From assembly GCF_037031225.1 (NCBI RefSeq), contig NZ_JAYEZN010000001.1:310001-374000 (forward strand): a stretch of DNA of 64,000 nt. The letters run 5' to 3'. Position numbers and translations under genes: made by a program. Origin of the DNA: Halorientalis sp. LT38. GTDB taxonomy: Archaea; Halobacteriota; Halobacteria; Halobacteriales; Haloarculaceae. The notes beneath the pieces were generated by a model. The model did no database searches and was not told where the DNA came from. It worked only from the letters and a program-made list of their open reading frames with translations. The stretch's first letter is position 1. Every line of letters starts with the position of its first letter. Shown piece by piece: positions 1 through 64,000 of this stretch.

Positions 1-490
1 TAGCGGTCGGCCGATGTGACGCCGGATTCAGAGTGACCGTCGAGACCACGACGTCCGACGCCCTGTATTCCAGCCCGTAGAGGTCGCCGTCGTACTTCAG
101 GTAGGCCGACTGTGCGACCCACTTCGGGGGATCGCCCGGGTAGGCCTCGGCCTGGCGTTCCAGGGCGTCACGGATCGTCCCCGCCAGAGCACCCATCCCC
201 CGGTCGACCGCTGCCGTCACAGTCCCCTGCAGACACACGATGTATTCCCCTTCGTGCATCGTAGTCCGGAGCACGTCCCGTACCGCCTCCGGTTGTTCAG
301 AATACGCTATCGGGAACAGATGTCGTCGCCGTTGCCGTGACGGTGAGACCCGCTCCGCCGAGAGTCGGTGGGGCATCACCTGCCGACAGCCGGGTGTTCG
401 GCCATCCCCGGCCGACTGGTCCAGGCCAAGACAGCCCGCGCTTCCCAGTGTAGTTACGGCCAGGCTCACGAGCAACTCACGTCGGTTCAC
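1..490 (-). CDS. Haloarchaeal lipoprotein, 3' part cut by window edge
   Basis: Reading leftward from a GTG at 490, 163 codons stay open to the window edge, with GC-ending codons throughout. The N-terminus is MNRRELLVSLAVTTLGSAGC: two arginines, a hydrophobic stretch and a lipobox (S-A-G-C), so the protein is probably exported (Tat-like or Sec) and lipid-anchored at Cys20. No ATG is available near this point, and GTG followed at once by the RR/lipobox start is convincing. The visible mature part resembles no family I can name. It is transcribed away from the acyl-CoA ligase gene in the same direction, about 40 nt downstream of it. Confidence 0.72.
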   Translation of the reverse strand, partial: MNRRELLVSLAVTTLGSAGCLGLDQSAGDGRTPGCRQVMPHRLSAERVSPSRQRRRHLFPIAYSEQPEAVRDVLRTTMHEGEYIVCLQGTVTAAVDRGMGALAGTIRDALERQAEAYPGDPPKWVAQSAYLKYDGDLYGLEYRASDVVVSTVTLNPASHRPTA

Positions 491-531
491 GTCGGCGAAA
501 CAACTGGTCCTGGAATGGGTCTTGTGGTCTC

Positions 532-2529
532 TCAGTCCGCGCTGGCTTCCTCGCCGTAGATGGCCTGGACTTTGTGGAAGAACTCGTCGCGGATGTTCCG
601 GCGCTTGAGCTTCATCGAGGAGGTCAGCATGTCGTTCTCCGGCGTCCACTCGACGTGGACCAGTTCGAACTGCTTGATCTGCTCGTGTTTCTCGAACCCC
701 TCGTTGACCTCGTCGACCGCTTCGGCGACCCACTCCCGGACGCGCTCGTCGTCGCAGATGTCGTCCGGGTCTTCGGGCAGGTCGATCCCCGCCTCGTCGG
801 CCCAGCGCTCGATGGCCTCGAAGTCGGGGACGATCAGCGCACTGACGAACTTCTGCTCGTCGCCCATGACCATCACCTGATCGACCCGCTCGCTGGTCGC
901 GAACGCGCCCTCGATGGGGCCGGGCGCGACGTTCTTCCCGGTCGAGAGGACCAGCAACTGCTTGAGTCGGTCGTGGTAGATCAGGTAGCCGTCCTCGGTC
1001 CGCTCGACGATGTCGCCGGTGCGGAACCACTCGGGGTCGGCGTCCTCGGGGTCGTCAGGGATCGTCGTGAACGCGTCCTCGGTCGCCTCCGGCCGGTTCC
1101 AGTAGCCCTGCGTCACGTTCGGGCCCTTCACGAGGAGTTCGCCGATCTCGCCGTCGGCTTTCTCTTTCCGGTCCGGGCCGATCACGGTGTCGTCGAGGTA
1201 GGTCTCCATGTCGACGACCGGCGGGCCGAGGGTCCCCGGGCGGGGGTCCTCGGCGGGGTTCGTGGAGACGACCGGCGACGTCTCGGTGAGGCCGTAGCCC
1301 TCGAAGATCTCCAGTCCCATCCCGCGGAACAGCTCGGCGAGGTCCTTGTTGAGGCTGCCGCCGCCGCTGACGAAGTAGTCGATGTTGCCCCCGAGCTGGT
1401 CTTTGACCTGCTGGAAGACCAGTTTGTTCGCGACGTAGTACTCCAGCTTGAGTCGCTTGCTCGGATCGTCGGTCCGACCGTACTCCCGGCCGATCTCGAG
1501 GGCGCGATTGAAGATCTTCTCCTTGAGGTCCGAGGAGGCCGCCTGCTCGCGCATGGCGTCGAACACCTTCTCGTAGACCCGTGGCACGCTCGTCGCCGTC
1601 GAGGGCTGGACCGCCGCCATGTCCTCCTGGACGGTGTCGGGACTCTCGGCGTAGGCCACCGTCGCTCCCGCACCGAACATGGAGAAGTGGCCCGCGGTCC
1701 GCTCGAAGACGTGGGCCAGCGGGAGGAAGGAGAGCGTCTTCACGTCCGAATCCAGCACCGGAAGGTCCTCGTCCTTGTCCGGTCGGGGCCCGAACCGCTT
1801 GCGGATCTGCGAGACGTTCGCCCGGAAGTTGGCGTGGGTCAACTGGACGCCCTTGGGTTTCCCCGTCGTCCCGGACGTGTAGATGAGACTCGCCAGGTCT
1901 TCGGGCGACTGCTGGTCGAGCCAGGACTGGTACTCGGCCTCGTCGAAGGCTTCGCGCCCCAGTTCGTGGACTTCAGCCAGCGTGTAGATGTCGTCGTTCT
2001 CGTCGTAGACGTCCACGTCGTCGACGATGACGACGAACTCGACGTCGGTGTCGTCCTGCACGTCGAGGACGCGGGCCAGCAGTTCCTCGTTCTCGACGAC
2101 GACCCCCGTCGCCCCCGGATCGGAGAGGAGGTAGCGGACCTGGCGCGGCGAGGATTCGGTGTAGATGGTCGTGACGACGCCGCCGGCGGCCAGCACGCCG
2201 AGGTCGGCCTGGGCCCACTCCATGCGGGTGTTCGAGAAGAGCCCCACCTTCTCCCCGTGGTCGACGCCGAGTTCGCGGAAGCCGGCCGCGAGGTTGCGGA
2301 CGATCTCGGCCATCCGGTCGTAGGTCACCAGCCCCCACTCGCCCTCGGCGGGTTCGGGGAGCACGTCGTCGGTCAGCGACCGGTCGTAGACGCCGCCCTT
2401 GTACTGCTGGGCCGGGAGGTCCGCGTGGCGCTCGGCGCTTTGCTCGAATAGCTGGGGGATCGTCCCCGTCCCCGTGACTTCGTCGCTGTACTCCCGCTCT
2501 CGTTCCAACAACTCCGCGGTGGTGGTCAT
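532..2529 (-). CDS. Long-chain acyl-CoA ligase (AMP-forming)
   Basis: A 665-aa ANL-superfamily adenylating enzyme that activates a fatty acid with ATP and CoA. The P-loop motif YTSGTTGKPKGV lies near residue 217, and the A5 motif GYGLTETSP and A7 motif (RTGDI, then YLIYHDRLKQLL) follow in order. Length and the FAA1/FadD15-like layout (extended C-terminal half, 'STGKNVAPGPIE') fit eukaryote-like long-chain acyl-CoA synthetases rather than short-chain ligases. A TATA-like box lies 22-31 nt before the ATG, supporting this start as a leaderless transcript. Exact chain length cannot be read from the sequence. Confidence 0.93.
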   Translation of the reverse strand: MTTTAELLEREREYSDEVTGTGTIPQLFEQSAERHADLPAQQYKGGVYDRSLTDDVLPEPAEGEWGLVTYDRMAEIVRNLAAGFRELGVDHGEKVGLFSNTRMEWAQADLGVLAAGGVVTTIYTESSPRQVRYLLSDPGATGVVVENEELLARVLDVQDDTDVEFVVIVDDVDVYDENDDIYTLAEVHELGREAFDEAEYQSWLDQQSPEDLASLIYTSGTTGKPKGVQLTHANFRANVSQIRKRFGPRPDKDEDLPVLDSDVKTLSFLPLAHVFERTAGHFSMFGAGATVAYAESPDTVQEDMAAVQPSTATSVPRVYEKVFDAMREQAASSDLKEKIFNRALEIGREYGRTDDPSKRLKLEYYVANKLVFQQVKDQLGGNIDYFVSGGGSLNKDLAELFRGMGLEIFEGYGLTETSPVVSTNPAEDPRPGTLGPPVVDMETYLDDTVIGPDRKEKADGEIGELLVKGPNVTQGYWNRPEATEDAFTTIPDDPEDADPEWFRTGDIVERTEDGYLIYHDRLKQLLVLSTGKNVAPGPIEGAFATSERVDQVMVMGDEQKFVSALIVPDFEAIERWADEAGIDLPEDPDDICDDERVREWVAEAVDEVNEGFEKHEQIKQFELVHVEWTPENDMLTSSMKLKRRNIRDEFFHKVQAIYGEEASAD

Positions 2530-2550
2530 TATGGATACCCAGGCGGTCCC

Positions 2551-2560
2551 ACATTATAAT
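2551..2560 (-). promoter_or_regulatory. TATA-like box of the acyl-CoA ligase gene
   Basis: On the minus strand this reads ATTATAATGT, centred about 27 nt upstream of the ATG at 2529. That is the spacing expected for an archaeal TATA box serving a leaderless or nearly leaderless mRNA. Confidence 0.6.
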
Positions 2561-2596
2561 ACGTGGTGAAATGACTTCGAAACCGAAGAAAAGAGG

Positions 2597-2731
2597 CTAT
2601 CCACCCGACCGAACGTCGGCGACGGTGAACTCGCGACCGCAGTCACGACACCGGTACGTGCCGATTCCGACTTTCCCGAGCGTGCGCGTCCGACTACACG
2701 ACGGGCAGGCGATGTCGACGAGGAGAGTCAC
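2597..2731 (-). CDS. Mini zinc-ribbon protein (44 aa)
   Basis: A GTG-started 44-aa frame with two knuckles: CPSC near the N-terminus (Cys9, Cys12) and CRDC (Cys28, Cys31), separated by a short beta-rich linker, followed by GREFTVADV. This is the layout of a one-domain zinc ribbon of the rubredoxin/transcription-factor type, and haloarchaea encode many such mini-proteins. A longer reading of the same frame, to 2986, has a composition typical of antisense DNA, so GTG at 2731 is preferred. It is divergent from the VanZ-like gene. Target unknown; nucleic-acid or protein binding is inferred. Confidence 0.72.
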   Translation of the reverse strand: MTLLVDIACPSCSRTRTLGKVGIGTYRCRDCGREFTVADVRSGG

Positions 2732-2825
2732 GACAGTCGGAACGCGAGGGAGCGTCTTCAACCTCCCGGCGGTCGACGGGCGTCCGCCGATCGGGACCGC
2801 GTGTTTTTTGCCCCGTTCGGTCGCG

Positions 2826-3293
2826 GTGGCGGACGTGCGAAGGCTTCCAGTCCCGCTCGTTCCGACCTGGGTGCGGTGGCTCGGCGTGGCCGCCGTCGCC
2901 GGGTTCGTGTTCGCCACCTCGGTGCTCGTCGCGCCGCCGTCCGAGCCAGTGGTCCCGGGGAAGGTCGATCCCGTCCCGCTCGACAAGTGGCGGCACTTCC
3001 TCGCGTACGCCGCGATCGCCTACGCGCTGGCCTACGCGCTCGCGGACTCGGACCGCCCACGAATCCAGCTGGCGGTCGGCGTCGTCTGCCTGACCGTGTT
3101 GTACGGGATCGGGATCGAACTCTGGCAGTGGACGATCCCGAACCGCTTCTTCAGCCTCGCAGACGCGTACGCCAACGCCCTGGGTGCCGCGCTCGTCGTG
3201 GCCTGGTACGCCATCGAGCCCAGACTGGACTACCGGCCGGTGTTGACGGTCCTCTCACGCGGGGAGAGTGCCTCCCCCGAAGACGTCTCGTAG
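2826..3293 (+). CDS. VanZ-like membrane protein
   Basis: 155 aa with about four predicted membrane segments. The VanZ signature is visible: DKWRHFLAYA in the second segment, then GIELWQWTIPNRFFSLADAYANALGA, with the conserved Glu, Arg, Asp and Asn. VanZ-family proteins are small integral membrane proteins of uncertain function, named after teicoplanin resistance; nothing here suggests an antibiotic role. Start chosen at GTG 2826 because any earlier start would read through the zinc-ribbon gene on the other strand. A T-rich stretch at 2804-2809 may be part of its promoter. It converges with the next gene. Confidence 0.8.
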   Translation: MADVRRLPVPLVPTWVRWLGVAAVAGFVFATSVLVAPPSEPVVPGKVDPVPLDKWRHFLAYAAIAYALAYALADSDRPRIQLAVGVVCLTVLYGIGIELWQWTIPNRFFSLADAYANALGAALVVAWYAIEPRLDYRPVLTVLSRGESASPEDVS

Positions 3294-3307
3294 CCCAGAG
3301 AAACGGG

Positions 3308-3691
3308 TCACTCGGGCGCGACGGATTCCAGCCCGCCCGGGATCCGTTCTAGCACGTCGAAATCCACGGCGGCGGCCTCGCAGCGCTCGACCGACAGCCC
3401 GTCCTCCGCTTCCGCGACCACGAGGACGCCCGCGTCGCCGTCGACCGCGTCCGTTTCCGGCCCGGGAGCCGTCGTCGGACCCGTGATCGCGGGCCCGCTG
3501 GACGCCCCGCGCGCGAGGACGACCCGCTCGTCGTCCCGGAACAGGACGGCCCCTTCGAGCGACCAGGGCAACACCGCAGCCAGCTCGCCGAGTCGTCGAG
3601 CGAGGGCCTCGAACCCGTCCGCGGCGGCCGGTCCCGCCGCCTCCGCCGTCCCGTCGTCGCGCTCGCCGTCGTCCTCGGGTGACAATACCAT
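3308..3691 (-). CDS. Conserved-looking haloarchaeal hypothetical protein
   Basis: 127 aa, acidic, no membrane segment or metal motif. After a low-complexity acidic N-terminus comes a compact region starting FEALARRLGELAAVLPWSLEGAVLFRD and ending in LVVAEAEDGLSVERCEAAAVDFDVLERIPGGL, which looks like a small alpha/beta domain. I do not recognise the family. Start placed at MVLSPEDD; five codons further upstream an ATG is also available. Convergent with the VanZ-like gene with a gap of 14 nt. Confidence 0.65.
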   Translation of the reverse strand: MVLSPEDDGERDDGTAEAAGPAAADGFEALARRLGELAAVLPWSLEGAVLFRDDERVVLARGASSGPAITGPTTAPGPETDAVDGDAGVLVVAEAEDGLSVERCEAAAVDFDVLERIPGGLESVAPE

Positions 3692-3799
3692 ACACGATCT
3701 AGCCACCTGGTGCGGATAAGTCTTCGACCCGGTTCGAGCGCCGAGGGGCGGTTTCCGGCACGCCCGTCCGAGGCCTCCTGCCGGTCGACCTCGCGCCCC

Positions 3800-5728
<1,929 letters not shown>

Positions 5729-5816
5729 ATCCCTCGGAAGCGGTTCCAGCCGGAAGTAAGGCGCGCACTCGGTCGGCCCGGCGCAAGCGTTTTTTCGCCG
5801 GGGAGTCGACGTTCGT

Positions 5817-5957
5817 GTGGGTGAGACTCCCATGCCGATCGCTCCGCACGTCCCGCGAGACGAGGACGGCGACGGAACCGCTCCGGACATCGGCGACGTG
5901 GTCGAACGGATCATCAACGGCGGCGACGATCCGTCCCCGATCGCCGCGACGCCGTGA
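5817..5957 (+). CDS. Small acidic hypothetical protein (46 aa)
   Basis: A 46-codon frame from GTG 5817 (or 41 codons from ATG 5832) whose third positions are almost all G or C. It encodes an acidic peptide with PRDEDGDGTAPDIGDVVERIINGGDD in two parts, a short amphipathic helix flanked by disordered acidic sequence. A T-run at 5790-5795 lies about 25 nt before the GTG. The competing minus-strand reading has Arg/Ser/Thr-rich antisense composition. Function unknown; real but small, so confidence is moderate. Confidence 0.5.
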   Translation: MGETPMPIAPHVPRDEDGDGTAPDIGDVVERIINGGDDPSPIAATP

Positions 5958-6030
5958 CGAAGGGTCGTGACCGCCCGTTTTTTCCGGACCGTCACGGAAC
6001 ACGTAAAGCGCTCGATACGCTATATCGACC

Positions 6031-7032
6031 GTGGCGAAGCCGCTGCGATTCCGGAAGTCGAACGAACACTGGACCGAGGGCCGCGTCCGATCCGAGCTGC
6101 TGGGCCCCCTCGACGCCAACCTCGGCGCGACGATGAGCCGCCCGTGGTACAAACAGCCCGACGGCTACGATGCGCGTCGATTCGAGATGGACAACGGCGA
6201 TCTGGCCCTGTTCGCCTGGACCGACGGGACGGGCTACTGGATGGGCAACACCGAGACGCCGAGCACCCTCTGGCGCACCGAGAAGTACACGTTCCAGGAG
6301 GTGCCCGAACCGCTCTCGGCGTGGGCAGAACGGGAGCTTCTCGCGCAGTTGCACGAGGAGTCCCCTTGGCTGGCCGATTACCCGACCATCTCCCGCTTTT
6401 TCCTGCCCGTCCTGCTCTCGAAGGACGGCCGGCACACGACCCGGGAGTTCCTGCGGGACCACGCCGCGGGCTTCCCCGACGCCGATCCGGACGCGGGCCT
6501 CTCCTACTACGAGGAGTTCCTCGCGACCGGCGCGTTCGACGAGCGCTACGAGATGGCGTCGAAACTCGGGACGAGCGAGCGCCTCAACGTCGGCCGGATG
6601 CGCTCGACCATGAGCGAGTTCACCGTCGCCAAACTGCTCTTCGAGGCCGGCTACGACGTCACCCCGGAGATCGAGGTGACGACCGGTCACTCCATCGACT
6701 TCCGCGCCGACGCCAACGGCGAGGGCCTGCTGGTCGAGGTGACCCGGCCCCAGCCCCCCTCGGAACGGGCGGCCTCCTCGCCGACGAAGTCGATCCGCGA
6801 GACGGCCGAGACGAAGGTCAGCGGCCAGCTCGAATCTCACGAGGGCGGGGTCACCCTGTTCGTCGACTGTTCCTCCTTCGCCGACGACCACTGGGCGACC
6901 CTGATGGACCGACGCCCGGAGGTCCGCCACCGCCCGGCGGTCGTCTTCCGGGCCTGGCCCGACGGCAGCGTCGAGGGCTACACCAAGGGCTCGGTCCCGC
7001 TGGATCTGCCCGACGGGATAGACACGGAGTGA
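6031..7032 (+). CDS. Haloarchaeal DUF5784-like protein, possible nuclease fold
   Basis: 333 aa starting at a GTG. It appears to match the haloarchaea-specific DUF5784 group as I remember it. In the C-terminal half, a helix RSTMSEFTVAKLLFEAGYDV is followed by a strand-turn-strand GHSIDFRAD and LLVEVTRP. Glu196, Asp223 and Glu236 sit where PD-(D/E)XK nucleases place their metal ligands, although the usual Lys after the second acid is replaced (EVT). No neighbouring methylase or toxin was seen. The nuclease fold is inference only. Confidence 0.72.
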   Translation: MAKPLRFRKSNEHWTEGRVRSELLGPLDANLGATMSRPWYKQPDGYDARRFEMDNGDLALFAWTDGTGYWMGNTETPSTLWRTEKYTFQEVPEPLSAWAERELLAQLHEESPWLADYPTISRFFLPVLLSKDGRHTTREFLRDHAAGFPDADPDAGLSYYEEFLATGAFDERYEMASKLGTSERLNVGRMRSTMSEFTVAKLLFEAGYDVTPEIEVTTGHSIDFRADANGEGLLVEVTRPQPPSERAASSPTKSIRETAETKVSGQLESHEGGVTLFVDCSSFADDHWATLMDRRPEVRHRPAVVFRAWPDGSVEGYTKGSVPLDLPDGIDTE

Positions 7033-7042
7033 ACCGCGGCCG

Positions 7043-7471
7043 TCAGGCCTCTGCGACGACCTCGAACGAGCGCTCGCCCATCTGGTTCTCCTCGAAGACG
7101 AACACGCGGCCGTCGGCCCGGTCCAGGTCGGCGTCGACGACGATCCGATGCTGTTCGTTACGGACCGTCACGCCCGGGAACACGGTCGTCTGCTCGTCCA
7201 GGTCGAGCATCACCCGGCCGACGCCGGTGTCCCGGAGGATGTCGGCGTGAGTCTTCAGGTCGTTGACGTAGGTCAACACGCCCTGCTCCTCGCTCGCGTC
7301 GGTGACGAGGACGTGCACGTCGCGGCCGGGCGCGGTCCGGAGCGGCGACTCGCGTTTCTGCGGGACGCCGCGGTAAAAGGCCTCGCGGCCGTCGGTGTAC
7401 CGGACCTCGATCCCGTCCTCGGTGAGTTCGATCGGCAGGGTCTCGGGCGAGACTTCCTCGCGGGTGGTCAT
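7043..7471 (-). CDS. Haloarchaeal DUF5796-like protein
   Basis: 142 aa. The N-terminal ELTEDGIEVRYTDGREAFYRGVP and later DLKTHADILRDTGVGRVMLDLDEQTTVFPGV are typical of a haloarchaea-restricted family that I recall as DUF5796; no function is known. No membrane segment or metal motif. Start at MTTREEV; an earlier in-frame ATG (7522) would add a basic, unlikely tail. It converges with the preceding gene 10 nt away. Confidence 0.78.
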   Translation of the reverse strand: MTTREEVSPETLPIELTEDGIEVRYTDGREAFYRGVPQKRESPLRTAPGRDVHVLVTDASEEQGVLTYVNDLKTHADILRDTGVGRVMLDLDEQTTVFPGVTVRNEQHRIVVDADLDRADGRVFVFEENQMGERSFEVVAEA

Positions 7472-7561
7472 ACCTCGACGTTCGGGCGCGGGGGCAAAAT
7501 CCCGTCGGACGCCCGGTCGCAACCATCACAGGTAAGTACCGAGATACGAGAGGAACTGGTG

Positions 7562-8413
7562 ATGGAAGGCCGGGCACAGGCCCCCGCGGCAGGGACGGTG
7601 TTGAACGCCCTCGCGACCGGGACCGGGTCGGCGTTCGCCATCGACGCCTACACGACGGCGACCGTCGAGTTGCGATCCGACGAGGGCGTCGACGGCGAGA
7701 TCGCCGACGCGCCCGACGCGGACACCCGCCTGATCGAGCGCTGCGTCGAACTCGTGACCGACCGGTTCGGCGACGGCCAGGGCGGACTCGTCAGCACGGA
7801 GAGCGAGGTGCCGATGGCCTCCGGACTCAAGAGTTCGAGCGCCGCAGCGAACGCGACGGTACTGGCGACGCTGTCGGCGCTCGGGGCCGCCGACGAGATC
7901 AGCAGGGAGGACGCCTGCCGCATCGGCGTGCAGGCCGCTCGCGACGCCGGCGTCACGGTCACGGGCGCGTTCGACGACGCGAGCGCGAGCATGCTCGGCG
8001 GCGTCACGGTCACGGACAACGACGAAGACGAACTGCTGGCCCGCGAGGAACGCGACTGGGACGTGCTGGTGTGGACGCCGCCAGAACGGTCCTTCTCCGC
8101 GGACGCGGACGTCGATCGGTGCCGACAGATAGCCCCGATGGCGGACCTGGTGGCGGACCTCGCGCTGGACGGCGACTTCGGCCGGGCGATGACGGTCAAC
8201 GGGCTCGCTTTTTGCGCGGCCCTGGACTTTCCCACCGATCCCCTCGTCGAGGCCATGCCCCTCGTCGAGGGCGTCTCGCTGTCGGGGACCGGTCCGAGTT
8301 TCACTGCGGTCGGGGAGCACAGCGCGCTCGAACAGGTTGCGGAACGCTGGCGGGAACGAGACGGCAACACATGGCTGACAACGACACAGACCGACGGCGC
8401 ACGGACGAGATGA
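7562..8413 (+). CDS. aroK: Shikimate kinase, archaeal GHMP type
   Basis: 283 aa, GHMP-kinase superfamily, phosphorylates shikimate in the chorismate pathway. The N-terminus GRAQAPAAGTVLNALATGTGSAFAID and the ATP-binding loop PMASGLKSSSAAANATVLATL (near residue 80) are diagnostic of the archaeal enzyme, unrelated to bacterial AroK. The C-terminal GHMP motif is LSGTGPSFTAV. ATG 7562 directly follows an in-frame GTG, so either could start. It overlaps the chorismate mutase gene, a functional pairing in aromatic amino-acid synthesis. Confidence 0.93.
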   Translation: MEGRAQAPAAGTVLNALATGTGSAFAIDAYTTATVELRSDEGVDGEIADAPDADTRLIERCVELVTDRFGDGQGGLVSTESEVPMASGLKSSSAAANATVLATLSALGAADEISREDACRIGVQAARDAGVTVTGAFDDASASMLGGVTVTDNDEDELLAREERDWDVLVWTPPERSFSADADVDRCRQIAPMADLVADLALDGDFGRAMTVNGLAFCAALDFPTDPLVEAMPLVEGVSLSGTGPSFTAVGEHSALEQVAERWRERDGNTWLTTTQTDGARTR

Positions 8414-8676
8414 ACCTGGACGAACTCCGCGAGGAGATCCGGACCATCGACCGGGAACTCGTGGAGTTGATCGCACAGCGCACCTACGTCGCCGAGACCA
8501 TCGCCGCGGTCAAGGACGAACAGGGCCTCCCGACGACCGACGAGGAACAGGAACAGGCCGTCATGGACCGGGCCGGCGAGAACGCCGAGCGGTTCGACGT
8601 CGACTCGAACCTCGTGAAGGCCGTATTTAGATTGTTGATCGAGCTCAACAAGGTCGAGCAGCGAGAGTCGCGCTGA
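8371..8676 (+). CDS. Chorismate mutase, AroQ type
   Basis: 101 aa, all-helical AroQ fold. LDELREEIRTIDRELVELIAQR gives the first helix with the substrate-binding Arg; TYVAETIAAVKDEQGLP follows with its Lys, and the last helix is VKAVFRLLIELNKVEQ. It converts chorismate to prephenate. Two starts are possible: ATG 8371, giving a 43-nt overlap with aroK, or ATG 8410, overlapping the aroK stop as ATGA. I keep 8371 because short acidic leaders are common in haloarchaeal homologues, but 8410 would be the classic coupled start. Confidence 0.9.
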   Translation: MADNDTDRRRTDEMNLDELREEIRTIDRELVELIAQRTYVAETIAAVKDEQGLPTTDEEQEQAVMDRAGENAERFDVDSNLVKAVFRLLIELNKVEQRESR

Positions 8677-8689
8677 TCGGAACCGCCGA

Positions 8690-9046
8690 TCAGGCGCCGG
8701 CCATCTGCCGGCAGGTCTCCGCGCAGTCCTGCAACACGTCGGCGCAGACCTGGCAGTGGTCGGCGTCGTGTTGGCTGCACTCCTCGGCACAGTCCTCGCA
8801 GGCCTCCGCGCAGGCCTCGGCGAGGATTGCGCTGTACGCCGACCCGCGGGCCATGAACCGGGCGTGCATCGAGGTGAGGTCGGCCACGTCGCGACACAGA
8901 CGGGCACACTCCTCCATCTCGGGGTCGCCGAGACACTCGTCTGCGCACCACTCGCAGACGTCCGTGGCCTCGTTGCAGTTCTCGACGCACTCGCGCTGGT
9001 CGTCGCTCAGGCTGTCGATCCGGGATACGGTTTCTGCGAGTGACAT
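8690..9046 (-). CDS. Cys-rich four-helix copper-storage-like protein (DUF326/Csp)
   Basis: 118 aa with 15 cysteines in CxxxC and CxxC spacing (for example ECVENCNEATDVCEWCADEC and EACAEACEDCAEEC), plus Met and His. This is the pattern of Csp copper-storage proteins, in which cysteines line the core of a four-helix bundle and bind many Cu(I) ions. No signal peptide is visible, so a cytosolic Csp3-like form is likely. No copper ATPase or CopZ lies alongside. The function is inferred from the family. Confidence 0.85.
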   Translation of the reverse strand: MSLAETVSRIDSLSDDQRECVENCNEATDVCEWCADECLGDPEMEECARLCRDVADLTSMHARFMARGSAYSAILAEACAEACEDCAEECSQHDADHCQVCADVLQDCAETCRQMAGA

Positions 9047-9184
9047 TGCACCGTAAGCGTTGGCGAGGGAGTCGCGTAAGCCGTCTGCCTGCCACTGCAG
9101 GCCCGCCGGACTGATCCGCGGTCGCCCTGCGTGAGGTCGGCCGGGACCGACAGGTACGACAGGCCCACGCCCGAAGTCGGGGGT

Positions 9185-9466
9185 ATGACGGACGGCGACA
9201 CCGAGGCGACGGGGAACGGCATCACCGCCCGCTACGACGAGACGGCGGCCGAGCGCGTCCTGACGTTCGAGCGCGACGGCGCGACGGCGGTCGTCGCGCA
9301 GAACCGCGAGGGCTACGCCATGCTGAAGGTGCGCCCGTCGCGCGACGGCGACGAACTAGAGCGATACTACGGGTTCGACATGGCCCTCGACCACGCCGCG
9401 GAGTTGCTGGGCGTCCGGCCGACCGACCTGCCGGTCCCCGACGCCGCCGCGGACATGGGGATGTGA
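9185..9466 (+). CDS. Small haloarchaeal hypothetical protein
   Basis: 93 aa, acidic and soluble. The sequence alternates short strands (ARYDETAAERVLTFERDG, TAVVAQNREGYAMLKVRPS) with a C-terminal helix (MALDHAAELLGV), a plausible small alpha+beta domain. I do not recognise a named family. It ends two nucleotides before the stop of the convergent HTH_10 regulator. Confidence 0.72.
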   Translation: MTDGDTEATGNGITARYDETAAERVLTFERDGATAVVAQNREGYAMLKVRPSRDGDELERYYGFDMALDHAAELLGVRPTDLPVPDAAADMGM

Positions 9467-9467
9467 C

Positions 9468-10124
9468 TCAGGGGTCGAGGACGGCCCCGACGAGTCGGGC
9501 CTCGGTCCGGCGCAGGAGGTCGTTCGCGGTGCTTGGAACACAGCCCAGTTCGGTCGCGATCTCCTCGTAACTGGTCCGGCGCGGTGTCTCGTAGAAGCCG
9601 AGTTCGTAGGCGGTCCGGAGCGCCTCACGCTGGCGGTCGGTCAACTGCGCCAGCGGGCCCACGTGGGCCGGTTCGTACTCGCGGAGCCGGTCGATAGTGA
9701 GGTCGAAGTGCTCGCTGGCGCGGGCGTGGGCCCGCTGGATGTCCTCCATCCGCCCGGCGACGGTGATGTCGACCCCCTCGTCGGTCCACTCGAAGGGGCC
9801 GTCGATCACCAGTGTGAACTCGTCTGCGATGTCGAGGAGTTCGCCCATGAGGTCGCTCCGCTCGGCGAGGATGAACGCATAGAGCCAGGGCCCGTCCGTC
9901 TCGACGATCTCGTACTCCCGCACGGTCTCGTCGCTGTCCAGTGCGTCCCTGACCGTCGCCGGTTCGTCGGCGCCCAATCGGTAGAGGACCGACAGGCCGC
10001 CGTCGTCCATCCACTCGATGTTCAGGACCGCGTCCCGGGTGACGCCGGGCGTCTCCGCGAGCGTGTCATCGACGCCCGGAAAGGCTCCCCCCGGCGGTTC
10101 GAGTCTGATATCGGTCGCTTTCAT
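9468..10124 (-). CDS. HTH_10 (Bat-type) transcriptional regulator
   Basis: 218 aa. The C-terminal 55 residues contain the HTH_10 motif LTDRQREALRTAYELGFYETPRRTSYEEIATELGCVPSTANDLLRRTEARL in consecutive pieces, as in the bacterio-opsin activator Bat family. The N-terminal ~140 residues form the Bat-like sensory region without an obvious PAS or GAF signature. It presumably regulates transcription, perhaps of the divergent F420-type oxidoreductase, with which it shares a 184-nt intergenic region; that pairing is inference. Confidence 0.9.
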   Translation of the reverse strand: MKATDIRLEPPGGAFPGVDDTLAETPGVTRDAVLNIEWMDDGGLSVLYRLGADEPATVRDALDSDETVREYEIVETDGPWLYAFILAERSDLMGELLDIADEFTLVIDGPFEWTDEGVDITVAGRMEDIQRAHARASEHFDLTIDRLREYEPAHVGPLAQLTDRQREALRTAYELGFYETPRRTSYEEIATELGCVPSTANDLLRRTEARLVGAVLDP

Positions 10125-10308
10125 GCGTGCTCCCCTCCGCGCGATCGGGTCCGTCGGCTGTGACGCCCCGCGGGACCCCCGTCCCGTTCCGCGACGGATA
10201 TGGCCGAAATAAATCGGCAGCACTGGCAAAACCCTTCCGGTGTTTCGCGGCGGCGTCGCGTCGCCGCGGGAGGGAGGTTTTTGTGCCGGGCCGGCGTCGA
10301 ACGTGACC

Positions 10309-11289
10309 ATGCGACCGGGCTTGCTCCTGCCGCCGGCCGACGTGATGGACCCGACAGGCGTTGCGACCACGGCCGAAGAACTCGGCTACGGCTCCGTCTG
10401 GATGCCGGAACTGTGGGGCAGCGACGCCTTCGTCCAGCTTGCCGCCGTGGCCGAAGCCACCGACGAGGTACGTCTCGGCACCGCGATCGCGAACGTGTTC
10501 TCCCGCTCGCCGGCGGTCCTGGCCATGGCCGCCGCGACCGTCGACCGCTACGCCGACGGCCGGATGGTCCTCGGGACCGGCGTCAGCACCGAGAAAGCCG
10601 TCGAGGACCTCCACGGCGTCGACTACGAGAACCCCGTCCGGCGCGCCCACGAGAGCATCGCCGTGGCGAAACGGTATCTCTCGGCGGACGACGAGCGCGT
10701 TTCCTACGAGGGCGAGTTGATCCAGGTGCAGGATTTCGAGCCGCTGGGTCGAGAGGTGCCGATCTACCACGCGGCGCTCGGGCCGGCCAACAGGCGCGTC
10801 GTCGCGCGGCTGGCAGACGGGTGGATCCCGCACAACGTCCCCTTCCCCGATCTGCCGGACGCGTTCGCCGACATCGAGGAGACGGCCGCCGAGGCGGGTC
10901 GCGACGCCGAGGAGATCACGGTCGCTCCCTACGTGCCGTCGGCCGTCAGCGACGAGGATCCCGAGGCCGCCCGAGACGCGATCCGTGGACACGTCGCTTA
11001 CTACGTCGGGAACGCCGAGGGATACCGAAACGCCGTCGCGAAGCGATTCCCGGAGGGGGCCGAGACAGTCACGACGCAGTGGCGCGAGGGCGACCGGAGC
11101 GGCGCCGCCGACGCGGTCACCGACGAGATGGTCGACGCGCTCGGGGTCGCCGGGACGAGCGAGCAGGCTCGTGCGCGCCTGGACGAGTTGCTGGAGGGGG
11201 TCGTCGACCTGCCGATGATCACCGTGCCGCGGCAGGCGGCCGGCGAGATGGCGATGGAGACGATTCAGGCGCTCGCGCCGGACGCCTGA
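10309..11289 (+). CDS. LLM-class F420-dependent oxidoreductase
   Basis: 326 aa, luciferase-like TIM barrel. The N-terminus MRPGLLLPPAD followed by AEELGYGSVWMPE, LGTAIANVFSRSP and ADGRMVLGTGVS is characteristic of methylene-H4MPT-reductase-like enzymes that use coenzyme F420. Substrate unknown. Start at ATG 10309 fits the domain; upstream sequence in the same frame looks noncoding. It is divergent from an HTH_10 regulator. Confidence 0.88.
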   Translation: MRPGLLLPPADVMDPTGVATTAEELGYGSVWMPELWGSDAFVQLAAVAEATDEVRLGTAIANVFSRSPAVLAMAAATVDRYADGRMVLGTGVSTEKAVEDLHGVDYENPVRRAHESIAVAKRYLSADDERVSYEGELIQVQDFEPLGREVPIYHAALGPANRRVVARLADGWIPHNVPFPDLPDAFADIEETAAEAGRDAEEITVAPYVPSAVSDEDPEAARDAIRGHVAYYVGNAEGYRNAVAKRFPEGAETVTTQWREGDRSGAADAVTDEMVDALGVAGTSEQARARLDELLEGVVDLPMITVPRQAAGEMAMETIQALAPDA

Positions 11290-11340
11290 ACGACGTCGGC
11301 GCCGAGAGCCGGGCGGCCAGGCTGGCGACGACGCACTCGC

Positions 11341-11808
11341 TCACGAGCGATCCGACCCCTCCGGCGGCAGGCGCACGACTTCCAGCCAGAACGCCTCGAA
11401 CCGCTTGATCGTCTCGATGAACTCCGCGGGATCCACCGGCTTGGTCAGGAACGCGTTCGCCTGCAGGTCGTAGGACCGGACGATGTCCTCCTCCGATTTC
11501 GAACTGGTCAGCACGATCACGGGGATCAAGGAGAGATCGGTGTCGCCCGCCCCGATGTCCGCGAGTACCTCGTCGCCGTCCTTCCGCGGCAGGTTGAGGT
11601 CGAGGAGGACGACGTCCGGCCGCGGCGCGTCGGCGTACTCGCCGCGCTGGTGGAGGAAGTCGAGCGCTGCGACGCCGTCGGTCACCACGTGGAGCGTGTT
11701 GGCGATGCGACTCTCCTCGAAGGCCACCTGGGTGAGCCGAATGTCGCCGGGGTTGTCCTCGACGAGCAGGATGTCGGCCGGTTCGGCCGACCGGATCCGG
11801 TCACGCAT
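11341..11808 (-). CDS. Single-domain response regulator, Rcp1 type
   Basis: 155 aa receiver domain. The acidic pocket is VEDNPGD, the phospho-acceptor Asp is in DVVLLDLNLPRKDG, and the conserved Thr/Ser and Lys are in VLTSSKSEED and FLTKPVDPAEF. The tail FEAFWLEVVRLPP is typical of Rcp1-like regulators of phytochrome-type kinases. No output domain, so it acts through protein contacts or phosphotransfer. Its start overlaps the end of the upstream PAS kinase gene by 8 nt, so the two are co-transcribed and are likely cognate partners. Confidence 0.93.
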   Translation of the reverse strand: MRDRIRSAEPADILLVEDNPGDIRLTQVAFEESRIANTLHVVTDGVAALDFLHQRGEYADAPRPDVVLLDLNLPRKDGDEVLADIGAGDTDLSLIPVIVLTSSKSEEDIVRSYDLQANAFLTKPVDPAEFIETIKRFEAFWLEVVRLPPEGSDRS

Positions 11809-13708
11809 CGCCCTCACCCACTGCCGGGAGGGTAACGGTAAAGGTCGCCCCCTCGCCCGGAGCCGAGTCGACCTCGATGTCGCCGCCGTGGCGTTCGACG
11901 ATCCGCTCGCACAGCGACAGCCCGATTCCGGACCCCTCTGCGCTCGCGCCCTCGAGGCTCTGGAACACCTCGAAGATGCGGTCGGCATCGTCCGGATCGA
12001 TGCCGACTCCCTCGTCGCTGACGGCGATCCGCCACCGGTCACCGGCCCGCTTCGCGGCGACGTGGACCCGTGGCGACTCGTCGCCGCTGTACTCGATTGC
12101 GTTGTCGAGCAGGTTCTGGAACAGCTGGCCGAGCTGTTCGGCGTCGCCCACGACCCAGGGGAGGTCCTCGGCCGTGATCTCGGCGTCGTGCTCGTCGATC
12201 TTTACCTGCAGGTTGTCCCGCACGTCCGCGAAGACGTCGTTCAGCGCGACGGGTTCGAGCGGGTCGCCGCGGGAGTCGACCCGCGAGTACTGGAGGAGGC
12301 CGTCGATCATGTTGCGCATCCGATCGGCACCGTCGACGGCGAACGCGAGGAACTCCCGGCCCTCCTCGTCGAGCGCGTCGCCGTAGCGACTCTCGACGAG
12401 CTGGAGGTAGCTCGACACCATCCGTAACGGCTCCTGCAGGTCGTGCGAGGCGGCGTAGGCGAACTGCTCCAGCCGTTCGTTCGACGCCTCCAGTTTCCGC
12501 TCGTACTCCCGACGGTCGGTGACGTCGCGGAAGTACACCGAGATGCCGGTCTCGGAGGGGTAGAGGTTCGCCTCCGCCCAGAAGTCGAGCGCCTCGTGGT
12601 AGAACTCGAGGTTGACCGGCTCCTGGTCGTTCATCGCGGTCTCGAAGGCCCGCCGGACCTCGTCGTCGTCGGAGACGTTCGGGAAGACTTCCCAGAGCGT
12701 CTCGCCGAGGAGTTCCTCCTCGGGATGCTGGAGGAGTTCCTGGGCGCGTTCGTTGACGTGCGTGAACTCGAACGCCTCGTCGACGGCGTAGAACGCGTCG
12801 GAGATCCGGCCGAGGATGCGCCGGAGTTCGCTCTCCAGTTCCTGCTCGTGGCGGTACCGGTCGGTCATGTCCCGGGTGACCTTGAGGTAGCCACGGTGGG
12901 TCCCGTCGTCACCCCACACCGACGTGATCGTCACGGTAGCCCAGAACCGGCTCCCGTCCTTCCGGACGCGCCAGCCCTCGTCTTCGGCGGATCCGGTCTC
13001 CGTCGCCGCGGCGAGGTTTCGGGCCGGAACGCCCGCCTCCCGGTCGGCTTCCGTATAGAAGGTCGAGAAGTGCTCGCCGAGAATCTCGTCGGCCTCGTAG
13101 CCCTTGATCGCCTTCGCGCCCCGGTTCCAGCTCGTGACGTGGCCGTCGGGGTCGAGCCGGAAGATGGCGTACTCCTCGACGGCGTCGACGAGCGACTGGA
13201 ACCGTTCCTCGGTCTCCCGGAGGGCATCCGCGGTGCGTTCGGTGGCACTGACTTCCGAGTGGCGTTCAATCCGTCCGCCGGGCGATGCCCGTTCCGTCTG
13301 CGCGGTCAGGGCCCTGGCGACGCCGCAACTCCCCCTGAACTCACCGTCCTCGATCAGGAGCGTGCTCCGTACCTCGAACGGGATCGTGTCACCGTCTGCG
13401 GTCCGGACGTCGACCTCGTCGGTCGACGTGGGCTGGTCCGCGCGGAGGCGGTCCGCGACCGATCGCTCGACGCGGGCCAGGGCCTCGTCGGTGAGCAGGC
13501 GTCCGACGTGCTCGCCGAGCAGTTCCTCGCGCGAGTAGCCCGTCGTCGCCGTGATCGCCTCGTTTACCGCGACGAAGCGGCCGTCGGCGTCGAGCTGATA
13601 GATGCCGTCGTCGACCGCATTGATGAGGGTCCGGTAGCGAGCGCGCGCGTCCGCGTCGTCGGCCTCGTCCCAGAAGGTCCCCGCAGTCGCGCCTGACCGT
13701 GAACTCAT
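11801..13708 (-). CDS. PAS-domain sensor histidine kinase
   Basis: 635 aa, soluble. Three PAS domains follow one another (roughly residues 25-140, 170-295, 300-400), then HisKA with the H-box FAYAASHDLQEPLRMVSSYLQL in two parts, and HATPase_c with DNAIEYSG, DEGVGIDPDDADRIFEVF and GSGIGLSLCERIVERHGG. All three PAS units lack visible heme or FMN cysteines, so the signal is unknown. Start at MSSRSGATAG. It is cotranscribed with the receiver gene that overlaps its 3' end. Confidence 0.93.
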   Translation of the reverse strand: MSSRSGATAGTFWDEADDADARARYRTLINAVDDGIYQLDADGRFVAVNEAITATTGYSREELLGEHVGRLLTDEALARVERSVADRLRADQPTSTDEVDVRTADGDTIPFEVRSTLLIEDGEFRGSCGVARALTAQTERASPGGRIERHSEVSATERTADALRETEERFQSLVDAVEEYAIFRLDPDGHVTSWNRGAKAIKGYEADEILGEHFSTFYTEADREAGVPARNLAAATETGSAEDEGWRVRKDGSRFWATVTITSVWGDDGTHRGYLKVTRDMTDRYRHEQELESELRRILGRISDAFYAVDEAFEFTHVNERAQELLQHPEEELLGETLWEVFPNVSDDDEVRRAFETAMNDQEPVNLEFYHEALDFWAEANLYPSETGISVYFRDVTDRREYERKLEASNERLEQFAYAASHDLQEPLRMVSSYLQLVESRYGDALDEEGREFLAFAVDGADRMRNMIDGLLQYSRVDSRGDPLEPVALNDVFADVRDNLQVKIDEHDAEITAEDLPWVVGDAEQLGQLFQNLLDNAIEYSGDESPRVHVAAKRAGDRWRIAVSDEGVGIDPDDADRIFEVFQSLEGASAEGSGIGLSLCERIVERHGGDIEVDSAPGEGATFTVTLPAVGEGDA

Positions 13709-13949
13709 GCCCGTACAGAACCCCCGGAACTGGATAAGCACTCGGACGTCCTGAGATCGTATTGCAGACTTTCTCGTCCGTTGTGTGCGCTTCGTTTGCC
13801 AACTGGAAACAAGCGGTCAGGCACCGCGACGAACACCGTCCGTGCGCGTCGACGGGCGGAGCGATCCTAGTGGGACGGGAACCGCGCGCCGCTCAGTACG
13901 TGAACAGGTCGACGCCGCCGGTGACACCCCACCTTTTTCTCCTTGGGTG

Positions 13950-13975
13950 CGACGCGGTGCGCCGCACCCGCGTCG
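13950..13975. repeat. Strong inverted repeat (hairpin)
   Basis: CGACGC-GGTGC pairs with GCACC-(C)-GCGTCG around a GCC loop: 11 base pairs with one bulged C. It lies between the two 33-nt repeats and is flanked by A/T-rich runs on both sides. Confidence 0.7.
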
Positions 13976-13988
13976 AAAAAGCTGGACC

Positions 13989-14017
13989 AAAAACGCCCCG
14001 CTCGCTTCGCTCGCGGG
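13989..14017 (-). terminator. Candidate terminator downstream of the SDR gene
   Basis: On the minus strand a GC-rich short stem (CCCGC/GCGGG with an 11-nt loop) is followed by TTTTT at 13993-13989, and a second T-run lies 14 nt on. Archaeal termination relies mainly on T-runs, so this is plausible for the SDR transcript. Confidence 0.45.
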
Positions 14018-14030
14018 CCGTACACAGGGA

Positions 14031-14807
14031 TCAGTACGTGAACAGGTCGACGCCGCCGGTGACGCCCATGACCTGCCCGGTGATGTACTCTGCCTGCTCG
14101 GAGGAGAGGTAGGCGACGAGGTTGGAGACGTCCTCCTCGCTGCCGAGCTTGTCCATCGGGGTCGCGCGGGCGATGTCGGCCCAGTGCTCGTTGATGTTCT
14201 CGAGCTGGTCGTGGGGCAACTCCGCCAGGTCGCCGACGACGATGGTCGGCGCGAGGATGTTCGAGGTGACGCCCTTGGGCGCGCCTTCGAGGGCAAGCGT
14301 CTTCCCGAAGCCGATGAGGCCGGCCTTGGTCGTCGAGTAGGAGATCTGGCCGTACCCGCCCTCCCACCCGGCGAGGGAAGACATCGTGATGATGCGGCCC
14401 CAGCCGCGGTCGCACATGTTGGGGAAGATCTCCTTTGTGATGTTGTACGTGCCCGTCAGGTTCACGGAGAGGTCGCGGTCCCAGATGCTCGGGTCGAGGT
14501 CGCCGACCGTGCCCACGGCGTCCACGAGACCGGCGTTGTTCACGAGTACGTCGACGCCGCCGGTCGAGTCCTGGAGGTCCTCGACGACCCCAGCGACCTC
14601 CTCGCGGTCGGTCAGGTCACATTCGAGGGCGATGGCGTCGCCGCCGTCCTCCTCGATCTGGTCGGCGACTTCCTTGGCGCCGTCCTGGTCCACGTCGAGG
14701 ACGACGACTTCCGCGCCTTCCTCGGCCAGTGTGAGACAGTCCTCGGTTCCGATGCGGCCCGCACCCCCCGTAACGAGGGCCGTCTTGTCGTCAAGTCCGA
14801 AGTCCAT
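14031..14807 (-). CDS. SDR-family oxidoreductase (FabG/PhaB-like)
   Basis: 258 aa Rossmann-fold short-chain dehydrogenase. The cofactor motif is TGGAGRIG, the NNAG motif is present in VNNAGLVDAVG, and the catalytic Ser (MSSLAG) and YSTTK (Tyr-x-x-x-Lys) are in place. LDVDQDG after strand 2 places Asp at the NAD-selecting position, so NAD(H) is more likely than NADP(H). Probable 3-hydroxyacyl or related alcohol dehydrogenase; a PhaB role is possible but not proven. Its last 33 nt are duplicated downstream. Confidence 0.88.
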   Translation of the reverse strand: MDFGLDDKTALVTGGAGRIGTEDCLTLAEEGAEVVVLDVDQDGAKEVADQIEEDGGDAIALECDLTDREEVAGVVEDLQDSTGGVDVLVNNAGLVDAVGTVGDLDPSIWDRDLSVNLTGTYNITKEIFPNMCDRGWGRIITMSSLAGWEGGYGQISYSTTKAGLIGFGKTLALEGAPKGVTSNILAPTIVVGDLAELPHDQLENINEHWADIARATPMDKLGSEEDVSNLVAYLSSEQAEYITGQVMGVTGGVDLFTY

Positions 14808-14958
14808 TGCAACGTGGTGTTTCCTACCCTCTTTGTTAACAGTTTGTCCTCAGAAGGGAGGGGGGTTTATGAGGCCGACCCCGAACGCCGTCGAATTAGG
14901 GCGGTAGCGGGCCGTTCCGCTCGCCGGTCGACCCGTGATGATCGGTACCCCTCGCCGA

Positions 14959-15714
14959 TCAGTTCCCGTCCCCGGTCGCGTCGTCGGCCGAACGCACGCC
15001 GACAACGTCGAGCAACTCGCGGTGATCCGCGACGGCGAAGTCGATGGCCTCGTCGCCGTCGACCCGGTAGCCCTCACGACCGATTTCCTCGGCGCGCTCG
15101 AAGGCGGTGCCGTTGTAGGCAACTGTGCGGATGCCCATCTCGGACGCGCCCTGCATGTCGTGGTCGTAGCGGTCGCCCACGTGTATCGCACCGGCGGGAT
15201 CCACGCCGGCGCGGTCGAGGGCGTCCTCGAACATCCGGCGGTCGGGTTTCTTGTAGCCGACGGCCTCGGACGTGGTCACGCCGTCGAAGGAATCGTCCAG
15301 GCCGAACAGGTCGAGCATCCGGTGGGCCTCGTCCGTGTCGATGTCGGAGACGATCCCCAGGTACAGCCCTGCCTCGTCGAGCACCTGGATCGTTTCGACG
15401 ACGTTCGGTTCCGGTTCCATCGCGGCCTTCGTCGCCTGCAGGAAGCCGGGTTCCCAGTCCTCGCGGGTCACGTCCCCGTCGACGATGGCGTCGAAGGCCT
15501 TCTGGTACCCCTCGGCGGCGGACATGTACTCCGTCCCCTCGGCCGATTTGAAGTGCTCGCCGAGCGTCTCGCGCCAGGTCTCCAGGGCGGGTCCCGGCTC
15601 CAGGTCGTACTCGGCGGCGAACGCCTCGAGATAGTCGACGTAGCCCTGCCGGATCGAGGGGAGCGAAACGATCACGCCGCCGATGTCGAAGAAGACGGCG
15701 TCGTACTCGGTCAT
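14959..15714 (-). CDS. HAD-superfamily hydrolase
   Basis: 251 aa. Motif I is FFDIGGVIV with nucleophile Asp9; the usual second Asp is Gly, as seen in several HAD-IA subfamily members. Motif II is GIVSDIDTDE, motif III Lys is in VGYKKPDRRMFEDAL, and motif IV is HVGDRYDHDMQGASEMG. Likely a phosphatase or dehalogenase-like hydrolase; substrate unknown. Its ATG overlaps the stop of the upstream metallo-hydrolase gene by 4 nt, so the two form an operon. Confidence 0.88.
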   Translation of the reverse strand: MTEYDAVFFDIGGVIVSLPSIRQGYVDYLEAFAAEYDLEPGPALETWRETLGEHFKSAEGTEYMSAAEGYQKAFDAIVDGDVTREDWEPGFLQATKAAMEPEPNVVETIQVLDEAGLYLGIVSDIDTDEAHRMLDLFGLDDSFDGVTTSEAVGYKKPDRRMFEDALDRAGVDPAGAIHVGDRYDHDMQGASEMGIRTVAYNGTAFERAEEIGREGYRVDGDEAIDFAVADHRELLDVVGVRSADDATGDGN

Positions 15715-16700
15715 GCCGTCTCGTAGCGGCGGACGCCGTGCTCGTCGGTCTCGCCGGTCACGACGCCCTCGGCCTCGAGGTGGGCGAGCGCGCTCGCCGT
15801 CTCGATGACGAGGTACTCCATGTTCCGGTCGCCCGAGCGCTGGTAGGCGATGTCGACGGCCGTCTCGCCGCTCCCGTTCTCGAGGGCCTCCGCCGTCCGT
15901 TCGAGCAGGTGGTCGAGCCCCTCGCGGTCGCGCTCGACGACCTCGTCGAACTCGGCGTGGGGCTGATCGTGCCCGGTGAACACTCTGTCGACGTCACGCT
16001 CTCCCAACCGATCGAGGGCGGTGTAGAACCCGCTGATGGCGTCCTCGTACCCGTGGTCGAAGCCCTTGTGCATCGCGACCGGGCGGAACGTGCCGAGCGC
16101 CATGTCGCCGGAGAAGAGGACGCGGTCCCCATCGAGTTCGGTCCGGTAGCAGAGGTGGTCGGCCTGGTGGCCGGGCGTGTGGATCGTCTCGGCGGTGAGC
16201 GGGCCGATCTCGACCGTCTCGCCGGCCGGGAGCCAGTGATCGACGGCGTCGCTCGGGAGCAGCCCCCGGTCGCGTTCGAGCGACTCGACTGACATCTCGA
16301 CGGCCTTGTCGAGGAAACCGCCCTGGACGCCGGCGAGGCGGGCGTTCTCGCGGACGGCGGCCTCCAGTTCGTCGACGTCGCGCTCGAACCGCTCCTCGAC
16401 GCCGGCCGGGGCGTAGACCTCCGGGTCGGCGGCGTCGAGGACGGCCGGCACCTGGCCGACGTGGTCGGTGTGCGGGTGGGTGAGAACCAGGTGCTCGACG
16501 TCCGCCAGTTCGTAGCCGTGCTCGGACAGGTCCGCGATCAGTTCCTCACGACGGTCGTCCCCGGCCATGCCGGTGTCGAAGAGGACGGGTTCGTCGCAGT
16601 CCACGAGATACCCCGCCACGTTCCCCGGTGGCCAGTCCACGGTCGTCTCCAGTCGGTGAACCGAGTGGGACTCCTGCATCTGCTCTCCTCGCTCGTTCAT
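15711..16700 (-). CDS. MBL-fold metallo-hydrolase
   Basis: 329 aa. The metal-binding motif THPHTDH lies near residue 75, followed by HTPGHQADH and FSGDMALG, matching the HxHxDH...H...D pattern of metallo-beta-lactamase-fold hydrolases with two metals. The C-terminal ~80 aa form a helical/winged extension (SALAHLEAEGVV), as in LACTB2-like enzymes. Overlaps the HAD gene; operon with it. A TATA-like box 26-33 nt upstream supports this start. Confidence 0.9.
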   Translation of the reverse strand: MNERGEQMQESHSVHRLETTVDWPPGNVAGYLVDCDEPVLFDTGMAGDDRREELIADLSEHGYELADVEHLVLTHPHTDHVGQVPAVLDAADPEVYAPAGVEERFERDVDELEAAVRENARLAGVQGGFLDKAVEMSVESLERDRGLLPSDAVDHWLPAGETVEIGPLTAETIHTPGHQADHLCYRTELDGDRVLFSGDMALGTFRPVAMHKGFDHGYEDAISGFYTALDRLGERDVDRVFTGHDQPHAEFDEVVERDREGLDHLLERTAEALENGSGETAVDIAYQRSGDRNMEYLVIETASALAHLEAEGVVTGETDEHGVRRYETA

Positions 16701-16725
16701 TTCCGAGTACGAGAGCCTTCCGACG

Positions 16726-16733
16726 CTTAAACC
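16726..16733 (-). promoter_or_regulatory. TATA-like box of the MBL/HAD operon
   Basis: The minus strand reads GGTTTAAG, 26-33 nt upstream of the ATG at 16700. This spacing fits a leaderless transcript and supports the chosen start. Confidence 0.55.
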
Positions 16734-16861
16734 TTACCCTGAAAGACAACGATGGTAGTATTCGCACGCCCCACAGTTAACAGAGCCGTTTATTTGAGGC
16801 CATTTATTTTACAATCTCAGTGGGAAGGGGTTGCGGTGGGCACCGCGACCGCGCGTATCGG

Positions 16862-18439
16862 TCACTCGTCGGGCCCGAGTTTGTACTTTTGGATCTTGCC
16901 GCTGGTCGTCCGCGGGAGGTCGTCGACGAAGGTCACCTCTCGCGGGTGTTTGTACTCGGCGAGTTCCGTGAGGGCGAACGCCTGGATCTCGTCTTCGGTC
17001 ACGTCGATGCCGGGTTCGACGTCGCGATGCGGGACGACGTAGGCGACCGGGACCTCGTTGCGCCGGTCGTCGTCGACGCCGACGACGGCGGCTTCGGACA
17101 CGGCGTCGTGTTCGCCCAGTAGTTCCTCGACCTCGCTGGGGTAGACGTTGTACCCCGCCGTGACGACGATGTCCGTCTTCCGGTCGACGATCTCGTAGTA
17201 GTTGTCCCGGTCGCGCCGGGCCACGTCGCCGGTCCGGAAGTAGCCGCGCTCGGTGAAGGACTCGGCCGTCGCCTCGGGCATGTCGTGATATCCCGTCATC
17301 ACCTGGGGCCCGCGGACCAGCAGTTCTCCCTCCTCGCCGGGGGGCACTTCCTCGCCGGACTCGTCGACGATCTTCGAGTCGGTCATCTGCAAGGGCTGAC
17401 CGACGGTCCCCTCGCGGTGGCCGAAGGCGGTCTCGACCTCGGTGTGGGTCGCCCCGGCGGTCTCCGTCAATCCGTACCCCTCGGTGATCTTGACGCCGGC
17501 GGTCTCCTCGAACTCGCGCTGGACCGCGACGGACATCTTCGCCCCGCCCTCGGCGGCGACCTCAAGACTGGACAGGTCGTACTCGCCGAAGGCGTCGTCC
17601 TCGACCACGTCCACGTACATCGTCGTGACGCCGACGAACTGCGTGATCCCGAACTCCTCGATGGTCGCCATCGCGTCGGTCGGGTCCCACCGCATCGCGC
17701 TCCGGAGGTGGAGCGACCCGCCGAACAGCAGGGGTTGCCACCCGCAGTGAACGAAGCCCGTGATGTGGTACATCGGCAACCAGATCAGGCTCTTCAGTTC
17801 GGCCGGCGTCACCGGCGCTTTCTCGTCGTCCTCGCGGAGCATGTCGAGCCCCTGCGCCCGCAGGTTCCGGTGGGTCAGGAGCACCCCTTTCGGCCGACCG
17901 GTCGTCCCGCTCGTGTACGGCTGCAGCGCCACGTCCTCCGCGTCGCGTTCGACGTGGGTCGGCTCGCCGGCCACGTCGTCGACGTGGTGGTCTTCCTCGG
18001 GGACCTGCTCGCGGTCACCGGCGGTTATCACCACGGGGTCCAGATCGGTCTCCGCGAGCGCGTCGTCGACGGTGCTGCGGAGCCACCAGTGGGTGATGAT
18101 GGCCTCGGCGTCGGTGTCCTCCAGTTGATAGACCATCTCGCGGGGCTTGTACTGGGGGTTCATGAAGGAGACCGGCGTCCCGGCCTTCAGCCCGCCCAGC
18201 GCGGCGATCACGTAGGCCGGGCAGTTCGGCAGGTAGAGGACGATGCGGTCGTCGGGCGCGAGCCCGAAGTCGTGCAGTCCGCCCGCGAATCGCGCTGCCC
18301 GATCGTTCAGCTCCGCGTGTGTCAGTTCCTCGCCGTCGGCCTCGATCGCGAGGTGCTCGCCGTTCACCGCCGCCGTCCGGTCGTGCAGTCCCGCGGCGTT
18401 CCCGGTGAGGGGCTCGGCCCCGAGATCGTCGAAGTCCAT
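16862..18439 (-). CDS. Acyl-CoA synthetase (AMP-forming)
   Basis: 525 aa ANL enzyme. P-loop YTSGTTGRPKGV near residue 180, A5 EGYGLTETAGATH, A7 YFRTGDVARRD, A8 IVDRKTDIVVTAGYNVYPSEVEE, and the catalytic Lys in TTSGKIQKYKL. The layout matches medium/long-chain or aryl acyl-CoA synthetases of the FadD3/4CL kind and differs from the ligase at 0.5-2.5 kb. Start at MDFDDLG; an ATG five codons upstream is also possible. It lies downstream of, and in the same direction as, the ABC operon. Confidence 0.92.
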   Translation of the reverse strand: MDFDDLGAEPLTGNAAGLHDRTAAVNGEHLAIEADGEELTHAELNDRAARFAGGLHDFGLAPDDRIVLYLPNCPAYVIAALGGLKAGTPVSFMNPQYKPREMVYQLEDTDAEAIITHWWLRSTVDDALAETDLDPVVITAGDREQVPEEDHHVDDVAGEPTHVERDAEDVALQPYTSGTTGRPKGVLLTHRNLRAQGLDMLREDDEKAPVTPAELKSLIWLPMYHITGFVHCGWQPLLFGGSLHLRSAMRWDPTDAMATIEEFGITQFVGVTTMYVDVVEDDAFGEYDLSSLEVAAEGGAKMSVAVQREFEETAGVKITEGYGLTETAGATHTEVETAFGHREGTVGQPLQMTDSKIVDESGEEVPPGEEGELLVRGPQVMTGYHDMPEATAESFTERGYFRTGDVARRDRDNYYEIVDRKTDIVVTAGYNVYPSEVEELLGEHDAVSEAAVVGVDDDRRNEVPVAYVVPHRDVEPGIDVTEDEIQAFALTELAEYKHPREVTFVDDLPRTTSGKIQKYKLGPDE

Positions 18440-18496
18440 GCCGGATGCTATCACACTTCCCGTGTAAAACCTGCCGACGGCCCTGCACGGCCTTTT

Positions 18497-19669
18497 TTAC
18501 CCCCGCAGGGACTCCACCGGCCGTTCGTTGGCTGCCCGCCAGGCCGGGTAGACCCCGGCGACGAGGCTCGTCCCGACGCCGAACGCCACCGCGCCCGCGA
18601 GATAGAGTACGGAGGCGGTCGTGAACGCGAAGGGACTCCCGAGGAAGACGGCATTCGCCGCCACCACGACGAGTAGCGCCAGCGCGACCCCGGCGGCCGC
18701 CCCGATGGCACCCAGCAACACCGCCTCGGCGAGCAAGATTCGGACGACGTCGGCCTTCGAGTACCCGACCGCCCGGAGGACGCCGATCTCCTCGCGGCGC
18801 TTGGTCACCGACATCAGCATCGTGTTGGCGATGGAGACGCCGGCGACGAGCAGGGAGAGCGAGCCAAGTCCCGCCAGGAAGGCGTTGATCCCGTCGACGA
18901 TCGTCCTGAACAGGCGCACCAGCGAGGTGAACTCGAGCACCAGCAGGCTGTCTTTCCGGCCGTTGAACTCGTCGCGGAGTCGCTCGGACGCCGTTTCGGC
19001 CTCCTCGACCGACGCGGTCGTCACCCGGACCTGACTGTACCGGCGGTCGTCGGCCGTCGCGATCGGCAGGAACACCTCGTCGACGCCGAAGGCGGCCGTC
19101 TCGGCGAGCACCGCCCGCACCCGGTAGGTCTCCGTCACCTCGACCGTCCCGGACTCGCGCTCTACCTCTTCGACCAGCGTGATCCGGTCACCGGGCGCCA
19201 GTCCGTGCCGGACGGCGAACTCGTTGGACAGGACCGCGCCGTCCCGCCAGTGGCGCGGAATGCCACCGGCCGCGACGTCGTAGAGGAGTCTGGGGTCCTC
19301 GATGTAGGTCGACGAGACCGACTCCCGTCGCCCGGGGCGGCGCCGGTACTCGACGGTTCTTGAGTTGGTCGCCACGACGGTCGCGGGATCGACGGTCTCC
19401 TCGATCGCCCGCACGTCGTCGTCGTCGAAGTAGTCCGTCTCCCTGTCGAACCCGGGCGCGACGTAGACGTTCGTCGCCCCCTGCTCCTGGATCCGGTTCA
19501 GCTGGCTCTCCTTGAACGCCGCGCCCCCGGCGCCGATCGCACCGATGGCGACGACGCCGATCATGATCGCAGCCGCCGCCAGGATCGACCGCGTCCTTGC
19601 CCGGGAGATGTTCCGCCGGGCGATCAATAGCGACGGGAACCGGCCCACGAGTTCGCGCAGCGGGTTCAC
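18497..19669 (-). CDS. ABC transporter permease, FtsX/MacB type (distal)
   Basis: 390 aa. One N-terminal membrane helix (ILAAAAIMIGVVAIGAIGAGG), a large periplasm-side MacB_PCD domain, then three C-terminal helices with VSIANTMLMSVTKRREEIGVLRAVGYSKADV, the cytoplasmic coupling loop of FtsX permeases. MacB-type systems do not import; they move lipids or extracellular substrates by mechanotransmission. It starts at a GTG and ends the four-gene operon. Similar to, but diverged from, the adjacent permease. Confidence 0.9.
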   Translation of the reverse strand: MNPLRELVGRFPSLLIARRNISRARTRSILAAAAIMIGVVAIGAIGAGGAAFKESQLNRIQEQGATNVYVAPGFDRETDYFDDDDVRAIEETVDPATVVATNSRTVEYRRRPGRRESVSSTYIEDPRLLYDVAAGGIPRHWRDGAVLSNEFAVRHGLAPGDRITLVEEVERESGTVEVTETYRVRAVLAETAAFGVDEVFLPIATADDRRYSQVRVTTASVEEAETASERLRDEFNGRKDSLLVLEFTSLVRLFRTIVDGINAFLAGLGSLSLLVAGVSIANTMLMSVTKRREEIGVLRAVGYSKADVVRILLAEAVLLGAIGAAAGVALALLVVVAANAVFLGSPFAFTTASVLYLAGAVAFGVGTSLVAGVYPAWRAANERPVESLRG

Positions 19670-19706
19670 GGGCGGTCACCCCCGACGGTTGTCGATGTCC
19701 GAATCA

Positions 19707-20888
19707 TCAGTCGAGCGCCTCCACGGGTCGCTTGTTCGCCGCCTTCCACGCCGGGTAGAGTCCCGCGACGAGCGCCGTCGCGACGCCGAAGAGGACGCCG
19801 AGAGCGACGTACCGCAACCCGGTCGCGGTGAACGCCAGCGGATCGCCAAGCAGCAACTGGTTGATACCCGCGCCGATAGCGAGCGCGATCGGGACCCCGA
19901 TGGCGCCCCCGACCGCGCCGAGGATCGTCGCTTCGGCGACGAGCAGGCTGACCACCGCTCGCTTGGGGTAGCCGTACGCCCGGAGGACGCCGATCTCGCT
20001 CTCCCGCTCGATGGCGGACATCAACATCGTGTTGGCGATGGTGACCGCCGCGACCAGCAGCGAGATCGCGCCCACGCCGATCAGGAACCGGTTGACGGTC
20101 CCGAAGAACTCCTCGAACTGCTCGCGTTGCTCCTGGACCTGCTCGACCCGGACGCTCTCCTCGCGGGCGTTGAACTCGCCCTCGATGGCCCTGGTCGCCG
20201 CGTCGACCGACCCGGCCTCGGTGTCCACGCGGACGATCGCCTGCCCGTAGCCGGCGTCCTCGAACTGCGTGGGCGGTAGGAACACGGTCTGGTCGGCCGA
20301 CAGCGGGTCGGAGAACCCCTGTGGCTGCAGGACCGCCGCGACCTCGAAGCTCCGGTTGAGCTCGCCGTAGACGCTCACCTCCAGCCGGTCGCCCGGTTCG
20401 ATGTCGTTGTCGTCGGCGATCCGCGACCCGACGACGACCGTCCGGCGCCAGTCGTCCGGAATCTCTCCCCGCGACGCGTCGTAGAACGCACCGGGGTCGC
20501 CGAGGCCCTTCACTTGGGCCGTCACGATCGTCTTCCCCGATTCGGTCCCGACCAGCGAACCCGACGGCTCGACGACCGGCAGGACGATCGCGCTCTCCGT
20601 CACCTGTTCGATCCTGTCGAGGTCGGCGTCCGTGAGTTCCGTGTTCGTCAAGTTGCCGTCCTCGACGCTGATCACGGGCTCGACGGTGGCCGTCCCGCCG
20701 AAGTCCTCGTAGGCCTCGAGCTGATCCTGTTTGAAGGCCTCGCCACCGGTCCCGATGGCGCCGATGGCGACCACGCCGATGACGACGGCCACGACGGCGA
20801 GCGCCGAGCGGGCCGAAGCGCGCGAGAGGTTCCGCCGCGCCAGCGCCAGCGTCGGGACCCGGCTCGTCAGCCAGCGGATCGGGTTCAC
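19707..20888 (-). CDS. ABC transporter permease, FtsX/MacB type (proximal)
   Basis: 393 aa with the same architecture as the next gene: N-terminal helix (ALAVVAVVIGVVAIGAIGTGG), an extracytoplasmic MacB_PCD domain, and three C-terminal helices with VTIANTMLMSAIERESEIGVLRAYGYPKRAV. The two permeases probably pair as a heterodimer. Its GTG start overlaps the ATPase stop by 4 nt, showing translational coupling. Substrate unknown. Confidence 0.9.
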   Translation of the reverse strand: MNPIRWLTSRVPTLALARRNLSRASARSALAVVAVVIGVVAIGAIGTGGEAFKQDQLEAYEDFGGTATVEPVISVEDGNLTNTELTDADLDRIEQVTESAIVLPVVEPSGSLVGTESGKTIVTAQVKGLGDPGAFYDASRGEIPDDWRRTVVVGSRIADDNDIEPGDRLEVSVYGELNRSFEVAAVLQPQGFSDPLSADQTVFLPPTQFEDAGYGQAIVRVDTEAGSVDAATRAIEGEFNAREESVRVEQVQEQREQFEEFFGTVNRFLIGVGAISLLVAAVTIANTMLMSAIERESEIGVLRAYGYPKRAVVSLLVAEATILGAVGGAIGVPIALAIGAGINQLLLGDPLAFTATGLRYVALGVLFGVATALVAGLYPAWKAANKRPVEALD

Positions 20889-21697
20889 ACCTCGGGTCCC
20901 TCCCGAAATGTCGGCCGCGGGCTCTCGCTTTCGTGGATGCGGCCGTCGATCAGGTTCACGACGCGGTCGGCAGCCTCGGCGACGTAGTCGTCGTGCGTGA
21001 CGGTGACGACGGCCACGTTCTCGTCGGCGCGGAGTTCGTCGAAGAGGTCGAGGATGCTGTCGCCCGTGTCCCGGTCGAGGTTCCCCGTCGGCTCGTCGGC
21101 CAGCAGGATGTCGGGGTCGTTGATCAGCGAGCGGGCGATGGCGACCCGTTGTTTCTGCCCGCCCGAGAGCTCGTCGGGGTAGTGATCGAGCCGGTCGCCA
21201 AGCCCGACGCGTTCGAGCAACCGGGTGGCCCGCTCGCGGGTCGCCGTCGGCGTCCGGTCGAGCATCCGCGGCATCTCGACGTTCTCCAGCGCCGTGAGCG
21301 TCGGGATCAGGTAGAAGCTCTGGAAGACGAAGCCGATCGTCTCCTTTCGCTTCCGGGTCCGCTCGCGGTCTGAGAACGTCGACACGTCCGTCCCCCTGAG
21401 CAGCACGTCGCCGCTCGACGCAACGTCCAGCAGGCCGAGCAGGTTCAGGAGCGTCGACTTCCCGCTGCCGGAGGGGCCGACGACCGCCACGAAGTCCGCG
21501 GGCGCGATGCCGAAATCGACGCCCTTGAGGGCCCTGACCGTCTGACCGCCCGTCTCGTACTCCTTGACCACGTCCGTCCCGCGGATGATCGAATCCGGCG
21601 GGATCGTCCGGTCCGCCGCGACCTCCAGCGGATCGCCGTCGCTGGGATCGCCGCCGTCGCTGGCCTCGTCGGTCGGATCGGGTGCCACGGCGATCAC
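20885..21697 (-). CDS. ABC transporter ATP-binding protein, LolD/MacB type
   Basis: 270 aa. A ~35-aa acidic leader precedes an ATPase with Walker A GPSGSGKST, Q-loop FVFQSFYLIPTLTALENVEMP, signature ELSGGQKQRVAIARSL and Walker B ILLADEPTGNLD. The TALENVE...LSGGQ...TGNLD pattern is typical of the LolD/MacB/FtsE branch. GTG start overlaps the preceding gene by 4 nt. Powers the two downstream FtsX-type permeases. Confidence 0.93.
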   Translation of the reverse strand: MIAVAPDPTDEASDGGDPSDGDPLEVAADRTIPPDSIIRGTDVVKEYETGGQTVRALKGVDFGIAPADFVAVVGPSGSGKSTLLNLLGLLDVASSGDVLLRGTDVSTFSDRERTRKRKETIGFVFQSFYLIPTLTALENVEMPRMLDRTPTATRERATRLLERVGLGDRLDHYPDELSGGQKQRVAIARSLINDPDILLADEPTGNLDRDTGDSILDLFDELRADENVAVVTVTHDDYVAEAADRVVNLIDGRIHESESPRPTFREGPEV

Positions 21698-23208
21698 CCC
21701 CGTCGGCGGTAGACCACGACCGCGGCGATCACGCCCACGACGACGAGCACGGGAATCAGCGGGAAGCCGCCCTGCTGGGGCGACTGCGGCCGGCCGGCGG
21801 AGCCGTTGGTCACCGGGATCTCGGTCGTGTACGTCCGTTCGACGCCGTCGACGACGTAGCTCACCTCGACCGGGACCGCAGAGACGTTGCCGGTGACGGT
21901 CGTCGAGAGACCGAACGAGGAGAAGTCGCTCGCGTCGATCGAGCCGACGAAGCGGTTGGCCGTCCCGACCGCCTCGGCGTCCGCGGTGGAGACGACGACC
22001 GACTCCACGTCGTCCGAGCCGACGTTGCTCGCCGTCGCGGAGATCTCGATCGAGCCGCCGCGATCGACCGCCTCGACGCCCGTGAGGACGACTTCGCCGG
22101 GGTTGGCCGGCTCGTCGAACGTCGCCCGGAACCGCTCGGTGACCCGTTTCCGGGTCGCGCCGTCGGTGTAGGCGAAGGTCACGTTCACGGGGTAGGTGCC
22201 GCTCTCGGCGACGCGAGCGGGGAACTCGAAGGTCGTCGTCTCGCCGGCGTCAAGCCGGGACCGTACGCGCTCGGCGACGGTGAAGTTCGCGACCGGTGAG
22301 GTCGCGCTGACGGCGACCTGACTCACGTCCGCGTCCAGGCCGTTCGCGACGGTGACGTTCACCGGTCGCGTCGCGCCGGGCAGCCCTTCGGCGACGGCGA
22401 GGGCGAGTTGCGGGCCGTCGACGGCCCTGTCGTCGCTGGCGGGGTCCAGTTGGACGGCGCGCTCGAGCGTCCGCGTCTGTCCCATCGCGTTCGTGTAGGT
22501 GAGCGTCGCCGTGACGGCCCCGGCCCCCGCCTCGGGGACCGTCCCGCTGAAGTCGAAGCTGCGCTTCTGGCCGGCCTCGAGGACCGCGTCCAGGCGCTGG
22601 GTGTCGTCGACGGCCACGTTCGTCCCGTCGACGACGAGGTCGAGGTTTCGGATCGGGTCGAGGCCGCCGTTCGAGACGTTGACCGTCAGTTCGCGCGCGT
22701 TCCCGACCGAGCCGGTCACGTCGACGCTCATCTTCGGCCCGCTCTCGGTGACGACGACCGTGACGGGGTAGTTGAACCGGATCAGTTCCTCGTCGGTCGT
22801 CTCGGCGACGACGGTCAGCTCCAGGCGCTTGACGCCCGGCTCTTCGAACGTCGTCGTCAGCGGCACCGTCACGGAGCCGCCGGGGGTGAGCGTCCCGACG
22901 TCGCTGACCGAGCCGCGGCTGTTCGCGTCGTTCGCGCTCCCCAGGCGGACGCTACGGACGTCCGCCACTTCGGGGCTGGTCTCGGCGTTCGAGATGCGCG
23001 CGCTGATCTCGATCAGTTCGCCGGGTGCGGGCTGTGACGGCGTGACCGTCACCTCGTCGAGCGACACCTGTGGCTCCGAGGCGGTCGAGGGCTGGGTCGC
23101 ATTGACGGCGACTGGGTCGGCCGCGGCGGGCGTCGTGACCGCCGCGAGCGCGACCGCGATAACGGCCGCAGCGGCGACCGCGGCCGGTCGGGTGGCTGCC
23201 GGATTCAT
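21694..23208 (-). CDS. Secreted, membrane-anchored CARDB-like protein
   Basis: 504 aa. A signal peptide (hydrophobic AVAAAAVIAVALAAV, then AAADP) is followed by four or so tandem beta-sandwich repeats of CARDB/NEW3 type: DEVTVTPSQPAPGELIEISARISNAE, MSVDVTGSVGNARELTVNVSN, VTVANGLDADVSQV, VLTGVEAVDRGGSIEISATASNVG. It ends in a single transmembrane helix and YRRRG. Leading gene of the ABC operon and coupled to the ATPase by a 4-nt overlap, so it is probably the extracytoplasmic partner of the MacB-like transporter. Start at MNPAATR. Confidence 0.85.
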   Translation of the reverse strand: MNPAATRPAAVAAAAVIAVALAAVTTPAAADPVAVNATQPSTASEPQVSLDEVTVTPSQPAPGELIEISARISNAETSPEVADVRSVRLGSANDANSRGSVSDVGTLTPGGSVTVPLTTTFEEPGVKRLELTVVAETTDEELIRFNYPVTVVVTESGPKMSVDVTGSVGNARELTVNVSNGGLDPIRNLDLVVDGTNVAVDDTQRLDAVLEAGQKRSFDFSGTVPEAGAGAVTATLTYTNAMGQTRTLERAVQLDPASDDRAVDGPQLALAVAEGLPGATRPVNVTVANGLDADVSQVAVSATSPVANFTVAERVRSRLDAGETTTFEFPARVAESGTYPVNVTFAYTDGATRKRVTERFRATFDEPANPGEVVLTGVEAVDRGGSIEISATASNVGSDDVESVVVSTADAEAVGTANRFVGSIDASDFSSFGLSTTVTGNVSAVPVEVSYVVDGVERTYTTEIPVTNGSAGRPQSPQQGGFPLIPVLVVVGVIAAVVVYRRRG

Positions 23209-23352
23209 GGTCGATACGTCTCGGTGGAGGGGCAATCGGGGACCATGCTGCTGTCACTCGCATGGCAACGTCTACCCATTAGTGTTTTTTCAAATGTCGC
23301 CGTCACGAACGTCGCCGGGGGGCGACCCCGGAATCGGTCACGATGTCGCAAA

Positions 23353-23395
23353 TTTATTAACAATGAGGTAGAACGGCAGATTGTTGATTAACAAT
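23353..23395 (+). promoter_or_regulatory. TATA-like box and inverted repeat upstream of SDR gene
   Basis: TTTATTAA at 23353-23360 is a good TATA-like element. Twenty nucleotides on, ATTGTT (23380-23385) and AACAAT (23390-23395) form an inverted repeat around GATT, right where transcription would begin. ATTAACAATG also occurs twice (23356 and 23387). The arrangement suggests a repressor site. Confidence 0.5.
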
Positions 23396-23419
23396 GGTAA
23401 CTGAAACGGAGGGCGGACG

Positions 23420-24193
23420 ATGAGAGACCAGTTCGCAGTCGAGGGTGACACGGCCATCGTGACGGGCGCGTCCCAGGGAATCGGTCGGTCGATCGCGGAG
23501 CGCTTCGCCGACGACGGCGCGGACGTCGTCATCTGCTCGCGCGAGCAGGAGAAGGTCGACGGGGTCGCCGAAGACATCAACGCGACCGACGGCGGCGAGT
23601 GTCTCGCCATCGAGTGTGACGTGACCGACCGCGACGCGGTCGACGCGCTGGTCGAGGCCACCGTCGAGGAGTTCGGCGGCGTCGATATCCTCGTCAACAA
23701 CGCCGGAGCCTCCTTCATGGCCAACTTCGAGGGCATCAGCGAGAACGGCTGGAAGACCATCGTGGACATCAACCTCCACGGGACCTACCACTGCACGCAG
23801 GCCGCCGGCGAGGTCATGCGCGAAGGCGACGGCGGGACCATCGTCAACTTCGCCAGCGTCGCCGGCCAGGACGGCGCCCCGTTCATGAGCCACTACGCCG
23901 CCGCCAAGGCCGCGGTCATCAACCTGACCAAGACCCTGGCCTTCGAGTGGTCCGACGACCAGGTCCGCGTCAACTGCATCGCGCCCGGCTTCGTCGCCAC
24001 CCCCGGCGTCGCGAGCCAGATGGGCGTCACCGCCGACGAGATCGACCGCGAGGACATCGACCGCCGGATCGGTCTGAGCGAGGAGATCGCCGACGTCGCG
24101 CAGTTCCTCGCGAGCGAGGCCTCCTCGTACGTCACGGGCCAGACCATCACCGCGAAGGGCGTCCCGGACATCATGGAAGACCCCGGGACCTAG
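23420..24193 (+). CDS. SDR-family oxidoreductase
   Basis: 257 aa. Cofactor motif TGASQGIG, NNAG in VNNAGASFM, catalytic Ser (FASVAG), YAAAK, and the PG motif IAPGFVATPG. After strand 2 the sequence is VVICSREQEKV, with Ser-Arg at the position that favours NADPH, unlike the SDR at 14 kb. Likely a 3-oxoacyl or general carbonyl reductase; substrate unknown. An inverted repeat lies in its promoter. Confidence 0.9.
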   Translation: MRDQFAVEGDTAIVTGASQGIGRSIAERFADDGADVVICSREQEKVDGVAEDINATDGGECLAIECDVTDRDAVDALVEATVEEFGGVDILVNNAGASFMANFEGISENGWKTIVDINLHGTYHCTQAAGEVMREGDGGTIVNFASVAGQDGAPFMSHYAAAKAAVINLTKTLAFEWSDDQVRVNCIAPGFVATPGVASQMGVTADEIDREDIDRRIGLSEEIADVAQFLASEASSYVTGQTITAKGVPDIMEDPGT

Positions 24194-24214
24194 CGCGGCC
24201 GAACGCACACGTCG

Positions 24215-24221
24215 TTTTTTA
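24215..24221 (+). promoter_or_regulatory. TATA-like box of the SHOCT-protein gene
   Basis: TTTTTTA, 24-30 nt before the ATG at 24245, consistent with a leaderless mRNA. Confidence 0.45.
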
Positions 24222-24244
24222 CCGCCGGGGGGGTACGGTCAGAT

Positions 24245-24697
24245 ATGGACGAGTCACGGCCGCTCGACCGCCTCCGGGAGAACCTCACGGGCATCGTCTC
24301 GACGCTCGTCACGGGGATCTGGCTCGCCGCCATGTTCCTCGACCAGTCCTGGTGGCTCGGGTTCATGCTGTTCGGCTACGTCGTCCTCGTCCCGCTGACC
24401 GCGGTCCTGTTCGGCGACGAGGGCGACTTCGAGGCGTGGTGGGACTCCGACGCGGAGCGCGATCCGGAGACGACTCCCAACGATCGGACGGAGTCCGAGG
24501 ACCCGCTGACCACGCTCCGGGAACGGTACGCCCGCGGAGAGTTGACCGACGAACAGTTCGAGCGAAAACTCGAACGGCTGCTGGAGACCGAGACGCTCGA
24601 AGACGCGGCCGAAGGGGTCGGGGCGGACGCGGCCGACTCGCGCTCGACCGTCACCGGGTCCGCCGACCGCAAACAGGAGCGCGAACGGTCCGACTGA
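24245..24697 (+). CDS. SHOCT-domain membrane protein
   Basis: 150 aa. Two membrane helices (about residues 13-32 and 36-56) are followed by an acidic linker and a SHOCT domain, PLTTLRERYARGELTDEQFERKLERLL, then a disordered tail. SHOCT is a short C-terminal helical module of unknown role, often found attached to membrane proteins in haloarchaea. Monocistronic by its own TATA-like box. Confidence 0.85.
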   Translation: MDESRPLDRLRENLTGIVSTLVTGIWLAAMFLDQSWWLGFMLFGYVVLVPLTAVLFGDEGDFEAWWDSDAERDPETTPNDRTESEDPLTTLRERYARGELTDEQFERKLERLLETETLEDAAEGVGADAADSRSTVTGSADRKQERERSD

Positions 24698-24736
24698 GGC
24701 GGCAAGTTATTTCCCGAACCGGGCCGGTGTCCGTGT

Positions 24737-25738
24737 ATGGCACGTGACGTCTTCTTGCCGGTAGCCGCACAGCCCAGCGTCGACGCGCTGGTCGAACAGG
24801 CTCAGACGGCCGAGCGACTCGGGTACGACCGCGCCTGGCTCCCGGAGACCTGGGGCCGGGACGCGGTGACGACGCTGACGAGCATCGCCCACGGGACCGA
24901 GGAGATCGGCATCGGCACCTCGATCATGCCGATTTACTCGCGCTCGGCCGCCCTCATCGGCCAGACCGCCGCGACGCTCCAGGAAGTGTCGGACGGCCGG
25001 TTCCGCCTCGGACTCGGCCCCTCCGGCCCCATCGTCATCGAGAACTGGCACGGGCAGGACTTCGCCAACCCGCTGAAGTACACCCGCGAGACCGTCGACG
25101 TGGTCAAGCAGGTCCTCTCGGGCGAACGAGTCAGCTACGACGGCGAGTACTTCGACCTCGACGGGTTCCGACTGCGCTGTGAGCCGCCGGAGCCGGTCCC
25201 GAAGATCGACGCGGCAGGGATGGGTCCCAAGTCCGTCGAGCTCGCGGGCCGCTTCTCCGACGGCTGGCACGCATTAATGCTCACGAAGGAGGGAATCCGC
25301 GACCGGATGGAGGACTTCGACCACGGGTCGGACCTGGGCGATCAGGACCGGAGCGAGCAGCAGGTGACGCTCTCGCTGACCTGCTGCGTCGACGAGGACC
25401 GCGAGCGCGCCCGGCGCCTGGTCAAGCAGCATATCTGCTTCTACGTCGGCGGCATGGGCACCTTCTACCGCGACGCGATCGCCCGGCAGGGCTACGAGGA
25501 CCTCGCCTACGAGATAGCCGACAACTGGAACGACGGCGACCGCGACCGCCTCGTCGCGGAGTTCCCCGACGAGTTGCTCGACGAACTCGCCATCGCGGGG
25601 ACCCCCGAGGAGTGCGCCGACCGCATCGACGAGTTCGAGGCGATCGACGGCGTCACCTCGGCCTCGGTCTCCTTCCCGCGCGCCGCAGACCAGGACGACA
25701 TCCAGCGGACGATCGAGACGCTGGCGCCCGAGAACTGA
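24737..25738 (+). CDS. LLM-class F420-dependent oxidoreductase
   Basis: 333 aa. MARDVFLPVAAQPSVDALVEQAQTAERLGYDRAWLPETWGRDA in pieces, then IGTSIMPIYSRSAALIGQTAATL and GRFRLGLGPSGPIV are the hallmarks of archaeal luciferase-like F420 enzymes related to Mer. Closely resembles a family that is widespread in haloarchaea. Substrate unknown. Paralogue of the enzyme at 10.3 kb. A TATA-like TTATTT about 30 nt upstream supports the ATG. Confidence 0.9.
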   Translation: MARDVFLPVAAQPSVDALVEQAQTAERLGYDRAWLPETWGRDAVTTLTSIAHGTEEIGIGTSIMPIYSRSAALIGQTAATLQEVSDGRFRLGLGPSGPIVIENWHGQDFANPLKYTRETVDVVKQVLSGERVSYDGEYFDLDGFRLRCEPPEPVPKIDAAGMGPKSVELAGRFSDGWHALMLTKEGIRDRMEDFDHGSDLGDQDRSEQQVTLSLTCCVDEDRERARRLVKQHICFYVGGMGTFYRDAIARQGYEDLAYEIADNWNDGDRDRLVAEFPDELLDELAIAGTPEECADRIDEFEAIDGVTSASVSFPRAADQDDIQRTIETLAPEN

Positions 25739-25871
25739 ACGGTCCGACTCGCGTCCGTCTTCGGTAGCTTCACCACGTTTTTCCGACGGTCCGTCCGACA
25801 GCGGCGTCGCCAAACGCCGACCTCGTTCGGAGTTCTCGGTTCGTTAGCACGACTCGCATGGCTGGTATTGT

Positions 25872-25900
25872 CACCTTTGGCCACCTGTCACACACCTTTG
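25872..25900 (+). repeat. CACCTTTG direct repeat upstream of the TRAP operon
   Basis: CACCTTTG occurs at 25872-25879 and again at 25893-25900, 21 bp apart (two helical turns), about 45 nt before the TATA-like box. Such spacing suits a regulator binding one face of DNA. Only two copies, so it may be chance. Confidence 0.35.
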
Positions 25901-25943
25901 TTAAGTAAATTCTGTATTACTCTAACAGATTACGCATGAAAGT

Positions 25944-25951
25944 CTATTTAT
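25944..25951 (+). promoter_or_regulatory. TATA-like box of the TRAP operon
   Basis: CTATTTAT, 25-32 nt before the ATG at 25976. This supports the ATG over the TTG three codons earlier and implies a leaderless transcript. Confidence 0.6.
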
Positions 25952-25975
25952 GCCACAAACGGTAACTTGGTTTCT

Positions 25976-27037
25976 ATGAGTGGTAGATCCACAGGAGACG
26001 GTATCGATCGCCGGTCGTTCGTGAAGGGTTCGGTCGGGGCAGCCGGTCTCGTCGGCACGGCGGGACTCGCCGGGTGTTTCGGTGACGACGGCAGCGGGAG
26101 CGGTGAGGGCCCGGGTGCGGACGGCGAGATGGTGATGACGACCTCGACGCAGGACACCGCCGCCTACACGATGAGTACGGTCATCGCGAACGTCGTCAAC
26201 CAGAACAACGACACGGTGAGCGTGCAGGCTCAGCCGAGCGAGGGGACAAACGCCAACATCGGTCGGCTCAGCCAGGACCAGTCCGACATCGTCTACATCC
26301 AGAACTGGACGGCGAGCAAGATCGCAAACGGTGAGGACCCGTTCGGGGACCTCGATTTCACTCCGGTTCAGACGTTCCACCTGTACGATCTGGCCTGGTT
26401 CCTCTGTTCGGCCAACGCCGACTGGCAGAGTATCTCCGACATCGGCTCCGGCGACCGCGTCTCACCGACCCCGAGCGGCTCGGGGACCGCGGAGATGCTC
26501 GAGTACGCCCTCGGCTTCGAGACGGACGAGTACGAACGGGTCAGCATCGGCTACGGCGAACAGGGGAGTGCGATGAGCGAGGGTCGTCTCGACGCCGGGG
26601 CCGGCACGTTCATCAATCTCGCCGTCGAGCCGAGCTGGCTCCAGCAGATGAAGAGTACGGTCGATCTGCGCCTGCTCCAGTTCCCCGAGAACGTGGTTTC
26701 GGAACTCGAGGCGGATCCGGCGATCATCATGAGCGAAGTCGACACGACGGAGTTCGACGGCTACGGGTACGCGCCCGACACGCTGAACACGCCGGCGCTC
26801 GCGTACAACTTCGTCACCCGGGACGACTTCGACTACGACACCCTCTATACGTTCCTGGAGACGCTGTGGGACAACCGTGACGGCCTGGGCGACGAGAACG
26901 CCCTGCTCGGACGGATGGAAGAAGGCGAGTTCTGGATGGAGAACGGTTACACGACCCTCCCGTTCCATCCCGCCGCGGCCGACTTCTACCAGGAACAGGG
27001 CGTCTGGAACGACGACTACGAGGTCGCCGAGCAGTAG
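25976..27037 (+). CDS. TAXI-family TRAP transporter solute-binding protein
   Basis: 353 aa. The N-terminus has a Tat motif (DRRSFVKGS) and a lipobox (LAGC), so it is folded in the cytoplasm, exported and lipid-anchored. The mature part shows the TAXI pattern: STVIANVVNQNNDTVSVQAQPSEGTNANI, an SDIVYIQ strand, the VSPTPSGSGT loop and GAGTFINLAVEPSW. TAXI proteins typically bind small organic acids or amino acids such as glutamate. It is followed 41 nt later by its fused permease. Confidence 0.92.
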   Translation: MSGRSTGDGIDRRSFVKGSVGAAGLVGTAGLAGCFGDDGSGSGEGPGADGEMVMTTSTQDTAAYTMSTVIANVVNQNNDTVSVQAQPSEGTNANIGRLSQDQSDIVYIQNWTASKIANGEDPFGDLDFTPVQTFHLYDLAWFLCSANADWQSISDIGSGDRVSPTPSGSGTAEMLEYALGFETDEYERVSIGYGEQGSAMSEGRLDAGAGTFINLAVEPSWLQQMKSTVDLRLLQFPENVVSELEADPAIIMSEVDTTEFDGYGYAPDTLNTPALAYNFVTRDDFDYDTLYTFLETLWDNRDGLGDENALLGRMEEGEFWMENGYTTLPFHPAAADFYQEQGVWNDDYEVAEQ

Positions 27038-27078
27038 CGACCGGATCCGATTCCGCAACCACGATTTGGATACATACG

Positions 27079-29457
27079 ATGACTGATACCACAACCGAAC
27101 CCGAGGGCCCGTCGATACGCGAGGAGTTCGGTGCCTTCAGCGAACGGGGGATCGTCGAACAGGTACTGCTCGTATTGATCACGCTCATCGGCGTCGGCCT
27201 GACCGCCGTGACGCTGTACTTCGCCTGGGAACGCCCGATCGTTCGGGCCAAGTTCGCCGTCGGCTTTTTCGGTGCCGGAACCGCCCTGTACTACCTCTCG
27301 CGGGCGCTGGCCGTCGCCGAAGATCCGACCGACCGCGGCGACGGGACGATGTTGACGAACTGGCTCTCCGACCGGCCGTTCCGGTACGTCAGGACCGCCG
27401 ATGGGATCCTCTGTGGCGTCCTCGCCGCCGCCGGGGCCCTCGCGAGCTACCACGTCTTCACGAGCTACGCCCGCCTCGACGGTCCCGCCCTCATCTCCGG
27501 GTTCCAGAACGTCGACCTGTACGTCGGGCTGGTGATCGTCGCGCTGGCCATCGACGCCACGCGACGGGCTTACGGCTGGTCGATCGCGCTGGTGGCCGTC
27601 GGCTCCGTACTGTACGCGTTCTTCGGCGACCTGATGCCTGGCTTCCTCCAGCATCCGGGTTTCTCCCTCGAAGGCATCGCGACCTACGGCGCCGTCCGGC
27701 TCACCGGCGCGTTCGGCTTCATCATGGAGATCGGCGCGACCTGGGTCGCCATCTTCATCATGTTCGCCGGCCTGGCCCGCGAGTTCGGCGCGCTCGACGT
27801 GATCCTCGGCCTCGGGCAGAAACTCGGTGAGAACCTGAAAAGCGGCGTCGTCCACGTCGCCGTCATCTCCAGTATGGCGATGGGATCGATCACCGGGAGC
27901 GCGGCCGCCAACGCCGCGACCACTGGGTCGTTCACCATCCCGATGATGAAAGAACAGGGCGTTCGGAAGGACTTCGCGGCCGCCATCGAGAGCGTCGCCT
28001 CCTCCGGTGGGCAGATCATGCCCCCCGTCATGGGCGTCGCCGCCTTCCTGATGGCCGACATCCTCGGTGTGGCCTACGTCCGGGTCATCCAGGCCGCGAT
28101 CATCCCGGCACTCCTGTTTTACTTCTCGGTGGGCGTCGCGGTCCAGTTCGCCGTCCTCCGGTACGAGTGGACCACGGAGAACACGGACGGCCCCGGTATT
28201 CTGGCCGCCCTCTTCAGCCGGAGTGCGCTCCTAAAATCGCTGTACGCGCTGGTCGTCGTGGGCGCCTTCTACGCGACCAGATTTGCAGTCGGCTACGGCA
28301 TCCTCCAGTCGGCCGCGGCCGCCGTCGCCGCGCTCGTCCTCGCCCGCCTGCTCCAGGCCCTCGCCCTGCAGGGTCGTGACGGTACCAGTGCAGTCGAGGA
28401 CTTCGCCGGTGCCATCGACCGCTTCTTCGACGGCGCGCACTTCGCCATCCCGATGTCCGTGCTGGTCTACACGCTGGTCGTCATGCAGCTCTCGCCGATG
28501 GCCGCGGGGCTGTACACGTCCCTGACGATGATCGGGACGATGGTCATCGGGAACCCGGTCGCGGCGCTGGCCCGCAACCTCGGCGGTCTCACCGACGCCG
28601 GTGACGGCGCCGACGCGACGGCCTCGGGCGTCGCAGTCGGAACCGCCGTCGAACGGACGCTGTACACGTTCGTAGAAACCGTCTACACGACGCTCAAGGG
28701 GTTCCGCCGCGGGGCGATGGACATGGCCCCGCTGGTGGGCGTCCTCGCCGCGATGGGCGTCATCATCAGCATGCTCACCCAGACCGGGCTGACCTCCGAG
28801 ATCAGCGTCCGGATGGTCGCGCTCGGTGGCGGTGTCCTGCTGGTCGTACTCATCCTGGCGATGATAACGAGCATCCTGTTCGGCCTCGGGATGCCGACGC
28901 CCGCGGCGTATATCCTCGTGGCGACGCTGCTGGTGAGTCCGCTCGTGCAACTGGGCGTCACCGAGATCACCGCCCACCTGTTCGTGTTCTACTTCGCGAT
29001 GCTGTCGGCGATCACGCCGCCGGTCGCGGTCGGCGTCGCCGTCGGCTCGCGGATCGCCAACAGCGGGTTCATGATCTCGGCCAAGCAGTCGCTGCGAATC
29101 GGTGCGGCCGGCTTCCTGATCCCGTTCGCGCTGGTCGTCAACGACAGCCTCGTCAACTGGTCGCTGACCGGGACGCCGGTGTCGGCGTTCTGCGTCTTCG
29201 TCGGCGTCGTCGCGCTGACGGCGACCACCATCGGCTTCGACGGTCGCCACGTCCTGGGCCTTCCACACCGCGCCGCGTACCTCGCGCTGTCGCTGACCGC
29301 GATGTTCGCGCCAGGCCTGGCGGCCTTCGTCGGGTTCGGCGCGTCGACGATGCTCCAGCTCACCGCCGCCGCCGTGGCGCTGACCGGCCTGGTGCTGGTG
29401 CAACTCGACCGCCTCCCCGGCGCGTTCACGCCGGCCGCCGAAGTGCAGAACAGGTGA
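27079..29457 (+). CDS. TRAP transporter permease, DctQ-DctM fused
   Basis: 792 aa, about 18 membrane helices. An N-terminal small-subunit (DctQ-like) segment is joined to the large DctM subunit, as is standard for TAXI systems. Landmarks are SMAMGSITGSAAANAATTGSFTIPMMK and its symmetric counterpart FGLGMPTPAAYILVATLL, the two hairpin/discontinuous-helix motifs that carry Na+ and substrate. Works with the upstream solute-binding lipoprotein as a sodium-driven importer. Confidence 0.93.
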   Translation: MTDTTTEPEGPSIREEFGAFSERGIVEQVLLVLITLIGVGLTAVTLYFAWERPIVRAKFAVGFFGAGTALYYLSRALAVAEDPTDRGDGTMLTNWLSDRPFRYVRTADGILCGVLAAAGALASYHVFTSYARLDGPALISGFQNVDLYVGLVIVALAIDATRRAYGWSIALVAVGSVLYAFFGDLMPGFLQHPGFSLEGIATYGAVRLTGAFGFIMEIGATWVAIFIMFAGLAREFGALDVILGLGQKLGENLKSGVVHVAVISSMAMGSITGSAAANAATTGSFTIPMMKEQGVRKDFAAAIESVASSGGQIMPPVMGVAAFLMADILGVAYVRVIQAAIIPALLFYFSVGVAVQFAVLRYEWTTENTDGPGILAALFSRSALLKSLYALVVVGAFYATRFAVGYGILQSAAAAVAALVLARLLQALALQGRDGTSAVEDFAGAIDRFFDGAHFAIPMSVLVYTLVVMQLSPMAAGLYTSLTMIGTMVIGNPVAALARNLGGLTDAGDGADATASGVAVGTAVERTLYTFVETVYTTLKGFRRGAMDMAPLVGVLAAMGVIISMLTQTGLTSEISVRMVALGGGVLLVVLILAMITSILFGLGMPTPAAYILVATLLVSPLVQLGVTEITAHLFVFYFAMLSAITPPVAVGVAVGSRIANSGFMISAKQSLRIGAAGFLIPFALVVNDSLVNWSLTGTPVSAFCVFVGVVALTATTIGFDGRHVLGLPHRAAYLALSLTAMFAPGLAAFVGFGASTMLQLTAAAVALTGLVLVQLDRLPGAFTPAAEVQNR

Positions 29458-29521
29458 ACGGCCGGGTGCCGTTCCGTCCGCCGTCGACATTCTTTTCTCG
29501 AGACAGATCCCAGTGTCACCG

Positions 29522-30184
29522 ATGCGAACGCGAACCGCCGCCGGCCTCGCCGGCCTGCTGGTGGCCGGCATGGCCGCCCTGAGCCTGCTGGTCGGCCCCG
29601 AGTTACCCGAGACCATGGTGACCCACTGGGACGCGAGCGGCACCCCGGACGGGACGATGCCGAAGCTGCTAGGCCAGTTCTTCCTCCCGTTGCTGACGGC
29701 GGGCGTCGTCGCGCTCCTGTTCGTCGCGCCGCGGCTCGATCCGTCGGCCGAGCAGGACGCGTCGTTCCGCGCCGTCTACGACGCCTTCGTCGTCGTCCTG
29801 ACCGCGTTCCTGGCCGTCGTCCACGTCGCGGTCCTGGGCATCAACCTGGGCCACGAGGTTCCCGTCGTCTCGATCGTCTCCATCTGCGTCGGCTGCCTCG
29901 TCTACGCCGTCGGAGTCGTCCTGCCCCAGACGCAGCCGAACTGGGTCGTCGGGATCCGGACGCCGTGGACGCTCGCCGACGAGACGGTCTGGGAGCGCAC
30001 TCACGACCGGGGAGCGACGCTGTTCAAACTCTCGGGAGCCGTCGCCTTCCTCGGCGCCGTCGTTCCCGAGTACGCCGTCTACGTGATCGTCGGCCCGCTG
30101 CTGGCGTCGGCGGCAGCGTTGACGGGCTACTCCAACTATCTGTACCGACAGCGCCCGGGCCCAGAGGACGGGACGACTGTCTGA
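29522..30184 (+). CDS. SdpI/DUF1648-family membrane protein
   Basis: 220 aa with about six membrane helices. The opening ELPETMVTHWDASGTPDGTMPK is the DUF1648 motif (usually P-x-x-hWnxxGxpd), and VVGIRTPWTLADETVWERTHDRGATLFKLSGA is the SdpI motif. SdpI confers immunity to the SDP toxin in Bacillus, but archaeal homologues lack an assigned role and no toxin gene lies nearby. A TTCTTTTC element about 28 nt upstream supports the ATG. Confidence 0.87.
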   Translation: MRTRTAAGLAGLLVAGMAALSLLVGPELPETMVTHWDASGTPDGTMPKLLGQFFLPLLTAGVVALLFVAPRLDPSAEQDASFRAVYDAFVVVLTAFLAVVHVAVLGINLGHEVPVVSIVSICVGCLVYAVGVVLPQTQPNWVVGIRTPWTLADETVWERTHDRGATLFKLSGAVAFLGAVVPEYAVYVIVGPLLASAAALTGYSNYLYRQRPGPEDGTTV

Positions 30185-30265
30185 GGGTACAGGCCCGCCG
30201 CTGGCGGTCCCGACCGCGAAGCGCCTGGCGCCTTCGAGGTATCAATGTTGATTTCCAGGCGACGG

Positions 30266-30274
30266 ATACTTTTT
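30266..30274 (+). promoter_or_regulatory. TATA-like box of the receiver-PAS kinase gene
   Basis: ATACTTTTT, 22-30 nt before ATG 30296. It makes that ATG the likely start and argues against the in-frame ATG at 30245, which would lie upstream of the box. Confidence 0.45.
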
Positions 30275-30295
30275 CGGCACCTCCGTACCGTATCC

Positions 30296-31762
30296 ATGCA
30301 CGCGTCGGATGGGCTCGACGTCCTCGTCGTCGACGATAGCGACTTCTTCGCGAACGTGACGGCGGACAAACTCGAGACGGACCACGGGATCAGGACCAGG
30401 ACCGCAAACAGCGGGAAAGCGGCGCTGGCCGTGCTCTCGGAGCACTCGGTCGACTGCGTCGTGAGCGACTACGAGATGCCGGAGATGAGCGGGCTCGAAC
30501 TGTACCGGCAGGTCGAGGAGCGCTACGGCATCCCGTTCGTCATGGTGACCGGGGCGGGCGACGAGACGGTCGCGAGTAACGCGATGAGCGCCGGCGTCGA
30601 CGAGTACTTCAGGAAAGACGAGATCGCCGCCCAGGAACACCTCGAACTCCTGGCGAACCGGATCCGGAACGTCGTCGCCCAGCAACGGGCCGGCCAGCGG
30701 TACGAACTGCTCGTCGACAACACGCCCGACGTGATTCTCAACGTCGACACCGACGGCCGAATCGCCGCGGCGAACGCGGCCGCAGCGAGGTCATTCGGCA
30801 GTGAGGCGTCGGAACTGGTCGGCAAGCACCTCACGGCGGTGCTCCCCGAGGCGGTCGCGTCGGGACGAATCGAGGAGGGCGAGCGAGCGATCACGTCCGG
30901 CAGCGCCGTCACGTTTCAGGACGGCATCGGCGTCCGCCGCTTTCACAACATCGCGGTCCCCGTCGACCGGGGGAGCGGGAACGACTCGTTCCAGCTCATC
31001 TCCCGGGACATCACCCAGCAGAAGCGTCGTGAGGGCGAACTCGAAGCCACGACCGAGGAGCTCTCGGTCATCAATCGACTGGTGCGCCACGACATCAACA
31101 ACGACGTCCAGCTGCTGATCGGCTGGTCCGAGGTGGCGAAACAGGACGCCGAGGGTCGCCCGCGCGAGTACCTCGACCGAATCGAGAAGACCAGCTACCA
31201 CATCGCGGAACTGACCGACGTCGTCGGCGACCTGGTCGATTCGATCGCCCACGGGGAGTCTTTCGACCTCGAACCCATCGCGCTCGCCCCACTGCTCGAC
31301 ACGGAGATCGAGAAGCGACGGTCGGTCGACGACAGCGCGACGATCACGGTCCTGGGCGAGGTTCCCGACGTGGCGGTCGCCGCGAACGAACTGCTCACCT
31401 CGGTCGTGGGCAACCTCCTGAACAACGCCGTGCGTCACAACGACGCCGCCGACCCGAATGTCTGGGTCACCGTCGAGGAGACCGACGAGAGCGTGACTCT
31501 CACCGTCGCCGACGACGGCCCCGGCATCCCCGACGACCGGGAAGACGAAATCTTCGGCAAGGGCGAGATGGGGATCGAGAGCCCCGGGACGGGGATGGGC
31601 CTGTACCTCGTCGACCGACTGCTCAGCGAGTACGGGGGCCGCGTCTGGGTCGAGGACCGCGCCGAGGTCGGCCTCGGGCCGACGGCGTCCGACGACGCCC
31701 GCGGCGCCGCGTTCAGGGTCGAGTTACGGAAAGCCGAGGCCGACCGCGATCGGACCGATTAA
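30296..31762 (+). CDS. Hybrid receiver-PAS-histidine kinase
   Basis: 488 aa, soluble. A receiver domain comes first (VVDDSDF, phospho-Asp in CVVSDYEMPEMSG, Lys in YFRKDEI), then one PAS domain (about 140-260) and a kinase core whose H-box is RLVRHDINNDVQLL, the haloarchaeal variant of the HisKA site. HATPase motifs are NLLNNAVRHN, DDGPGIP and GTGMGLYLVDRLLSEYGG. The phosphorylation may be read from another kinase at the receiver. Input unknown. No partner regulator adjacent. Confidence 0.92.
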   Translation: MHASDGLDVLVVDDSDFFANVTADKLETDHGIRTRTANSGKAALAVLSEHSVDCVVSDYEMPEMSGLELYRQVEERYGIPFVMVTGAGDETVASNAMSAGVDEYFRKDEIAAQEHLELLANRIRNVVAQQRAGQRYELLVDNTPDVILNVDTDGRIAAANAAAARSFGSEASELVGKHLTAVLPEAVASGRIEEGERAITSGSAVTFQDGIGVRRFHNIAVPVDRGSGNDSFQLISRDITQQKRREGELEATTEELSVINRLVRHDINNDVQLLIGWSEVAKQDAEGRPREYLDRIEKTSYHIAELTDVVGDLVDSIAHGESFDLEPIALAPLLDTEIEKRRSVDDSATITVLGEVPDVAVAANELLTSVVGNLLNNAVRHNDAADPNVWVTVEETDESVTLTVADDGPGIPDDREDEIFGKGEMGIESPGTGMGLYLVDRLLSEYGGRVWVEDRAEVGLGPTASDDARGAAFRVELRKAEADRDRTD

Positions 31763-31861
31763 CACTGTTTCGGGAACCGACCGGCTGACCGACCAGTCGG
31801 CGGCGCGAAATCGGCGGAGGTTAACTATTTTGGGGGTGCCCGCCGGAGAGACAGTATCCCC

Positions 31862-33556
31862 ATGACATCGTACACGGGCTCGGACCTGTTCGTCGACGCG
31901 CTGGAGCAGTACGGCGTCGAGCACGTCTTCGGCAACCCCGGGACGACCGAACTGCCGGTGCTCGAAGCCATCAGCCGGAGCGACCTCGAGTACGTGCTCG
32001 GCCTGCACGAGGACATCGCGGTCGGGATGGCCTCGGGCTACGCCAGTACGCGCCGCTATCACGCCGAGGACGACCCGAACGTCATGCCGGCGGGCGTCGT
32101 CAACCTCCACATCACACCGGGCCTGGCGCACGGGACCGGCAACACGTACGCATCCAAGTTCGCCGGGACGCCGCTGGTCATCACCGCGGGTAACCACGAG
32201 CGGGACTTCCGCCACGAGGAACCGCTGCTCCACGGCGAACTGGAGGAACTCGTCGACCAGTTCACGAAGTGGTCCGACGAAGTCCTCGACGTGAGTGCGC
32301 TCCCGACGATGCTCCGCCGGGCTTTCCGCGTCGCGCTGACGCCACCGACCGGCCCCGTGTTCCTCGCGCTCCCGCAGGACGTCATGCTCTCCGAGACAGA
32401 TCCGGACGCCATCGAGCCGCTGGGTCCGATCCCGAACGCCGGCCGGGGCGACGCCGCACAGATCGAGCGGGCGACCGACCTCCTCGTCGAGGCCGACAAC
32501 CCGGTGCTGATCCTCGGTGACCACGTCGCCCGCTCGGGGGCCGACGCCGTCGACTCGGCCGTCGACTTCGCCGAGGCCGCCGGCGCGCGCGTCCACGCCG
32601 AGATCCTGGCCTGCGAGGTGAACTTCCCCGGCGAGCACCCGCAGTGGATCTCCCACATCCCGCCGAACGAGGGGCTCGCGAGTATGCTGATGGACACCGA
32701 CACGCTGGTGTTCGTCGGCACCTCGACCCACACGACCCTGCTGAACCACGAGGACGCCCTCGTCGACAGCGACACGACCTGCATCTCCATCTCGGACGAC
32801 GCCTGGGAGGTCGGGAAGAACCACCCGGTCCAGGCCGCCGTCGTCGGCGACCCCGGCCTGGTGATGGAGCAACTGGCCGAACGCCTCGAGGCCCGCCTCG
32901 ACGACGACGAGCGCGACCGCCGGATCCAGTCCGTCGAGACGACGAAGCAGTCGCTGGCCGGCACGATCCAGTCGATGAGCGAGGACGACAAGCCGGAGGG
33001 CGACGACCGCGCCTCGAAGGCGGAACTCGTCGACGCGCTCAAGGAGACCGCGCCGGACGCCTACGTCGTCGACGAGGGCGTCACCGCGAAGTACCCCCTC
33101 CTGATCCGCTGGGAGATGGAGGCCCAGCAGATGATCTCGAACAAGGGCGGCGGCCTGGGGTACGGCCTGCCGGCCTCCATCGGCGCGGCCCTGGCCGAGT
33201 CGATGCGCGACGATCCCCGCGACGTGGTGGGCTACGTCGGCGACGGCTCCTACCTCTACTACCCCCACTCGATGTACACGGCGGCGCGACACGACCTCGA
33301 TCTGACCGTCGTGATCCCGGACAACCGCAACTACCGCATCCTGAAGGACAACACGATCAACATCTTCGGCGGGACCGACGAGGACTACGACTACGTGGGG
33401 ATGGACTTCGAGCCGCCCGTGGACCTGGTGAAAAACGCCGAGAGTCACGGCGCACGCGGCCATCGCGTCGAGACGGCCGACGAGATCGCCGACACCTTCG
33501 AGGCCGCACTCGAACGGGACGGCCCCGACGTGCTGGACGTCTTCGTCCACGACTGA
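31862..33556 (+). CDS. ThDP-dependent enzyme, benzoylformate decarboxylase/acetolactate-synthase-like
   Basis: 564 aa with the three-domain Pyr-central-PP layout. The catalytic Glu is in GLHEDIAVGMASGYA near residue 56, preceded by FGNPGTTELP. The ThDP/Mg motif is GDGSYLYYPHSMYTAARHDLDLTVVIPDNRNY in two parts, with the GDG...N spacing of the family. Close to benzoylformate decarboxylase and 2-oxoacid decarboxylases. The product cannot be assigned; no acetolactate small subunit or partner gene is adjacent. Confidence 0.88.
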   Translation: MTSYTGSDLFVDALEQYGVEHVFGNPGTTELPVLEAISRSDLEYVLGLHEDIAVGMASGYASTRRYHAEDDPNVMPAGVVNLHITPGLAHGTGNTYASKFAGTPLVITAGNHERDFRHEEPLLHGELEELVDQFTKWSDEVLDVSALPTMLRRAFRVALTPPTGPVFLALPQDVMLSETDPDAIEPLGPIPNAGRGDAAQIERATDLLVEADNPVLILGDHVARSGADAVDSAVDFAEAAGARVHAEILACEVNFPGEHPQWISHIPPNEGLASMLMDTDTLVFVGTSTHTTLLNHEDALVDSDTTCISISDDAWEVGKNHPVQAAVVGDPGLVMEQLAERLEARLDDDERDRRIQSVETTKQSLAGTIQSMSEDDKPEGDDRASKAELVDALKETAPDAYVVDEGVTAKYPLLIRWEMEAQQMISNKGGGLGYGLPASIGAALAESMRDDPRDVVGYVGDGSYLYYPHSMYTAARHDLDLTVVIPDNRNYRILKDNTINIFGGTDEDYDYVGMDFEPPVDLVKNAESHGARGHRVETADEIADTFEAALERDGPDVLDVFVHD

Positions 33557-33706
33557 CCGGCATCGCGGCCCCCCGGTCGGTCGCAAACGTGTCGGTTCGA
33601 CGGATATTTATCGCGGCGCGCGGTTCCGCCGGGTAGTGACCGCGGCCGTCTCCGTCGGTGCCTTCGTCGACACCGACGCGCGATCGGAGGGTGCAGGGGT
33701 GGTTCC

Positions 33707-34279
33707 GTGAAGAACCCGCTCGTCCGCGTGACCCGCAGCGAGCACGCCCAGCGGGCCTACGATGCCCTCGCCGAACTCGGGATCACCGCCGCCAAGATGG
33801 ATCAGTACGTCCGCGACCTCGACGCGGTCCCGGAACCGACGGCGCCGGCGGGGGTCGAACTGGACTGCCAGCGCGCCGGCGACCTCGACCGGACCGAGGC
33901 CGACACGTTCGTCGAACCCGCGCCGATCGATCGGGTGGTGACCGCCCGCGACGGCGACGACCTGCTCGGGTACCTCTTCGTGAGCCACAACCGGCCGGTG
34001 TACGTCGAGGCGCTAGATGCCGAGCGGCTGTTCGACGGCGCGTACCTCTGGCGGCTCTACGTCGACCCGGACGCCCGGAACCGGGGGATCGCGACAGCGC
34101 TCGTCACCCGCGGCCTGCGCGAGGCGGCGTCACAGGGGGCTGAACGGGCCAGTGCGCTCGTCGCGATGGACAACACCCCCTCCAAGCGAGTGTTCGCGGC
34201 CAACGGGTTCGAGCCGAACGAGCGTGTGAACTACTACCGCCTGTTCGGGTTCGAGCGCCGGAGCTCCCGCGAGCTGTGA
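33707..34279 (+). CDS. GNAT-family N-acetyltransferase
   Basis: 190 aa, GTG start. An N-terminal ~45-aa helix precedes a GNAT fold with LWRLYVDPDARNRGIATALVTRGL, in which RNRGIA is the acetyl-CoA pyrophosphate loop, and ending in NGFEPNERVNYYRLFGF. Substrate unknown. The first 45 residues (KNPLVRVTRSEHAQRAYDALAELG) are not part of the core fold and may be an accessory helix. Confidence 0.88.
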   Translation: MKNPLVRVTRSEHAQRAYDALAELGITAAKMDQYVRDLDAVPEPTAPAGVELDCQRAGDLDRTEADTFVEPAPIDRVVTARDGDDLLGYLFVSHNRPVYVEALDAERLFDGAYLWRLYVDPDARNRGIATALVTRGLREAASQGAERASALVAMDNTPSKRVFAANGFEPNERVNYYRLFGFERRSSREL

Positions 34280-34284
34280 GAGAC

Positions 34285-34300
34285 GCCCCCGAACGGGGGC
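34285..34300. terminator. Hairpin after the GNAT gene
   Basis: GCCCCC (34285-34290) pairs with GGGGGC (34295-34300) around GAAC, six perfect pairs, starting 6 nt after the GNAT stop. No long T-run follows, so it could be a terminator or an RNA-stabilising 3' hairpin. Confidence 0.45.
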
Positions 34301-34375
34301 CTCACGAGACCTACATTTCACCTATAGTTACTTTTATTGTCGATGTCAGCGAGCCACAACTAAGGGGAAGGGGTC

Positions 34376-35074
34376 ATGGCCGACGAGAAAAACCACGTTC
34401 GGGCCGCGGTGCGGGACGTTCGGCGTCGGGTCGACAGGCGGAAGCCGTCGGGAGACGAGGAGTACCTGCTGTTCAGACTCGGGATCGCGGACTACATCAG
34501 CCTGGTCGCGCTGTTTTTCGGCTGGACGGCGACGATACTCGTCGTGTCGGGCGAGCCCAACTGGGCGCTGGTCACGATGCTCGTCGCGTTCGCGTTCGAC
34601 AAACTCGACGGGTTCTACGCCCGGACGTTCGGCGAGCCGACGACGATGGGCCGGCACATCGACGCCTTCATCGACGTGTTCACCTACCTGGTGCCGGCCG
34701 TGGCCCTCTATCACTTCGTCCTGTCACCGCACACTTCCCTCAGCGTCGTGGTGGGGTTCGTCGTGCTGGCCTTCGGCCTCCTGCGACTCGTTCGCTTCGC
34801 CAGCGAGGGCCTCGAAGACGACGACGGGACCAGCTACTACCGCGGGATCACCGTCGTCCACGTCAACGTGCTCGTCGTCGCGAACTACTTCCTCGCGGCA
34901 TTCGTCGGGTTCTGGAACGGCTGGCTGGCCGCCGCCTCGATCCTCCTCGCCGCGCCGCTGATGATCTCGAACTACCGGAGTTACAAGACCGCGAGCAGCC
35001 ACACCGTCGTCGCCCTGCTCGCCCTCCTGCTCGTCGGCCTCGCGCTCGTCCTCGAGTTCGGGCTCGGTTTCTGA
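34376..35074 (+). CDS. CDP-alcohol phosphatidyltransferase (probable archaetidylserine synthase)
   Basis: 232 aa, about six membrane helices. The family motif D-G-x2-A-R-x8-G-x3-D-x3-D is intact in LDGFYARTFGEPTTMGRHIDAFID, with all catalytic and metal-binding Asp residues. The later LLRLVRFASEGL and SYYRGITVVHVN segments resemble PssA-type enzymes, which join CDP-archaeol to serine. Serine as the acceptor is inferred. A T-rich element lies about 45 nt upstream, and the reading start at ATG 34376 fits the conserved N-terminus. Confidence 0.88.
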   Translation: MADEKNHVRAAVRDVRRRVDRRKPSGDEEYLLFRLGIADYISLVALFFGWTATILVVSGEPNWALVTMLVAFAFDKLDGFYARTFGEPTTMGRHIDAFIDVFTYLVPAVALYHFVLSPHTSLSVVVGFVVLAFGLLRLVRFASEGLEDDDGTSYYRGITVVHVNVLVVANYFLAAFVGFWNGWLAAASILLAAPLMISNYRSYKTASSHTVVALLALLLVGLALVLEFGLGF

Positions 35075-35076
35075 GG

Positions 35077-36504
35077 TCAGTCGTCGCTCTCCGCCCGAAC
35101 TCGCTCACCCTTCGCCGTCTCCGGAAAGATCTTCCCCGGGTTCAGCGTGTCCTTCGGATCGAGCGCGCGCTTGATCGCGCGCATCGCCTCGACGCTCTCC
35201 TCGCCGTGTTCGCCGACCAGGTACTTCCGCTTCCCGCGGCCGACGCCGTGTTCGCCGGTGCAAGTCCCACCCATCTCGATGGCCCGCTCGACGATGTCGG
35301 TGTAGACCGCCTCGCCAGTCGCGATCGTTTCGGGGTCGTTCAGATTCACCATCACCGAGTAGTGGACGTTGCCGTCGCCGGCGTGGCCGAAGCAGGGCAC
35401 CACGATGTCGTCTTCGGCCCCCCGGTCCTTCGCGAAGCGGATGATCTCGGGGAGTTTGCTGATCGGGACCGTCACGTCGCCGGGGTGGAGCGGCTGGAGG
35501 TCGGGGTCCCAGACCTGGATCGCGAAGGCGAGTTCGCGGCGGGCCTTCCAGAGGCCGTCCATTTCCTCCTCGTCGGCCATCTCGAAGCGCTCGACGTCGT
35601 GGCCCTCGAAGATCGACCGACAGTAGTCGATCTCCTCGTCGATGCCGTGGTTGGCGTGGAACTCGAGGAAGACCATCGGGTCCGCGGGGATGTCTGCGTC
35701 GCCGTCGGCGTAGGCGGCGGCTATCTCCGCGCTCACGTCGTCGACGAGTTCGATCTTGGCCACGTCGACGCCCGACTGGACGGCGTCCATGACCGCCTCC
35801 GCGGCGTCGTCGAGGGCGGGAAAGACCGCGCGGCCGCCGCGGATCTGCTGCGGTCTGCCCTCCAGTTCCAGGGTCGCCCGCGTCACGACCGCCAGGGTGC
35901 CCTCGCTGCCGACGAGCAGTTCCTTGAGATTGTAGCCGCTCGAGGTCTTGACGGCCTTCGAGCCGGCGGTTATCACGGAGCCGTCGGCGAGCACCGCCTC
36001 CAGTTCGAGCACCCAGTCCGCGACTTCGCCGTACTTGACGGTCTGCATCCCGCTCGCGTCGTTCGCGATCATCCCGCCGATGGTCGAGATGTCGCCCGAG
36101 GAGGGCAACGGCGGGAAGAAGAGACCGTGGCTCGCGGCTTCCTCGTCCACGACCGTCCCCATCACCCCCGGCTGGACGTCGATCTGGAAGTCCTCGGGCC
36201 GGACGTCGAGCACGTCGTTCATCCGGGTCACGTCCATGCTGACCCCCTCGTACTCGGGGACGGGGTTCCCCTCCAGGCTCGTGCCTGCGGCGTAGGGAGT
36301 TACGGGTACGCCGCGTTCGTTGGCGGCGGAGAGAACCGCCGAGACGTCCTCGGTGGATTCGGGCCAGACGACGGCGTCTGGTGTGACGCTCGTGCCCGCC
36401 GCGTCCGAGGCCCAGTCGCCGGCGTGGTTGTCCCGGTCCGAGTCCCCGAACGACACCTGCTCCTCGGGGAGGACGTCCGTCAGGAACGAACAGTCGTGTG
36501 GCAT
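35077..36504 (-). CDS. FAD-linked oxidoreductase, GlcD/D-lactate dehydrogenase type
   Basis: 475 aa. The N-terminal FAD_binding_4 domain has PYAAGTSLEGN and GDISTIGGMIANDASGMQTVKYG, and the C-terminal oxidase domain has FGHAGDGNVHYSVMVN, EHGVGRGKRKYL and the final DPKDTLNPGKIF. These are signatures of flavoproteins that oxidise 2-hydroxyacids (D-lactate, glycolate). No CCG-domain GlcF partner is next door, so the electron acceptor is unknown. It converges with the phosphatidyltransferase 2 nt apart. Confidence 0.92.
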   Translation of the reverse strand: MPHDCSFLTDVLPEEQVSFGDSDRDNHAGDWASDAAGTSVTPDAVVWPESTEDVSAVLSAANERGVPVTPYAAGTSLEGNPVPEYEGVSMDVTRMNDVLDVRPEDFQIDVQPGVMGTVVDEEAASHGLFFPPLPSSGDISTIGGMIANDASGMQTVKYGEVADWVLELEAVLADGSVITAGSKAVKTSSGYNLKELLVGSEGTLAVVTRATLELEGRPQQIRGGRAVFPALDDAAEAVMDAVQSGVDVAKIELVDDVSAEIAAAYADGDADIPADPMVFLEFHANHGIDEEIDYCRSIFEGHDVERFEMADEEEMDGLWKARRELAFAIQVWDPDLQPLHPGDVTVPISKLPEIIRFAKDRGAEDDIVVPCFGHAGDGNVHYSVMVNLNDPETIATGEAVYTDIVERAIEMGGTCTGEHGVGRGKRKYLVGEHGEESVEAMRAIKRALDPKDTLNPGKIFPETAKGERVRAESDD

Positions 36505-36631
36505 GTCCTACATCCCCGTCCGGGTCGGCTTAAATCCACGCCGTCACGACGCGGGCGGCCGTCCCCGGCCGGGCCCGGGCGGTCGGTCACAGGGCAAACA
36601 GGTAAAGGAGACCGCCGTCGAGTAGACCAGT

Positions 36632-37072
36632 ATGTTCGAGACGATTCTGGTGCCGACCGATGGGAGCGACGACGCCGAGAACGCGGCGGCGACGGCGATC
36701 GAACTCGCCGACGTTCACGACGCCACGGTCCACGTCGTCTCGGTCGCCGACACGGGACCGTGGGGCGACGTGCGCCTCCCCGGTGAAGCCGACGACCCCA
36801 GCGACGCGATCACCGGGCTCGCGGAAGACGCCGTCGCGAGGGTCGTCGAGCGCGCCGAGGCGGCGAACGTCGACGTGACCGGCACCGTGCTGACCGGACC
36901 GGTGAAAAACGAGATCGTCGACCACGCGGCGGCCATCGACGCCGATCTGATCGTCATGGGAACCCGCGGACGGGGCGGCGTGAAACGGATGGCGCTCGGG
37001 AGCGTCGCGGACTTCGTCGTCCGGAACGGCGACCCCGAGGTCCTCGTCTGCCGGGCGGAGACGGACGACTAG
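36632..37072 (+). CDS. Universal stress protein, single domain
   Basis: 146 aa UspA fold. The N-terminal ILVPTDGSDDA supplies the ATP-loop Asp, and the C-terminal motif GTRGRGGVKRMALGS matches G-2x-G-9x-G(S/T), so ATP binding is expected. First of five Usp domains within 7 kb. Its 3' end overlaps by 4 nt the end of the convergent membrane-protein gene. Confidence 0.92.
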   Translation: MFETILVPTDGSDDAENAAATAIELADVHDATVHVVSVADTGPWGDVRLPGEADDPSDAITGLAEDAVARVVERAEAANVDVTGTVLTGPVKNEIVDHAAAIDADLIVMGTRGRGGVKRMALGSVADFVVRNGDPEVLVCRAETDD

Positions 37073-37485
37073 GCGCTTCCCGACGCGATTCGGTTGGTGA
37101 CCGCGGTTCGGCGGCCGAATCCCCAGCCGACGAGCGCGAGACCGACGTACAGCCCCGGCGCGAGGGCGAGGTGGAGTTCGGTGACGGATCGGATCGAGAA
37201 CCCGATCCCGAAGAGCAGTCCGCTCAGCAGGAGCGAGAGCACGACGAGTCCGGCGCCGTAATCGATAGTTCGCATGTTCGGCAGCCCCGCTGGCGGCGTC
37301 ACGAGGCGACCGACGACGTAGAAGACCAGCGTGAACGTCCCCCACCCAGCGAACAGCGCTGGCAGGAGCCGGAGCAACCGATCCGGGAAGTATCGCGGGA
37401 TCAGCGTCAGGTGCAGGACGACCGTCCCGGCGGCCGCCAGGACGAGCACCGCGGACAGCGACTTCGACCGGTCCAGACCCAGCAT
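37069..37485 (-). CDS. Small four-helix membrane protein
   Basis: 138 aa with four hydrophobic helices (about residues 11-30, 38-58, 75-95 and 107-122) and basic ends. No family recognised. It is antiparallel to, and overlaps by 4 nt, the single-domain universal stress protein gene. Start at MLGLDRSK; the frame remains open upstream but with antisense-like composition. A role in the surrounding stress cluster is inferred only from position. Confidence 0.7.
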   Translation of the reverse strand: MLGLDRSKSLSAVLVLAAAGTVVLHLTLIPRYFPDRLLRLLPALFAGWGTFTLVFYVVGRLVTPPAGLPNMRTIDYGAGLVVLSLLLSGLLFGIGFSIRSVTELHLALAPGLYVGLALVGWGFGRRTAVTNRIASGSA

Positions 37486-37671
37486 CGTCCGATGAAGCGA
37501 GGGGACGGCACAAAATTCGGTCGGTCGGCGCGCGCCGGCGGTCGTCCGGGGACTCGGCCGTCTCCAGCAGTCGGCCTCGACAACTCCGGCAATCACCGAC
37601 TCGTCACTCGGATTCCGATCTGGCTGACGTGTGGGGGGCGTGTTTTTGACGCTGGTTCCCGTATTCGCTGT

Positions 37672-38121
37672 ATGAGCGACCCGACTGCGATCGAGATGGA
37701 CGCGGCCGAGCGAGACGCGTTCCTCGGGAACGGCGGCACCGGCGTCGTCTCCGTCGAGACTGGTCCGGGGACGGCACCGCACTCGATCCCCGTCTCCTAC
37801 GGGTACGACGCGGTCGACACGGTGTTTTTCTTCCGACTCGCGAAATCGCAGGGCGAAGAGAAGGAGTCGGTCGACGAGAAGCCGGTCTCGTTCGTCGTCC
37901 ACGGCGAGACCGACGAGGGGTGGAAGAGCGTCGTCGCGAGCGGGCAGCTCGAACGAACGAACGACGCGGCGATCGGGACAGCGGCGCTCGAGGAGCTGCA
38001 GCGCGTGGACATCCCCTACGTCGACATCTTCGACAGGCCGATCCGGGTCGTCGAGTTCGAGTTCTACAGGCTCGACCCCGAGCAGCTACACGGCCGGAAG
38101 GCGTCGGCTGCGCGGGAGTGA
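37672..38121 (+). CDS. Flavin-binding split-barrel protein (PPOX-like)
   Basis: 149 aa. The fold appears as an N-terminal helix (AAERDAFLG) followed by strands GGTGVVSVETG, PHSIPVSYGYD, TVFFFRLAKSQGEEKESVDEKP and EFYRLDPEQLHGRK, the pattern of pyridoxamine-5'-phosphate-oxidase-like FMN/F420-binding proteins. True PNPOx catalytic residues are not evident. Directly upstream of a tandem universal stress protein, a pairing also seen in DosR-type regulons. Confidence 0.85.
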   Translation: MSDPTAIEMDAAERDAFLGNGGTGVVSVETGPGTAPHSIPVSYGYDAVDTVFFFRLAKSQGEEKESVDEKPVSFVVHGETDEGWKSVVASGQLERTNDAAIGTAALEELQRVDIPYVDIFDRPIRVVEFEFYRLDPEQLHGRKASAARE

Positions 38122-38172
38122 CCGACGGCGAGTCACCCGTTCTTCTATTACCGTCCCGGATCATTACCCGGT

Positions 38173-39048
38173 ATGTACGATCGGATCTTGCTGCCGACCG
38201 ACGGGAGCGACGCCGCGATCGCGGCCGAAGATGCGACCTTCGAGATCGCGGCCGCACACGACGCGACCGTCGACGTGCTCAACGTGGCCGACACCGCCAG
38301 AGACAGCGTGACGAACGTGCAGGGGGAAGTGGTCGACGCCCTCGTCAGTGAGGGGGAGCGGATCGTCGAGGCCGTCGAAGAGCGAGCCGACGAGCGTGGC
38401 GTCACCGTGCGGACGGCCGTCCTCCAGGGCGACCCCTCGGCGACCATCGCGGACTACGCCTCGGAGTACGACGTGGACCTGGTCGTCATGCCCACCAAGG
38501 GCCGCAGCGGACTGGAACGGGTGCTCCTCGGGAGCGTCACGGAACGAGTGATCTCGTCGACGCCGGTCCCCGTCCTCGTGCTCAACCCCGACGCCGACCG
38601 CGAGTTCGCCTACCCCTTCGAGCGCGTGCTGGTCCCGACGGACGGGACCACTGCAGGTGATCGAGGCGTGTCGGCCGGGAGCGCGGTCGCGACAGGCACG
38701 GGCGCGACGCTGCATCTCCTGACCGTCGTCGAGGGGGCGTCACTGGGACCGGACGTCCGCTCGGCAGGCACCTCGGAGCGGCTCACGGCGGCCGCCGAGG
38801 AGGTCCTCGAGCAAGCCCGCGAGCAGGCGGTCGCCGCCGGTGTCGAGACAGTCGAGACGGCGACCGAGCACGGGCAACCCTACCGGGAGATCCGGTCGTT
38901 CGTCGAGGAGCCCGGCGTCGACCTCGTCGTCCTGGGCGTCGACGATGACTCGGAGTTCGGCCGCTTTCTCTGGGGCGGCGTCACGTCGAAACTCGTCAGA
39001 ACGTCACCTGTCCCCGTGTTGCTGACCGGGCAGTCGACGGCCGAATGA
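38173..39048 (+). CDS. Universal stress protein, tandem domains
   Basis: 291 aa with two Usp domains. Domain 1 opens ILLPTDGSDAA and has PTKGRSGLERVLLGS, so the first Gly of the G-2x-G-9x-GS motif is Pro. Domain 2 opens VLVPTDGTTAG and reads GVDDDSEFGRFLWGG, lacking the motif altogether and unlikely to bind ATP in the usual way. Unequal domains suggest one regulatory and one sensing half. A TATA-like element lies about 30 nt upstream. Confidence 0.92.
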   Translation: MYDRILLPTDGSDAAIAAEDATFEIAAAHDATVDVLNVADTARDSVTNVQGEVVDALVSEGERIVEAVEERADERGVTVRTAVLQGDPSATIADYASEYDVDLVVMPTKGRSGLERVLLGSVTERVISSTPVPVLVLNPDADREFAYPFERVLVPTDGTTAGDRGVSAGSAVATGTGATLHLLTVVEGASLGPDVRSAGTSERLTAAAEEVLEQAREQAVAAGVETVETATEHGQPYREIRSFVEEPGVDLVVLGVDDDSEFGRFLWGGVTSKLVRTSPVPVLLTGQSTAE

Positions 39049-39070
39049 GGTCACGACGAAACGCACGACG

Positions 39071-41641
39071 TCAGGCGGCGGCCGCAGCCGCCCTGCGTCG
39101 ACGGATCCAGCCGGCGACGAGCAGATAGAAGGGCAGACACACGGCGAGGACGCCGAGCAGGATGGCCCAGTCGGTCAGCCCGAGCGGGACGGTGCCGAAA
39201 AACCGGTTCAGCGGGGTGTACAGCACCGCCAGTTGGAGCGCCAGCGAGCCGGCCACGGCGGCCGCGAGCCAGCGGTTCGAGAGCGTCGGCGTCTCGCGCA
39301 GCCACCGGATGACGTACAGCTTCTCGAACTCAAGGAGCACGAAGCCGGTGAACACCATCGTCAGCGCGTACGGCGTGACGGCGGCCGCCCCCGCAAGGGT
39401 GTACCCCATCAGGCCGAGCATGACGGCGGTCGTCACCGTGCCGGTCCCGCCGATCAACGCCAGCATGTCCCGGTCGACGATCCCGCGATCGGGGTCGCGG
39501 GGCTGCCGGGCCATCACGTCCCCGCTCTCGGGGTCCGCCCCGAGCGCCAGCGCGGGGAGCCCGTCGGTCAGCAAGTTGATCCAGAGCAACTGGACGGCCG
39601 GCAGGATCAGGTAGCCAAAGAGCGACGCGATGAACACGATCGCCACCTCGGCGATGTTGGCCGAGAGCAGGTACGCCACGAACTTCCAGACGTTGTCGAA
39701 GATTGCGCGCCCCCGCTCGACCGCTCGCTCGATGGTGGTGTAGTTGTCGTCGAGCAGGACGACGTCGCTGGCCTGTTTCGCCACGTCGGTCCCGCGGACG
39801 CCCATCGCCACGCCGACGTCGGCGTTTTTCAGCGCCGGCGCGTCGTTGACCCCGTCGCCCGTCATCGCGACGACGTGGCCGTTGTCCTGTAGCGCACGGA
39901 GGATCCGCACTTTGTGCTCGGGCGAGGTCCGGGCGAACACGTCGACCGACTCGACGGCCTCCCGGAGCGCCGCGTCGTCCATGGCCTCGACCTCGGCGCC
40001 TTCCATCACCGACGACCCCATCCCGAGGTCCCCGGCGATGGCGGCCGCAGTCCGGACGTTGTCGCCCGTGATCATCTTCAGGTCGATGCCCGCCCTGCGG
40101 GTCGCGGCGACCGCGTCGGCGACCTCCTCACGGGCCGGGTCGATCATCCCCACGAGGCCGACGAACACCAGGTCGTCCTCCATCCCGTCGGGGTCGTCCG
40201 TGTACCCGACCGCCAGCACCCGGAGCGCGTCGTCGGCGAAGGCCGTCGTCTGCGATTCGATTCGTGCAGCCGCCTCGTCGGTCAGTTCGACGATCCCGTC
40301 CTCGGTGAGCACCCGCGACGCGTTCTCGAGGACGACTTCGGGTGCGCCCTTTACGTACGCGCGCTCGCCGTGGACCGTCCCCATCCACTTGCGCTCCGAG
40401 GAGAACGGGACTTCGTCGGTCCGCGGGTTCTCCTCGCGGAGCGTCGCCACGTCGTACCCGGCGTCCTGGGCCGCCGCGACGAGCGCCTGCTCGGTCGGAT
40501 CGCCCTCCTCGGTCGTCGCGTCGTTACAGAGCGCGCCGGCCCGGTAGAGGAGGTCCACCCGATCGGCCGGGTCCGCCGCGTCGTCGTCCGAGACGTCGAC
40601 GACGGCGTCGTTCACCCAGAGCTTCGAGACGGTCATGCGACCCTCGGTGAGCGTGCCGGTCTTGTCCGTGCAGATGACGTCGACGGAGCCGAGCGCCTCG
40701 ACGGCTGGCAGGCTGCGAACGAGGGCGTTCTCGTCAGCCATGCTCCGGACGCCCAGGGCGAGCGTCAGCGTCACGACCGCCGGCAGCCCCTCGGGGACGG
40801 CGGCGACCGCGAGCGACACCGCCGTCAGCCCCGTCTCGATCAGCGGCGTCCCCCGGAGGGCGAGCAACGGGATCACGAGCGCCGCGAGGGCGACGACGCC
40901 GAGGCCGAGGTTCCGCCCGAGCACGTCGAGTTCGCGCTGGAGCGGCGTGTCCGTCTCCTCGGTGGCCGCGAGCTGATCCGCGATGGCACCCATCTCGGTG
41001 TCGTCGCCGGTCCCGGTGACGACGAGCGCCCCGTGGCCCCGGGTGACGTTCGTCCCCTTGTACGCCATCGACGTCCGCTCGGCCAGCGGCGTCTCCGGGT
41101 CGACCGGCGTCGTCGTCTTCCCCACCGGGACGCTCTCGCCCGTCAGCGCGGCCTCGTCGATCTCGAGGGCCGTCTGGTCAATGACGCGGCTGTCGGCCGG
41201 GACGACGTCCCCGTCGGCCAGCTCGACGACGTCGCCGGGGACGAGTTCGGTGGCCGGTAGCTCGATCGGGTCCCCGTCGCGTCGGACCGTCGCCGTCGGC
41301 GCGGTCAGTTCCCGCAGCGACTCCAGACTCTGCTCGGCCCGGTAGTCCTGCACGAAGCCGAACAGGCCGTTGGCGACGACGATGACCGCGATCAAGACGG
41401 CGTCGACGGCGTGGCCGGCCCACAGCGAGAGGGCCGCGGCGGCGATCAGCACCCAGATGAGGACGCTGTCGAACTGCGCGACGAAGATGTCGAGCCGCGA
41501 CCGGCCGGCCACCCGCGCGAACTCGTTCGGCCCGTGTTCGTCGAGCCGTCGCCGTGCCTCGTCGCTCGACAGCCCCGACGGCTCCGTGTCGAGATCGGCG
41601 ACGACCGCTTCGGGCTCACGACTGTGCGAACGCGTTCCCAC
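39071..41641 (-). CDS. P-type cation ATPase, type IIA (Ca2+-like)
   Basis: 856 aa, GTG start. Phosphorylation motif CTDKTGTLTEG near residue 330, TGES, and TGDGVNDAPALKNADVG. M4 has VPEGLPAVVT, M5 NIAEVAIVF and M6 NLLTDGLPALALG; these carry Glu (M4), Asn/Glu (M5) and Asn, Thr, Asp (M6) as in the SERCA calcium sites. It therefore probably exports Ca2+ or Mn2+. Its setting among Usp genes resembles ctpF in bacterial dormancy regulons. Divergent from a VTT protein. Confidence 0.93.
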   Translation of the reverse strand: MGTRSHSREPEAVVADLDTEPSGLSSDEARRRLDEHGPNEFARVAGRSRLDIFVAQFDSVLIWVLIAAAALSLWAGHAVDAVLIAVIVVANGLFGFVQDYRAEQSLESLRELTAPTATVRRDGDPIELPATELVPGDVVELADGDVVPADSRVIDQTALEIDEAALTGESVPVGKTTTPVDPETPLAERTSMAYKGTNVTRGHGALVVTGTGDDTEMGAIADQLAATEETDTPLQRELDVLGRNLGLGVVALAALVIPLLALRGTPLIETGLTAVSLAVAAVPEGLPAVVTLTLALGVRSMADENALVRSLPAVEALGSVDVICTDKTGTLTEGRMTVSKLWVNDAVVDVSDDDAADPADRVDLLYRAGALCNDATTEEGDPTEQALVAAAQDAGYDVATLREENPRTDEVPFSSERKWMGTVHGERAYVKGAPEVVLENASRVLTEDGIVELTDEAAARIESQTTAFADDALRVLAVGYTDDPDGMEDDLVFVGLVGMIDPAREEVADAVAATRRAGIDLKMITGDNVRTAAAIAGDLGMGSSVMEGAEVEAMDDAALREAVESVDVFARTSPEHKVRILRALQDNGHVVAMTGDGVNDAPALKNADVGVAMGVRGTDVAKQASDVVLLDDNYTTIERAVERGRAIFDNVWKFVAYLLSANIAEVAIVFIASLFGYLILPAVQLLWINLLTDGLPALALGADPESGDVMARQPRDPDRGIVDRDMLALIGGTGTVTTAVMLGLMGYTLAGAAAVTPYALTMVFTGFVLLEFEKLYVIRWLRETPTLSNRWLAAAVAGSLALQLAVLYTPLNRFFGTVPLGLTDWAILLGVLAVCLPFYLLVAGWIRRRRAAAAAA

Positions 41642-41779
41642 TGATGGTGGATTCGTCGCCAGCCGCTTGTAAGTTAACGATCCGACGGGTGCCGGCTATC
41701 GGGTCGTGGCTCCCTGAACCCGTCCGAATCCGAGCGAACCGGAACGCTTTCCATTCGACGGACGTGACAGGTCGGTATC

Positions 41780-42475
41780 GTGTGGTCAGCCGTGACGGTC
41801 TTCGAATCGCGAGCCGCCCGTCGGCGATTCCTCGTGACCACCGTCGTCGCCCTGGTCTGTATCGCCGGTCTGCTCTTCGCGTTGCGCAGGGTCGCGCCGT
41901 TCCTCACCGACGCGTCGGCCATGCGGGAGTTCGTCGCCGGGTTCGGGGTCTTCGCGCCGCTCGTCTTCGTCCTGATACAGATCGTGCAGGTCGTCGTCGC
42001 GCCGATCCCCGGCCAGCTGACCGGCTTCGTCAGCGGCTACCTCTTCGGCGGTTTCTGGGGGTCGGTCTACAGCCTGCTCGGCCTGACGATCGGGAGTTTC
42101 CTCGCTTTCTGGCTCTCCCGGCGCTTTGGCCGCCCGTTCGTCGAGGAGGTCCTCGACTCCGACCTCCTCGACCGACTGGACGAGACCGTCGCCGGGCGCG
42201 GCATCTGGGGCTTCTTCATCGTCTTCCTCGTCCCCGGCCTCCCCGACGACGCGGTCTGCCTTCTAGGCGGCCTGACCGAGATCGACCTCTGGAAGCTCGT
42301 CCTCGTCGCGCTGGTCGGTCGCGCACCGAGTTACGTCCTCGTCAACGTCTCCGGGGCCAGCCTCGCCGACGAGAACGTCGTCCTCTCGCTCGCGATCGTC
42401 GGTCTCCTGCTCGCGGCGAGCCTCTGGGGCCTCCTCAATCGGGACCGGATCTTCGACCGGCTCGACGTCCGGTGA
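41780..42475 (+). CDS. TVP38/DedA-type (VTT domain) membrane protein
   Basis: 231 aa, about five membrane helices, GTG start. The VTT-domain motif occurs in PLVFVLIQIVQVVVAPIPGQLTGFVSGYLFGGFWG, a re-entrant loop with Pro-x-Pro-Gly, and in FIVFLVPGLPDDAVCLLGGLTEI. Members flip or transport lipids and affect envelope homeostasis; substrate here is unknown. Flanked by stress-related genes on both strands. Confidence 0.88.
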   Translation: MWSAVTVFESRAARRRFLVTTVVALVCIAGLLFALRRVAPFLTDASAMREFVAGFGVFAPLVFVLIQIVQVVVAPIPGQLTGFVSGYLFGGFWGSVYSLLGLTIGSFLAFWLSRRFGRPFVEEVLDSDLLDRLDETVAGRGIWGFFIVFLVPGLPDDAVCLLGGLTEIDLWKLVLVALVGRAPSYVLVNVSGASLADENVVLSLAIVGLLLAASLWGLLNRDRIFDRLDVR

Positions 42476-42479
42476 CCGG

Positions 42480-43376
42480 TCAGTCCTCGCCCCGATCCCG
42501 GGTGTTGACGGCCACGACCGGGACCGGCGCGTGCCTGAGGACGCGTTCGGCGGTGCTGCCGAGGAGGTAGCGGTTGAGCCCGGTCCGCCCCTGGGTACCC
42601 ATCGCTACCAGGTCGACGTCCGCGTCGTCCACGTAGTCCAGGATGCCGGAGGCCGGGTGGCCCTGCTGGACGGCGCTGACTGCGTCGAGGCCCGCGTCGC
42701 GGGCCCGGGTTGCGATCTCCTCGGTCGCCTTCTCACCGGCGGATTCGAGGTCGGTCAGGTACTCCGTCGGCGTCCTGACGCTGCCGGAGCCGACCCCGTC
42801 GCCGGCGTCGACGACGTGGAGGGCGTGGACCGTCGCGTCGGCGGTCTCCGCGATGGCGAGGCCGTGTTCGACGGCCGCCGTCGCCGACTCGCTCCCGTCG
42901 GTCGGGATCAGTACGTCGTCGTACCCGTCGTCGATCCGGCTTCGGTCCGTGTCGCGGACGGTCAGGACAGGCCGGTCGGCCCCGCGGACGACGCGTTCGG
43001 TGACGCTGCCCCAGGCGTAGCGGCGGACGCCGGTTCGACCGTGGGTCCCCATCGCGAGCAGGTCCGCGTCGTGCTCCCCGGCGTACTCGAGGATCGCTTC
43101 GGACGGGCGTCCCTCTACGACCGCCGTCCGGAGCCGATCGGTCGGGCCGATGGCCGCTTCCAGGTCCGCGATGGTCTCCCGGCCGTCCGCTCTGATGCGC
43201 TCCAGGAAGTCGTCGTCGACACCGCCGGCCGCGAACGGGCCCGCGGCCGACTCCAGGTCGACGACGGTGATCACGTGAACGGTTGCGTCGAACGCGTCCG
43301 CGAGGTACAGGGCGTGTTCGGCCGCTCTGACGGCGTGATCGCTGCCGTCGGTCGGCACGAGGATGGTGTCGTACAT
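42480..43376 (-). CDS. Universal stress protein, tandem domains, both ATP-type
   Basis: 298 aa with two Usp domains. Domain 1: ILVPTDGSDHA and GTHGRTGVRRYAWGS. Domain 2: VLIPTDGSESA and GTQGRTGLNRYLLGS. Both keep the full ATP motif, unlike the tandem protein at 38.2 kb. The two domains appear to be diverged duplicates. It converges with the VTT gene with 4 nt between the stops. A TATA-like box sits 36-43 nt upstream of the ATG. Confidence 0.93.
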   Translation of the reverse strand: MYDTILVPTDGSDHAVRAAEHALYLADAFDATVHVITVVDLESAAGPFAAGGVDDDFLERIRADGRETIADLEAAIGPTDRLRTAVVEGRPSEAILEYAGEHDADLLAMGTHGRTGVRRYAWGSVTERVVRGADRPVLTVRDTDRSRIDDGYDDVLIPTDGSESATAAVEHGLAIAETADATVHALHVVDAGDGVGSGSVRTPTEYLTDLESAGEKATEEIATRARDAGLDAVSAVQQGHPASGILDYVDDADVDLVAMGTQGRTGLNRYLLGSTAERVLRHAPVPVVAVNTRDRGED

Positions 43377-43411
43377 ACGTCGGTCTCGGTCGACACTTGC
43401 ACGCCGCGTCG

Positions 43412-43419
43412 CTTATAAC
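43412..43419 (-). promoter_or_regulatory. TATA-like box of the tandem Usp gene
   Basis: The minus strand reads GTTATAAG, 36-43 nt before the ATG at 43376, implying a leader of about ten nucleotides. Confidence 0.5.
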
Positions 43420-43515
43420 CACGATACTGGATTCGGGGACGATGCCGACCCCCACCGACAGTGCCGAGGCGTGAGTAACCGAAGAACGAAGGGCGCCACC
43501 GACGAACTCGGAGGC

Positions 43516-43806
43516 ATGGCAGCGACTCGACGCCTCGTCATCGACGTGTTGAAACCGCACGATCCGCCCCTCCTCGAGTTCACCGACCACCTCGCCGAAC
43601 TGGAATCGGTCGAGGGAGCCACCGCGTCGCTGATCGAACTCGACCGTGAGGTCCAGAACGTGAAGGTCACCGTCGAGGGGGCGGATCTGCGGTTCGAGGC
43701 CGTCGAAGACGCGGTGGACGAGCTCGGGGGAACGATTCACTCCGTCGATCAGGTCGCCTGCGGCGACCGGGCGATCGAGGACCGACGCACGCTGCAGGAC
43801 GGCTAA
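43516..43806 (+). CDS. DUF211-family protein
   Basis: 96 aa ferredoxin-like fold. MAATRRLVIDVLKPHDPPLLEFTDHLAELESVEGATASLIELD and VKVTVEGADLRFEAVEDAVDELGGTIHSVDQVACG (in pieces) match DUF211, proteins that form rings and may bind metal ions. A GGAGG lies just before the ATG. It is followed 2 nt later by a VIT/CCC1-type membrane protein, a recurrent archaeal pairing, so the two are likely to work together. Confidence 0.9.
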   Translation: MAATRRLVIDVLKPHDPPLLEFTDHLAELESVEGATASLIELDREVQNVKVTVEGADLRFEAVEDAVDELGGTIHSVDQVACGDRAIEDRRTLQDG

Positions 43807-43808
43807 AG

Positions 43809-44390
43809 ATGGCGGGGGCTCGCGAGGCGCTCGGCCGACTCCTCGGGAAGGAGGAGGTACTCTCCATCTCCCGCCGGTACTTCGTCTCGAACGGGTTCGA
43901 CGGGACGCTGACCAGCATCGGCGTGATCGTCGGCGCGGTGCTCTCGGGGATCCCCGACGGGCTGACGGTGATCAAGATCGGCCTCGGCGCGGCCGTCGGA
44001 CTGGGAACCTCGGCCGTCTGGAGCGTCTGGGAGATCGAACGCGCCGAGACCAGGGCCGAACTCAGGCGGATCGAGCGGGCGATGCTTACCGACCTGGACG
44101 ACACGCGCATCGAGCGCCAGCAGCGGGGGGCGAGATTCGTCCACGCCACAGCGAGCGGACTGGGACCGCTGATCGGCGTCCTCGTTCCGCTGAGCCCGTT
44201 CCTGTTCGAGGGGACGGTCCTCACGATGGCGGAGGCGGGGGCGATCGCCGTCGCACTCGGGATCTCCGTCCTCGGCGTCTTCGGAGCCTACATGGGATCG
44301 ATCTCCGGGCAGCGGTGGTACGTCGCCGCGGGGCGGATGGGGCTGGCGGGGCTCGTCGTCGCCCTCATCAACATCTTCCTGCCGGGGTGA
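43809..44390 (+). CDS. VIT1/CCC1-type membrane transporter (TIGR00267-like)
   Basis: 193 aa, five membrane helices. SRRYFVSNGFDGTLTSIGVIVGAVLSGIPD and the last part SISGQRWYVAAGRMGLAGLVVALINIFLPG are typical of the CCC1/VIT family, with the cytosolic metal-binding domain replaced by a short helix (AELRRIERAMLTDL). Family members move Fe2+ or Mn2+. Cotranscribed with DUF211. A role in metal supply for the stress cluster is inference. Confidence 0.9.
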   Translation: MAGAREALGRLLGKEEVLSISRRYFVSNGFDGTLTSIGVIVGAVLSGIPDGLTVIKIGLGAAVGLGTSAVWSVWEIERAETRAELRRIERAMLTDLDDTRIERQQRGARFVHATASGLGPLIGVLVPLSPFLFEGTVLTMAEAGAIAVALGISVLGVFGAYMGSISGQRWYVAAGRMGLAGLVVALINIFLPG

Positions 44391-44423
44391 CCGACGGGAG
44401 CGGATGCCGGTTCCATCGAGTTT

Positions 44424-44915
44424 TCACTCGGAAGACGCCTCGCGTCCCGGATCGGCCAGTCCGGGCGGGAGGCCGGTGTGGCGAACGCCCGACCACTCGT
44501 CGATCCGGAACTCGTAGGCGAGCGTGGGTTCGGTCTCGCTGGCCGACTCGAACAGGTCCGGACGCCACTTGGGAGCCTCGGCCGCCGACAGGTCCGGCCG
44601 CTCCGAGTCCGGGAGCTTTCGGATCGTCCCGGAGAGGAGGACGCTCTCCCAGTTGAACGACGTCTCGGCGCTGAAGACCAGGAAGGTCGCCCCGTCGGCA
44701 CGGTCGGCCAGGGTGGCCTTGCGACTTTCCTCGCCGACCACGAAGTAGAAGTAGAGGCGCGAGCCCCCGTCGAATCCGTACGACAGCGGGAGCAGGTAGG
44801 GGGCGCCGTCGTCGTTCAGGCCGAGCGTCCCCAGACTCTGACTCGAGAGGAACCCGGTCACTTCCTCGTCGGTCATCCGGTGCATCCCGTAGTCGCCGAG
44901 GTCGTCGACTGTCAT
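44424..44915 (-). CDS. Flavin-binding split-barrel protein (PPOX-like)
   Basis: 163 aa, related in fold to the protein at 37.7 kb but not a close copy. Strands GTLGLNDDGAPYLLPLSYGFDGG, LYFYFVVGEESRK, ATFLVFSAETSFNWESVLLSGTIRKL in pieces give the FMN-binding barrel; the C-terminus has YEFRIDEWSGVRH. Begins with MTDEEVTGFLSS, typical of haloarchaeal PPOX proteins. Enzymatic role unknown. Confidence 0.85.
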   Translation of the reverse strand: MTVDDLGDYGMHRMTDEEVTGFLSSQSLGTLGLNDDGAPYLLPLSYGFDGGSRLYFYFVVGEESRKATLADRADGATFLVFSAETSFNWESVLLSGTIRKLPDSERPDLSAAEAPKWRPDLFESASETEPTLAYEFRIDEWSGVRHTGLPPGLADPGREASSE

Positions 44916-45017
44916 GCTTTAATCCTGTACGGCACGGGCGTCCTTGACTGCATTTCACGGCTAGTGACGTGTCCGTGCGCTCTCCGGAGGGTTCCGTACC
45001 GGTCGATTGCGGGATGG

Positions 45018-45989
45018 CTAGCTCTCGGCGATCGCCTCGAAGGTGACCTGCCCCGCGTCGGGCGTCTCGTCGATCAGGACGGCGGCCTGGCCTTCGACGA
45101 GCCGTTCCCCGCCCTCGTCTACCACGTCGGTCGTGAGCTGGTACTTCTTCCGGCCGAGCGAGTCGACGATCTCGCAGACAGCGGTGAGTCGCTCCCCGAT
45201 CTCCGCCGGTTCCAGAAACGTGAGGTCCTGGGAGAGGTAGATCGTCACGCCCGGGAGGCGCGCCAGCGCGGCGCTGATCAACCCGCTCACGAGCGTGCCG
45301 TGGACGATCCGTCGGCCGAACCTGGTCTCACGGGCGTAGGCGTCGTCGAGATGGAGTCTGTTCGTGTCGCCACTGGCGGCGGCGAACGTCCTGACGTCCT
45401 GTTCGTCGATCACCTTCGTGAACGTCACGCGATCGCCGACCGACGTCCCTCGGTCGGAGTGGCTCTCGGTCGTCACCGTCCAGTCGGGGTGGTCGTACGC
45501 GGTCTCGCGCCGGCACCGATAGCCGTGACCGCCGGGCTCCGCCCGGGTGAAGGCTCTGCGCTGGAGGACCTGGGGAACGTGCCGGAGCACGTCGTCCGTA
45601 CTGACGAGGCCGACGAGCTCGTCGTCCTCAAGGACCACCAGTCGAGCGACGTCCGCGTCGAACATCCTCGCGACGGCGTCGCCGACGGTCGCGCTGGCGT
45701 CGACCGTGACCACGTCGCTCGACATGAACGCCGAGAGCGGCCGCGCTCCGGGGTCCGGATCCTCTCCCAGGAGGTGGACGAAGTCGTCGCTCGTGACGAT
45801 CCCGACGACTTCGCCTTCGGCGACGACGACCAGGGAGCCGATCGACGCCTCGTAACACCTGCTCGCGCCGTCACTGGCGGCCAGGTCCGGCGGGGCCGTC
45901 TCGGCGGGGCTGCTCATCACGTCCTGCACGCGGATCGGGAAGGGCACGCCCCCGACCTCCACGCCGCGGGACATGAGCGTACCGTCCAT
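45018..45989 (-). CDS. CBS-pair and MaoC-like hydratase fusion
   Basis: About 323 aa in two parts. The N-terminal half is a CBS pair: VQDVMSS, SIGSLVVVAEGEVVGIVTSDDFVHLL, FMSSDVVTVDASATVGDAVARMF, RLVVLEDDELVGLVSTDDVLRHV. The C-terminal half is a MaoC-type hot-dog domain with GDRVTFTKVI, ASGDTNRLHLDDAYA and FGRRIVHGTLVSGL, keeping the catalytic Asp and His of (R)-enoyl-CoA hydratases. CBS pairs bind adenosyl ligands, so allosteric control by AMP, ATP or acyl-CoA state is plausible. Start at MDGTLMSRG; MSRG five codons later is an alternative. Confidence 0.87.
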   Translation of the reverse strand: MDGTLMSRGVEVGGVPFPIRVQDVMSSPAETAPPDLAASDGASRCYEASIGSLVVVAEGEVVGIVTSDDFVHLLGEDPDPGARPLSAFMSSDVVTVDASATVGDAVARMFDADVARLVVLEDDELVGLVSTDDVLRHVPQVLQRRAFTRAEPGGHGYRCRRETAYDHPDWTVTTESHSDRGTSVGDRVTFTKVIDEQDVRTFAAASGDTNRLHLDDAYARETRFGRRIVHGTLVSGLISAALARLPGVTIYLSQDLTFLEPAEIGERLTAVCEIVDSLGRKKYQLTTDVVDEGGERLVEGQAAVLIDETPDAGQVTFEAIAES

Positions 45990-46133
45990 CTGGATGCCCG
46001 TCTCGGGAAGCGACCCGACGGTCAGCGCCCCTGCGGCGCGACGGCCGTCGACCGTCGCTACGAAAACTCCACACACCGGAAGAGTTCTCGGAAACCGATG
46101 GGCTTTACGTACCATCCTTTCCATTGTAAGCAT

Positions 46134-47105
46134 ATGCAGGTAGCTGAGGTAACAGAGTTCGGTGAGAGCGACCAGCTGACGGTCACGGAGCGGGAGAAGC
46201 CGGAGCCGGGCAGCGGCGAGGTCCGGATCGAGGTGAAGGCCGCGGGGATCAACTTCGCGGACATCATGCAGCGCCGGGGCCACTACCAGGGCGGACCCGA
46301 GCCGCCGTACGTGCCCGGGATGGAGGTCGCCGGCGTCGTCGACGCCGTGGGCGATGGGGTCGGCCGCGAGGTCGGCGACGAGGTGATGGGCTTCGTCGAA
46401 GAGGGCGGCTACGCAGAGTACGCCATCGCCAACGCCGCGGGCCTGTTCGACCTGCCCGAGGGGATGTCCTACGAGGAGGGCGCGGGCTTCCCGGTCCAGT
46501 TCCTCACCGCCCACAACTGCCTCTTCGAGTGGGGCGACCTGACCGAGGACGAGCAGGTGCTGATCCACGCCGCCGCCGGCGGGGTCGGTACCGCGGCCGT
46601 CCAGCTCGCGAGCAACGCCGGCGCCGAGGTGTTCGGCACCGCCAGCACCGAGGAGAAGCTCTCGCTGGCGGAAGAACTGGGCTGTGATCACCCGATCCAG
46701 TACACCGAGGTGGACTTCGTCGAGCAGGTGAACGACGTCACGGACGGCGACGGCGTGGACCTCGTGCTCGACGGGATCGGGAGCGAGACGACCACGGAGA
46801 GCCTGAAGGCGCTGACCCACTTCGGCCGGATGGTCTCATTCGGCGCCGCATCGGGCGAACCGGGCCAGCCCAACACCGCCGACCTCCTCTTCAACAACCA
46901 CACGGTCATCGGCTACCACCTCGGCCAGGCCATGTACCGCGACCCCGGTCGGGTGTTCCAGGCCGTCCCGAAGTTGACCGAGCAACTGGCGAGCGGCGAC
47001 CTCGAGGTGATCGTGGGGACGAACTTCGACCTCGAAGACGCGGCCGAGGCCCACCAGTACATCGAGGACCGCAAGTCCAGCGGGAAGGTCGTTCTGACGC
47101 CCTAG
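46134..47105 (+). CDS. Zinc-independent quinone oxidoreductase (MDR family)
   Basis: 323 aa. MQVAEVTEFG, GINFADIMQRRGHYQGGPEPPYVPGMEVAGVV, then IHAAAGGVGTAAVQLASNAGAEVFGTAST for the nucleotide-binding fold, and DLVLDGIGSETTTESLKAL. The catalytic-zinc ligands of alcohol dehydrogenases are missing, as in NADPH:quinone reductases (zeta-crystallin/QOR). It is divergent from the CBS-MaoC gene over 144 nt. A TTTACGTA element about 30 nt upstream supports the ATG. Confidence 0.92.
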   Translation: MQVAEVTEFGESDQLTVTEREKPEPGSGEVRIEVKAAGINFADIMQRRGHYQGGPEPPYVPGMEVAGVVDAVGDGVGREVGDEVMGFVEEGGYAEYAIANAAGLFDLPEGMSYEEGAGFPVQFLTAHNCLFEWGDLTEDEQVLIHAAAGGVGTAAVQLASNAGAEVFGTASTEEKLSLAEELGCDHPIQYTEVDFVEQVNDVTDGDGVDLVLDGIGSETTTESLKALTHFGRMVSFGAASGEPGQPNTADLLFNNHTVIGYHLGQAMYRDPGRVFQAVPKLTEQLASGDLEVIVGTNFDLEDAAEAHQYIEDRKSSGKVVLTP

Positions 47106-47119
47106 TCCACCAGTAGCAT

Positions 47120-47138
47120 TAGGGGCCATCCGCCCCTA
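47120..47138. terminator. Hairpin after the quinone reductase gene
   Basis: TAGGGGC (47120-47126) pairs with GCCCCTA (47132-47138) around CATCC: seven perfect pairs placed 15 nt after the quinone reductase stop and just before the next gene. No T-run follows. It may end the upstream transcript or affect the leader of the downstream gene. Confidence 0.45.
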
Positions 47139-47147
47139 GCCGGGGTG

Positions 47148-47846
47148 ATGACCCGCGAGGCAGTCCGTGCCGGGTTCGCCGAGTTCGTCGAGGACATCGT
47201 CGACACCGCCTACGAGGAGTTCGACGTCGTCGCCGTCCTCCGCGGCGAGTCGGGTGCCAGCAGTCGTCTCGTCAGCCAGCTGCTGAAGAACAGCCGGCGG
47301 CTCGACCGGACCGTCGTCCGGCCCGAGCTCCGGGACTACCGCCGACGGATCCTCGCGCAGTTCGACCCCATCCTCGACTACGCCGCCGACCCGGACGCCG
47401 ACTTCGCCGACTACGAAGCCCAGGTCCGCGACACGGACGTCTATCTCACCCATCTCCGACCGGACGTCCGCGGGGACCGCCGGGCGGACGTGGTCCGCAC
47501 CCAGCTCGACAGGCAGCGACGGCTGGCCGAAGCCGCCCGGCCCCTCGTCGAGTCCCCGGAATCCGAGTTCTGGGCCGCCGCGGTCGACGCCCTGGACCGC
47601 GATCGAGCCGCCGAACTGGTCCGGACCCACTTCGCCGTCGGCGCGCCGCTCCGCGAGTTCCCCGACGCCTTCGTCTTCGAGACCGAGATCGATCCGGGCG
47701 ACGTCTTCGGCGGCCCACTGGTCTCGCGCCTGCCCTCGGTCACCGTCGAGTACACCGACGAAGTCGCCCGCGTCGTGGAGCGAGCGGAACGAGCCGTCGT
47801 CGAGTCCACCCTGACGGAACTCGACGAGCGGTTCGCGGAGAACTGA
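47148..47846 (+). CDS. Conserved-looking haloarchaeal hypothetical protein
   Basis: 232 aa, acidic and largely helical: FAEFVEDIVDTAYEEFDVVAVLRG, RRLDRTVVRPELRDYRRRILAQF, then a C-terminal beta-containing part VTVEYTDEVARVVERAERAVVE. No catalytic or metal motif recognised and no family name recalled. ATG 47148 directly follows an in-frame GTG at 47145; either could serve. It converges with mptE. Confidence 0.75.
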   Translation: MTREAVRAGFAEFVEDIVDTAYEEFDVVAVLRGESGASSRLVSQLLKNSRRLDRTVVRPELRDYRRRILAQFDPILDYAADPDADFADYEAQVRDTDVYLTHLRPDVRGDRRADVVRTQLDRQRRLAEAARPLVESPESEFWAAAVDALDRDRAAELVRTHFAVGAPLREFPDAFVFETEIDPGDVFGGPLVSRLPSVTVEYTDEVARVVERAERAVVESTLTELDERFAEN

Positions 47847-47867
47847 GGCGGGAGATGTTGGCGACGG

Positions 47868-48545
47868 TTACCAGGACAGCGAGAGATCCCCGCGGCGACC
47901 GTCGAGGACCGCGAACCGCTCGTCGCGGCGCTGTTCGAGCCAGTACAGCAACCGCTCGGCCCATGCGAGTTTTCGCCGTTTCGCATCGCTCACTGTCGGG
48001 TCGTCGAAATCCCAGCCGACGAACACCAGGTCGGCCGCGCCGAAGTGATCGGCGAGGAAGGCCGCCCGGTCGCCGTCGGTGAACCCGCCGAAGTTCGCGA
48101 CCGGGCCGACTGGCTCGGCCTGGGTCGTCGGGAGGACCTGTTCACCCTCGAATCGGGGCACCCACTCCCGGACGGCGTCGACGTTGTCCCCGTGGGCGTG
48201 GGTCGCCACCGGCACACCGCCGTGGGTCAGCTCTCGTGCCGTCTCGGGGTTCTTGTCGAGGTCGGTGACCATGCAGTCGACGCCGACGCCGGCGTCCACG
48301 AGAACGTCGGCGGCCGTCGAGGCGGCCACCACGACGTCGGCCGCTGTGGCCTGACGGGTCTCGTCGGCGAGCGACGGGCCGGCACCCGCGACGGCCACGG
48401 TTCGATCCGAGAAGTCGAGTCGCGCGCTGTCGAAGGGGCCGGCCAGTTCGGCCAGCACGTCCCGAGCGCGTTCGTCGGCCCGGCGGTCGTAGCCGAAGTC
48501 CGCGAGGACGGCCTCGTAGGCGGGTTCCCAGGTGGAAAACTCCAT
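47868..48545 (-). CDS. mptE: 6-hydroxymethyl-7,8-dihydropterin pyrophosphokinase (MptE)
   Basis: 225 aa, DUF115/MptE family. VAVAGAGPSLADE gives the nucleotide loop and VVVAASTAADVLVDAGVGVDCMVTDLDKNPE the substrate strand with the TDLD motif, followed by HAHGDNVDAVREWVPRF and TNFGGFTDGDRA-like FGGFTDGDRA. MptE replaces bacterial FolK in archaea, activating the pterin for folate or methanopterin synthesis. It lies downstream of folP in the same direction. A TATATAAA box 25-32 nt upstream gives it its own promoter. Confidence 0.93.
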   Translation of the reverse strand: MEFSTWEPAYEAVLADFGYDRRADERARDVLAELAGPFDSARLDFSDRTVAVAGAGPSLADETRQATAADVVVAASTAADVLVDAGVGVDCMVTDLDKNPETARELTHGGVPVATHAHGDNVDAVREWVPRFEGEQVLPTTQAEPVGPVANFGGFTDGDRAAFLADHFGAADLVFVGWDFDDPTVSDAKRRKLAWAERLLYWLEQRRDERFAVLDGRRGDLSLSW

Positions 48546-48723
48546 GCTAGTCGCTCACCGGTTCGGTCCTATATAAATCGAGGTGAGCCGAAGTGGCACA
48601 ACCTGGTACCCCTACCCGGGTGCCCTTTCGGCCTTCAACCCCCCATTCTGGCGCATCTGGCATAAGTTTTCTCTTCGTCAGACACCTCCATCGCCCGGTC
48701 GTGGGCCCGCGAATAAGCACTCG
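48546..48723. other. 178-nt gap between folP and mptE
   Basis: No gene seen. It contains the mptE TATA box next to the start codon and, further upstream, a pyrimidine-rich segment with short inverted repeats (ACCCGGGT) and an A/T-rich stretch near 48662-48675 that could end the folP transcript. No tRNA-like cloverleaf could be drawn. Confidence 0.5.
48570..48577 (-). promoter_or_regulatory. TATA-like box of mptE
   Basis: The minus strand reads TTTATATA, 25-32 nt upstream of the ATG at 48545. It is the best TATA box in the window and marks a leaderless transcript. Confidence 0.65.
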
Positions 48724-49860
48724 TTACCGGCCGGAAAGGCCTCGCTTAATCGCTCCGAGCGCGGTCGCGACTGCCGCTGGCTCGTCGACCCCGTCGGCGA
48801 GTCGATCGAACGCCCCGACGGTCCCAACGAGCAGGACCTTCCCGGCCGCGCCCTCGGTCGCCGTCACGCCGTAGGTCCCGGCTACGTCCCGCAGTCGCTC
48901 TCGGTCGTCCGCGGTCAGCCCGGACAGTTCGAAGACCCGGACGGCGGCGTCGTCGGCGTAGGCGGCGTCGACGCCGAGCCGGTCCAGGTGTCGGGCCGCC
49001 TCTCCCGGCGTGGTCACGTCGAGTTCTTCGACTTCGGGCGTCCTGACCCGCTCGCGAGCGAAGGCGTCGCCCACGAGGGCGGCGTCCCGCGTCTCGGCGA
49101 CGTCGTGGGTCCTGACGACGTGGGCACCGCGTTCGACGGCCATCGACGTCGCAGCCAGACTGGCCGGGAGCGCGTCTTCGGTCGATCGGCCGGGGATCTC
49201 CCGGAGGAAGTTCTTCCGGTTGATCGAGACCAGCAGGGGGTAGCCGTAGCCACGGAACTCCCGGAGCCGGCGGAAGGTCTCCCGGTCGTCGTCCGTCGTC
49301 TTGTCCTCGCTCCAGCCGCCGAAGGCGGGGTCGAGGATCGTCTTGTCCGTAAAGCCGTTCAGTTCGAGGGCGTCGTAGATGTCGTCCACGTCGGCAATGG
49401 CTCCGGGCCGCTCCAGATCCGGCGGGCTCGCCATCTTCGCCACGGCCACGTCGTAATCGGCACAGACCTCGGGCATCTCCGGGTCGGCGAAGCCACAGAT
49501 GTCGTTGACCATGTCGAACCCCCGGGCGAGGGCCGCCTCGGCGACCTCGTTGTATCGCGTCTCGATGGAGAAGACGGCGTCGCCGGAGACACTCTCCATC
49601 GCCTCGACGGCGGTGTCGAGCCGGTCGAGTTCCCCCTCGGCGGAGAGGACGTCGAACTTCTTGTTGGCCGACTCGAGGCCGACGTCGACGATGTCGGCCC
49701 CCTCGTCGATCAGGGCCTCGTCGACGTACCGGGCGGCCTCGCCGGGGTCGTCGTAGACGCTGGGATCGTAGGGCGACTCGCTGGAGACGTTCAGCACCCC
49801 CATGATGCGGGGCGGATGGTCGTCGCCGATGCCCAGCCCGGCCGCGTCTACGTTGCGCAT
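48724..49860 (-). CDS. folP: Dihydropteroate synthase with C-terminal extension
   Basis: 378 aa. The pterin-binding TIM barrel is seen as RIMGVLNVSSESPYDPSVY, GADIVDVGLESANKKF, FDMVNDICGF, ILDPAFGGWSEDK, PLLVSINRKNFL and ERGAHVVRTHDV, the last with the conserved R-x-H. Classical DHPS is about 280 aa; here the final ~100 aa (from about residue 280) form an extra domain of unknown role starting near VEELDVTTPGEAARHL. Provides dihydropteroate or the archaeal equivalent, with MptE downstream supplying the activated pterin. Confidence 0.92.
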   Translation of the reverse strand: MRNVDAAGLGIGDDHPPRIMGVLNVSSESPYDPSVYDDPGEAARYVDEALIDEGADIVDVGLESANKKFDVLSAEGELDRLDTAVEAMESVSGDAVFSIETRYNEVAEAALARGFDMVNDICGFADPEMPEVCADYDVAVAKMASPPDLERPGAIADVDDIYDALELNGFTDKTILDPAFGGWSEDKTTDDDRETFRRLREFRGYGYPLLVSINRKNFLREIPGRSTEDALPASLAATSMAVERGAHVVRTHDVAETRDAALVGDAFARERVRTPEVEELDVTTPGEAARHLDRLGVDAAYADDAAVRVFELSGLTADDRERLRDVAGTYGVTATEGAAGKVLLVGTVGAFDRLADGVDEPAAVATALGAIKRGLSGR

Positions 49861-49950
49861 ACCCGTTCCAGGGAACCCAGCCGCTAAAACGACGTGATTC
49901 GCGGCAGGGTGGGCGCTCTCCTGGGCCGTGACGCTACCGCTTTCGACCCC

Positions 49951-52077
49951 CTACGCCGCGTCCCGCTGATCGATGCCGGTGATCTCGAACCGCGCACCGC
50001 CGGTCGTCCCCTCGGTCACACGAACCGTCCACCCGTGTGCGTTGACGATTTCTTTGACGATGTTGAGCCCGAACCCCGTTCCGTCGTCGTCGGTGGTGTA
50101 CCCGTGATCGAACACGGCTTCGCGTTCGCCCTCCGGGATGCCGGGGCCGTCGTCCTCCACGTAGAATCCGTCCGACAGCGTACCGACCCGGATCGTCACG
50201 TCCCGCCCGCCGTGTTCGATAGCGTTGCGAAAGAGGTTCTCGAACAGTTGCTGGATGCGGCTGGTGTCCACCGAGATCGTTCGGTCGGTGTCGAGGACCA
50301 GCTCGGCGTCGCCGGTCTCGACGGTCTGCCAGCAACTCTCGGCGAGTGGCGCGATCTCGACGGGTTCCCTGTCGTCGACCTGTTGCCCGTGACGCGCGAT
50401 CGCGAGCACGTCCTCGATGAGTTCCTCCATCCGAACCAGTTGCTCCGCCATGACGGCGAGGTCCTCGGAGTCGTCGCCCCGCCGTATCAGTTCGAGCCGC
50501 GACTGGGCGACGTTGAGCGGGTTGCGCAAGTCGTGCGTGACGATGCTCGCGAACTGTTCGAGCTGCTCGTTTTTCCGCTCCAGTTCGCGCTCGCGCTGGC
50601 GGCGATCCGTGACGTCCTGGAGGATACCGTCGATGTACACCTCGCCGTCCTCCTCCGTCAGGATCGCCGAGAGCGTCACGTCGATCCGCTCCCCCGAGAG
50701 CGTCCGTTGTTCGACCTCGAACTCGGTGACGTGCCCGTTCTCGCGAAGCGCTGCCCGCAACGCCTTGCGATCCTCGGGGTCGACGTAGAAGCTCTCGACG
50801 GGTTCGGCCAGCAGTTCGTTCTTCGAGTAGGCGCCGTAGATCGACACGAGACTGGCGTTCACTTCGACGAACTCGCCGTCCGGTTCGGCAGTCGTCCGAT
50901 AGACGCCGACGGGCAGGTTCTCGATGATTCGCTCGTAGTCCTGGAGCCGCTGTTGGTAGGCTTTCCGCTGGGTCACGTCGGTGTTGATCGCGACGAACCC
51001 GTCGATGGTAGCCGACTCGTCTTCGATCGGGGCGATCGTCTGCTCGATGACGTACCGATAGCCGTCGCTGCGCTCGTTGATCACCTCTCCCCGCCAGACG
51101 TCCCCCGAGAGGATCGTTTTCCAGAGGCAGCCGTAGAACTCCCGACTGTGTTCGCCGGAGTTGAGGATGTTGGGGTTCTCTCCGACCGCCTCCATCCGAG
51201 AATACCCCGTCGATTCCTCGAACGCGGGGTTCGCGTACTCGATAGTGCCATCGGTATCGGTGATGTAGATCGCGTGACCGGCCTGTTCGACGGCCTGCCG
51301 GAACCGGCGGAGTTCCCGCTCCTTTCGCTTTCGCTCGGTCACGTCGGTTAGCGTGACGACGAGGCCCTGGATCGCAGCGTCGCTCACCCGGTTGCGACAC
51401 CGACACTCGACCCAGCGCTGGGCGGCGTCCGCCGGCCGAACTCTGAACTCGCCCATCACCGTCCGATCGGGGTTGGCGAGCGAGGTGTCGAACAGATCTC
51501 GGACCGATTCGGTGTCGACGGGATCGACCGCTCGTAACGCATCCTCGCCGATCACTGCAGCCGTCTCACATCCGAACAGCCGCGCCGTCGACTCGTTGGC
51601 GTAGGTGACCGTCCGCGACTCGTCGACCACCCAGATGGCGTCCGTCGCCTCCTCGACGAGGGCCGCCTTCAACTCGGCGGAATCGGCCGACCTCCCGCCA
51701 TCACCCTTTGCGATAGCCTCGCCAACGCGTTTGGCCACCGTCGCGACAGGGTCGGGTTCGGCGTCCACGAGCACGTACTCGGTCGCAGCGTCTTCACGCA
51801 GGTCCGCGACGACGTCCGTGTCGTCGTCGCCGACCAGGACCACGAAGGGGAGCGTCGGAACTCGCTCGCGGGCGTCACGGCGAATCGAGAGCACACCGCA
51901 GTCCGGTAGCTCGGCGTCGGAGACGAGACAGTCGAACGGCTTCTCCGACAACCTGTCGAGCGCGTCCTCCCGTGTGCGCTCGCTGACGATATCGAGAGAT
52001 CCAGAGTCGGCGAGGCCCGTCGCGATGCGATCGTCACTTCCGACGTAGAGCACGTCGTAACTCGTGTTCGCGGCCAT
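49951..52077 (-). CDS. Receiver-like, triple-PAS sensor histidine kinase
   Basis: 708 aa, soluble. A receiver-like domain ([10 protein letters not shown], Asp in [12 protein letters not shown]) lacks a typical acidic pair and may be degenerate. Three PAS domains follow (about 135-250, 255-370, 380-490), the second with the haloarchaeal [15 protein letters not shown] pattern. HisKA H-box: [22 protein letters not shown] in two pieces; HATPase: [44 protein letters not shown]. No adjacent response regulator. Signal unknown. Confidence 0.92.
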
Positions 52078-52213
52078 GAATCTCCAGCTAGTTGTTCTGA
52101 GTTTGGACCGGCCGTTAAAATACCACCCGATCCATCGGTGGATTCGAGAATCGGGTCATTGCCGTGCGAGCCGAGTCGCGCGCTTTTTGTTCGGCTACCC
52201 AGTACGTCCGGGC

Positions 52214-52738
52214 ATGGGCAAGGTCAACATCGGGCTGCGCGGCTGGCGGTTCGACGAGGACGAGGTGTTCGACGAGAACGGCGAGCTCGTGCCACTCGGC
52301 ATGATGGAACCCGAGACGCGGGACCGGATCGTCCGCCTCGCGTCGATGATGGGTGAGCCGTGCGACGCCTGCTATCTGATCCACGGCGACGAGGAAATCC
52401 AGCGATGCAACGTCGCCCGCATCGTCTACGGCGAACCGCTCGGAGAGGTGCTGCTCTGTCCCGAGCACGAGGTCGACTTCCTCTACTGGTTCCGCGAGGA
52501 GGACGGCAAACGGTACGCCGGCGACACCGACCTCGAGGACGCCTTCTACGCCTGGTTCGACGACGGCGGCCGCGCGCCCGAGGGGTACGGGGGCATCGAC
52601 CACGTCGACACCGACGACGAGGACCTCCCCGAACCCGACCCGAGCGAGGAGCTCCCGACGCTGGAGGAGGAGCTGGACAAGCTCGAAGACGAGAAACTCG
52701 ACGCGCTCGGGGTCGACCTCGACGACCTCGACCTCTGA
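52214..52738 (+). CDS. Haloarchaeal DUF5815-like protein
   Basis: 174 aa, very acidic, with a conserved-looking core [72 protein letters not shown]. The CDAC, CNVA and LLCPEH cysteines and histidine could bind a metal ion. Recalled, without certainty, as DUF5815. It overlaps trmJ by one base (TGATG), so the two are translationally coupled, hinting at a link to RNA modification. Confidence 0.75.
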
Positions 52739-53466
52739 TGGTCGCCGTCGCCGTCGTCGACGCGACCGAGCCGGGGAACGTCGGCACCATCGCCCGCTCG
52801 ATGAAGAACTTCGGACTCGACGAGCTGTTGCTGGTCGACCCGCCCGAACTCGACCCCGACGGGGAGGCCTACGGCTTCGCCGGCCAGGCCCGTGAGGACG
52901 TCCTCCCGAACGCCCGCGAACTCACGTTCGACGAACTCGTCTCCGAGTACCACACCGTCGGCTGCACGGCTATCACGAACGAGGACGCGACCAAACACGT
53001 CCGCTACCCGTTCCTGACGCCCGCCGAACTCGCCGCCGACCTGCGGGGGATCGAGTCCGAGACGGCCGTCGTCTTCGGCCGCGAACGCGTCGGCCTCACG
53101 AACGACGAACTCGCCCGGATGGACCAGGTCTGCTCCATCCCCGCGACCGACGATTACCCCGTCCTGAACCTGGGGCAGGCCGCGACGATCGTCCTGTACG
53201 AACTCCGTGACCTGACCGTCTCCGAGATACAGCACCCCGAGGACCGCCACGAACGGGCCGACCAGCAGGCGATCGAGGGACTCCACGATCAGTTCGAGAC
53301 GTTCCTCGAGGACATCGGCCACCCAGAAGAGAAACGCGGCAAGGCCAGCAGACTGTGGCGACGAGTGATCGGTCGCGCACATCCCACCGGGCGTGAAGCC
53401 CGGACGCTACGTGGGATCTTCCGGAAGGCCGGCCAGCGGATCGAGCGGGCCGAGGACGGCGAGTAA
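52738..53466 (+). CDS. trmJ: tRNA (cytidine/uridine-32-2'-O)-methyltransferase, TrmJ family
   Basis: 242 aa SPOUT methyltransferase. Opens with VAVVDATEPGNVGTIARSMKNFGLDELLLVDPP, then VVFGRERVGLTNDELARMD and the knot motif VLNLGQAATIVLYEL. A C-terminal helical extension (EEKRGKASRLWRRVIGRAHPTGREARTLRGIFRKAG) is as in archaeal TrmJ. It 2'-O-methylates position 32 of tRNAs. The ATG overlaps the preceding stop codon. Confidence 0.93.
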   Translation: MVAVAVVDATEPGNVGTIARSMKNFGLDELLLVDPPELDPDGEAYGFAGQAREDVLPNARELTFDELVSEYHTVGCTAITNEDATKHVRYPFLTPAELAADLRGIESETAVVFGRERVGLTNDELARMDQVCSIPATDDYPVLNLGQAATIVLYELRDLTVSEIQHPEDRHERADQQAIEGLHDQFETFLEDIGHPEEKRGKASRLWRRVIGRAHPTGREARTLRGIFRKAGQRIERAEDGE

Positions 53467-53549
53467 CGAGGTCGCTGGCGGTCCGACGGGGTCACTTCGC
53501 CGGTCTCGGCGGGAGTCACTGCCGGGGGCAGACCCCGGTGGCCTGTGGC

Positions 53550-54320
53550 TCAGTCGTCCGCGATGAACTGGGCCGCGCGCTCGCGAACCGTTTCGGGCGG
53601 GAGTGGCTGGTCGAACGCGGCGGGGAACCCGACTTCGCCCCCGACCGTCCTGACGAAGGAAGCGTGGCGCCCCTCGACGCTGTGGATGCTCAGCGCGGGC
53701 GGCACGAGGTCCGGGTCCTCGATGGCTGGGGCCGCTCCGGCGTAGGCCGCGACACCCGTGTCCTCGAGAACTGCAGCCGTTGCGAGGAACTCCTCGGCGT
53801 CGGTGACCGCGGACCCGAATTCGAAGTCGGGTTCAGCCACCGGGTCTTCGCCCAGGTCCTCGACGACGCTCTCGAGAGTTTCTGCGTGGGTCTCCTCCTG
53901 GTCCCTGATGATCTCCAGGTCGTCGACGATCCGGTCCCGATTTTCCGCGTCGAGGTCCTCGACCGGACTGACCGCCAGGAGATCGCTCTCGTCGAGGTTG
54001 TCGAGGGCTCGATCGTAGAACTCGGCCTCCAGGAACTCGAGCGTGAGGGCGTAATTCAGGATCTCGACGTCGTCCTCGAAGGTGTCTTCGTCGACGACCG
54101 CCGACGGCGGAGTGTCGCCGTCCCCGTCTTCGTCGTCGTCATCGTGTGCGAGCACCGGTTGCACTCCGATCGCACTTCCCAGAGCGATACCACCGACGAC
54201 GCCGGCGGACCCGCTGAGGAACCGCCGCCTGGACCCGGCCGATTCGGTATCTCCGTCACGTTTCGTTTCGCTGCTGTCAGTATCGTACGTCACTCCAGTG
54301 ACGGAGGACCGCGCCCCCAT
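53550..54320 (-). CDS. Tat-exported ferritin-like protein
   Basis: 256 aa. A 32-aa leader precedes a Tat motif SRRRFLSGSAG and hydrophobic region, so the folded protein is exported, probably with bound metal. The mature domain reads ILNYALTLEFLEAEFYDRALDN, then QEETHAETLESVVEDLG, the Glu/His pattern of ferritin-like dessication-related proteins, and EGRHASFVRTVGGEVG near the end. The two ExxH-type clusters could form a di-iron or Mn site. An acidic Asp-rich linker follows the signal peptide. Function unknown. Confidence 0.87.
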   Translation of the reverse strand: MGARSSVTGVTYDTDSSETKRDGDTESAGSRRRFLSGSAGVVGGIALGSAIGVQPVLAHDDDDEDGDGDTPPSAVVDEDTFEDDVEILNYALTLEFLEAEFYDRALDNLDESDLLAVSPVEDLDAENRDRIVDDLEIIRDQEETHAETLESVVEDLGEDPVAEPDFEFGSAVTDAEEFLATAAVLEDTGVAAYAGAAPAIEDPDLVPPALSIHSVEGRHASFVRTVGGEVGFPAAFDQPLPPETVRERAAQFIADD

Positions 54321-54513
54321 TGTAATGAAGGAGCTTTGAACGCTCCCGGGGAGCGGCTCCGCAGACGCCGTCCGAGTAAGGGAAGCTAGTCGACCAATCC
54401 GTGGACCGGCTTCGGGGTCGCGCTGTCCGGACCTAAGCCGGACTTAGCTCCGAGAGCTGTCACCGAGCCGGCCGCTGGCGCAGGTGACCACCCGTTTGGG
54501 CCGGGTTCCGGTC

Positions 54514-56448
54514 TCAACTCGCCCGCTTCTGAATCTCTTCTCGCAACACTTCGCTGACGAGGTCGCCGTCGGCCTGCCCGCGAAGCGCGCCCATGCACTC
54601 GCCCATCAGCCCCGAGAAGGCCTGCATTCCCTCCTCGTCCACCTGCTCGGCGTTGCGCTCGACGACTTCCACGACCGCCTCGCGGACCTCGTCCTCTCCG
54701 GCGCTGCCGAGGTCCTCCTCGTCGGCGGCTTCCGCGGCCGAGTAGTCGGGGTTCTCCGCCAGCGCGGTGAGGAGGTCCGGGACGCCCTCCTTCGCGATCT
54801 CCTCCGCGGCGAGCAGGTCGAACACGCCCCGGAAGTGCTCGTCCGTCAGGTTCTCGACCGGCACGTCGTCGCGGCGCAGTTCCGTCACGTCGGACTCGAC
54901 GGTTCGCGCCGCGAGGTTCGGGTCGACGCCCATCTCGACGGCCGCCTCGAACAGGTCCCAGCGGCGACCGTAGGCCACCTGCTCGGCGACGCCCTCGCCG
55001 AGACCGTGGTCGGCCTGGTAGCGCTCGACCTTCTCGGTGAGTAACTCGGGCGTCTCGACCTCGGCGGGGTCCGGTTCGACCGGCGGCACGTCCGTTTCGG
55101 GGTACATCCGCGCCGCGCCGGGGAGCGGTCGGAGGTAGCGGGAGGTGCCGTCCTCGTTGGCGTCCCGGGTCTCCTCGGGAACCCCGTCCATCGCGGTCTC
55201 TGCGCGCTCGGCGACGGCCTCGATGGCCATCTCGGCCGTCTCGGGGTCGTCAGCGACGATCGCGACCGCGTCCTCGGGTTCGGCATCCACGGCGTCCCGG
55301 AGGGCGTCGACCTCCTCGTCGGTGACGCCGTAGGCCGGCAGTTCGTCGGTGTGGAAGATGCCGCCCGCGCCGTGGCGCTTGGCGTGATCGGAGAATTCCG
55401 TTCCAAGGCGGCGGTCCGGCTGGATCTCCCGGCCGACGATCCCGTCGAAGCCCTCGAGGCGAACCGCTCGGACGACGCCGCCCGAGGACAGGGCACCGCC
55501 GATGACGCCCGAGTCCGTGTCTGCTCGCGGGCTTTGCCCGCTCGCATGGTCCGAGGCGCTTCGCGCCTCGCTATCCTCGAAGACCTCGGTCACGTCCTGT
55601 GGATCGCCGACTGCAGCGTTTCGCTCGTTCAGTTCGTCTGCGATCTCGACCAGTTCGACCTGCCGCCGGACCTCGTTGCGCACGAGGTCGTCGATGTCGT
55701 CGAGGCTCTGGACGCCCTTCATCTCGATGCGCGCGCCGTCGGCGATGGAGACGTTCACGTCCTGGCGGATGGTTCCCAGGCCGCGCTTGACCTGCCCGGT
55801 CGAGCGCAGGAGCATCCCGATCCGTTTCGCCGCCTCCTTGGCCTGTTCGGGCGAGCGAATGTCCGGTTTGGTCCCGATCTCGACGAGGGGAATGCCCAGG
55901 CGATCGAGGCTGAACCGGACGCCCACCTCGGTCTCTTCGACGCGCTGGCAGGACTCCTCCTCGAGCAGCATGTCCTCGATGCCGACCGGACCCTCGCTGG
56001 TCTCGATCTGCCCGTCGTTGGCGACCAGCATCGATCGCTGGAAGCCGGTCGTGTTGGAGCCGTCGACGACGATCTTGCGCATGACGTTGACCTGGTCGAC
56101 GACCTGCATGTCGAGCAGTTGGGCGATCTCCATGGTCGTCTCCATGGCTTCCCCGTCGACGCGGTGGGGCGGCTCGTCGTCCTCCTCGACCAGACAGGTG
56201 GTATCGTAGGCGAGGTACTCGAACTCGCGGTCGACGCGGCTCTCCTCGAGGGCGGCGTCGTCGATCTCTCCCAGTTCGGACTTGGTGGGGTGGAGATAGC
56301 GGGTGAACCGACGCGTCGACTCGGCGGGGTCGCGCAGCGCGGTCGGACACGCGCAGAACAGTTTCGTCTCGGTGTCGAGTTGCTGGTGGATCTCCAGTCC
56401 GGCCACCAGCCCCAGTTCCTCGTAGTCGAAGGCGTCCGCGTCAGTCAT
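54514..56448 (-). CDS. gatE: Glu-tRNA(Gln) amidotransferase subunit E
   Basis: 644 aa. GLVAGLEIHQQLDTETKLFCACPT opens the GatB/GatE kinase-like domain; VNVMRKIVVDGSNTTGFQRSMLVANDGQIET, IPLVEIGTKPDIRSPEQAKEAAK and LGTIRQDVNVSI follow. After the archaea-specific AspRS-like insertion, the YqeY-like tail ends the protein. With GatD (not in this window) it converts Glu-tRNA(Gln) to Gln-tRNA(Gln). Residues ~293-314 hold an unusual SEARSASDHASGQSPRADTD insertion within the conserved segment that normally reads like DVTDVF-DTxSGVI. Confidence 0.94.
   Translation of the reverse strand: MTDADAFDYEELGLVAGLEIHQQLDTETKLFCACPTALRDPAESTRRFTRYLHPTKSELGEIDDAALEESRVDREFEYLAYDTTCLVEEDDEPPHRVDGEAMETTMEIAQLLDMQVVDQVNVMRKIVVDGSNTTGFQRSMLVANDGQIETSEGPVGIEDMLLEEESCQRVEETEVGVRFSLDRLGIPLVEIGTKPDIRSPEQAKEAAKRIGMLLRSTGQVKRGLGTIRQDVNVSIADGARIEMKGVQSLDDIDDLVRNEVRRQVELVEIADELNERNAAVGDPQDVTEVFEDSEARSASDHASGQSPRADTDSGVIGGALSSGGVVRAVRLEGFDGIVGREIQPDRRLGTEFSDHAKRHGAGGIFHTDELPAYGVTDEEVDALRDAVDAEPEDAVAIVADDPETAEMAIEAVAERAETAMDGVPEETRDANEDGTSRYLRPLPGAARMYPETDVPPVEPDPAEVETPELLTEKVERYQADHGLGEGVAEQVAYGRRWDLFEAAVEMGVDPNLAARTVESDVTELRRDDVPVENLTDEHFRGVFDLLAAEEIAKEGVPDLLTALAENPDYSAAEAADEEDLGSAGEDEVREAVVEVVERNAEQVDEEGMQAFSGLMGECMGALRGQADGDLVSEVLREEIQKRAS
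55524..55569 (-). repeat. Double-hairpin element inside gatE
   Basis: Two perfect hairpins lie side by side in the coding sequence. On the plus strand they read GCGGGC-TTT-GCCCGC (55527-55541) and GAGGCGC-TTC-GCGCCTC (55553-55569). They encode, on the minus strand, the SEARSASDHASGQSP part of GatE. The 22 nt at 55524-55545 match 59623-59644 with one mismatch (in opposite orientation). Confidence 0.8.
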
Positions 56449-56600
56449 TGCGCGAACCTGCGGGGCCGGCGGTCAAAAAACGCACCCTTCCGGCCAGCGC
56501 GTCGGCTGTCGGTCCGCAACCCGTCGGCGTCGGCGGACTGATAAATCGCCTCGGAACCGACGAGACAGGGGCTTGGGCGTGCCACTGTAACGGAGAGGGG

Positions 56601-57164
56601 ATGACCGAGGAACTCGCCGACGAGGTCGAGCGCGTACTGGAGCTGCCGACGGAGGAACTCACCGAGGAACTGCCCGCCGTCCTCGACGCGATCGAGGGCC
56701 AGGTGGAGGTCCTCGCCCTCCAGAACCCCCTCCTCCTGTCCGACGTGATCGACCGCGTCGGCGACGTCGACGTGGCCGAGTTCGCCGCCGAGAACCCCGA
56801 TACCGTCGACCAGTTCCAGGAACTGCAGTGGCAGGGCGTCGAACTCCTCGCGCAGTTCAGCCCCGACGTCCAGCAGTCCATCGAACAGGACACGATCGTC
56901 AACTTCGAGGCCACCGACGCCCCGATGGCGAGCCACCTCGAACTCGACGCCGACGAGGGCGACGTCTCCGGCGGCGCCGGCCTGCGCGAGGACCCCGACC
57001 TCGAGATCCGCGGCCCGGCCAACGTCCTGACCGACCTGACGACCGGGCAACTCGACCCCGTGAGCGGCTACGAGAACGGCGTGTTCGAGATGGAGGGCTC
57101 CGAGGCGACCGGCGATCAACTCGCGACGACGATGGGCAAGCTCGCGGAGAAACTGCCGGAGTGA
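56601..57164 (+). CDS. SCP2-like protein
   Basis: 187 aa. The N-terminal helices (EELADEVERVLELPTEELTEELP) precede a sterol-carrier-protein-2-like domain seen in IRGPANVLTDLTTGQLDPVSGYENGVFEMEGSEATGDQLATTMGKLAEKLPE in pieces, the G-x-L-x-P...G...G pattern of SCP2. It might bind a lipid or acyl ligand. GGAGAGGGG lies a few bases upstream of the ATG as a possible ribosome-binding site, unusual among the mostly leaderless genes here. Confidence 0.75.
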   Translation: MTEELADEVERVLELPTEELTEELPAVLDAIEGQVEVLALQNPLLLSDVIDRVGDVDVAEFAAENPDTVDQFQELQWQGVELLAQFSPDVQQSIEQDTIVNFEATDAPMASHLELDADEGDVSGGAGLREDPDLEIRGPANVLTDLTTGQLDPVSGYENGVFEMEGSEATGDQLATTMGKLAEKLPE

Positions 57165-57290
57165 ATCGCCGTGACGGTCCGGCCTGTGTGCCGGCGACAC
57201 GACCGAGCGCAGGGTAGCCCCAACGCCGTTCTCTCTCGGTCCGACTCCCGTAACTTCTCCGGCGGATCGCAGGCAGACCGTCGGGCCCGC

Positions 57291-57311
57291 TGTCGCTGGC
57301 AAGGCGACAGA
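57291..57311. repeat. Hairpin in the gap before 57391
   Basis: CTGTCGC (57291-57297) pairs with GCGACAG (57305-57311) around a 7-nt loop. A second stem, CCCCTCGAC with GTCGGGGGG (57349-57372), lies just before the small membrane-protein gene. The 226-nt gap 57165-57390 otherwise shows nothing. Confidence 0.4.
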
Positions 57312-57390
57312 TAGCGGCCCCGCAATCGGCCGGTTTGGGCTGCGAAATCCCCTCGACTTTGATGTCGGGGGGGCACGTCGCTGCAGCCTG

Positions 57391-57723
57391 ATGACGGTCC
57401 CCGGATTCGTCGTGCTCGGTCTCGTCGCGGTCGGATTTCAGCTACTCGTCGTCGGTGGTCTCTACTGGTACGTGAACGGACAGCAATCTGGCGCGGACCC
57501 TGCACTGCGTCGGCGAGCGATCCGCGTCCTCTCCGTGGGTACCGTTCTCGCGCTGGGCGGACAGGCGGTCGCACTCGCCGCCACGGGCAGTCCGCGAGTG
57601 AGTCCGTTGCTGTCGCTGCGTGACGCCATTCGCGTCCAGAACGCCGGCTTCCTCGCCGGGGGGCTCGGCTACCTCGGTGTGTTCGCGGGGTTCTTCCTCC
57701 TGTCCAGAGCCGGTGACAGCTGA
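57391..57723 (+). CDS. Small three-helix membrane protein
   Basis: 110 aa, with membrane helices at about residues 5-27, 48-66 and 87-105 and an Arg-rich loop between the first and second (RRRAIRVLSVG). No recognised family. Codon use is haloarchaeal. The neighbours are an SCP2-like gene and convergent fumC, neither of which suggests a function. Confidence 0.6.
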   Translation: MTVPGFVVLGLVAVGFQLLVVGGLYWYVNGQQSGADPALRRRAIRVLSVGTVLALGGQAVALAATGSPRVSPLLSLRDAIRVQNAGFLAGGLGYLGVFAGFFLLSRAGDS

Positions 57724-57865
57724 GAGTCGACCCCGGACGCGGCGCAATCCTCAGCGCCGCTCGTGGCAGTGCGGTCTCGAGTGGGAGTTGGTCCGCCGTC
57801 TCCGTCTCGCTCGCGGGTGATCTCCCCCCGTTCCTCAATCCGGGATCCGGCCGGCCGTCCCCGCC

Positions 57866-59278
57866 TCAGTCGTCGGCCGACAGAATCCCGCGCTCGGTCA
57901 TCTTCATCGGGTCGAGCACCTCGTCGACCTCGTCCTCGTCGAGGTAGCCTTCCTCGAGGACGACCTCGCGGATGGTCTTGCCCTCGGCGAGAGCCTGCTT
58001 CGCGACCTTGCTGGCCTTGTCGTAGCCGATCGCCGGGTTGAGGGCGGTCGCCAGCGCCATGCTCTGCTGGACGCGCTCCTCGCAGTGCTCGGCGTCGGCC
58101 TCCAGTTTGTGGACGAACTTCTCGCCGAAGACCTCGCTGGCGTTGGCGAGCAGCTTCGCCGACTGGAGGAAGTTGTACGCGATGACCGGCTTGTAGAGGT
58201 TCAGATCGATCTGACCCTCCGCGGCGCCGGCCGAGACGGCCGCGTCGTTGCCGACGACCTGCTTGTGGACCTGGTTGACCGCCTCGGCGACGACCGGGTT
58301 GATCTTGCCGGGCATGATCGACGACCCGGGCTGGTTCTCGGGCTGGTCGATCTCACCGAGGCCGTTGCGCGGGCCGGAGGCGAGCAGGCGCAGGTCGTTC
58401 GCGATCTTGTTCAGGGAGTTCGCGACCGTCCGGAGCTGGCCGTGGGCCTCCGACATCGCGTCGTGGGCGGCCTGGGCCTCGAAGTGGTCGTCGGCCTCGC
58501 GGAACTCCAGCCCGGTCTCATCGCTCATGTTCTCGGCGGCGAGCGCGGGGAAGTCGGGATGGGTGTTCAGTCCCGTGCCGACGGCGGTGCCGCCGAGTGC
58601 GAGTTCGCCGAGGCGCTCGCGCGTGCTCTCGGCGCGCTCGATGCCCTTCTCGATCTGGGTCCGGTAGCCGCCGAACTCCTGGCCGAGCGTGACGGGCGTG
58701 GCGTCCTGCAGGTGCGTCCGGCCGGTCTTGACGACGTCGTCGAACTCCTCCTCCTTGGCGGCGAGTTCGTCGCGGAGGACCTCGAGCCCGGGGATGAGAT
58801 CCTTTTCGACGGCTTCGAGGGCGGCGACGTGCATCGCGGTCGGGATCACGTCGTTGGACGACTGGCCGAAGTTGACGTGGTCGTTGGGGTGGATCTCGCG
58901 CGTGCCGATCTCTCCGCCGTAGATTTCGGTGGCGCGGTTGGCGATGACCTCGTTCGCGTTCATGTTCGAGGAGGTGCCCGAGCCGGTCTGGAACACGTCG
59001 ACCGGGAACTGGTCGTCGTGCTCGCCGGCGATGACCTCGTCGGCCGCCTCGACGATGCATTCGGCCTTGTCCTCTGGGATGAGGTCGAGTTCGAGGTTGG
59101 CCTGCGCGGCGGCTTTCTTGACGATTCCGAGCGCGCGGACGAAGCGACGGCCGAAGGTCGCGTCGGAGATGGGGAAGTTCTGGATGGCGCGCTGGGTCTG
59201 GGCGCCCCAGTAGGCGTCCGCAGGCACCTGCATCTCGCCGAGACTGTCCTGTTCGGTGCGGAAGTCCTCGTCGGTCAT
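57866..59278 (-). CDS. fumC: Class II fumarate hydratase
   Basis: 470 aa, fumarase/aspartase superfamily. VFQTGSGTSSNMNANEVIANRA, GQSSNDVIPTAMHVAAL, GRTHLQDATPVTLGQEFGGY and the signature GSSIMPGKINPV are all intact. It interconverts fumarate and malate in the citric-acid cycle. The ATG at 59278 is the right start: upstream in frame the sequence is repeat-derived (Arg/Pro/Ser rich). The C-terminus (EGKTIREVVLEEGYLDEDEVDEVLDP) is typical. Confidence 0.94.
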   Translation of the reverse strand: MTDEDFRTEQDSLGEMQVPADAYWGAQTQRAIQNFPISDATFGRRFVRALGIVKKAAAQANLELDLIPEDKAECIVEAADEVIAGEHDDQFPVDVFQTGSGTSSNMNANEVIANRATEIYGGEIGTREIHPNDHVNFGQSSNDVIPTAMHVAALEAVEKDLIPGLEVLRDELAAKEEEFDDVVKTGRTHLQDATPVTLGQEFGGYRTQIEKGIERAESTRERLGELALGGTAVGTGLNTHPDFPALAAENMSDETGLEFREADDHFEAQAAHDAMSEAHGQLRTVANSLNKIANDLRLLASGPRNGLGEIDQPENQPGSSIMPGKINPVVAEAVNQVHKQVVGNDAAVSAGAAEGQIDLNLYKPVIAYNFLQSAKLLANASEVFGEKFVHKLEADAEHCEERVQQSMALATALNPAIGYDKASKVAKQALAEGKTIREVVLEEGYLDEDEVDEVLDPMKMTERGILSADD

Positions 59279-59683
59279 GATCGTCCGGGAATCGGGTCGG
59301 AGTGGTCCTAAAAGGATGGGATTCGGGCGGGCGACCGAAGGGAGCCCGCCGACTGAGCGAGCGGCGACGAAGGAGCCGCGAGCCGGGTGGACGAGCGAGG
59401 CGCGGACGAGCGGCGGGAGTCCACGGATACGGGAACGGGGAGCGGAGCGACCCGTGACCGAAGCGAGTCCTCGGAATGTGCGAGCGGCGACGAAGGAGCC
59501 CCGAGCCGGGTGGACGACTGAAAGGAGACCACCGAACGGGGAACGGGGAGCGAAGCGAGCCGTGAGCAGGGCGGGCGACGCGACCGGAGGGAGCGCGCCC
59601 GCCAACTGAGCGAGCGGGGAGAGCGAGCGGGCGAAGCCCGCGAGGGGAACTGAGTGACCCGCGAGCCACGAGGCGGCTGGCGA
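59279..59683. repeat. Repeat-filled gene-free region upstream of fumC
   Basis: This 405-nt gap between fumC and the next gene is made largely of degenerate purine-rich repeats (GAGCGAGC, GAAGCGAG, GGAGC). A 38-nt block at 59357-59394 recurs at 59480-59517 with one mismatch (123 nt offset), and a second block starting at 59431 recurs at 59539 (108 nt offset). A palindrome GCGGGC-GAA-GCCCGC-like element sits at 59623-59644. No gene is credible; the frame continuous with fumC encodes antisense-like, repetitive protein. Confidence 0.8.
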
Positions 59684-59968
59684 CTACGATTCGAACGATG
59701 CCCCGACCGCGTCAGCAATCGCTTCGAGGTCGGCCTTCCGGAACGTGGAGTCGTCGGCCTCCTCCGGCGACGCTGCGATCCCGGCCGCCGCCCGGATTCG
59801 TCGGCGCATCCGCGTCGTCGACGGCCGGTCCGGCTCGTCGAGGGCCACCCCGAGCGCCTCACAGATTGCCTGCAGTTCCTCCTTCGTGAACGACGCATCG
59901 ACCTCCCGTTCGAAGCGACCTGTCGTCTCTCGAATCGCGTTCCGAATCTCGTGGACGGTCGGACTCAT
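59684..59968 (-). CDS. Small protein with two helical repeats
   Basis: 94 aa. A first unit, SFTKEELQAICEALGVALD, is matched by a second, TFRKADLEAIADAVGASF, about 45 residues later, each following an Arg-rich helix (IRNAIRETTGRFERE and TRMRRRIRAAAGI). The design suggests a duplicated helix-turn-helix-like or SAP-like unit. Not recognised as a named family. Starts at MSPTVHEIRN. Confidence 0.72.
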   Translation of the reverse strand: MSPTVHEIRNAIRETTGRFEREVDASFTKEELQAICEALGVALDEPDRPSTTRMRRRIRAAAGIAASPEEADDSTFRKADLEAIADAVGASFES

Positions 59969-60065
59969 GAGTATCCACTCGCCCGTCGCCTCCCTCAAGC
60001 TTCCTACTCGGTCGCACTGAAACGGTGAGTTGTTCCGGAGTGGCGCTGGTGTGGGGGATCCGATC

Positions 60066-60470
60066 CTACGCGGGCGAGGGGTCCTCGACGTCCGAGAGGT
60101 AGGCCGTGAGGTCCGTCGTCGAGAGCATTCCGATGACACCCGCCTCGTCGTCGACGACGGGGAGGTGCTGGATATCGAACGTGATCATCTTGTCCGCAGC
60201 GTCCCGGATGGAGTCCTGTGCTTCGACGGTGACGACCTGGTCGGTCATGTACTTCTCGACGGTCGTGCTCGCCTTTGGCTGGCTTTCGGCGACGATGCGG
60301 ACGAAGTCCGTGCTCGTGAGAATACCCTTCAGCTGGTTGTGACTGTCGACGACGACGAGCGAGCCGATCTGCTTCTCCAGCAGAATGTCGGCAGCGTCCT
60401 CGACGAGCGTGTCCGGTGAAACGGTAATCGTGCCCGACGACATCAGACGGGCGACGAAGATATCATCCAT
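60066..60470 (-). CDS. CBS-domain protein
   Basis: 134 aa consisting of a single CBS pair: VARLMSSGTITVSPDTLVEDAADILLEKQIGSLVVVDSHNQLKGILTSTDFVRIV, then YMTDQVVTVEAQDSIRDAADKMITFDIQHLPVVDDEAGVIGMLSTTDLTAYL in pieces. Such stand-alone CBS proteins bind adenine nucleotides and often modulate partner proteins. No partner domain or gene is adjacent. ATG 60470 preferred over the GTG-like option four codons upstream. Confidence 0.92.
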   Translation of the reverse strand: MDDIFVARLMSSGTITVSPDTLVEDAADILLEKQIGSLVVVDSHNQLKGILTSTDFVRIVAESQPKASTTVEKYMTDQVVTVEAQDSIRDAADKMITFDIQHLPVVDDEAGVIGMLSTTDLTAYLSDVEDPSPA

Positions 60471-60608
60471 AGTATAACCCAAGACGGTCGGCCGCTAATG
60501 TCTATTGATCCGGAACGGCACGAGGTCGGGTTCCGCGCACCCTGTCTGTCAGAACCGTCGAGGTCGCCTGCATGGACCCATGGGCGGTCCGACCCGACAG
60601 CTATCAGA

Positions 60609-62237
60609 TCAGGCGCCGCCGTGCAGACTCGACTGTAATCGCTCGCGCTGCAGTTCGAAGAGGTCGGCGGCCACGTCGGCGTCGATATCGTAGGCGGTGG
60701 CGTCAGTGCGGCCCAGCAGAGAGGCGGTCGCGGTGTCGGCGGTCAGGTGCGCGAGGTCGAGGCGGCGCTGGAACACGGTCCGCCGTCGAATCACCGTCTG
60801 CAGGCGGTAGTACGGGACGACGCGGGTCGTCCGGTTCCAGAAGCCGTCGCGGACGACGAAGTAGTCCTCGCCGGCGTAGTAGCCGCGATTGGCCCACCGC
60901 AGGTGCGCGGCGGGCGGAACGCCCACGAGGAGGACGAGGGGAACCCACCACAGCCCGAACCCGGTGACGAGTTGTGCGATGACGAACGCGACGGCTGTCA
61001 GGCCGAGTACGACGAGTCCGAATCGGACCGCGTAGCGCCGCCGGGCACGTTTCGGCGGGCGCGTGAACGTTGGCTCGCCGAACGGTTCGAGGTCGCGCGC
61101 GAGTTCCAGCGCGTGGTCGCGGCGAGCGATGGGGATGGCGGACTGGGGGCCTTTGTCGCCCTGGCCCGGGCTGTACCCCGCGGTCTCGACGGTAAAGCCG
61201 GCGTAGCCCAGTGCGCGCATCAACAGGTTCTCCGTGATCGTCAGCGTCTGGATCTTGTCGGTCGGGATCGACCCGCTGTAGCGCTGGAGGAGGCCGCGTT
61301 CGTAGACCAGGTCCTCGCCCTGCCGGCCGAGCGTGAACCCGTAGTACTCGAGGAAGGTCACGACCGTGCTGATCGCCCACAGCGTGATAGCGCCGAGCAG
61401 GACGGTGAGCAGGCCGACCACGACGGCCAGATCGATCGTGGCGATCAGCGCGCCGACGGAGGGCTCCAGCCCGAGCATCCGGGACAGCAGGCTGACGAAG
61501 ACGTCCTGGACGAAGGGGAACCCGATCAGGAGGAAGGCGATGGCCGCCGGGCGGAAGGAGGTGACCGCCAGGATCAACAGTTCGGTCGAACCCAACTCGA
61601 ATATCTGGGATTGGGATTCGATCTCGCCCGATTCCGAGATGCGGTCCGCGGCGCGCTCGGGGTCGGGGGTGACCGTCTCGGCGGACTCTGCAGTCGTATC
61701 TCGCTGGGCGGCACCGGGGGTCGCGTCATCGACCGACCGCTCCGTCTCTGACTCCGCGGCGGTGGCGGCTTGTTCCGCGTCGGCTCCCTGGGCACGGGCC
61801 CGCCGGTCGCGGATCTCGCGCTGGAGCCGGCGGGCCTCGTCGCTGGAGACGAAGTTCAGGGTCGCCTCCGTCTGGGAGCCGCCGGCGGTCTCGATCTGGA
61901 CGACTGCCACGCCGACGATGCGGTGGAAGATGCTCTCGGTCAGGTCGACGTTCTGGATCCGCCGGTAGGGGATCTCGCGTTCCTGCCGGCCGATCACGCC
62001 CGAGTTCACGTCGAAGGTGTCGGGCGTCAGTTCGTACTCGTAGCGGTAGTAGTACGCGACGCCGTAGGCGACGCCGACGAGAAAGAGGAGGACGAACAGC
62101 CCGACCATCAGCCCGAGAGAGTCGGTCAGGCCGGGCGCGACGAACCCGCCGATGGCGACGACGAAGAACGCGAACGAGGCGGCGACGAATCCCCGCTGGA
62201 GGCTGCGGGTGACCGCGCTCAGCGGGTGGAGTTTCAT
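60609..62237 (-). CDS. Bacterial-PH-domain membrane protein, large (YdbT-like)
   Basis: 542 aa. Several membrane helices alternate with three DUF304/bPH2 domains: near residue 70-120 (YELTPDTFDVNSGVIGRQEREIPYRRIQNVDLTESIFHRIVGVAVVQIETAGG), near 290-340 (YGFTLGRQGEDLVYERGLLQRYSGSIPTDKIQTLTI), and at the C-terminus (GYYAGEDYFVVRDGFWNRTTRVVPYYRLQTV), all read in pieces. An acidic, Ala/Glu/Thr-rich linker (about residues 155-210) sits between the first two. Role unknown. The stop-start overlap with its small partner is 4 nt. Confidence 0.9.
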   Translation of the reverse strand: MKLHPLSAVTRSLQRGFVAASFAFFVVAIGGFVAPGLTDSLGLMVGLFVLLFLVGVAYGVAYYYRYEYELTPDTFDVNSGVIGRQEREIPYRRIQNVDLTESIFHRIVGVAVVQIETAGGSQTEATLNFVSSDEARRLQREIRDRRARAQGADAEQAATAAESETERSVDDATPGAAQRDTTAESAETVTPDPERAADRISESGEIESQSQIFELGSTELLILAVTSFRPAAIAFLLIGFPFVQDVFVSLLSRMLGLEPSVGALIATIDLAVVVGLLTVLLGAITLWAISTVVTFLEYYGFTLGRQGEDLVYERGLLQRYSGSIPTDKIQTLTITENLLMRALGYAGFTVETAGYSPGQGDKGPQSAIPIARRDHALELARDLEPFGEPTFTRPPKRARRRYAVRFGLVVLGLTAVAFVIAQLVTGFGLWWVPLVLLVGVPPAAHLRWANRGYYAGEDYFVVRDGFWNRTTRVVPYYRLQTVIRRRTVFQRRLDLAHLTADTATASLLGRTDATAYDIDADVAADLFELQRERLQSSLHGGA

Positions 62238-62695
62238 ACGGCGTCCTCCGGTTCGCTCTCGACGGCCAGGTCCCGCAACCGGTTTCGCAGGTCACGCGCC
62301 TGGTCGGGTTTCAGACCGGGGACGGTCACGTCCGCGCCCCGCGAGCCGGCGGTGTAGACCACGACGCGGCCGAGGCCGAGCAGCCGATCGAGGGGCCCGC
62401 GCTGGGTGTCGACGTGCTGGATTCGGACGTAGGGGACCGCCGTGTCGACTTTCGTCAGGACGCCACGCCGGAGTTCGAGGGCGTCGTCGTCGAGGCGGTA
62501 GCCCCAGCTCCGGTAGAGCGCCTGGACGTACGCGACGGCGACGAGCAGCAGGAGCGCGCCGACCCCCGGCCCGAGCAGCGGCGTGAGTTCGAAGACGAAG
62601 CGCTCGATCGCTGTGACGACGCCGGCGACGACGGCCACGAGGACGAGCGCGACGATACCCCACCGCAGTCGGACGCGAGACTGGAGGGCGTTCAT
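62234..62695 (-). CDS. Bacterial-PH-domain membrane protein, small (YdbS-like)
   Basis: 153 aa: two membrane helices (about 10-32 and 40-60) and one bPH2 domain YRLDDDALELRRGVLTKVDTAVPYVRIQHVDTQRGPLDRLLGLGRVVVYTAGS, read in pieces. YdbS/YdbT pairs are widespread, including in Gram-positive bacteria, and lie in this order. It overlaps the large partner by 4 nt (ATGA), so they are one operon and are presumably one complex. Confidence 0.9.
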   Translation of the reverse strand: MNALQSRVRLRWGIVALVLVAVVAGVVTAIERFVFELTPLLGPGVGALLLLVAVAYVQALYRSWGYRLDDDALELRRGVLTKVDTAVPYVRIQHVDTQRGPLDRLLGLGRVVVYTAGSRGADVTVPGLKPDQARDLRNRLRDLAVESEPEDAV

Positions 62696-62837
62696 GCCCG
62701 TGTTGTCAGACGCGAGTAGTGAAAGCGTTCCGGAGTCCCGGCGCAGAGTTATCAGCTGTGATATCTGACCGAGTGGGTTTTTCCGGCGATGGCCTCGAGA
62801 CGGAACAGGTACCGACTCCACGGTCGGGGTGCGTACG

Positions 62838-64000
62838 ATGACAGATCGGAGACCGAAACGGAGCAACGTGTTGTTCGTCGGCGATCAGTCGACGGGATCG
62901 ACGGTGGCCGAGAGACTCGGGACTGAGATCGACCGGATCTCGGTGCTGACGGCGGCGGGTGCGATGGCCGGACTGGACGAGTTCGAGGCGACGACCGTAG
63001 ACTGCGTGATCAGCGAGTTCGATCTCCCGGACGGAGATGGGACGACGCTATTGCGCCGGATCCGGGAGCGAGCCGATGACTGCCCGTTCGTCCTGTACGC
63101 GGAGCCCGAAGCGATCGAACCCACCGTCGCGTTCGATGCCGGCGTGACAGAGTACGTCACCCAGTCGGAGGCCCACGCCCTCGACCGCCTCACTCACACT
63201 GTCGAGCGCGCCCTCGATCACCGTCGGACCGCCACACGACTGGCAGAAGAACGAGACCTCACGCGTCGGCTGCGCGAGTCGGGCCACGGCGGCGTCCTGA
63301 CGATCGACGCCGACGGCCGGATCACGACCGCAAGCGCCCGCGCAGCGGAGATTCTCGGGGAACGAGAGGCGGCGATCACCGGACGGACGGTCACCGACAG
63401 TCCGTGGAGGGTGTTCGATCGGGACGGGACGGCGCTCACCGGGTCGGAGTGCCCGGTCGTGGCCGCCGTCGAGGCCGACGAGCCGGTCCGTTCGGAGTGT
63501 ACTCTCGAACGACCGACGGGCGAACGTCGGCACGTCTCGATCAGCGCGTGGCCGGGCATCGATCACCCCGGTGCCGACGGAGCCGTCGTCTCGATCAGGG
63601 ACGTGACGGACCGGGTCGAGCACGAGACGGAACTGGACCGGAGCCGGTCGCGGCTCCGGGCGATGTTCGACGAGGCGGCCGATCCGATCTTCGTCGCCGA
63701 CCGGGCCGGTGCGATCGTCGACGCGAGCCGGCAGGCCGTCGAGGTGTTCGGCTACGACCGCGACGAACTGCTGGATATGCACGCCTGGGAACTCGCGGTC
63801 GGCACCGATCGGGCCCAGTTGATCGACCTCTACGAGGACCTGCCGGTCGCGGAGTCGGTGACGATCGACGGCCGCTATCGCCGGGCCGACGGGACCGAGT
63901 TGCCAGGCGAGATCAGCCTCCGACGGTTCTCGGCCGACGGCGAACAGCGGATCATCACGCAGTTTCGGGACGTCTCGGAACGACGGCGCGTGCGCGAACG
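62838..64000 (+). CDS. Receiver-PAS-PAS sensor protein, cut by right edge
   Basis: 387 codons are visible and open to the window end. A receiver-like domain starts (VLFVGDQSTG, Asp in DCVISEFDLPDGDG), with the usual acidic pair replaced; two PAS domains follow, GGVLTIDADGRITTASARAAEILG and MFDEAADPIFVADRAGAIVDASRQAVEVFGYDRDELL, each ending in an I-R-D-V-T-D or F-R-D-V-S-E motif. A kinase or HTH_10 output domain probably lies beyond the edge. Start at ATG 62838; no nearby alternative. Confidence 0.85.
   Translation, partial: MTDRRPKRSNVLFVGDQSTGSTVAERLGTEIDRISVLTAAGAMAGLDEFEATTVDCVISEFDLPDGDGTTLLRRIRERADDCPFVLYAEPEAIEPTVAFDAGVTEYVTQSEAHALDRLTHTVERALDHRRTATRLAEERDLTRRLRESGHGGVLTIDADGRITTASARAAEILGEREAAITGRTVTDSPWRVFDRDGTALTGSECPVVAAVEADEPVRSECTLERPTGERRHVSISAWPGIDHPGADGAVVSIRDVTDRVEHETELDRSRSRLRAMFDEAADPIFVADRAGAIVDASRQAVEVFGYDRDELLDMHAWELAVGTDRAQLIDLYEDLPVAESVTIDGRYRRADGTELPGEISLRRFSADGEQRIITQFRDVSERRRVRE

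Follow-up and report, generated by a model that had tools for sequence, protein, structure and literature searches.

A 54-bp segment of gatE in Halorientalis sp. LT38 is very probably one copy of a dispersed, short, two-hairpin haloarchaeal DNA element inserted in frame into protein genes. The window, a stretch of 64,000 nucleotides, was analyzed together with the remainder of the genome, its congeners and haloarchaeal genomes at family, class and phylum level. Orthologous genes lack the segment, related copies recur in the genome and throughout the class, the hairpins are conserved by compensatory change, and confidently coding copies use essentially one reading frame. The element is a protein-coding palindromic element of the Rickettsia (RPE) type.

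Most palindromes known to code for protein come from Rickettsia and Wolbachia, plus one methanogen, and how they move is a long-standing question. The present family is class-wide in free-living archaea; close relatives differ in whether a site is empty or filled, and the hosts include essential enzymes (the amidotransferase, tRNA synthetases, a DNA polymerase and enolase). As haloarchaea include genetically tractable models, both movement and the effect on proteins become testable. The element also explains many loop insertions in haloarchaeal proteins; such loops confuse alignments and indel-based phylogeny.

The inserted segment and its fold

The first-pass annotation had reported a GatE peptide without family counterpart at 55505-55572, encoded by two perfect hairpins in a row with stems of 6 and 7 bp and 3-nt loops. 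The quoted peptide was correct, but only residues 292-309 (DSEARSASDHASGQSPRA) are unmatched, the final DTD being native. Its coordinates were slightly shifted relative to those set by empty-site alignment (Table 1), and both hairpins are indeed perfect with 3-nt loops, on stems of 8 and 6 bp. That a small palindrome had inserted in frame into the essential gatE is supported by the 54 extra bases relative to empty alleles and by the dispersed copies.

Table 1. Positions of gatE, its insert and related elements in the window
Feature	Position	Strand	Basis
gatE, Glu-tRNA(Gln) amidotransferase subunit E, host gene	54514-56448	minus	ORF of 644 aa; NCBIfam NF003107, E 1.1e-271
Inserted element, 54 bp, GatE residues 292-309	55522-55575	minus	Empty-site alignments with 7 congeners and other haloarchaea
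Hairpin 1, 8-bp stem CGAGGCGC/GCGCCTCG, loop GAA	55552-55570	minus	Sequence, folding; compensatory variation between copies
Hairpin 2, core GCGGGC AAA GCCCGC at 55527-55541 plus 3 outer pairs	55522-55546	minus	Sequence, folding; copy-to-copy variation
Related element, intergenic	59339-59387	plus	R1 match, E 0.0015
Related element, intergenic	59462-59510	plus	R1 match, E 1.3e-4
Related element, intergenic	59609-59649	plus	R1 match, E 0.0029

Folding z-scores of the insert were -4.4 (DNA) and -4.8 (RNA), none of 200 shuffles folded equally well, and the second-best genomic copy of its DNA was found at E 1.1e-16 with 94% identity; the two-hairpin fold is therefore not due to chance. In searches with R1, a covariance model of the two-hairpin element, the GatE insert was the best match (72.6 bits).

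For GatE, structural data tentatively favour the expectation, raised at first reading, that the insert sits in a surface loop. In a structure model built from an alignment with few insert-bearing rows (mean pLDDT 74.5), residues 294-308 formed a loop below 50 pLDDT, flanked by better-predicted segments. The solved methanogen GatE (2d6f) has a gap where the insert sits.

Dispersal in the genome and empty alleles in the genus

In-frame copies, near-identical or conserved in structure, were found in at least 12 other conserved genes of the LT38 genome; hosts include enolase, LysZ, dihydroorotase, CrtI, CobN, Elp3, LeuRS, AhcY, GcvPB and DNA polymerase II. The GatE insert DNA matched dihydroorotase best (94% over 52 nt), then CrtI, enolase, CobN and LysZ, and one further copy adjoins a tRNA-Gly gene. 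Searching with hairpin 1 alone brought in TrpE, which has a single hairpin, and an Elp3 copy with variant arms. The names dihydroorotase, CrtI, enolase, CobN, LysZ, TrpE and Elp3 are presumed from translations and family knowledge, without a profile search. R1 gave 39 matches at E ≤ 0.1 in the same genome, 17 of them below 1e-4. Further hosts, assigned by NCBIfam/Pfam, were adenosylhomocysteinase, GcvPB, an ATP-dependent helicase, LeuRS, the DNA polymerase II large subunit, MoeA, siroheme decarboxylase, NadC and an aconitase C-terminal domain protein. The inserts are mostly single, 16-20 aa long and in soluble enzymes, and element length varies between copies (about 48-60 nt).

Within the window, a 23-nt near copy of hairpin 2 (59623-59645, 2 mismatches; 0 expected in shuffles) lies inside the last of the intergenic elements in Table 1. 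At least three related hairpin elements, separated by similar palindromic sequence, are thus clustered between genes at 59339-59649 on the plus strand. Elsewhere in the genome (L007 1480-1610; C1 ~2685880-2686010), tRNA-Gly(GCC) and a repeat of that tRNA's 3' end (GAGTTCAAATCTCGGCCAGCGCA twice) flank a copy, an arrangement that resembles the remnant of an attachment site.

In each of seven genes (GatE, dihydroorotase, CrtI, CobN, enolase, LysZ, Elp3), comparison with the orthologues of the seven congeners revealed empty alleles in the genus. The GatE, dihydroorotase, CrtI and CobN inserts were absent from 7/7 congeners and are private to LT38 within the genus; filled alleles were present in 4/8 (enolase), 3/8 (LysZ) and 2/8 (Elp3) genomes. 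In the enolase copy of genome G081 (L200) the palindrome is lost and the frame kept, as expected of an old insertion. TrpE is a weak case of insertion: its congeners have another linker of similar length at the same place. Inspection of eight alignments by eye gave neither a consistent target-site duplication nor a consistent target motif at the empty sites; short repeats (GAT/GAC, ACGGCGAG) occur at some of them.

Occurrence across haloarchaea, plasmids and viruses

The hairpin-1 pattern CGAGGCGCGNAGCGCCTCGG, with at most 1 mismatch, was present in 99 of 146 genomes of the family, and a backward-pattern control gave 0 in every genome. At family level R1 matched 123/146 genomes, and at class level 198/292. 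In a phylum sample of 247 genomes there were 28 positives, all belonging to the window's own order, with no match outside it. The same element occurs in dozens of other housekeeping genes across haloarchaea, and is a class-wide, short, apparently mobile DNA. This answers a check proposed with the first reading, a search for the motif in unrelated proteins: the same DNA and peptide were found in many, in LT38 and across haloarchaea.

Nine haloarchaeal plasmids carried matches, most of them within genes annotated independently (cobN, eno, a mismatch repair gene, P-type ATPases). As for viral vectors, none of 50,697 phage records matched, and a single viral contig had hairpin 1 only. The sole Rfam match, to a miRNA, was sub-threshold and was taken as chance.

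Known palindromic elements and movement

Rickettsia palindromic elements (RPE; Ogata et al., 2000, 2002) are about 150 bp long and occur in intracellular bacteria, according to PMC10969869 and PMC3733652. As described there, they are short palindromic repeats placed in frame in unrelated housekeeping genes, to whose products they add a peptide. The resemblance to RPEs noted at first reading was upheld on function: a repeated palindrome, in-frame copies and insert-free orthologues were all found. By published description, the haloarchaeal element differs in being 48-60 nt long, GC-rich, built of two hairpins with variable arms, and spread through a whole class of free-living halophilic archaea. 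Other coding palindromes are the Wolbachia protein-coding palindromic repeats and the Methanocaldococcus jannaschii palindromic repetitive elements with coding potential (Suyama et al., 2005, cited in PMC2996958). The latter are an archaeal precedent; both come from other lineages, and R1 matched nothing outside the window's own order in the phylum sample. PARCELs are likewise palindromic coding repeats dispersed by transfer, but they are tandem 25-aa amphipathic repeats in membrane proteins, unlike the inserts described here, and the study describing them found none in archaeal genomes (PMC2996958). Searches of an open-access library yielded no earlier description of haloarchaeal coding palindromes.

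The PATEs and SMRs of Haloquadratum walsbyi are transposase-free palindromic mobile repeats of a haloarchaeon and lack target duplications; in PATEs the palindromes lie near the termini, and one form of 52 bp consists of the termini alone (PMC3119063). REP sequences with GTAG/CGTC tags, associated with RAYT, are palindromes of 20-40 bp that sometimes lie within genes (PMC3733652, a survey that does not mention haloarchaea). The element could be a REP- or PATE-type derivative of IS200/IS605, its hairpins being terminal palindromes for a Y1 HUH transposase (TnpA or RAYT) and its movement single-stranded. Its two sub-terminal hairpins, without clear target duplication, resemble the PATEs (PMC3119063), and Y1 proteins are widespread among the family's genomes (95/146). 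Against this, the LT38 genome has no Y1_Tnp or RAYT (PF01797, 0 matches), and copy number is the same in Y1-bearing and Y1-free genomes (n = 146; medians 5 and 6, P = 0.93; Spearman -0.05, P = 0.55). Both 30-copy genomes, each an incomplete MAG, were without detected Y1. The 54-nt GatE copy holds neither a GTAG nor a CGTC tag, and the element is mostly coding where REPs are extragenic. PATEs, moreover, are tied to IS605-type transposons and are not described as in-frame protein insertions in the text available (PMC3119063), whereas the haloarchaeal element shows no Y1 link. An IS200/IS605 origin is thus considered unlikely.

We infer instead that the element is a hairpin-forming cassette that would be copied into new sites by putative machinery supplied in trans. 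It is probably selfish or near-neutral and invites comparison with the coding palindromes of Rickettsia.

Reading frame and encoded peptide

Nearly all confidently coding copies encode the consensus SEARSAS[DE]x[AS]SGxxPR in one reading frame. Direct reading shows all six frames of the GatE copy to be open, yet one is in use. By GC3, 22 of the 30 loci returned by a hairpin-1 search blind to coding were coding, and 21 of these 22 used one frame; the chance of this under equal frames is 5e-15, a value that overstates independence, as some loci are orthologous. The same frame prevailed in nearly all confidently coding loci found with R1, both in LT38 and class-wide. R1 was trained mostly on coding copies and coding fractions from its searches are biased upward; about 9/30 of its own-genome matches look non-coding. 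These counts are compatible with random insertion followed by removal of all other frames, and a frame-aware mechanism is not required. One locus considered as a different frame (L233) was rejected: a longer hairpin-1 loop shifts the register, and its hairpin-2 half is in the usual frame.

The peptide appears constrained (pS 0.22, pN 0.06 at shared sites; small counts), with S11, G12, P15 and R16 strongly conserved. Within genes, insertions would persist only where their frame yields a polar and acidic loop rich in Ser, Gly and Pro (SEARSASDxASGxxPRA), which is presumably tolerated at protein surfaces, and the peptide would come under purifying selection after insertion. In two copies (L115, L129) the hairpin-1 loop is inverted, so that SEALRAS replaces SEARSAS; the hairpin looks as though it had been flipped at its site. 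A small Ser/Thr-rich protein (MSTDNTTDASTETESKCGAS...) has the element near its start in many genomes (L124, L130, L139, L140, L285, L288).

Pairing of the stems

Stems were paired in 99.3% of cells in the first alignment (23 copies) and in 98.8% in a wider one (70 distinct copies); the latter was fitted to R1 and hence leans to structure, while the former was not so fitted. Pairs changed on both sides numbered 4 (23 copies) and 9 (70 copies), and in the 70-copy alignment there were 78 double-changed cells vs. 17 in shuffles and ≤10 in slid controls. Arm variants including GAGGCGC, GCGGAAC, GTGCCGC, GAGTCGC and GAGGGAC each occur with the matching partner. The most variable pair, in hairpin 2, joins two codon third positions and was seen as GC, CG, UA and AU; because two wobble positions are joined and all four Watson-Crick types are present, the peptide cannot explain this pair.

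This bears on the proposal that the peptide is a selected functional module (a flexible acidic linker, or a signal or binding motif) and the palindromy a by-product of its codons. The four conserved residues and pN < pS speak for a module. The compensatory changes nevertheless link code-free positions, as in the wobble-wobble pair, intergenic copies exist, the hosts share no common pathway, and carriers are patchy among close relatives. We regard a functional module as improbable.

It is very unlikely that the hairpins were made in place by template switching in quasi-palindromes, with no mobile element involved. Template switching would account for joint arm changes and for the inverted loops of L115 and L129, but copies in unrelated genes are 94% identical over 52 nt and agree in hairpin order and spacing, and filled alleles exceed empty ones by about 54 nt. 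Template switching can explain neither, and the dispersed copies largely refute it. It may act on the arms after insertion. For the inserted element, the conserved pairing means either that mobilisation needs the hairpin or that template switching keeps repairing the arms. Chains of three hairpins were observed in L125 and L130, which suggests modular growth, or one element inserted into another.

Shared sites in GatE and other enzymes

In the alignment of haloarchaeal GatE proteins, about 10 rows were uninformative (wrong frame) and the readable rows were counted. Of these, only two MAGs, QS_6_64_34 (L023) and QS_9_67_15 (L028), had a counterpart of residues 292-309. Most sequences, those of all seven congeners included, lack the segment, which is consequently not ancestral to the family, as the first-pass annotation had anticipated. 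A clean empty gatE site was present at DNA level in all seven congeners, Halorientalis regularis and Halorientalis persicus, and none of the 9 insert-free sites read at DNA level held remnants of an insert.

The three carriers belong to three genera and each stands beside an insert-free sister, so that the tree requires three changes even when only well-supported branches count. Both boundaries of their inserts coincide to the nucleotide. The window and L028 inserts are identical at 52/54 bases, linker included, while the adjacent 60-nt flanks are 70-78% identical; given the flank divergence, the chance of such identity is 2e-5 to 3e-3, depending on the flank chosen. An ancestral loop lost in most lineages would fit three carriers in three genera with a common site and nearly the same sequence, but is scarcely credible, given the nested insert-free sisters, the precise and repeated losses it would need, and the methanogen GatE (2d6f) without such a segment.

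Judging from the sequences, random insertion alone would not explain the nucleotide-exact sharing of the GatE site. Tolerant loops explain repeated use of the region, not sharing to the nucleotide. Short-tract recombination, homing-like re-entry or repeated precise loss may account for it, and some occupied sites may have passed from lineage to lineage through recombination, or been filled by more than one insertion. Tentatively, the element could be recognised by hairpin shape and not by sequence, re-entering the same nucleotide of the same gene across lineages in a homing-like manner, through an enzyme with no known connection to elements of this kind.

Other loops were also used repeatedly. 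A second GatE site, in the loop after REAVDA, is filled in two families (L114/L254 in G002; L319 in G324) by elements that differ in sequence. The enolase loop is used by at least 2 different elements, one of which also occurs in Haloterrigena. One loop of adenosylhomocysteinase (AhcY) is filled in two lineages with different hairpin-1 arms, GCGGAAC (L230) vs. GAGGCGC (L260). Genome G081 holds, besides a GatE that is 89% identical, a second one at 81% (G081:C73:6-1775), either a duplicate gene or contamination.
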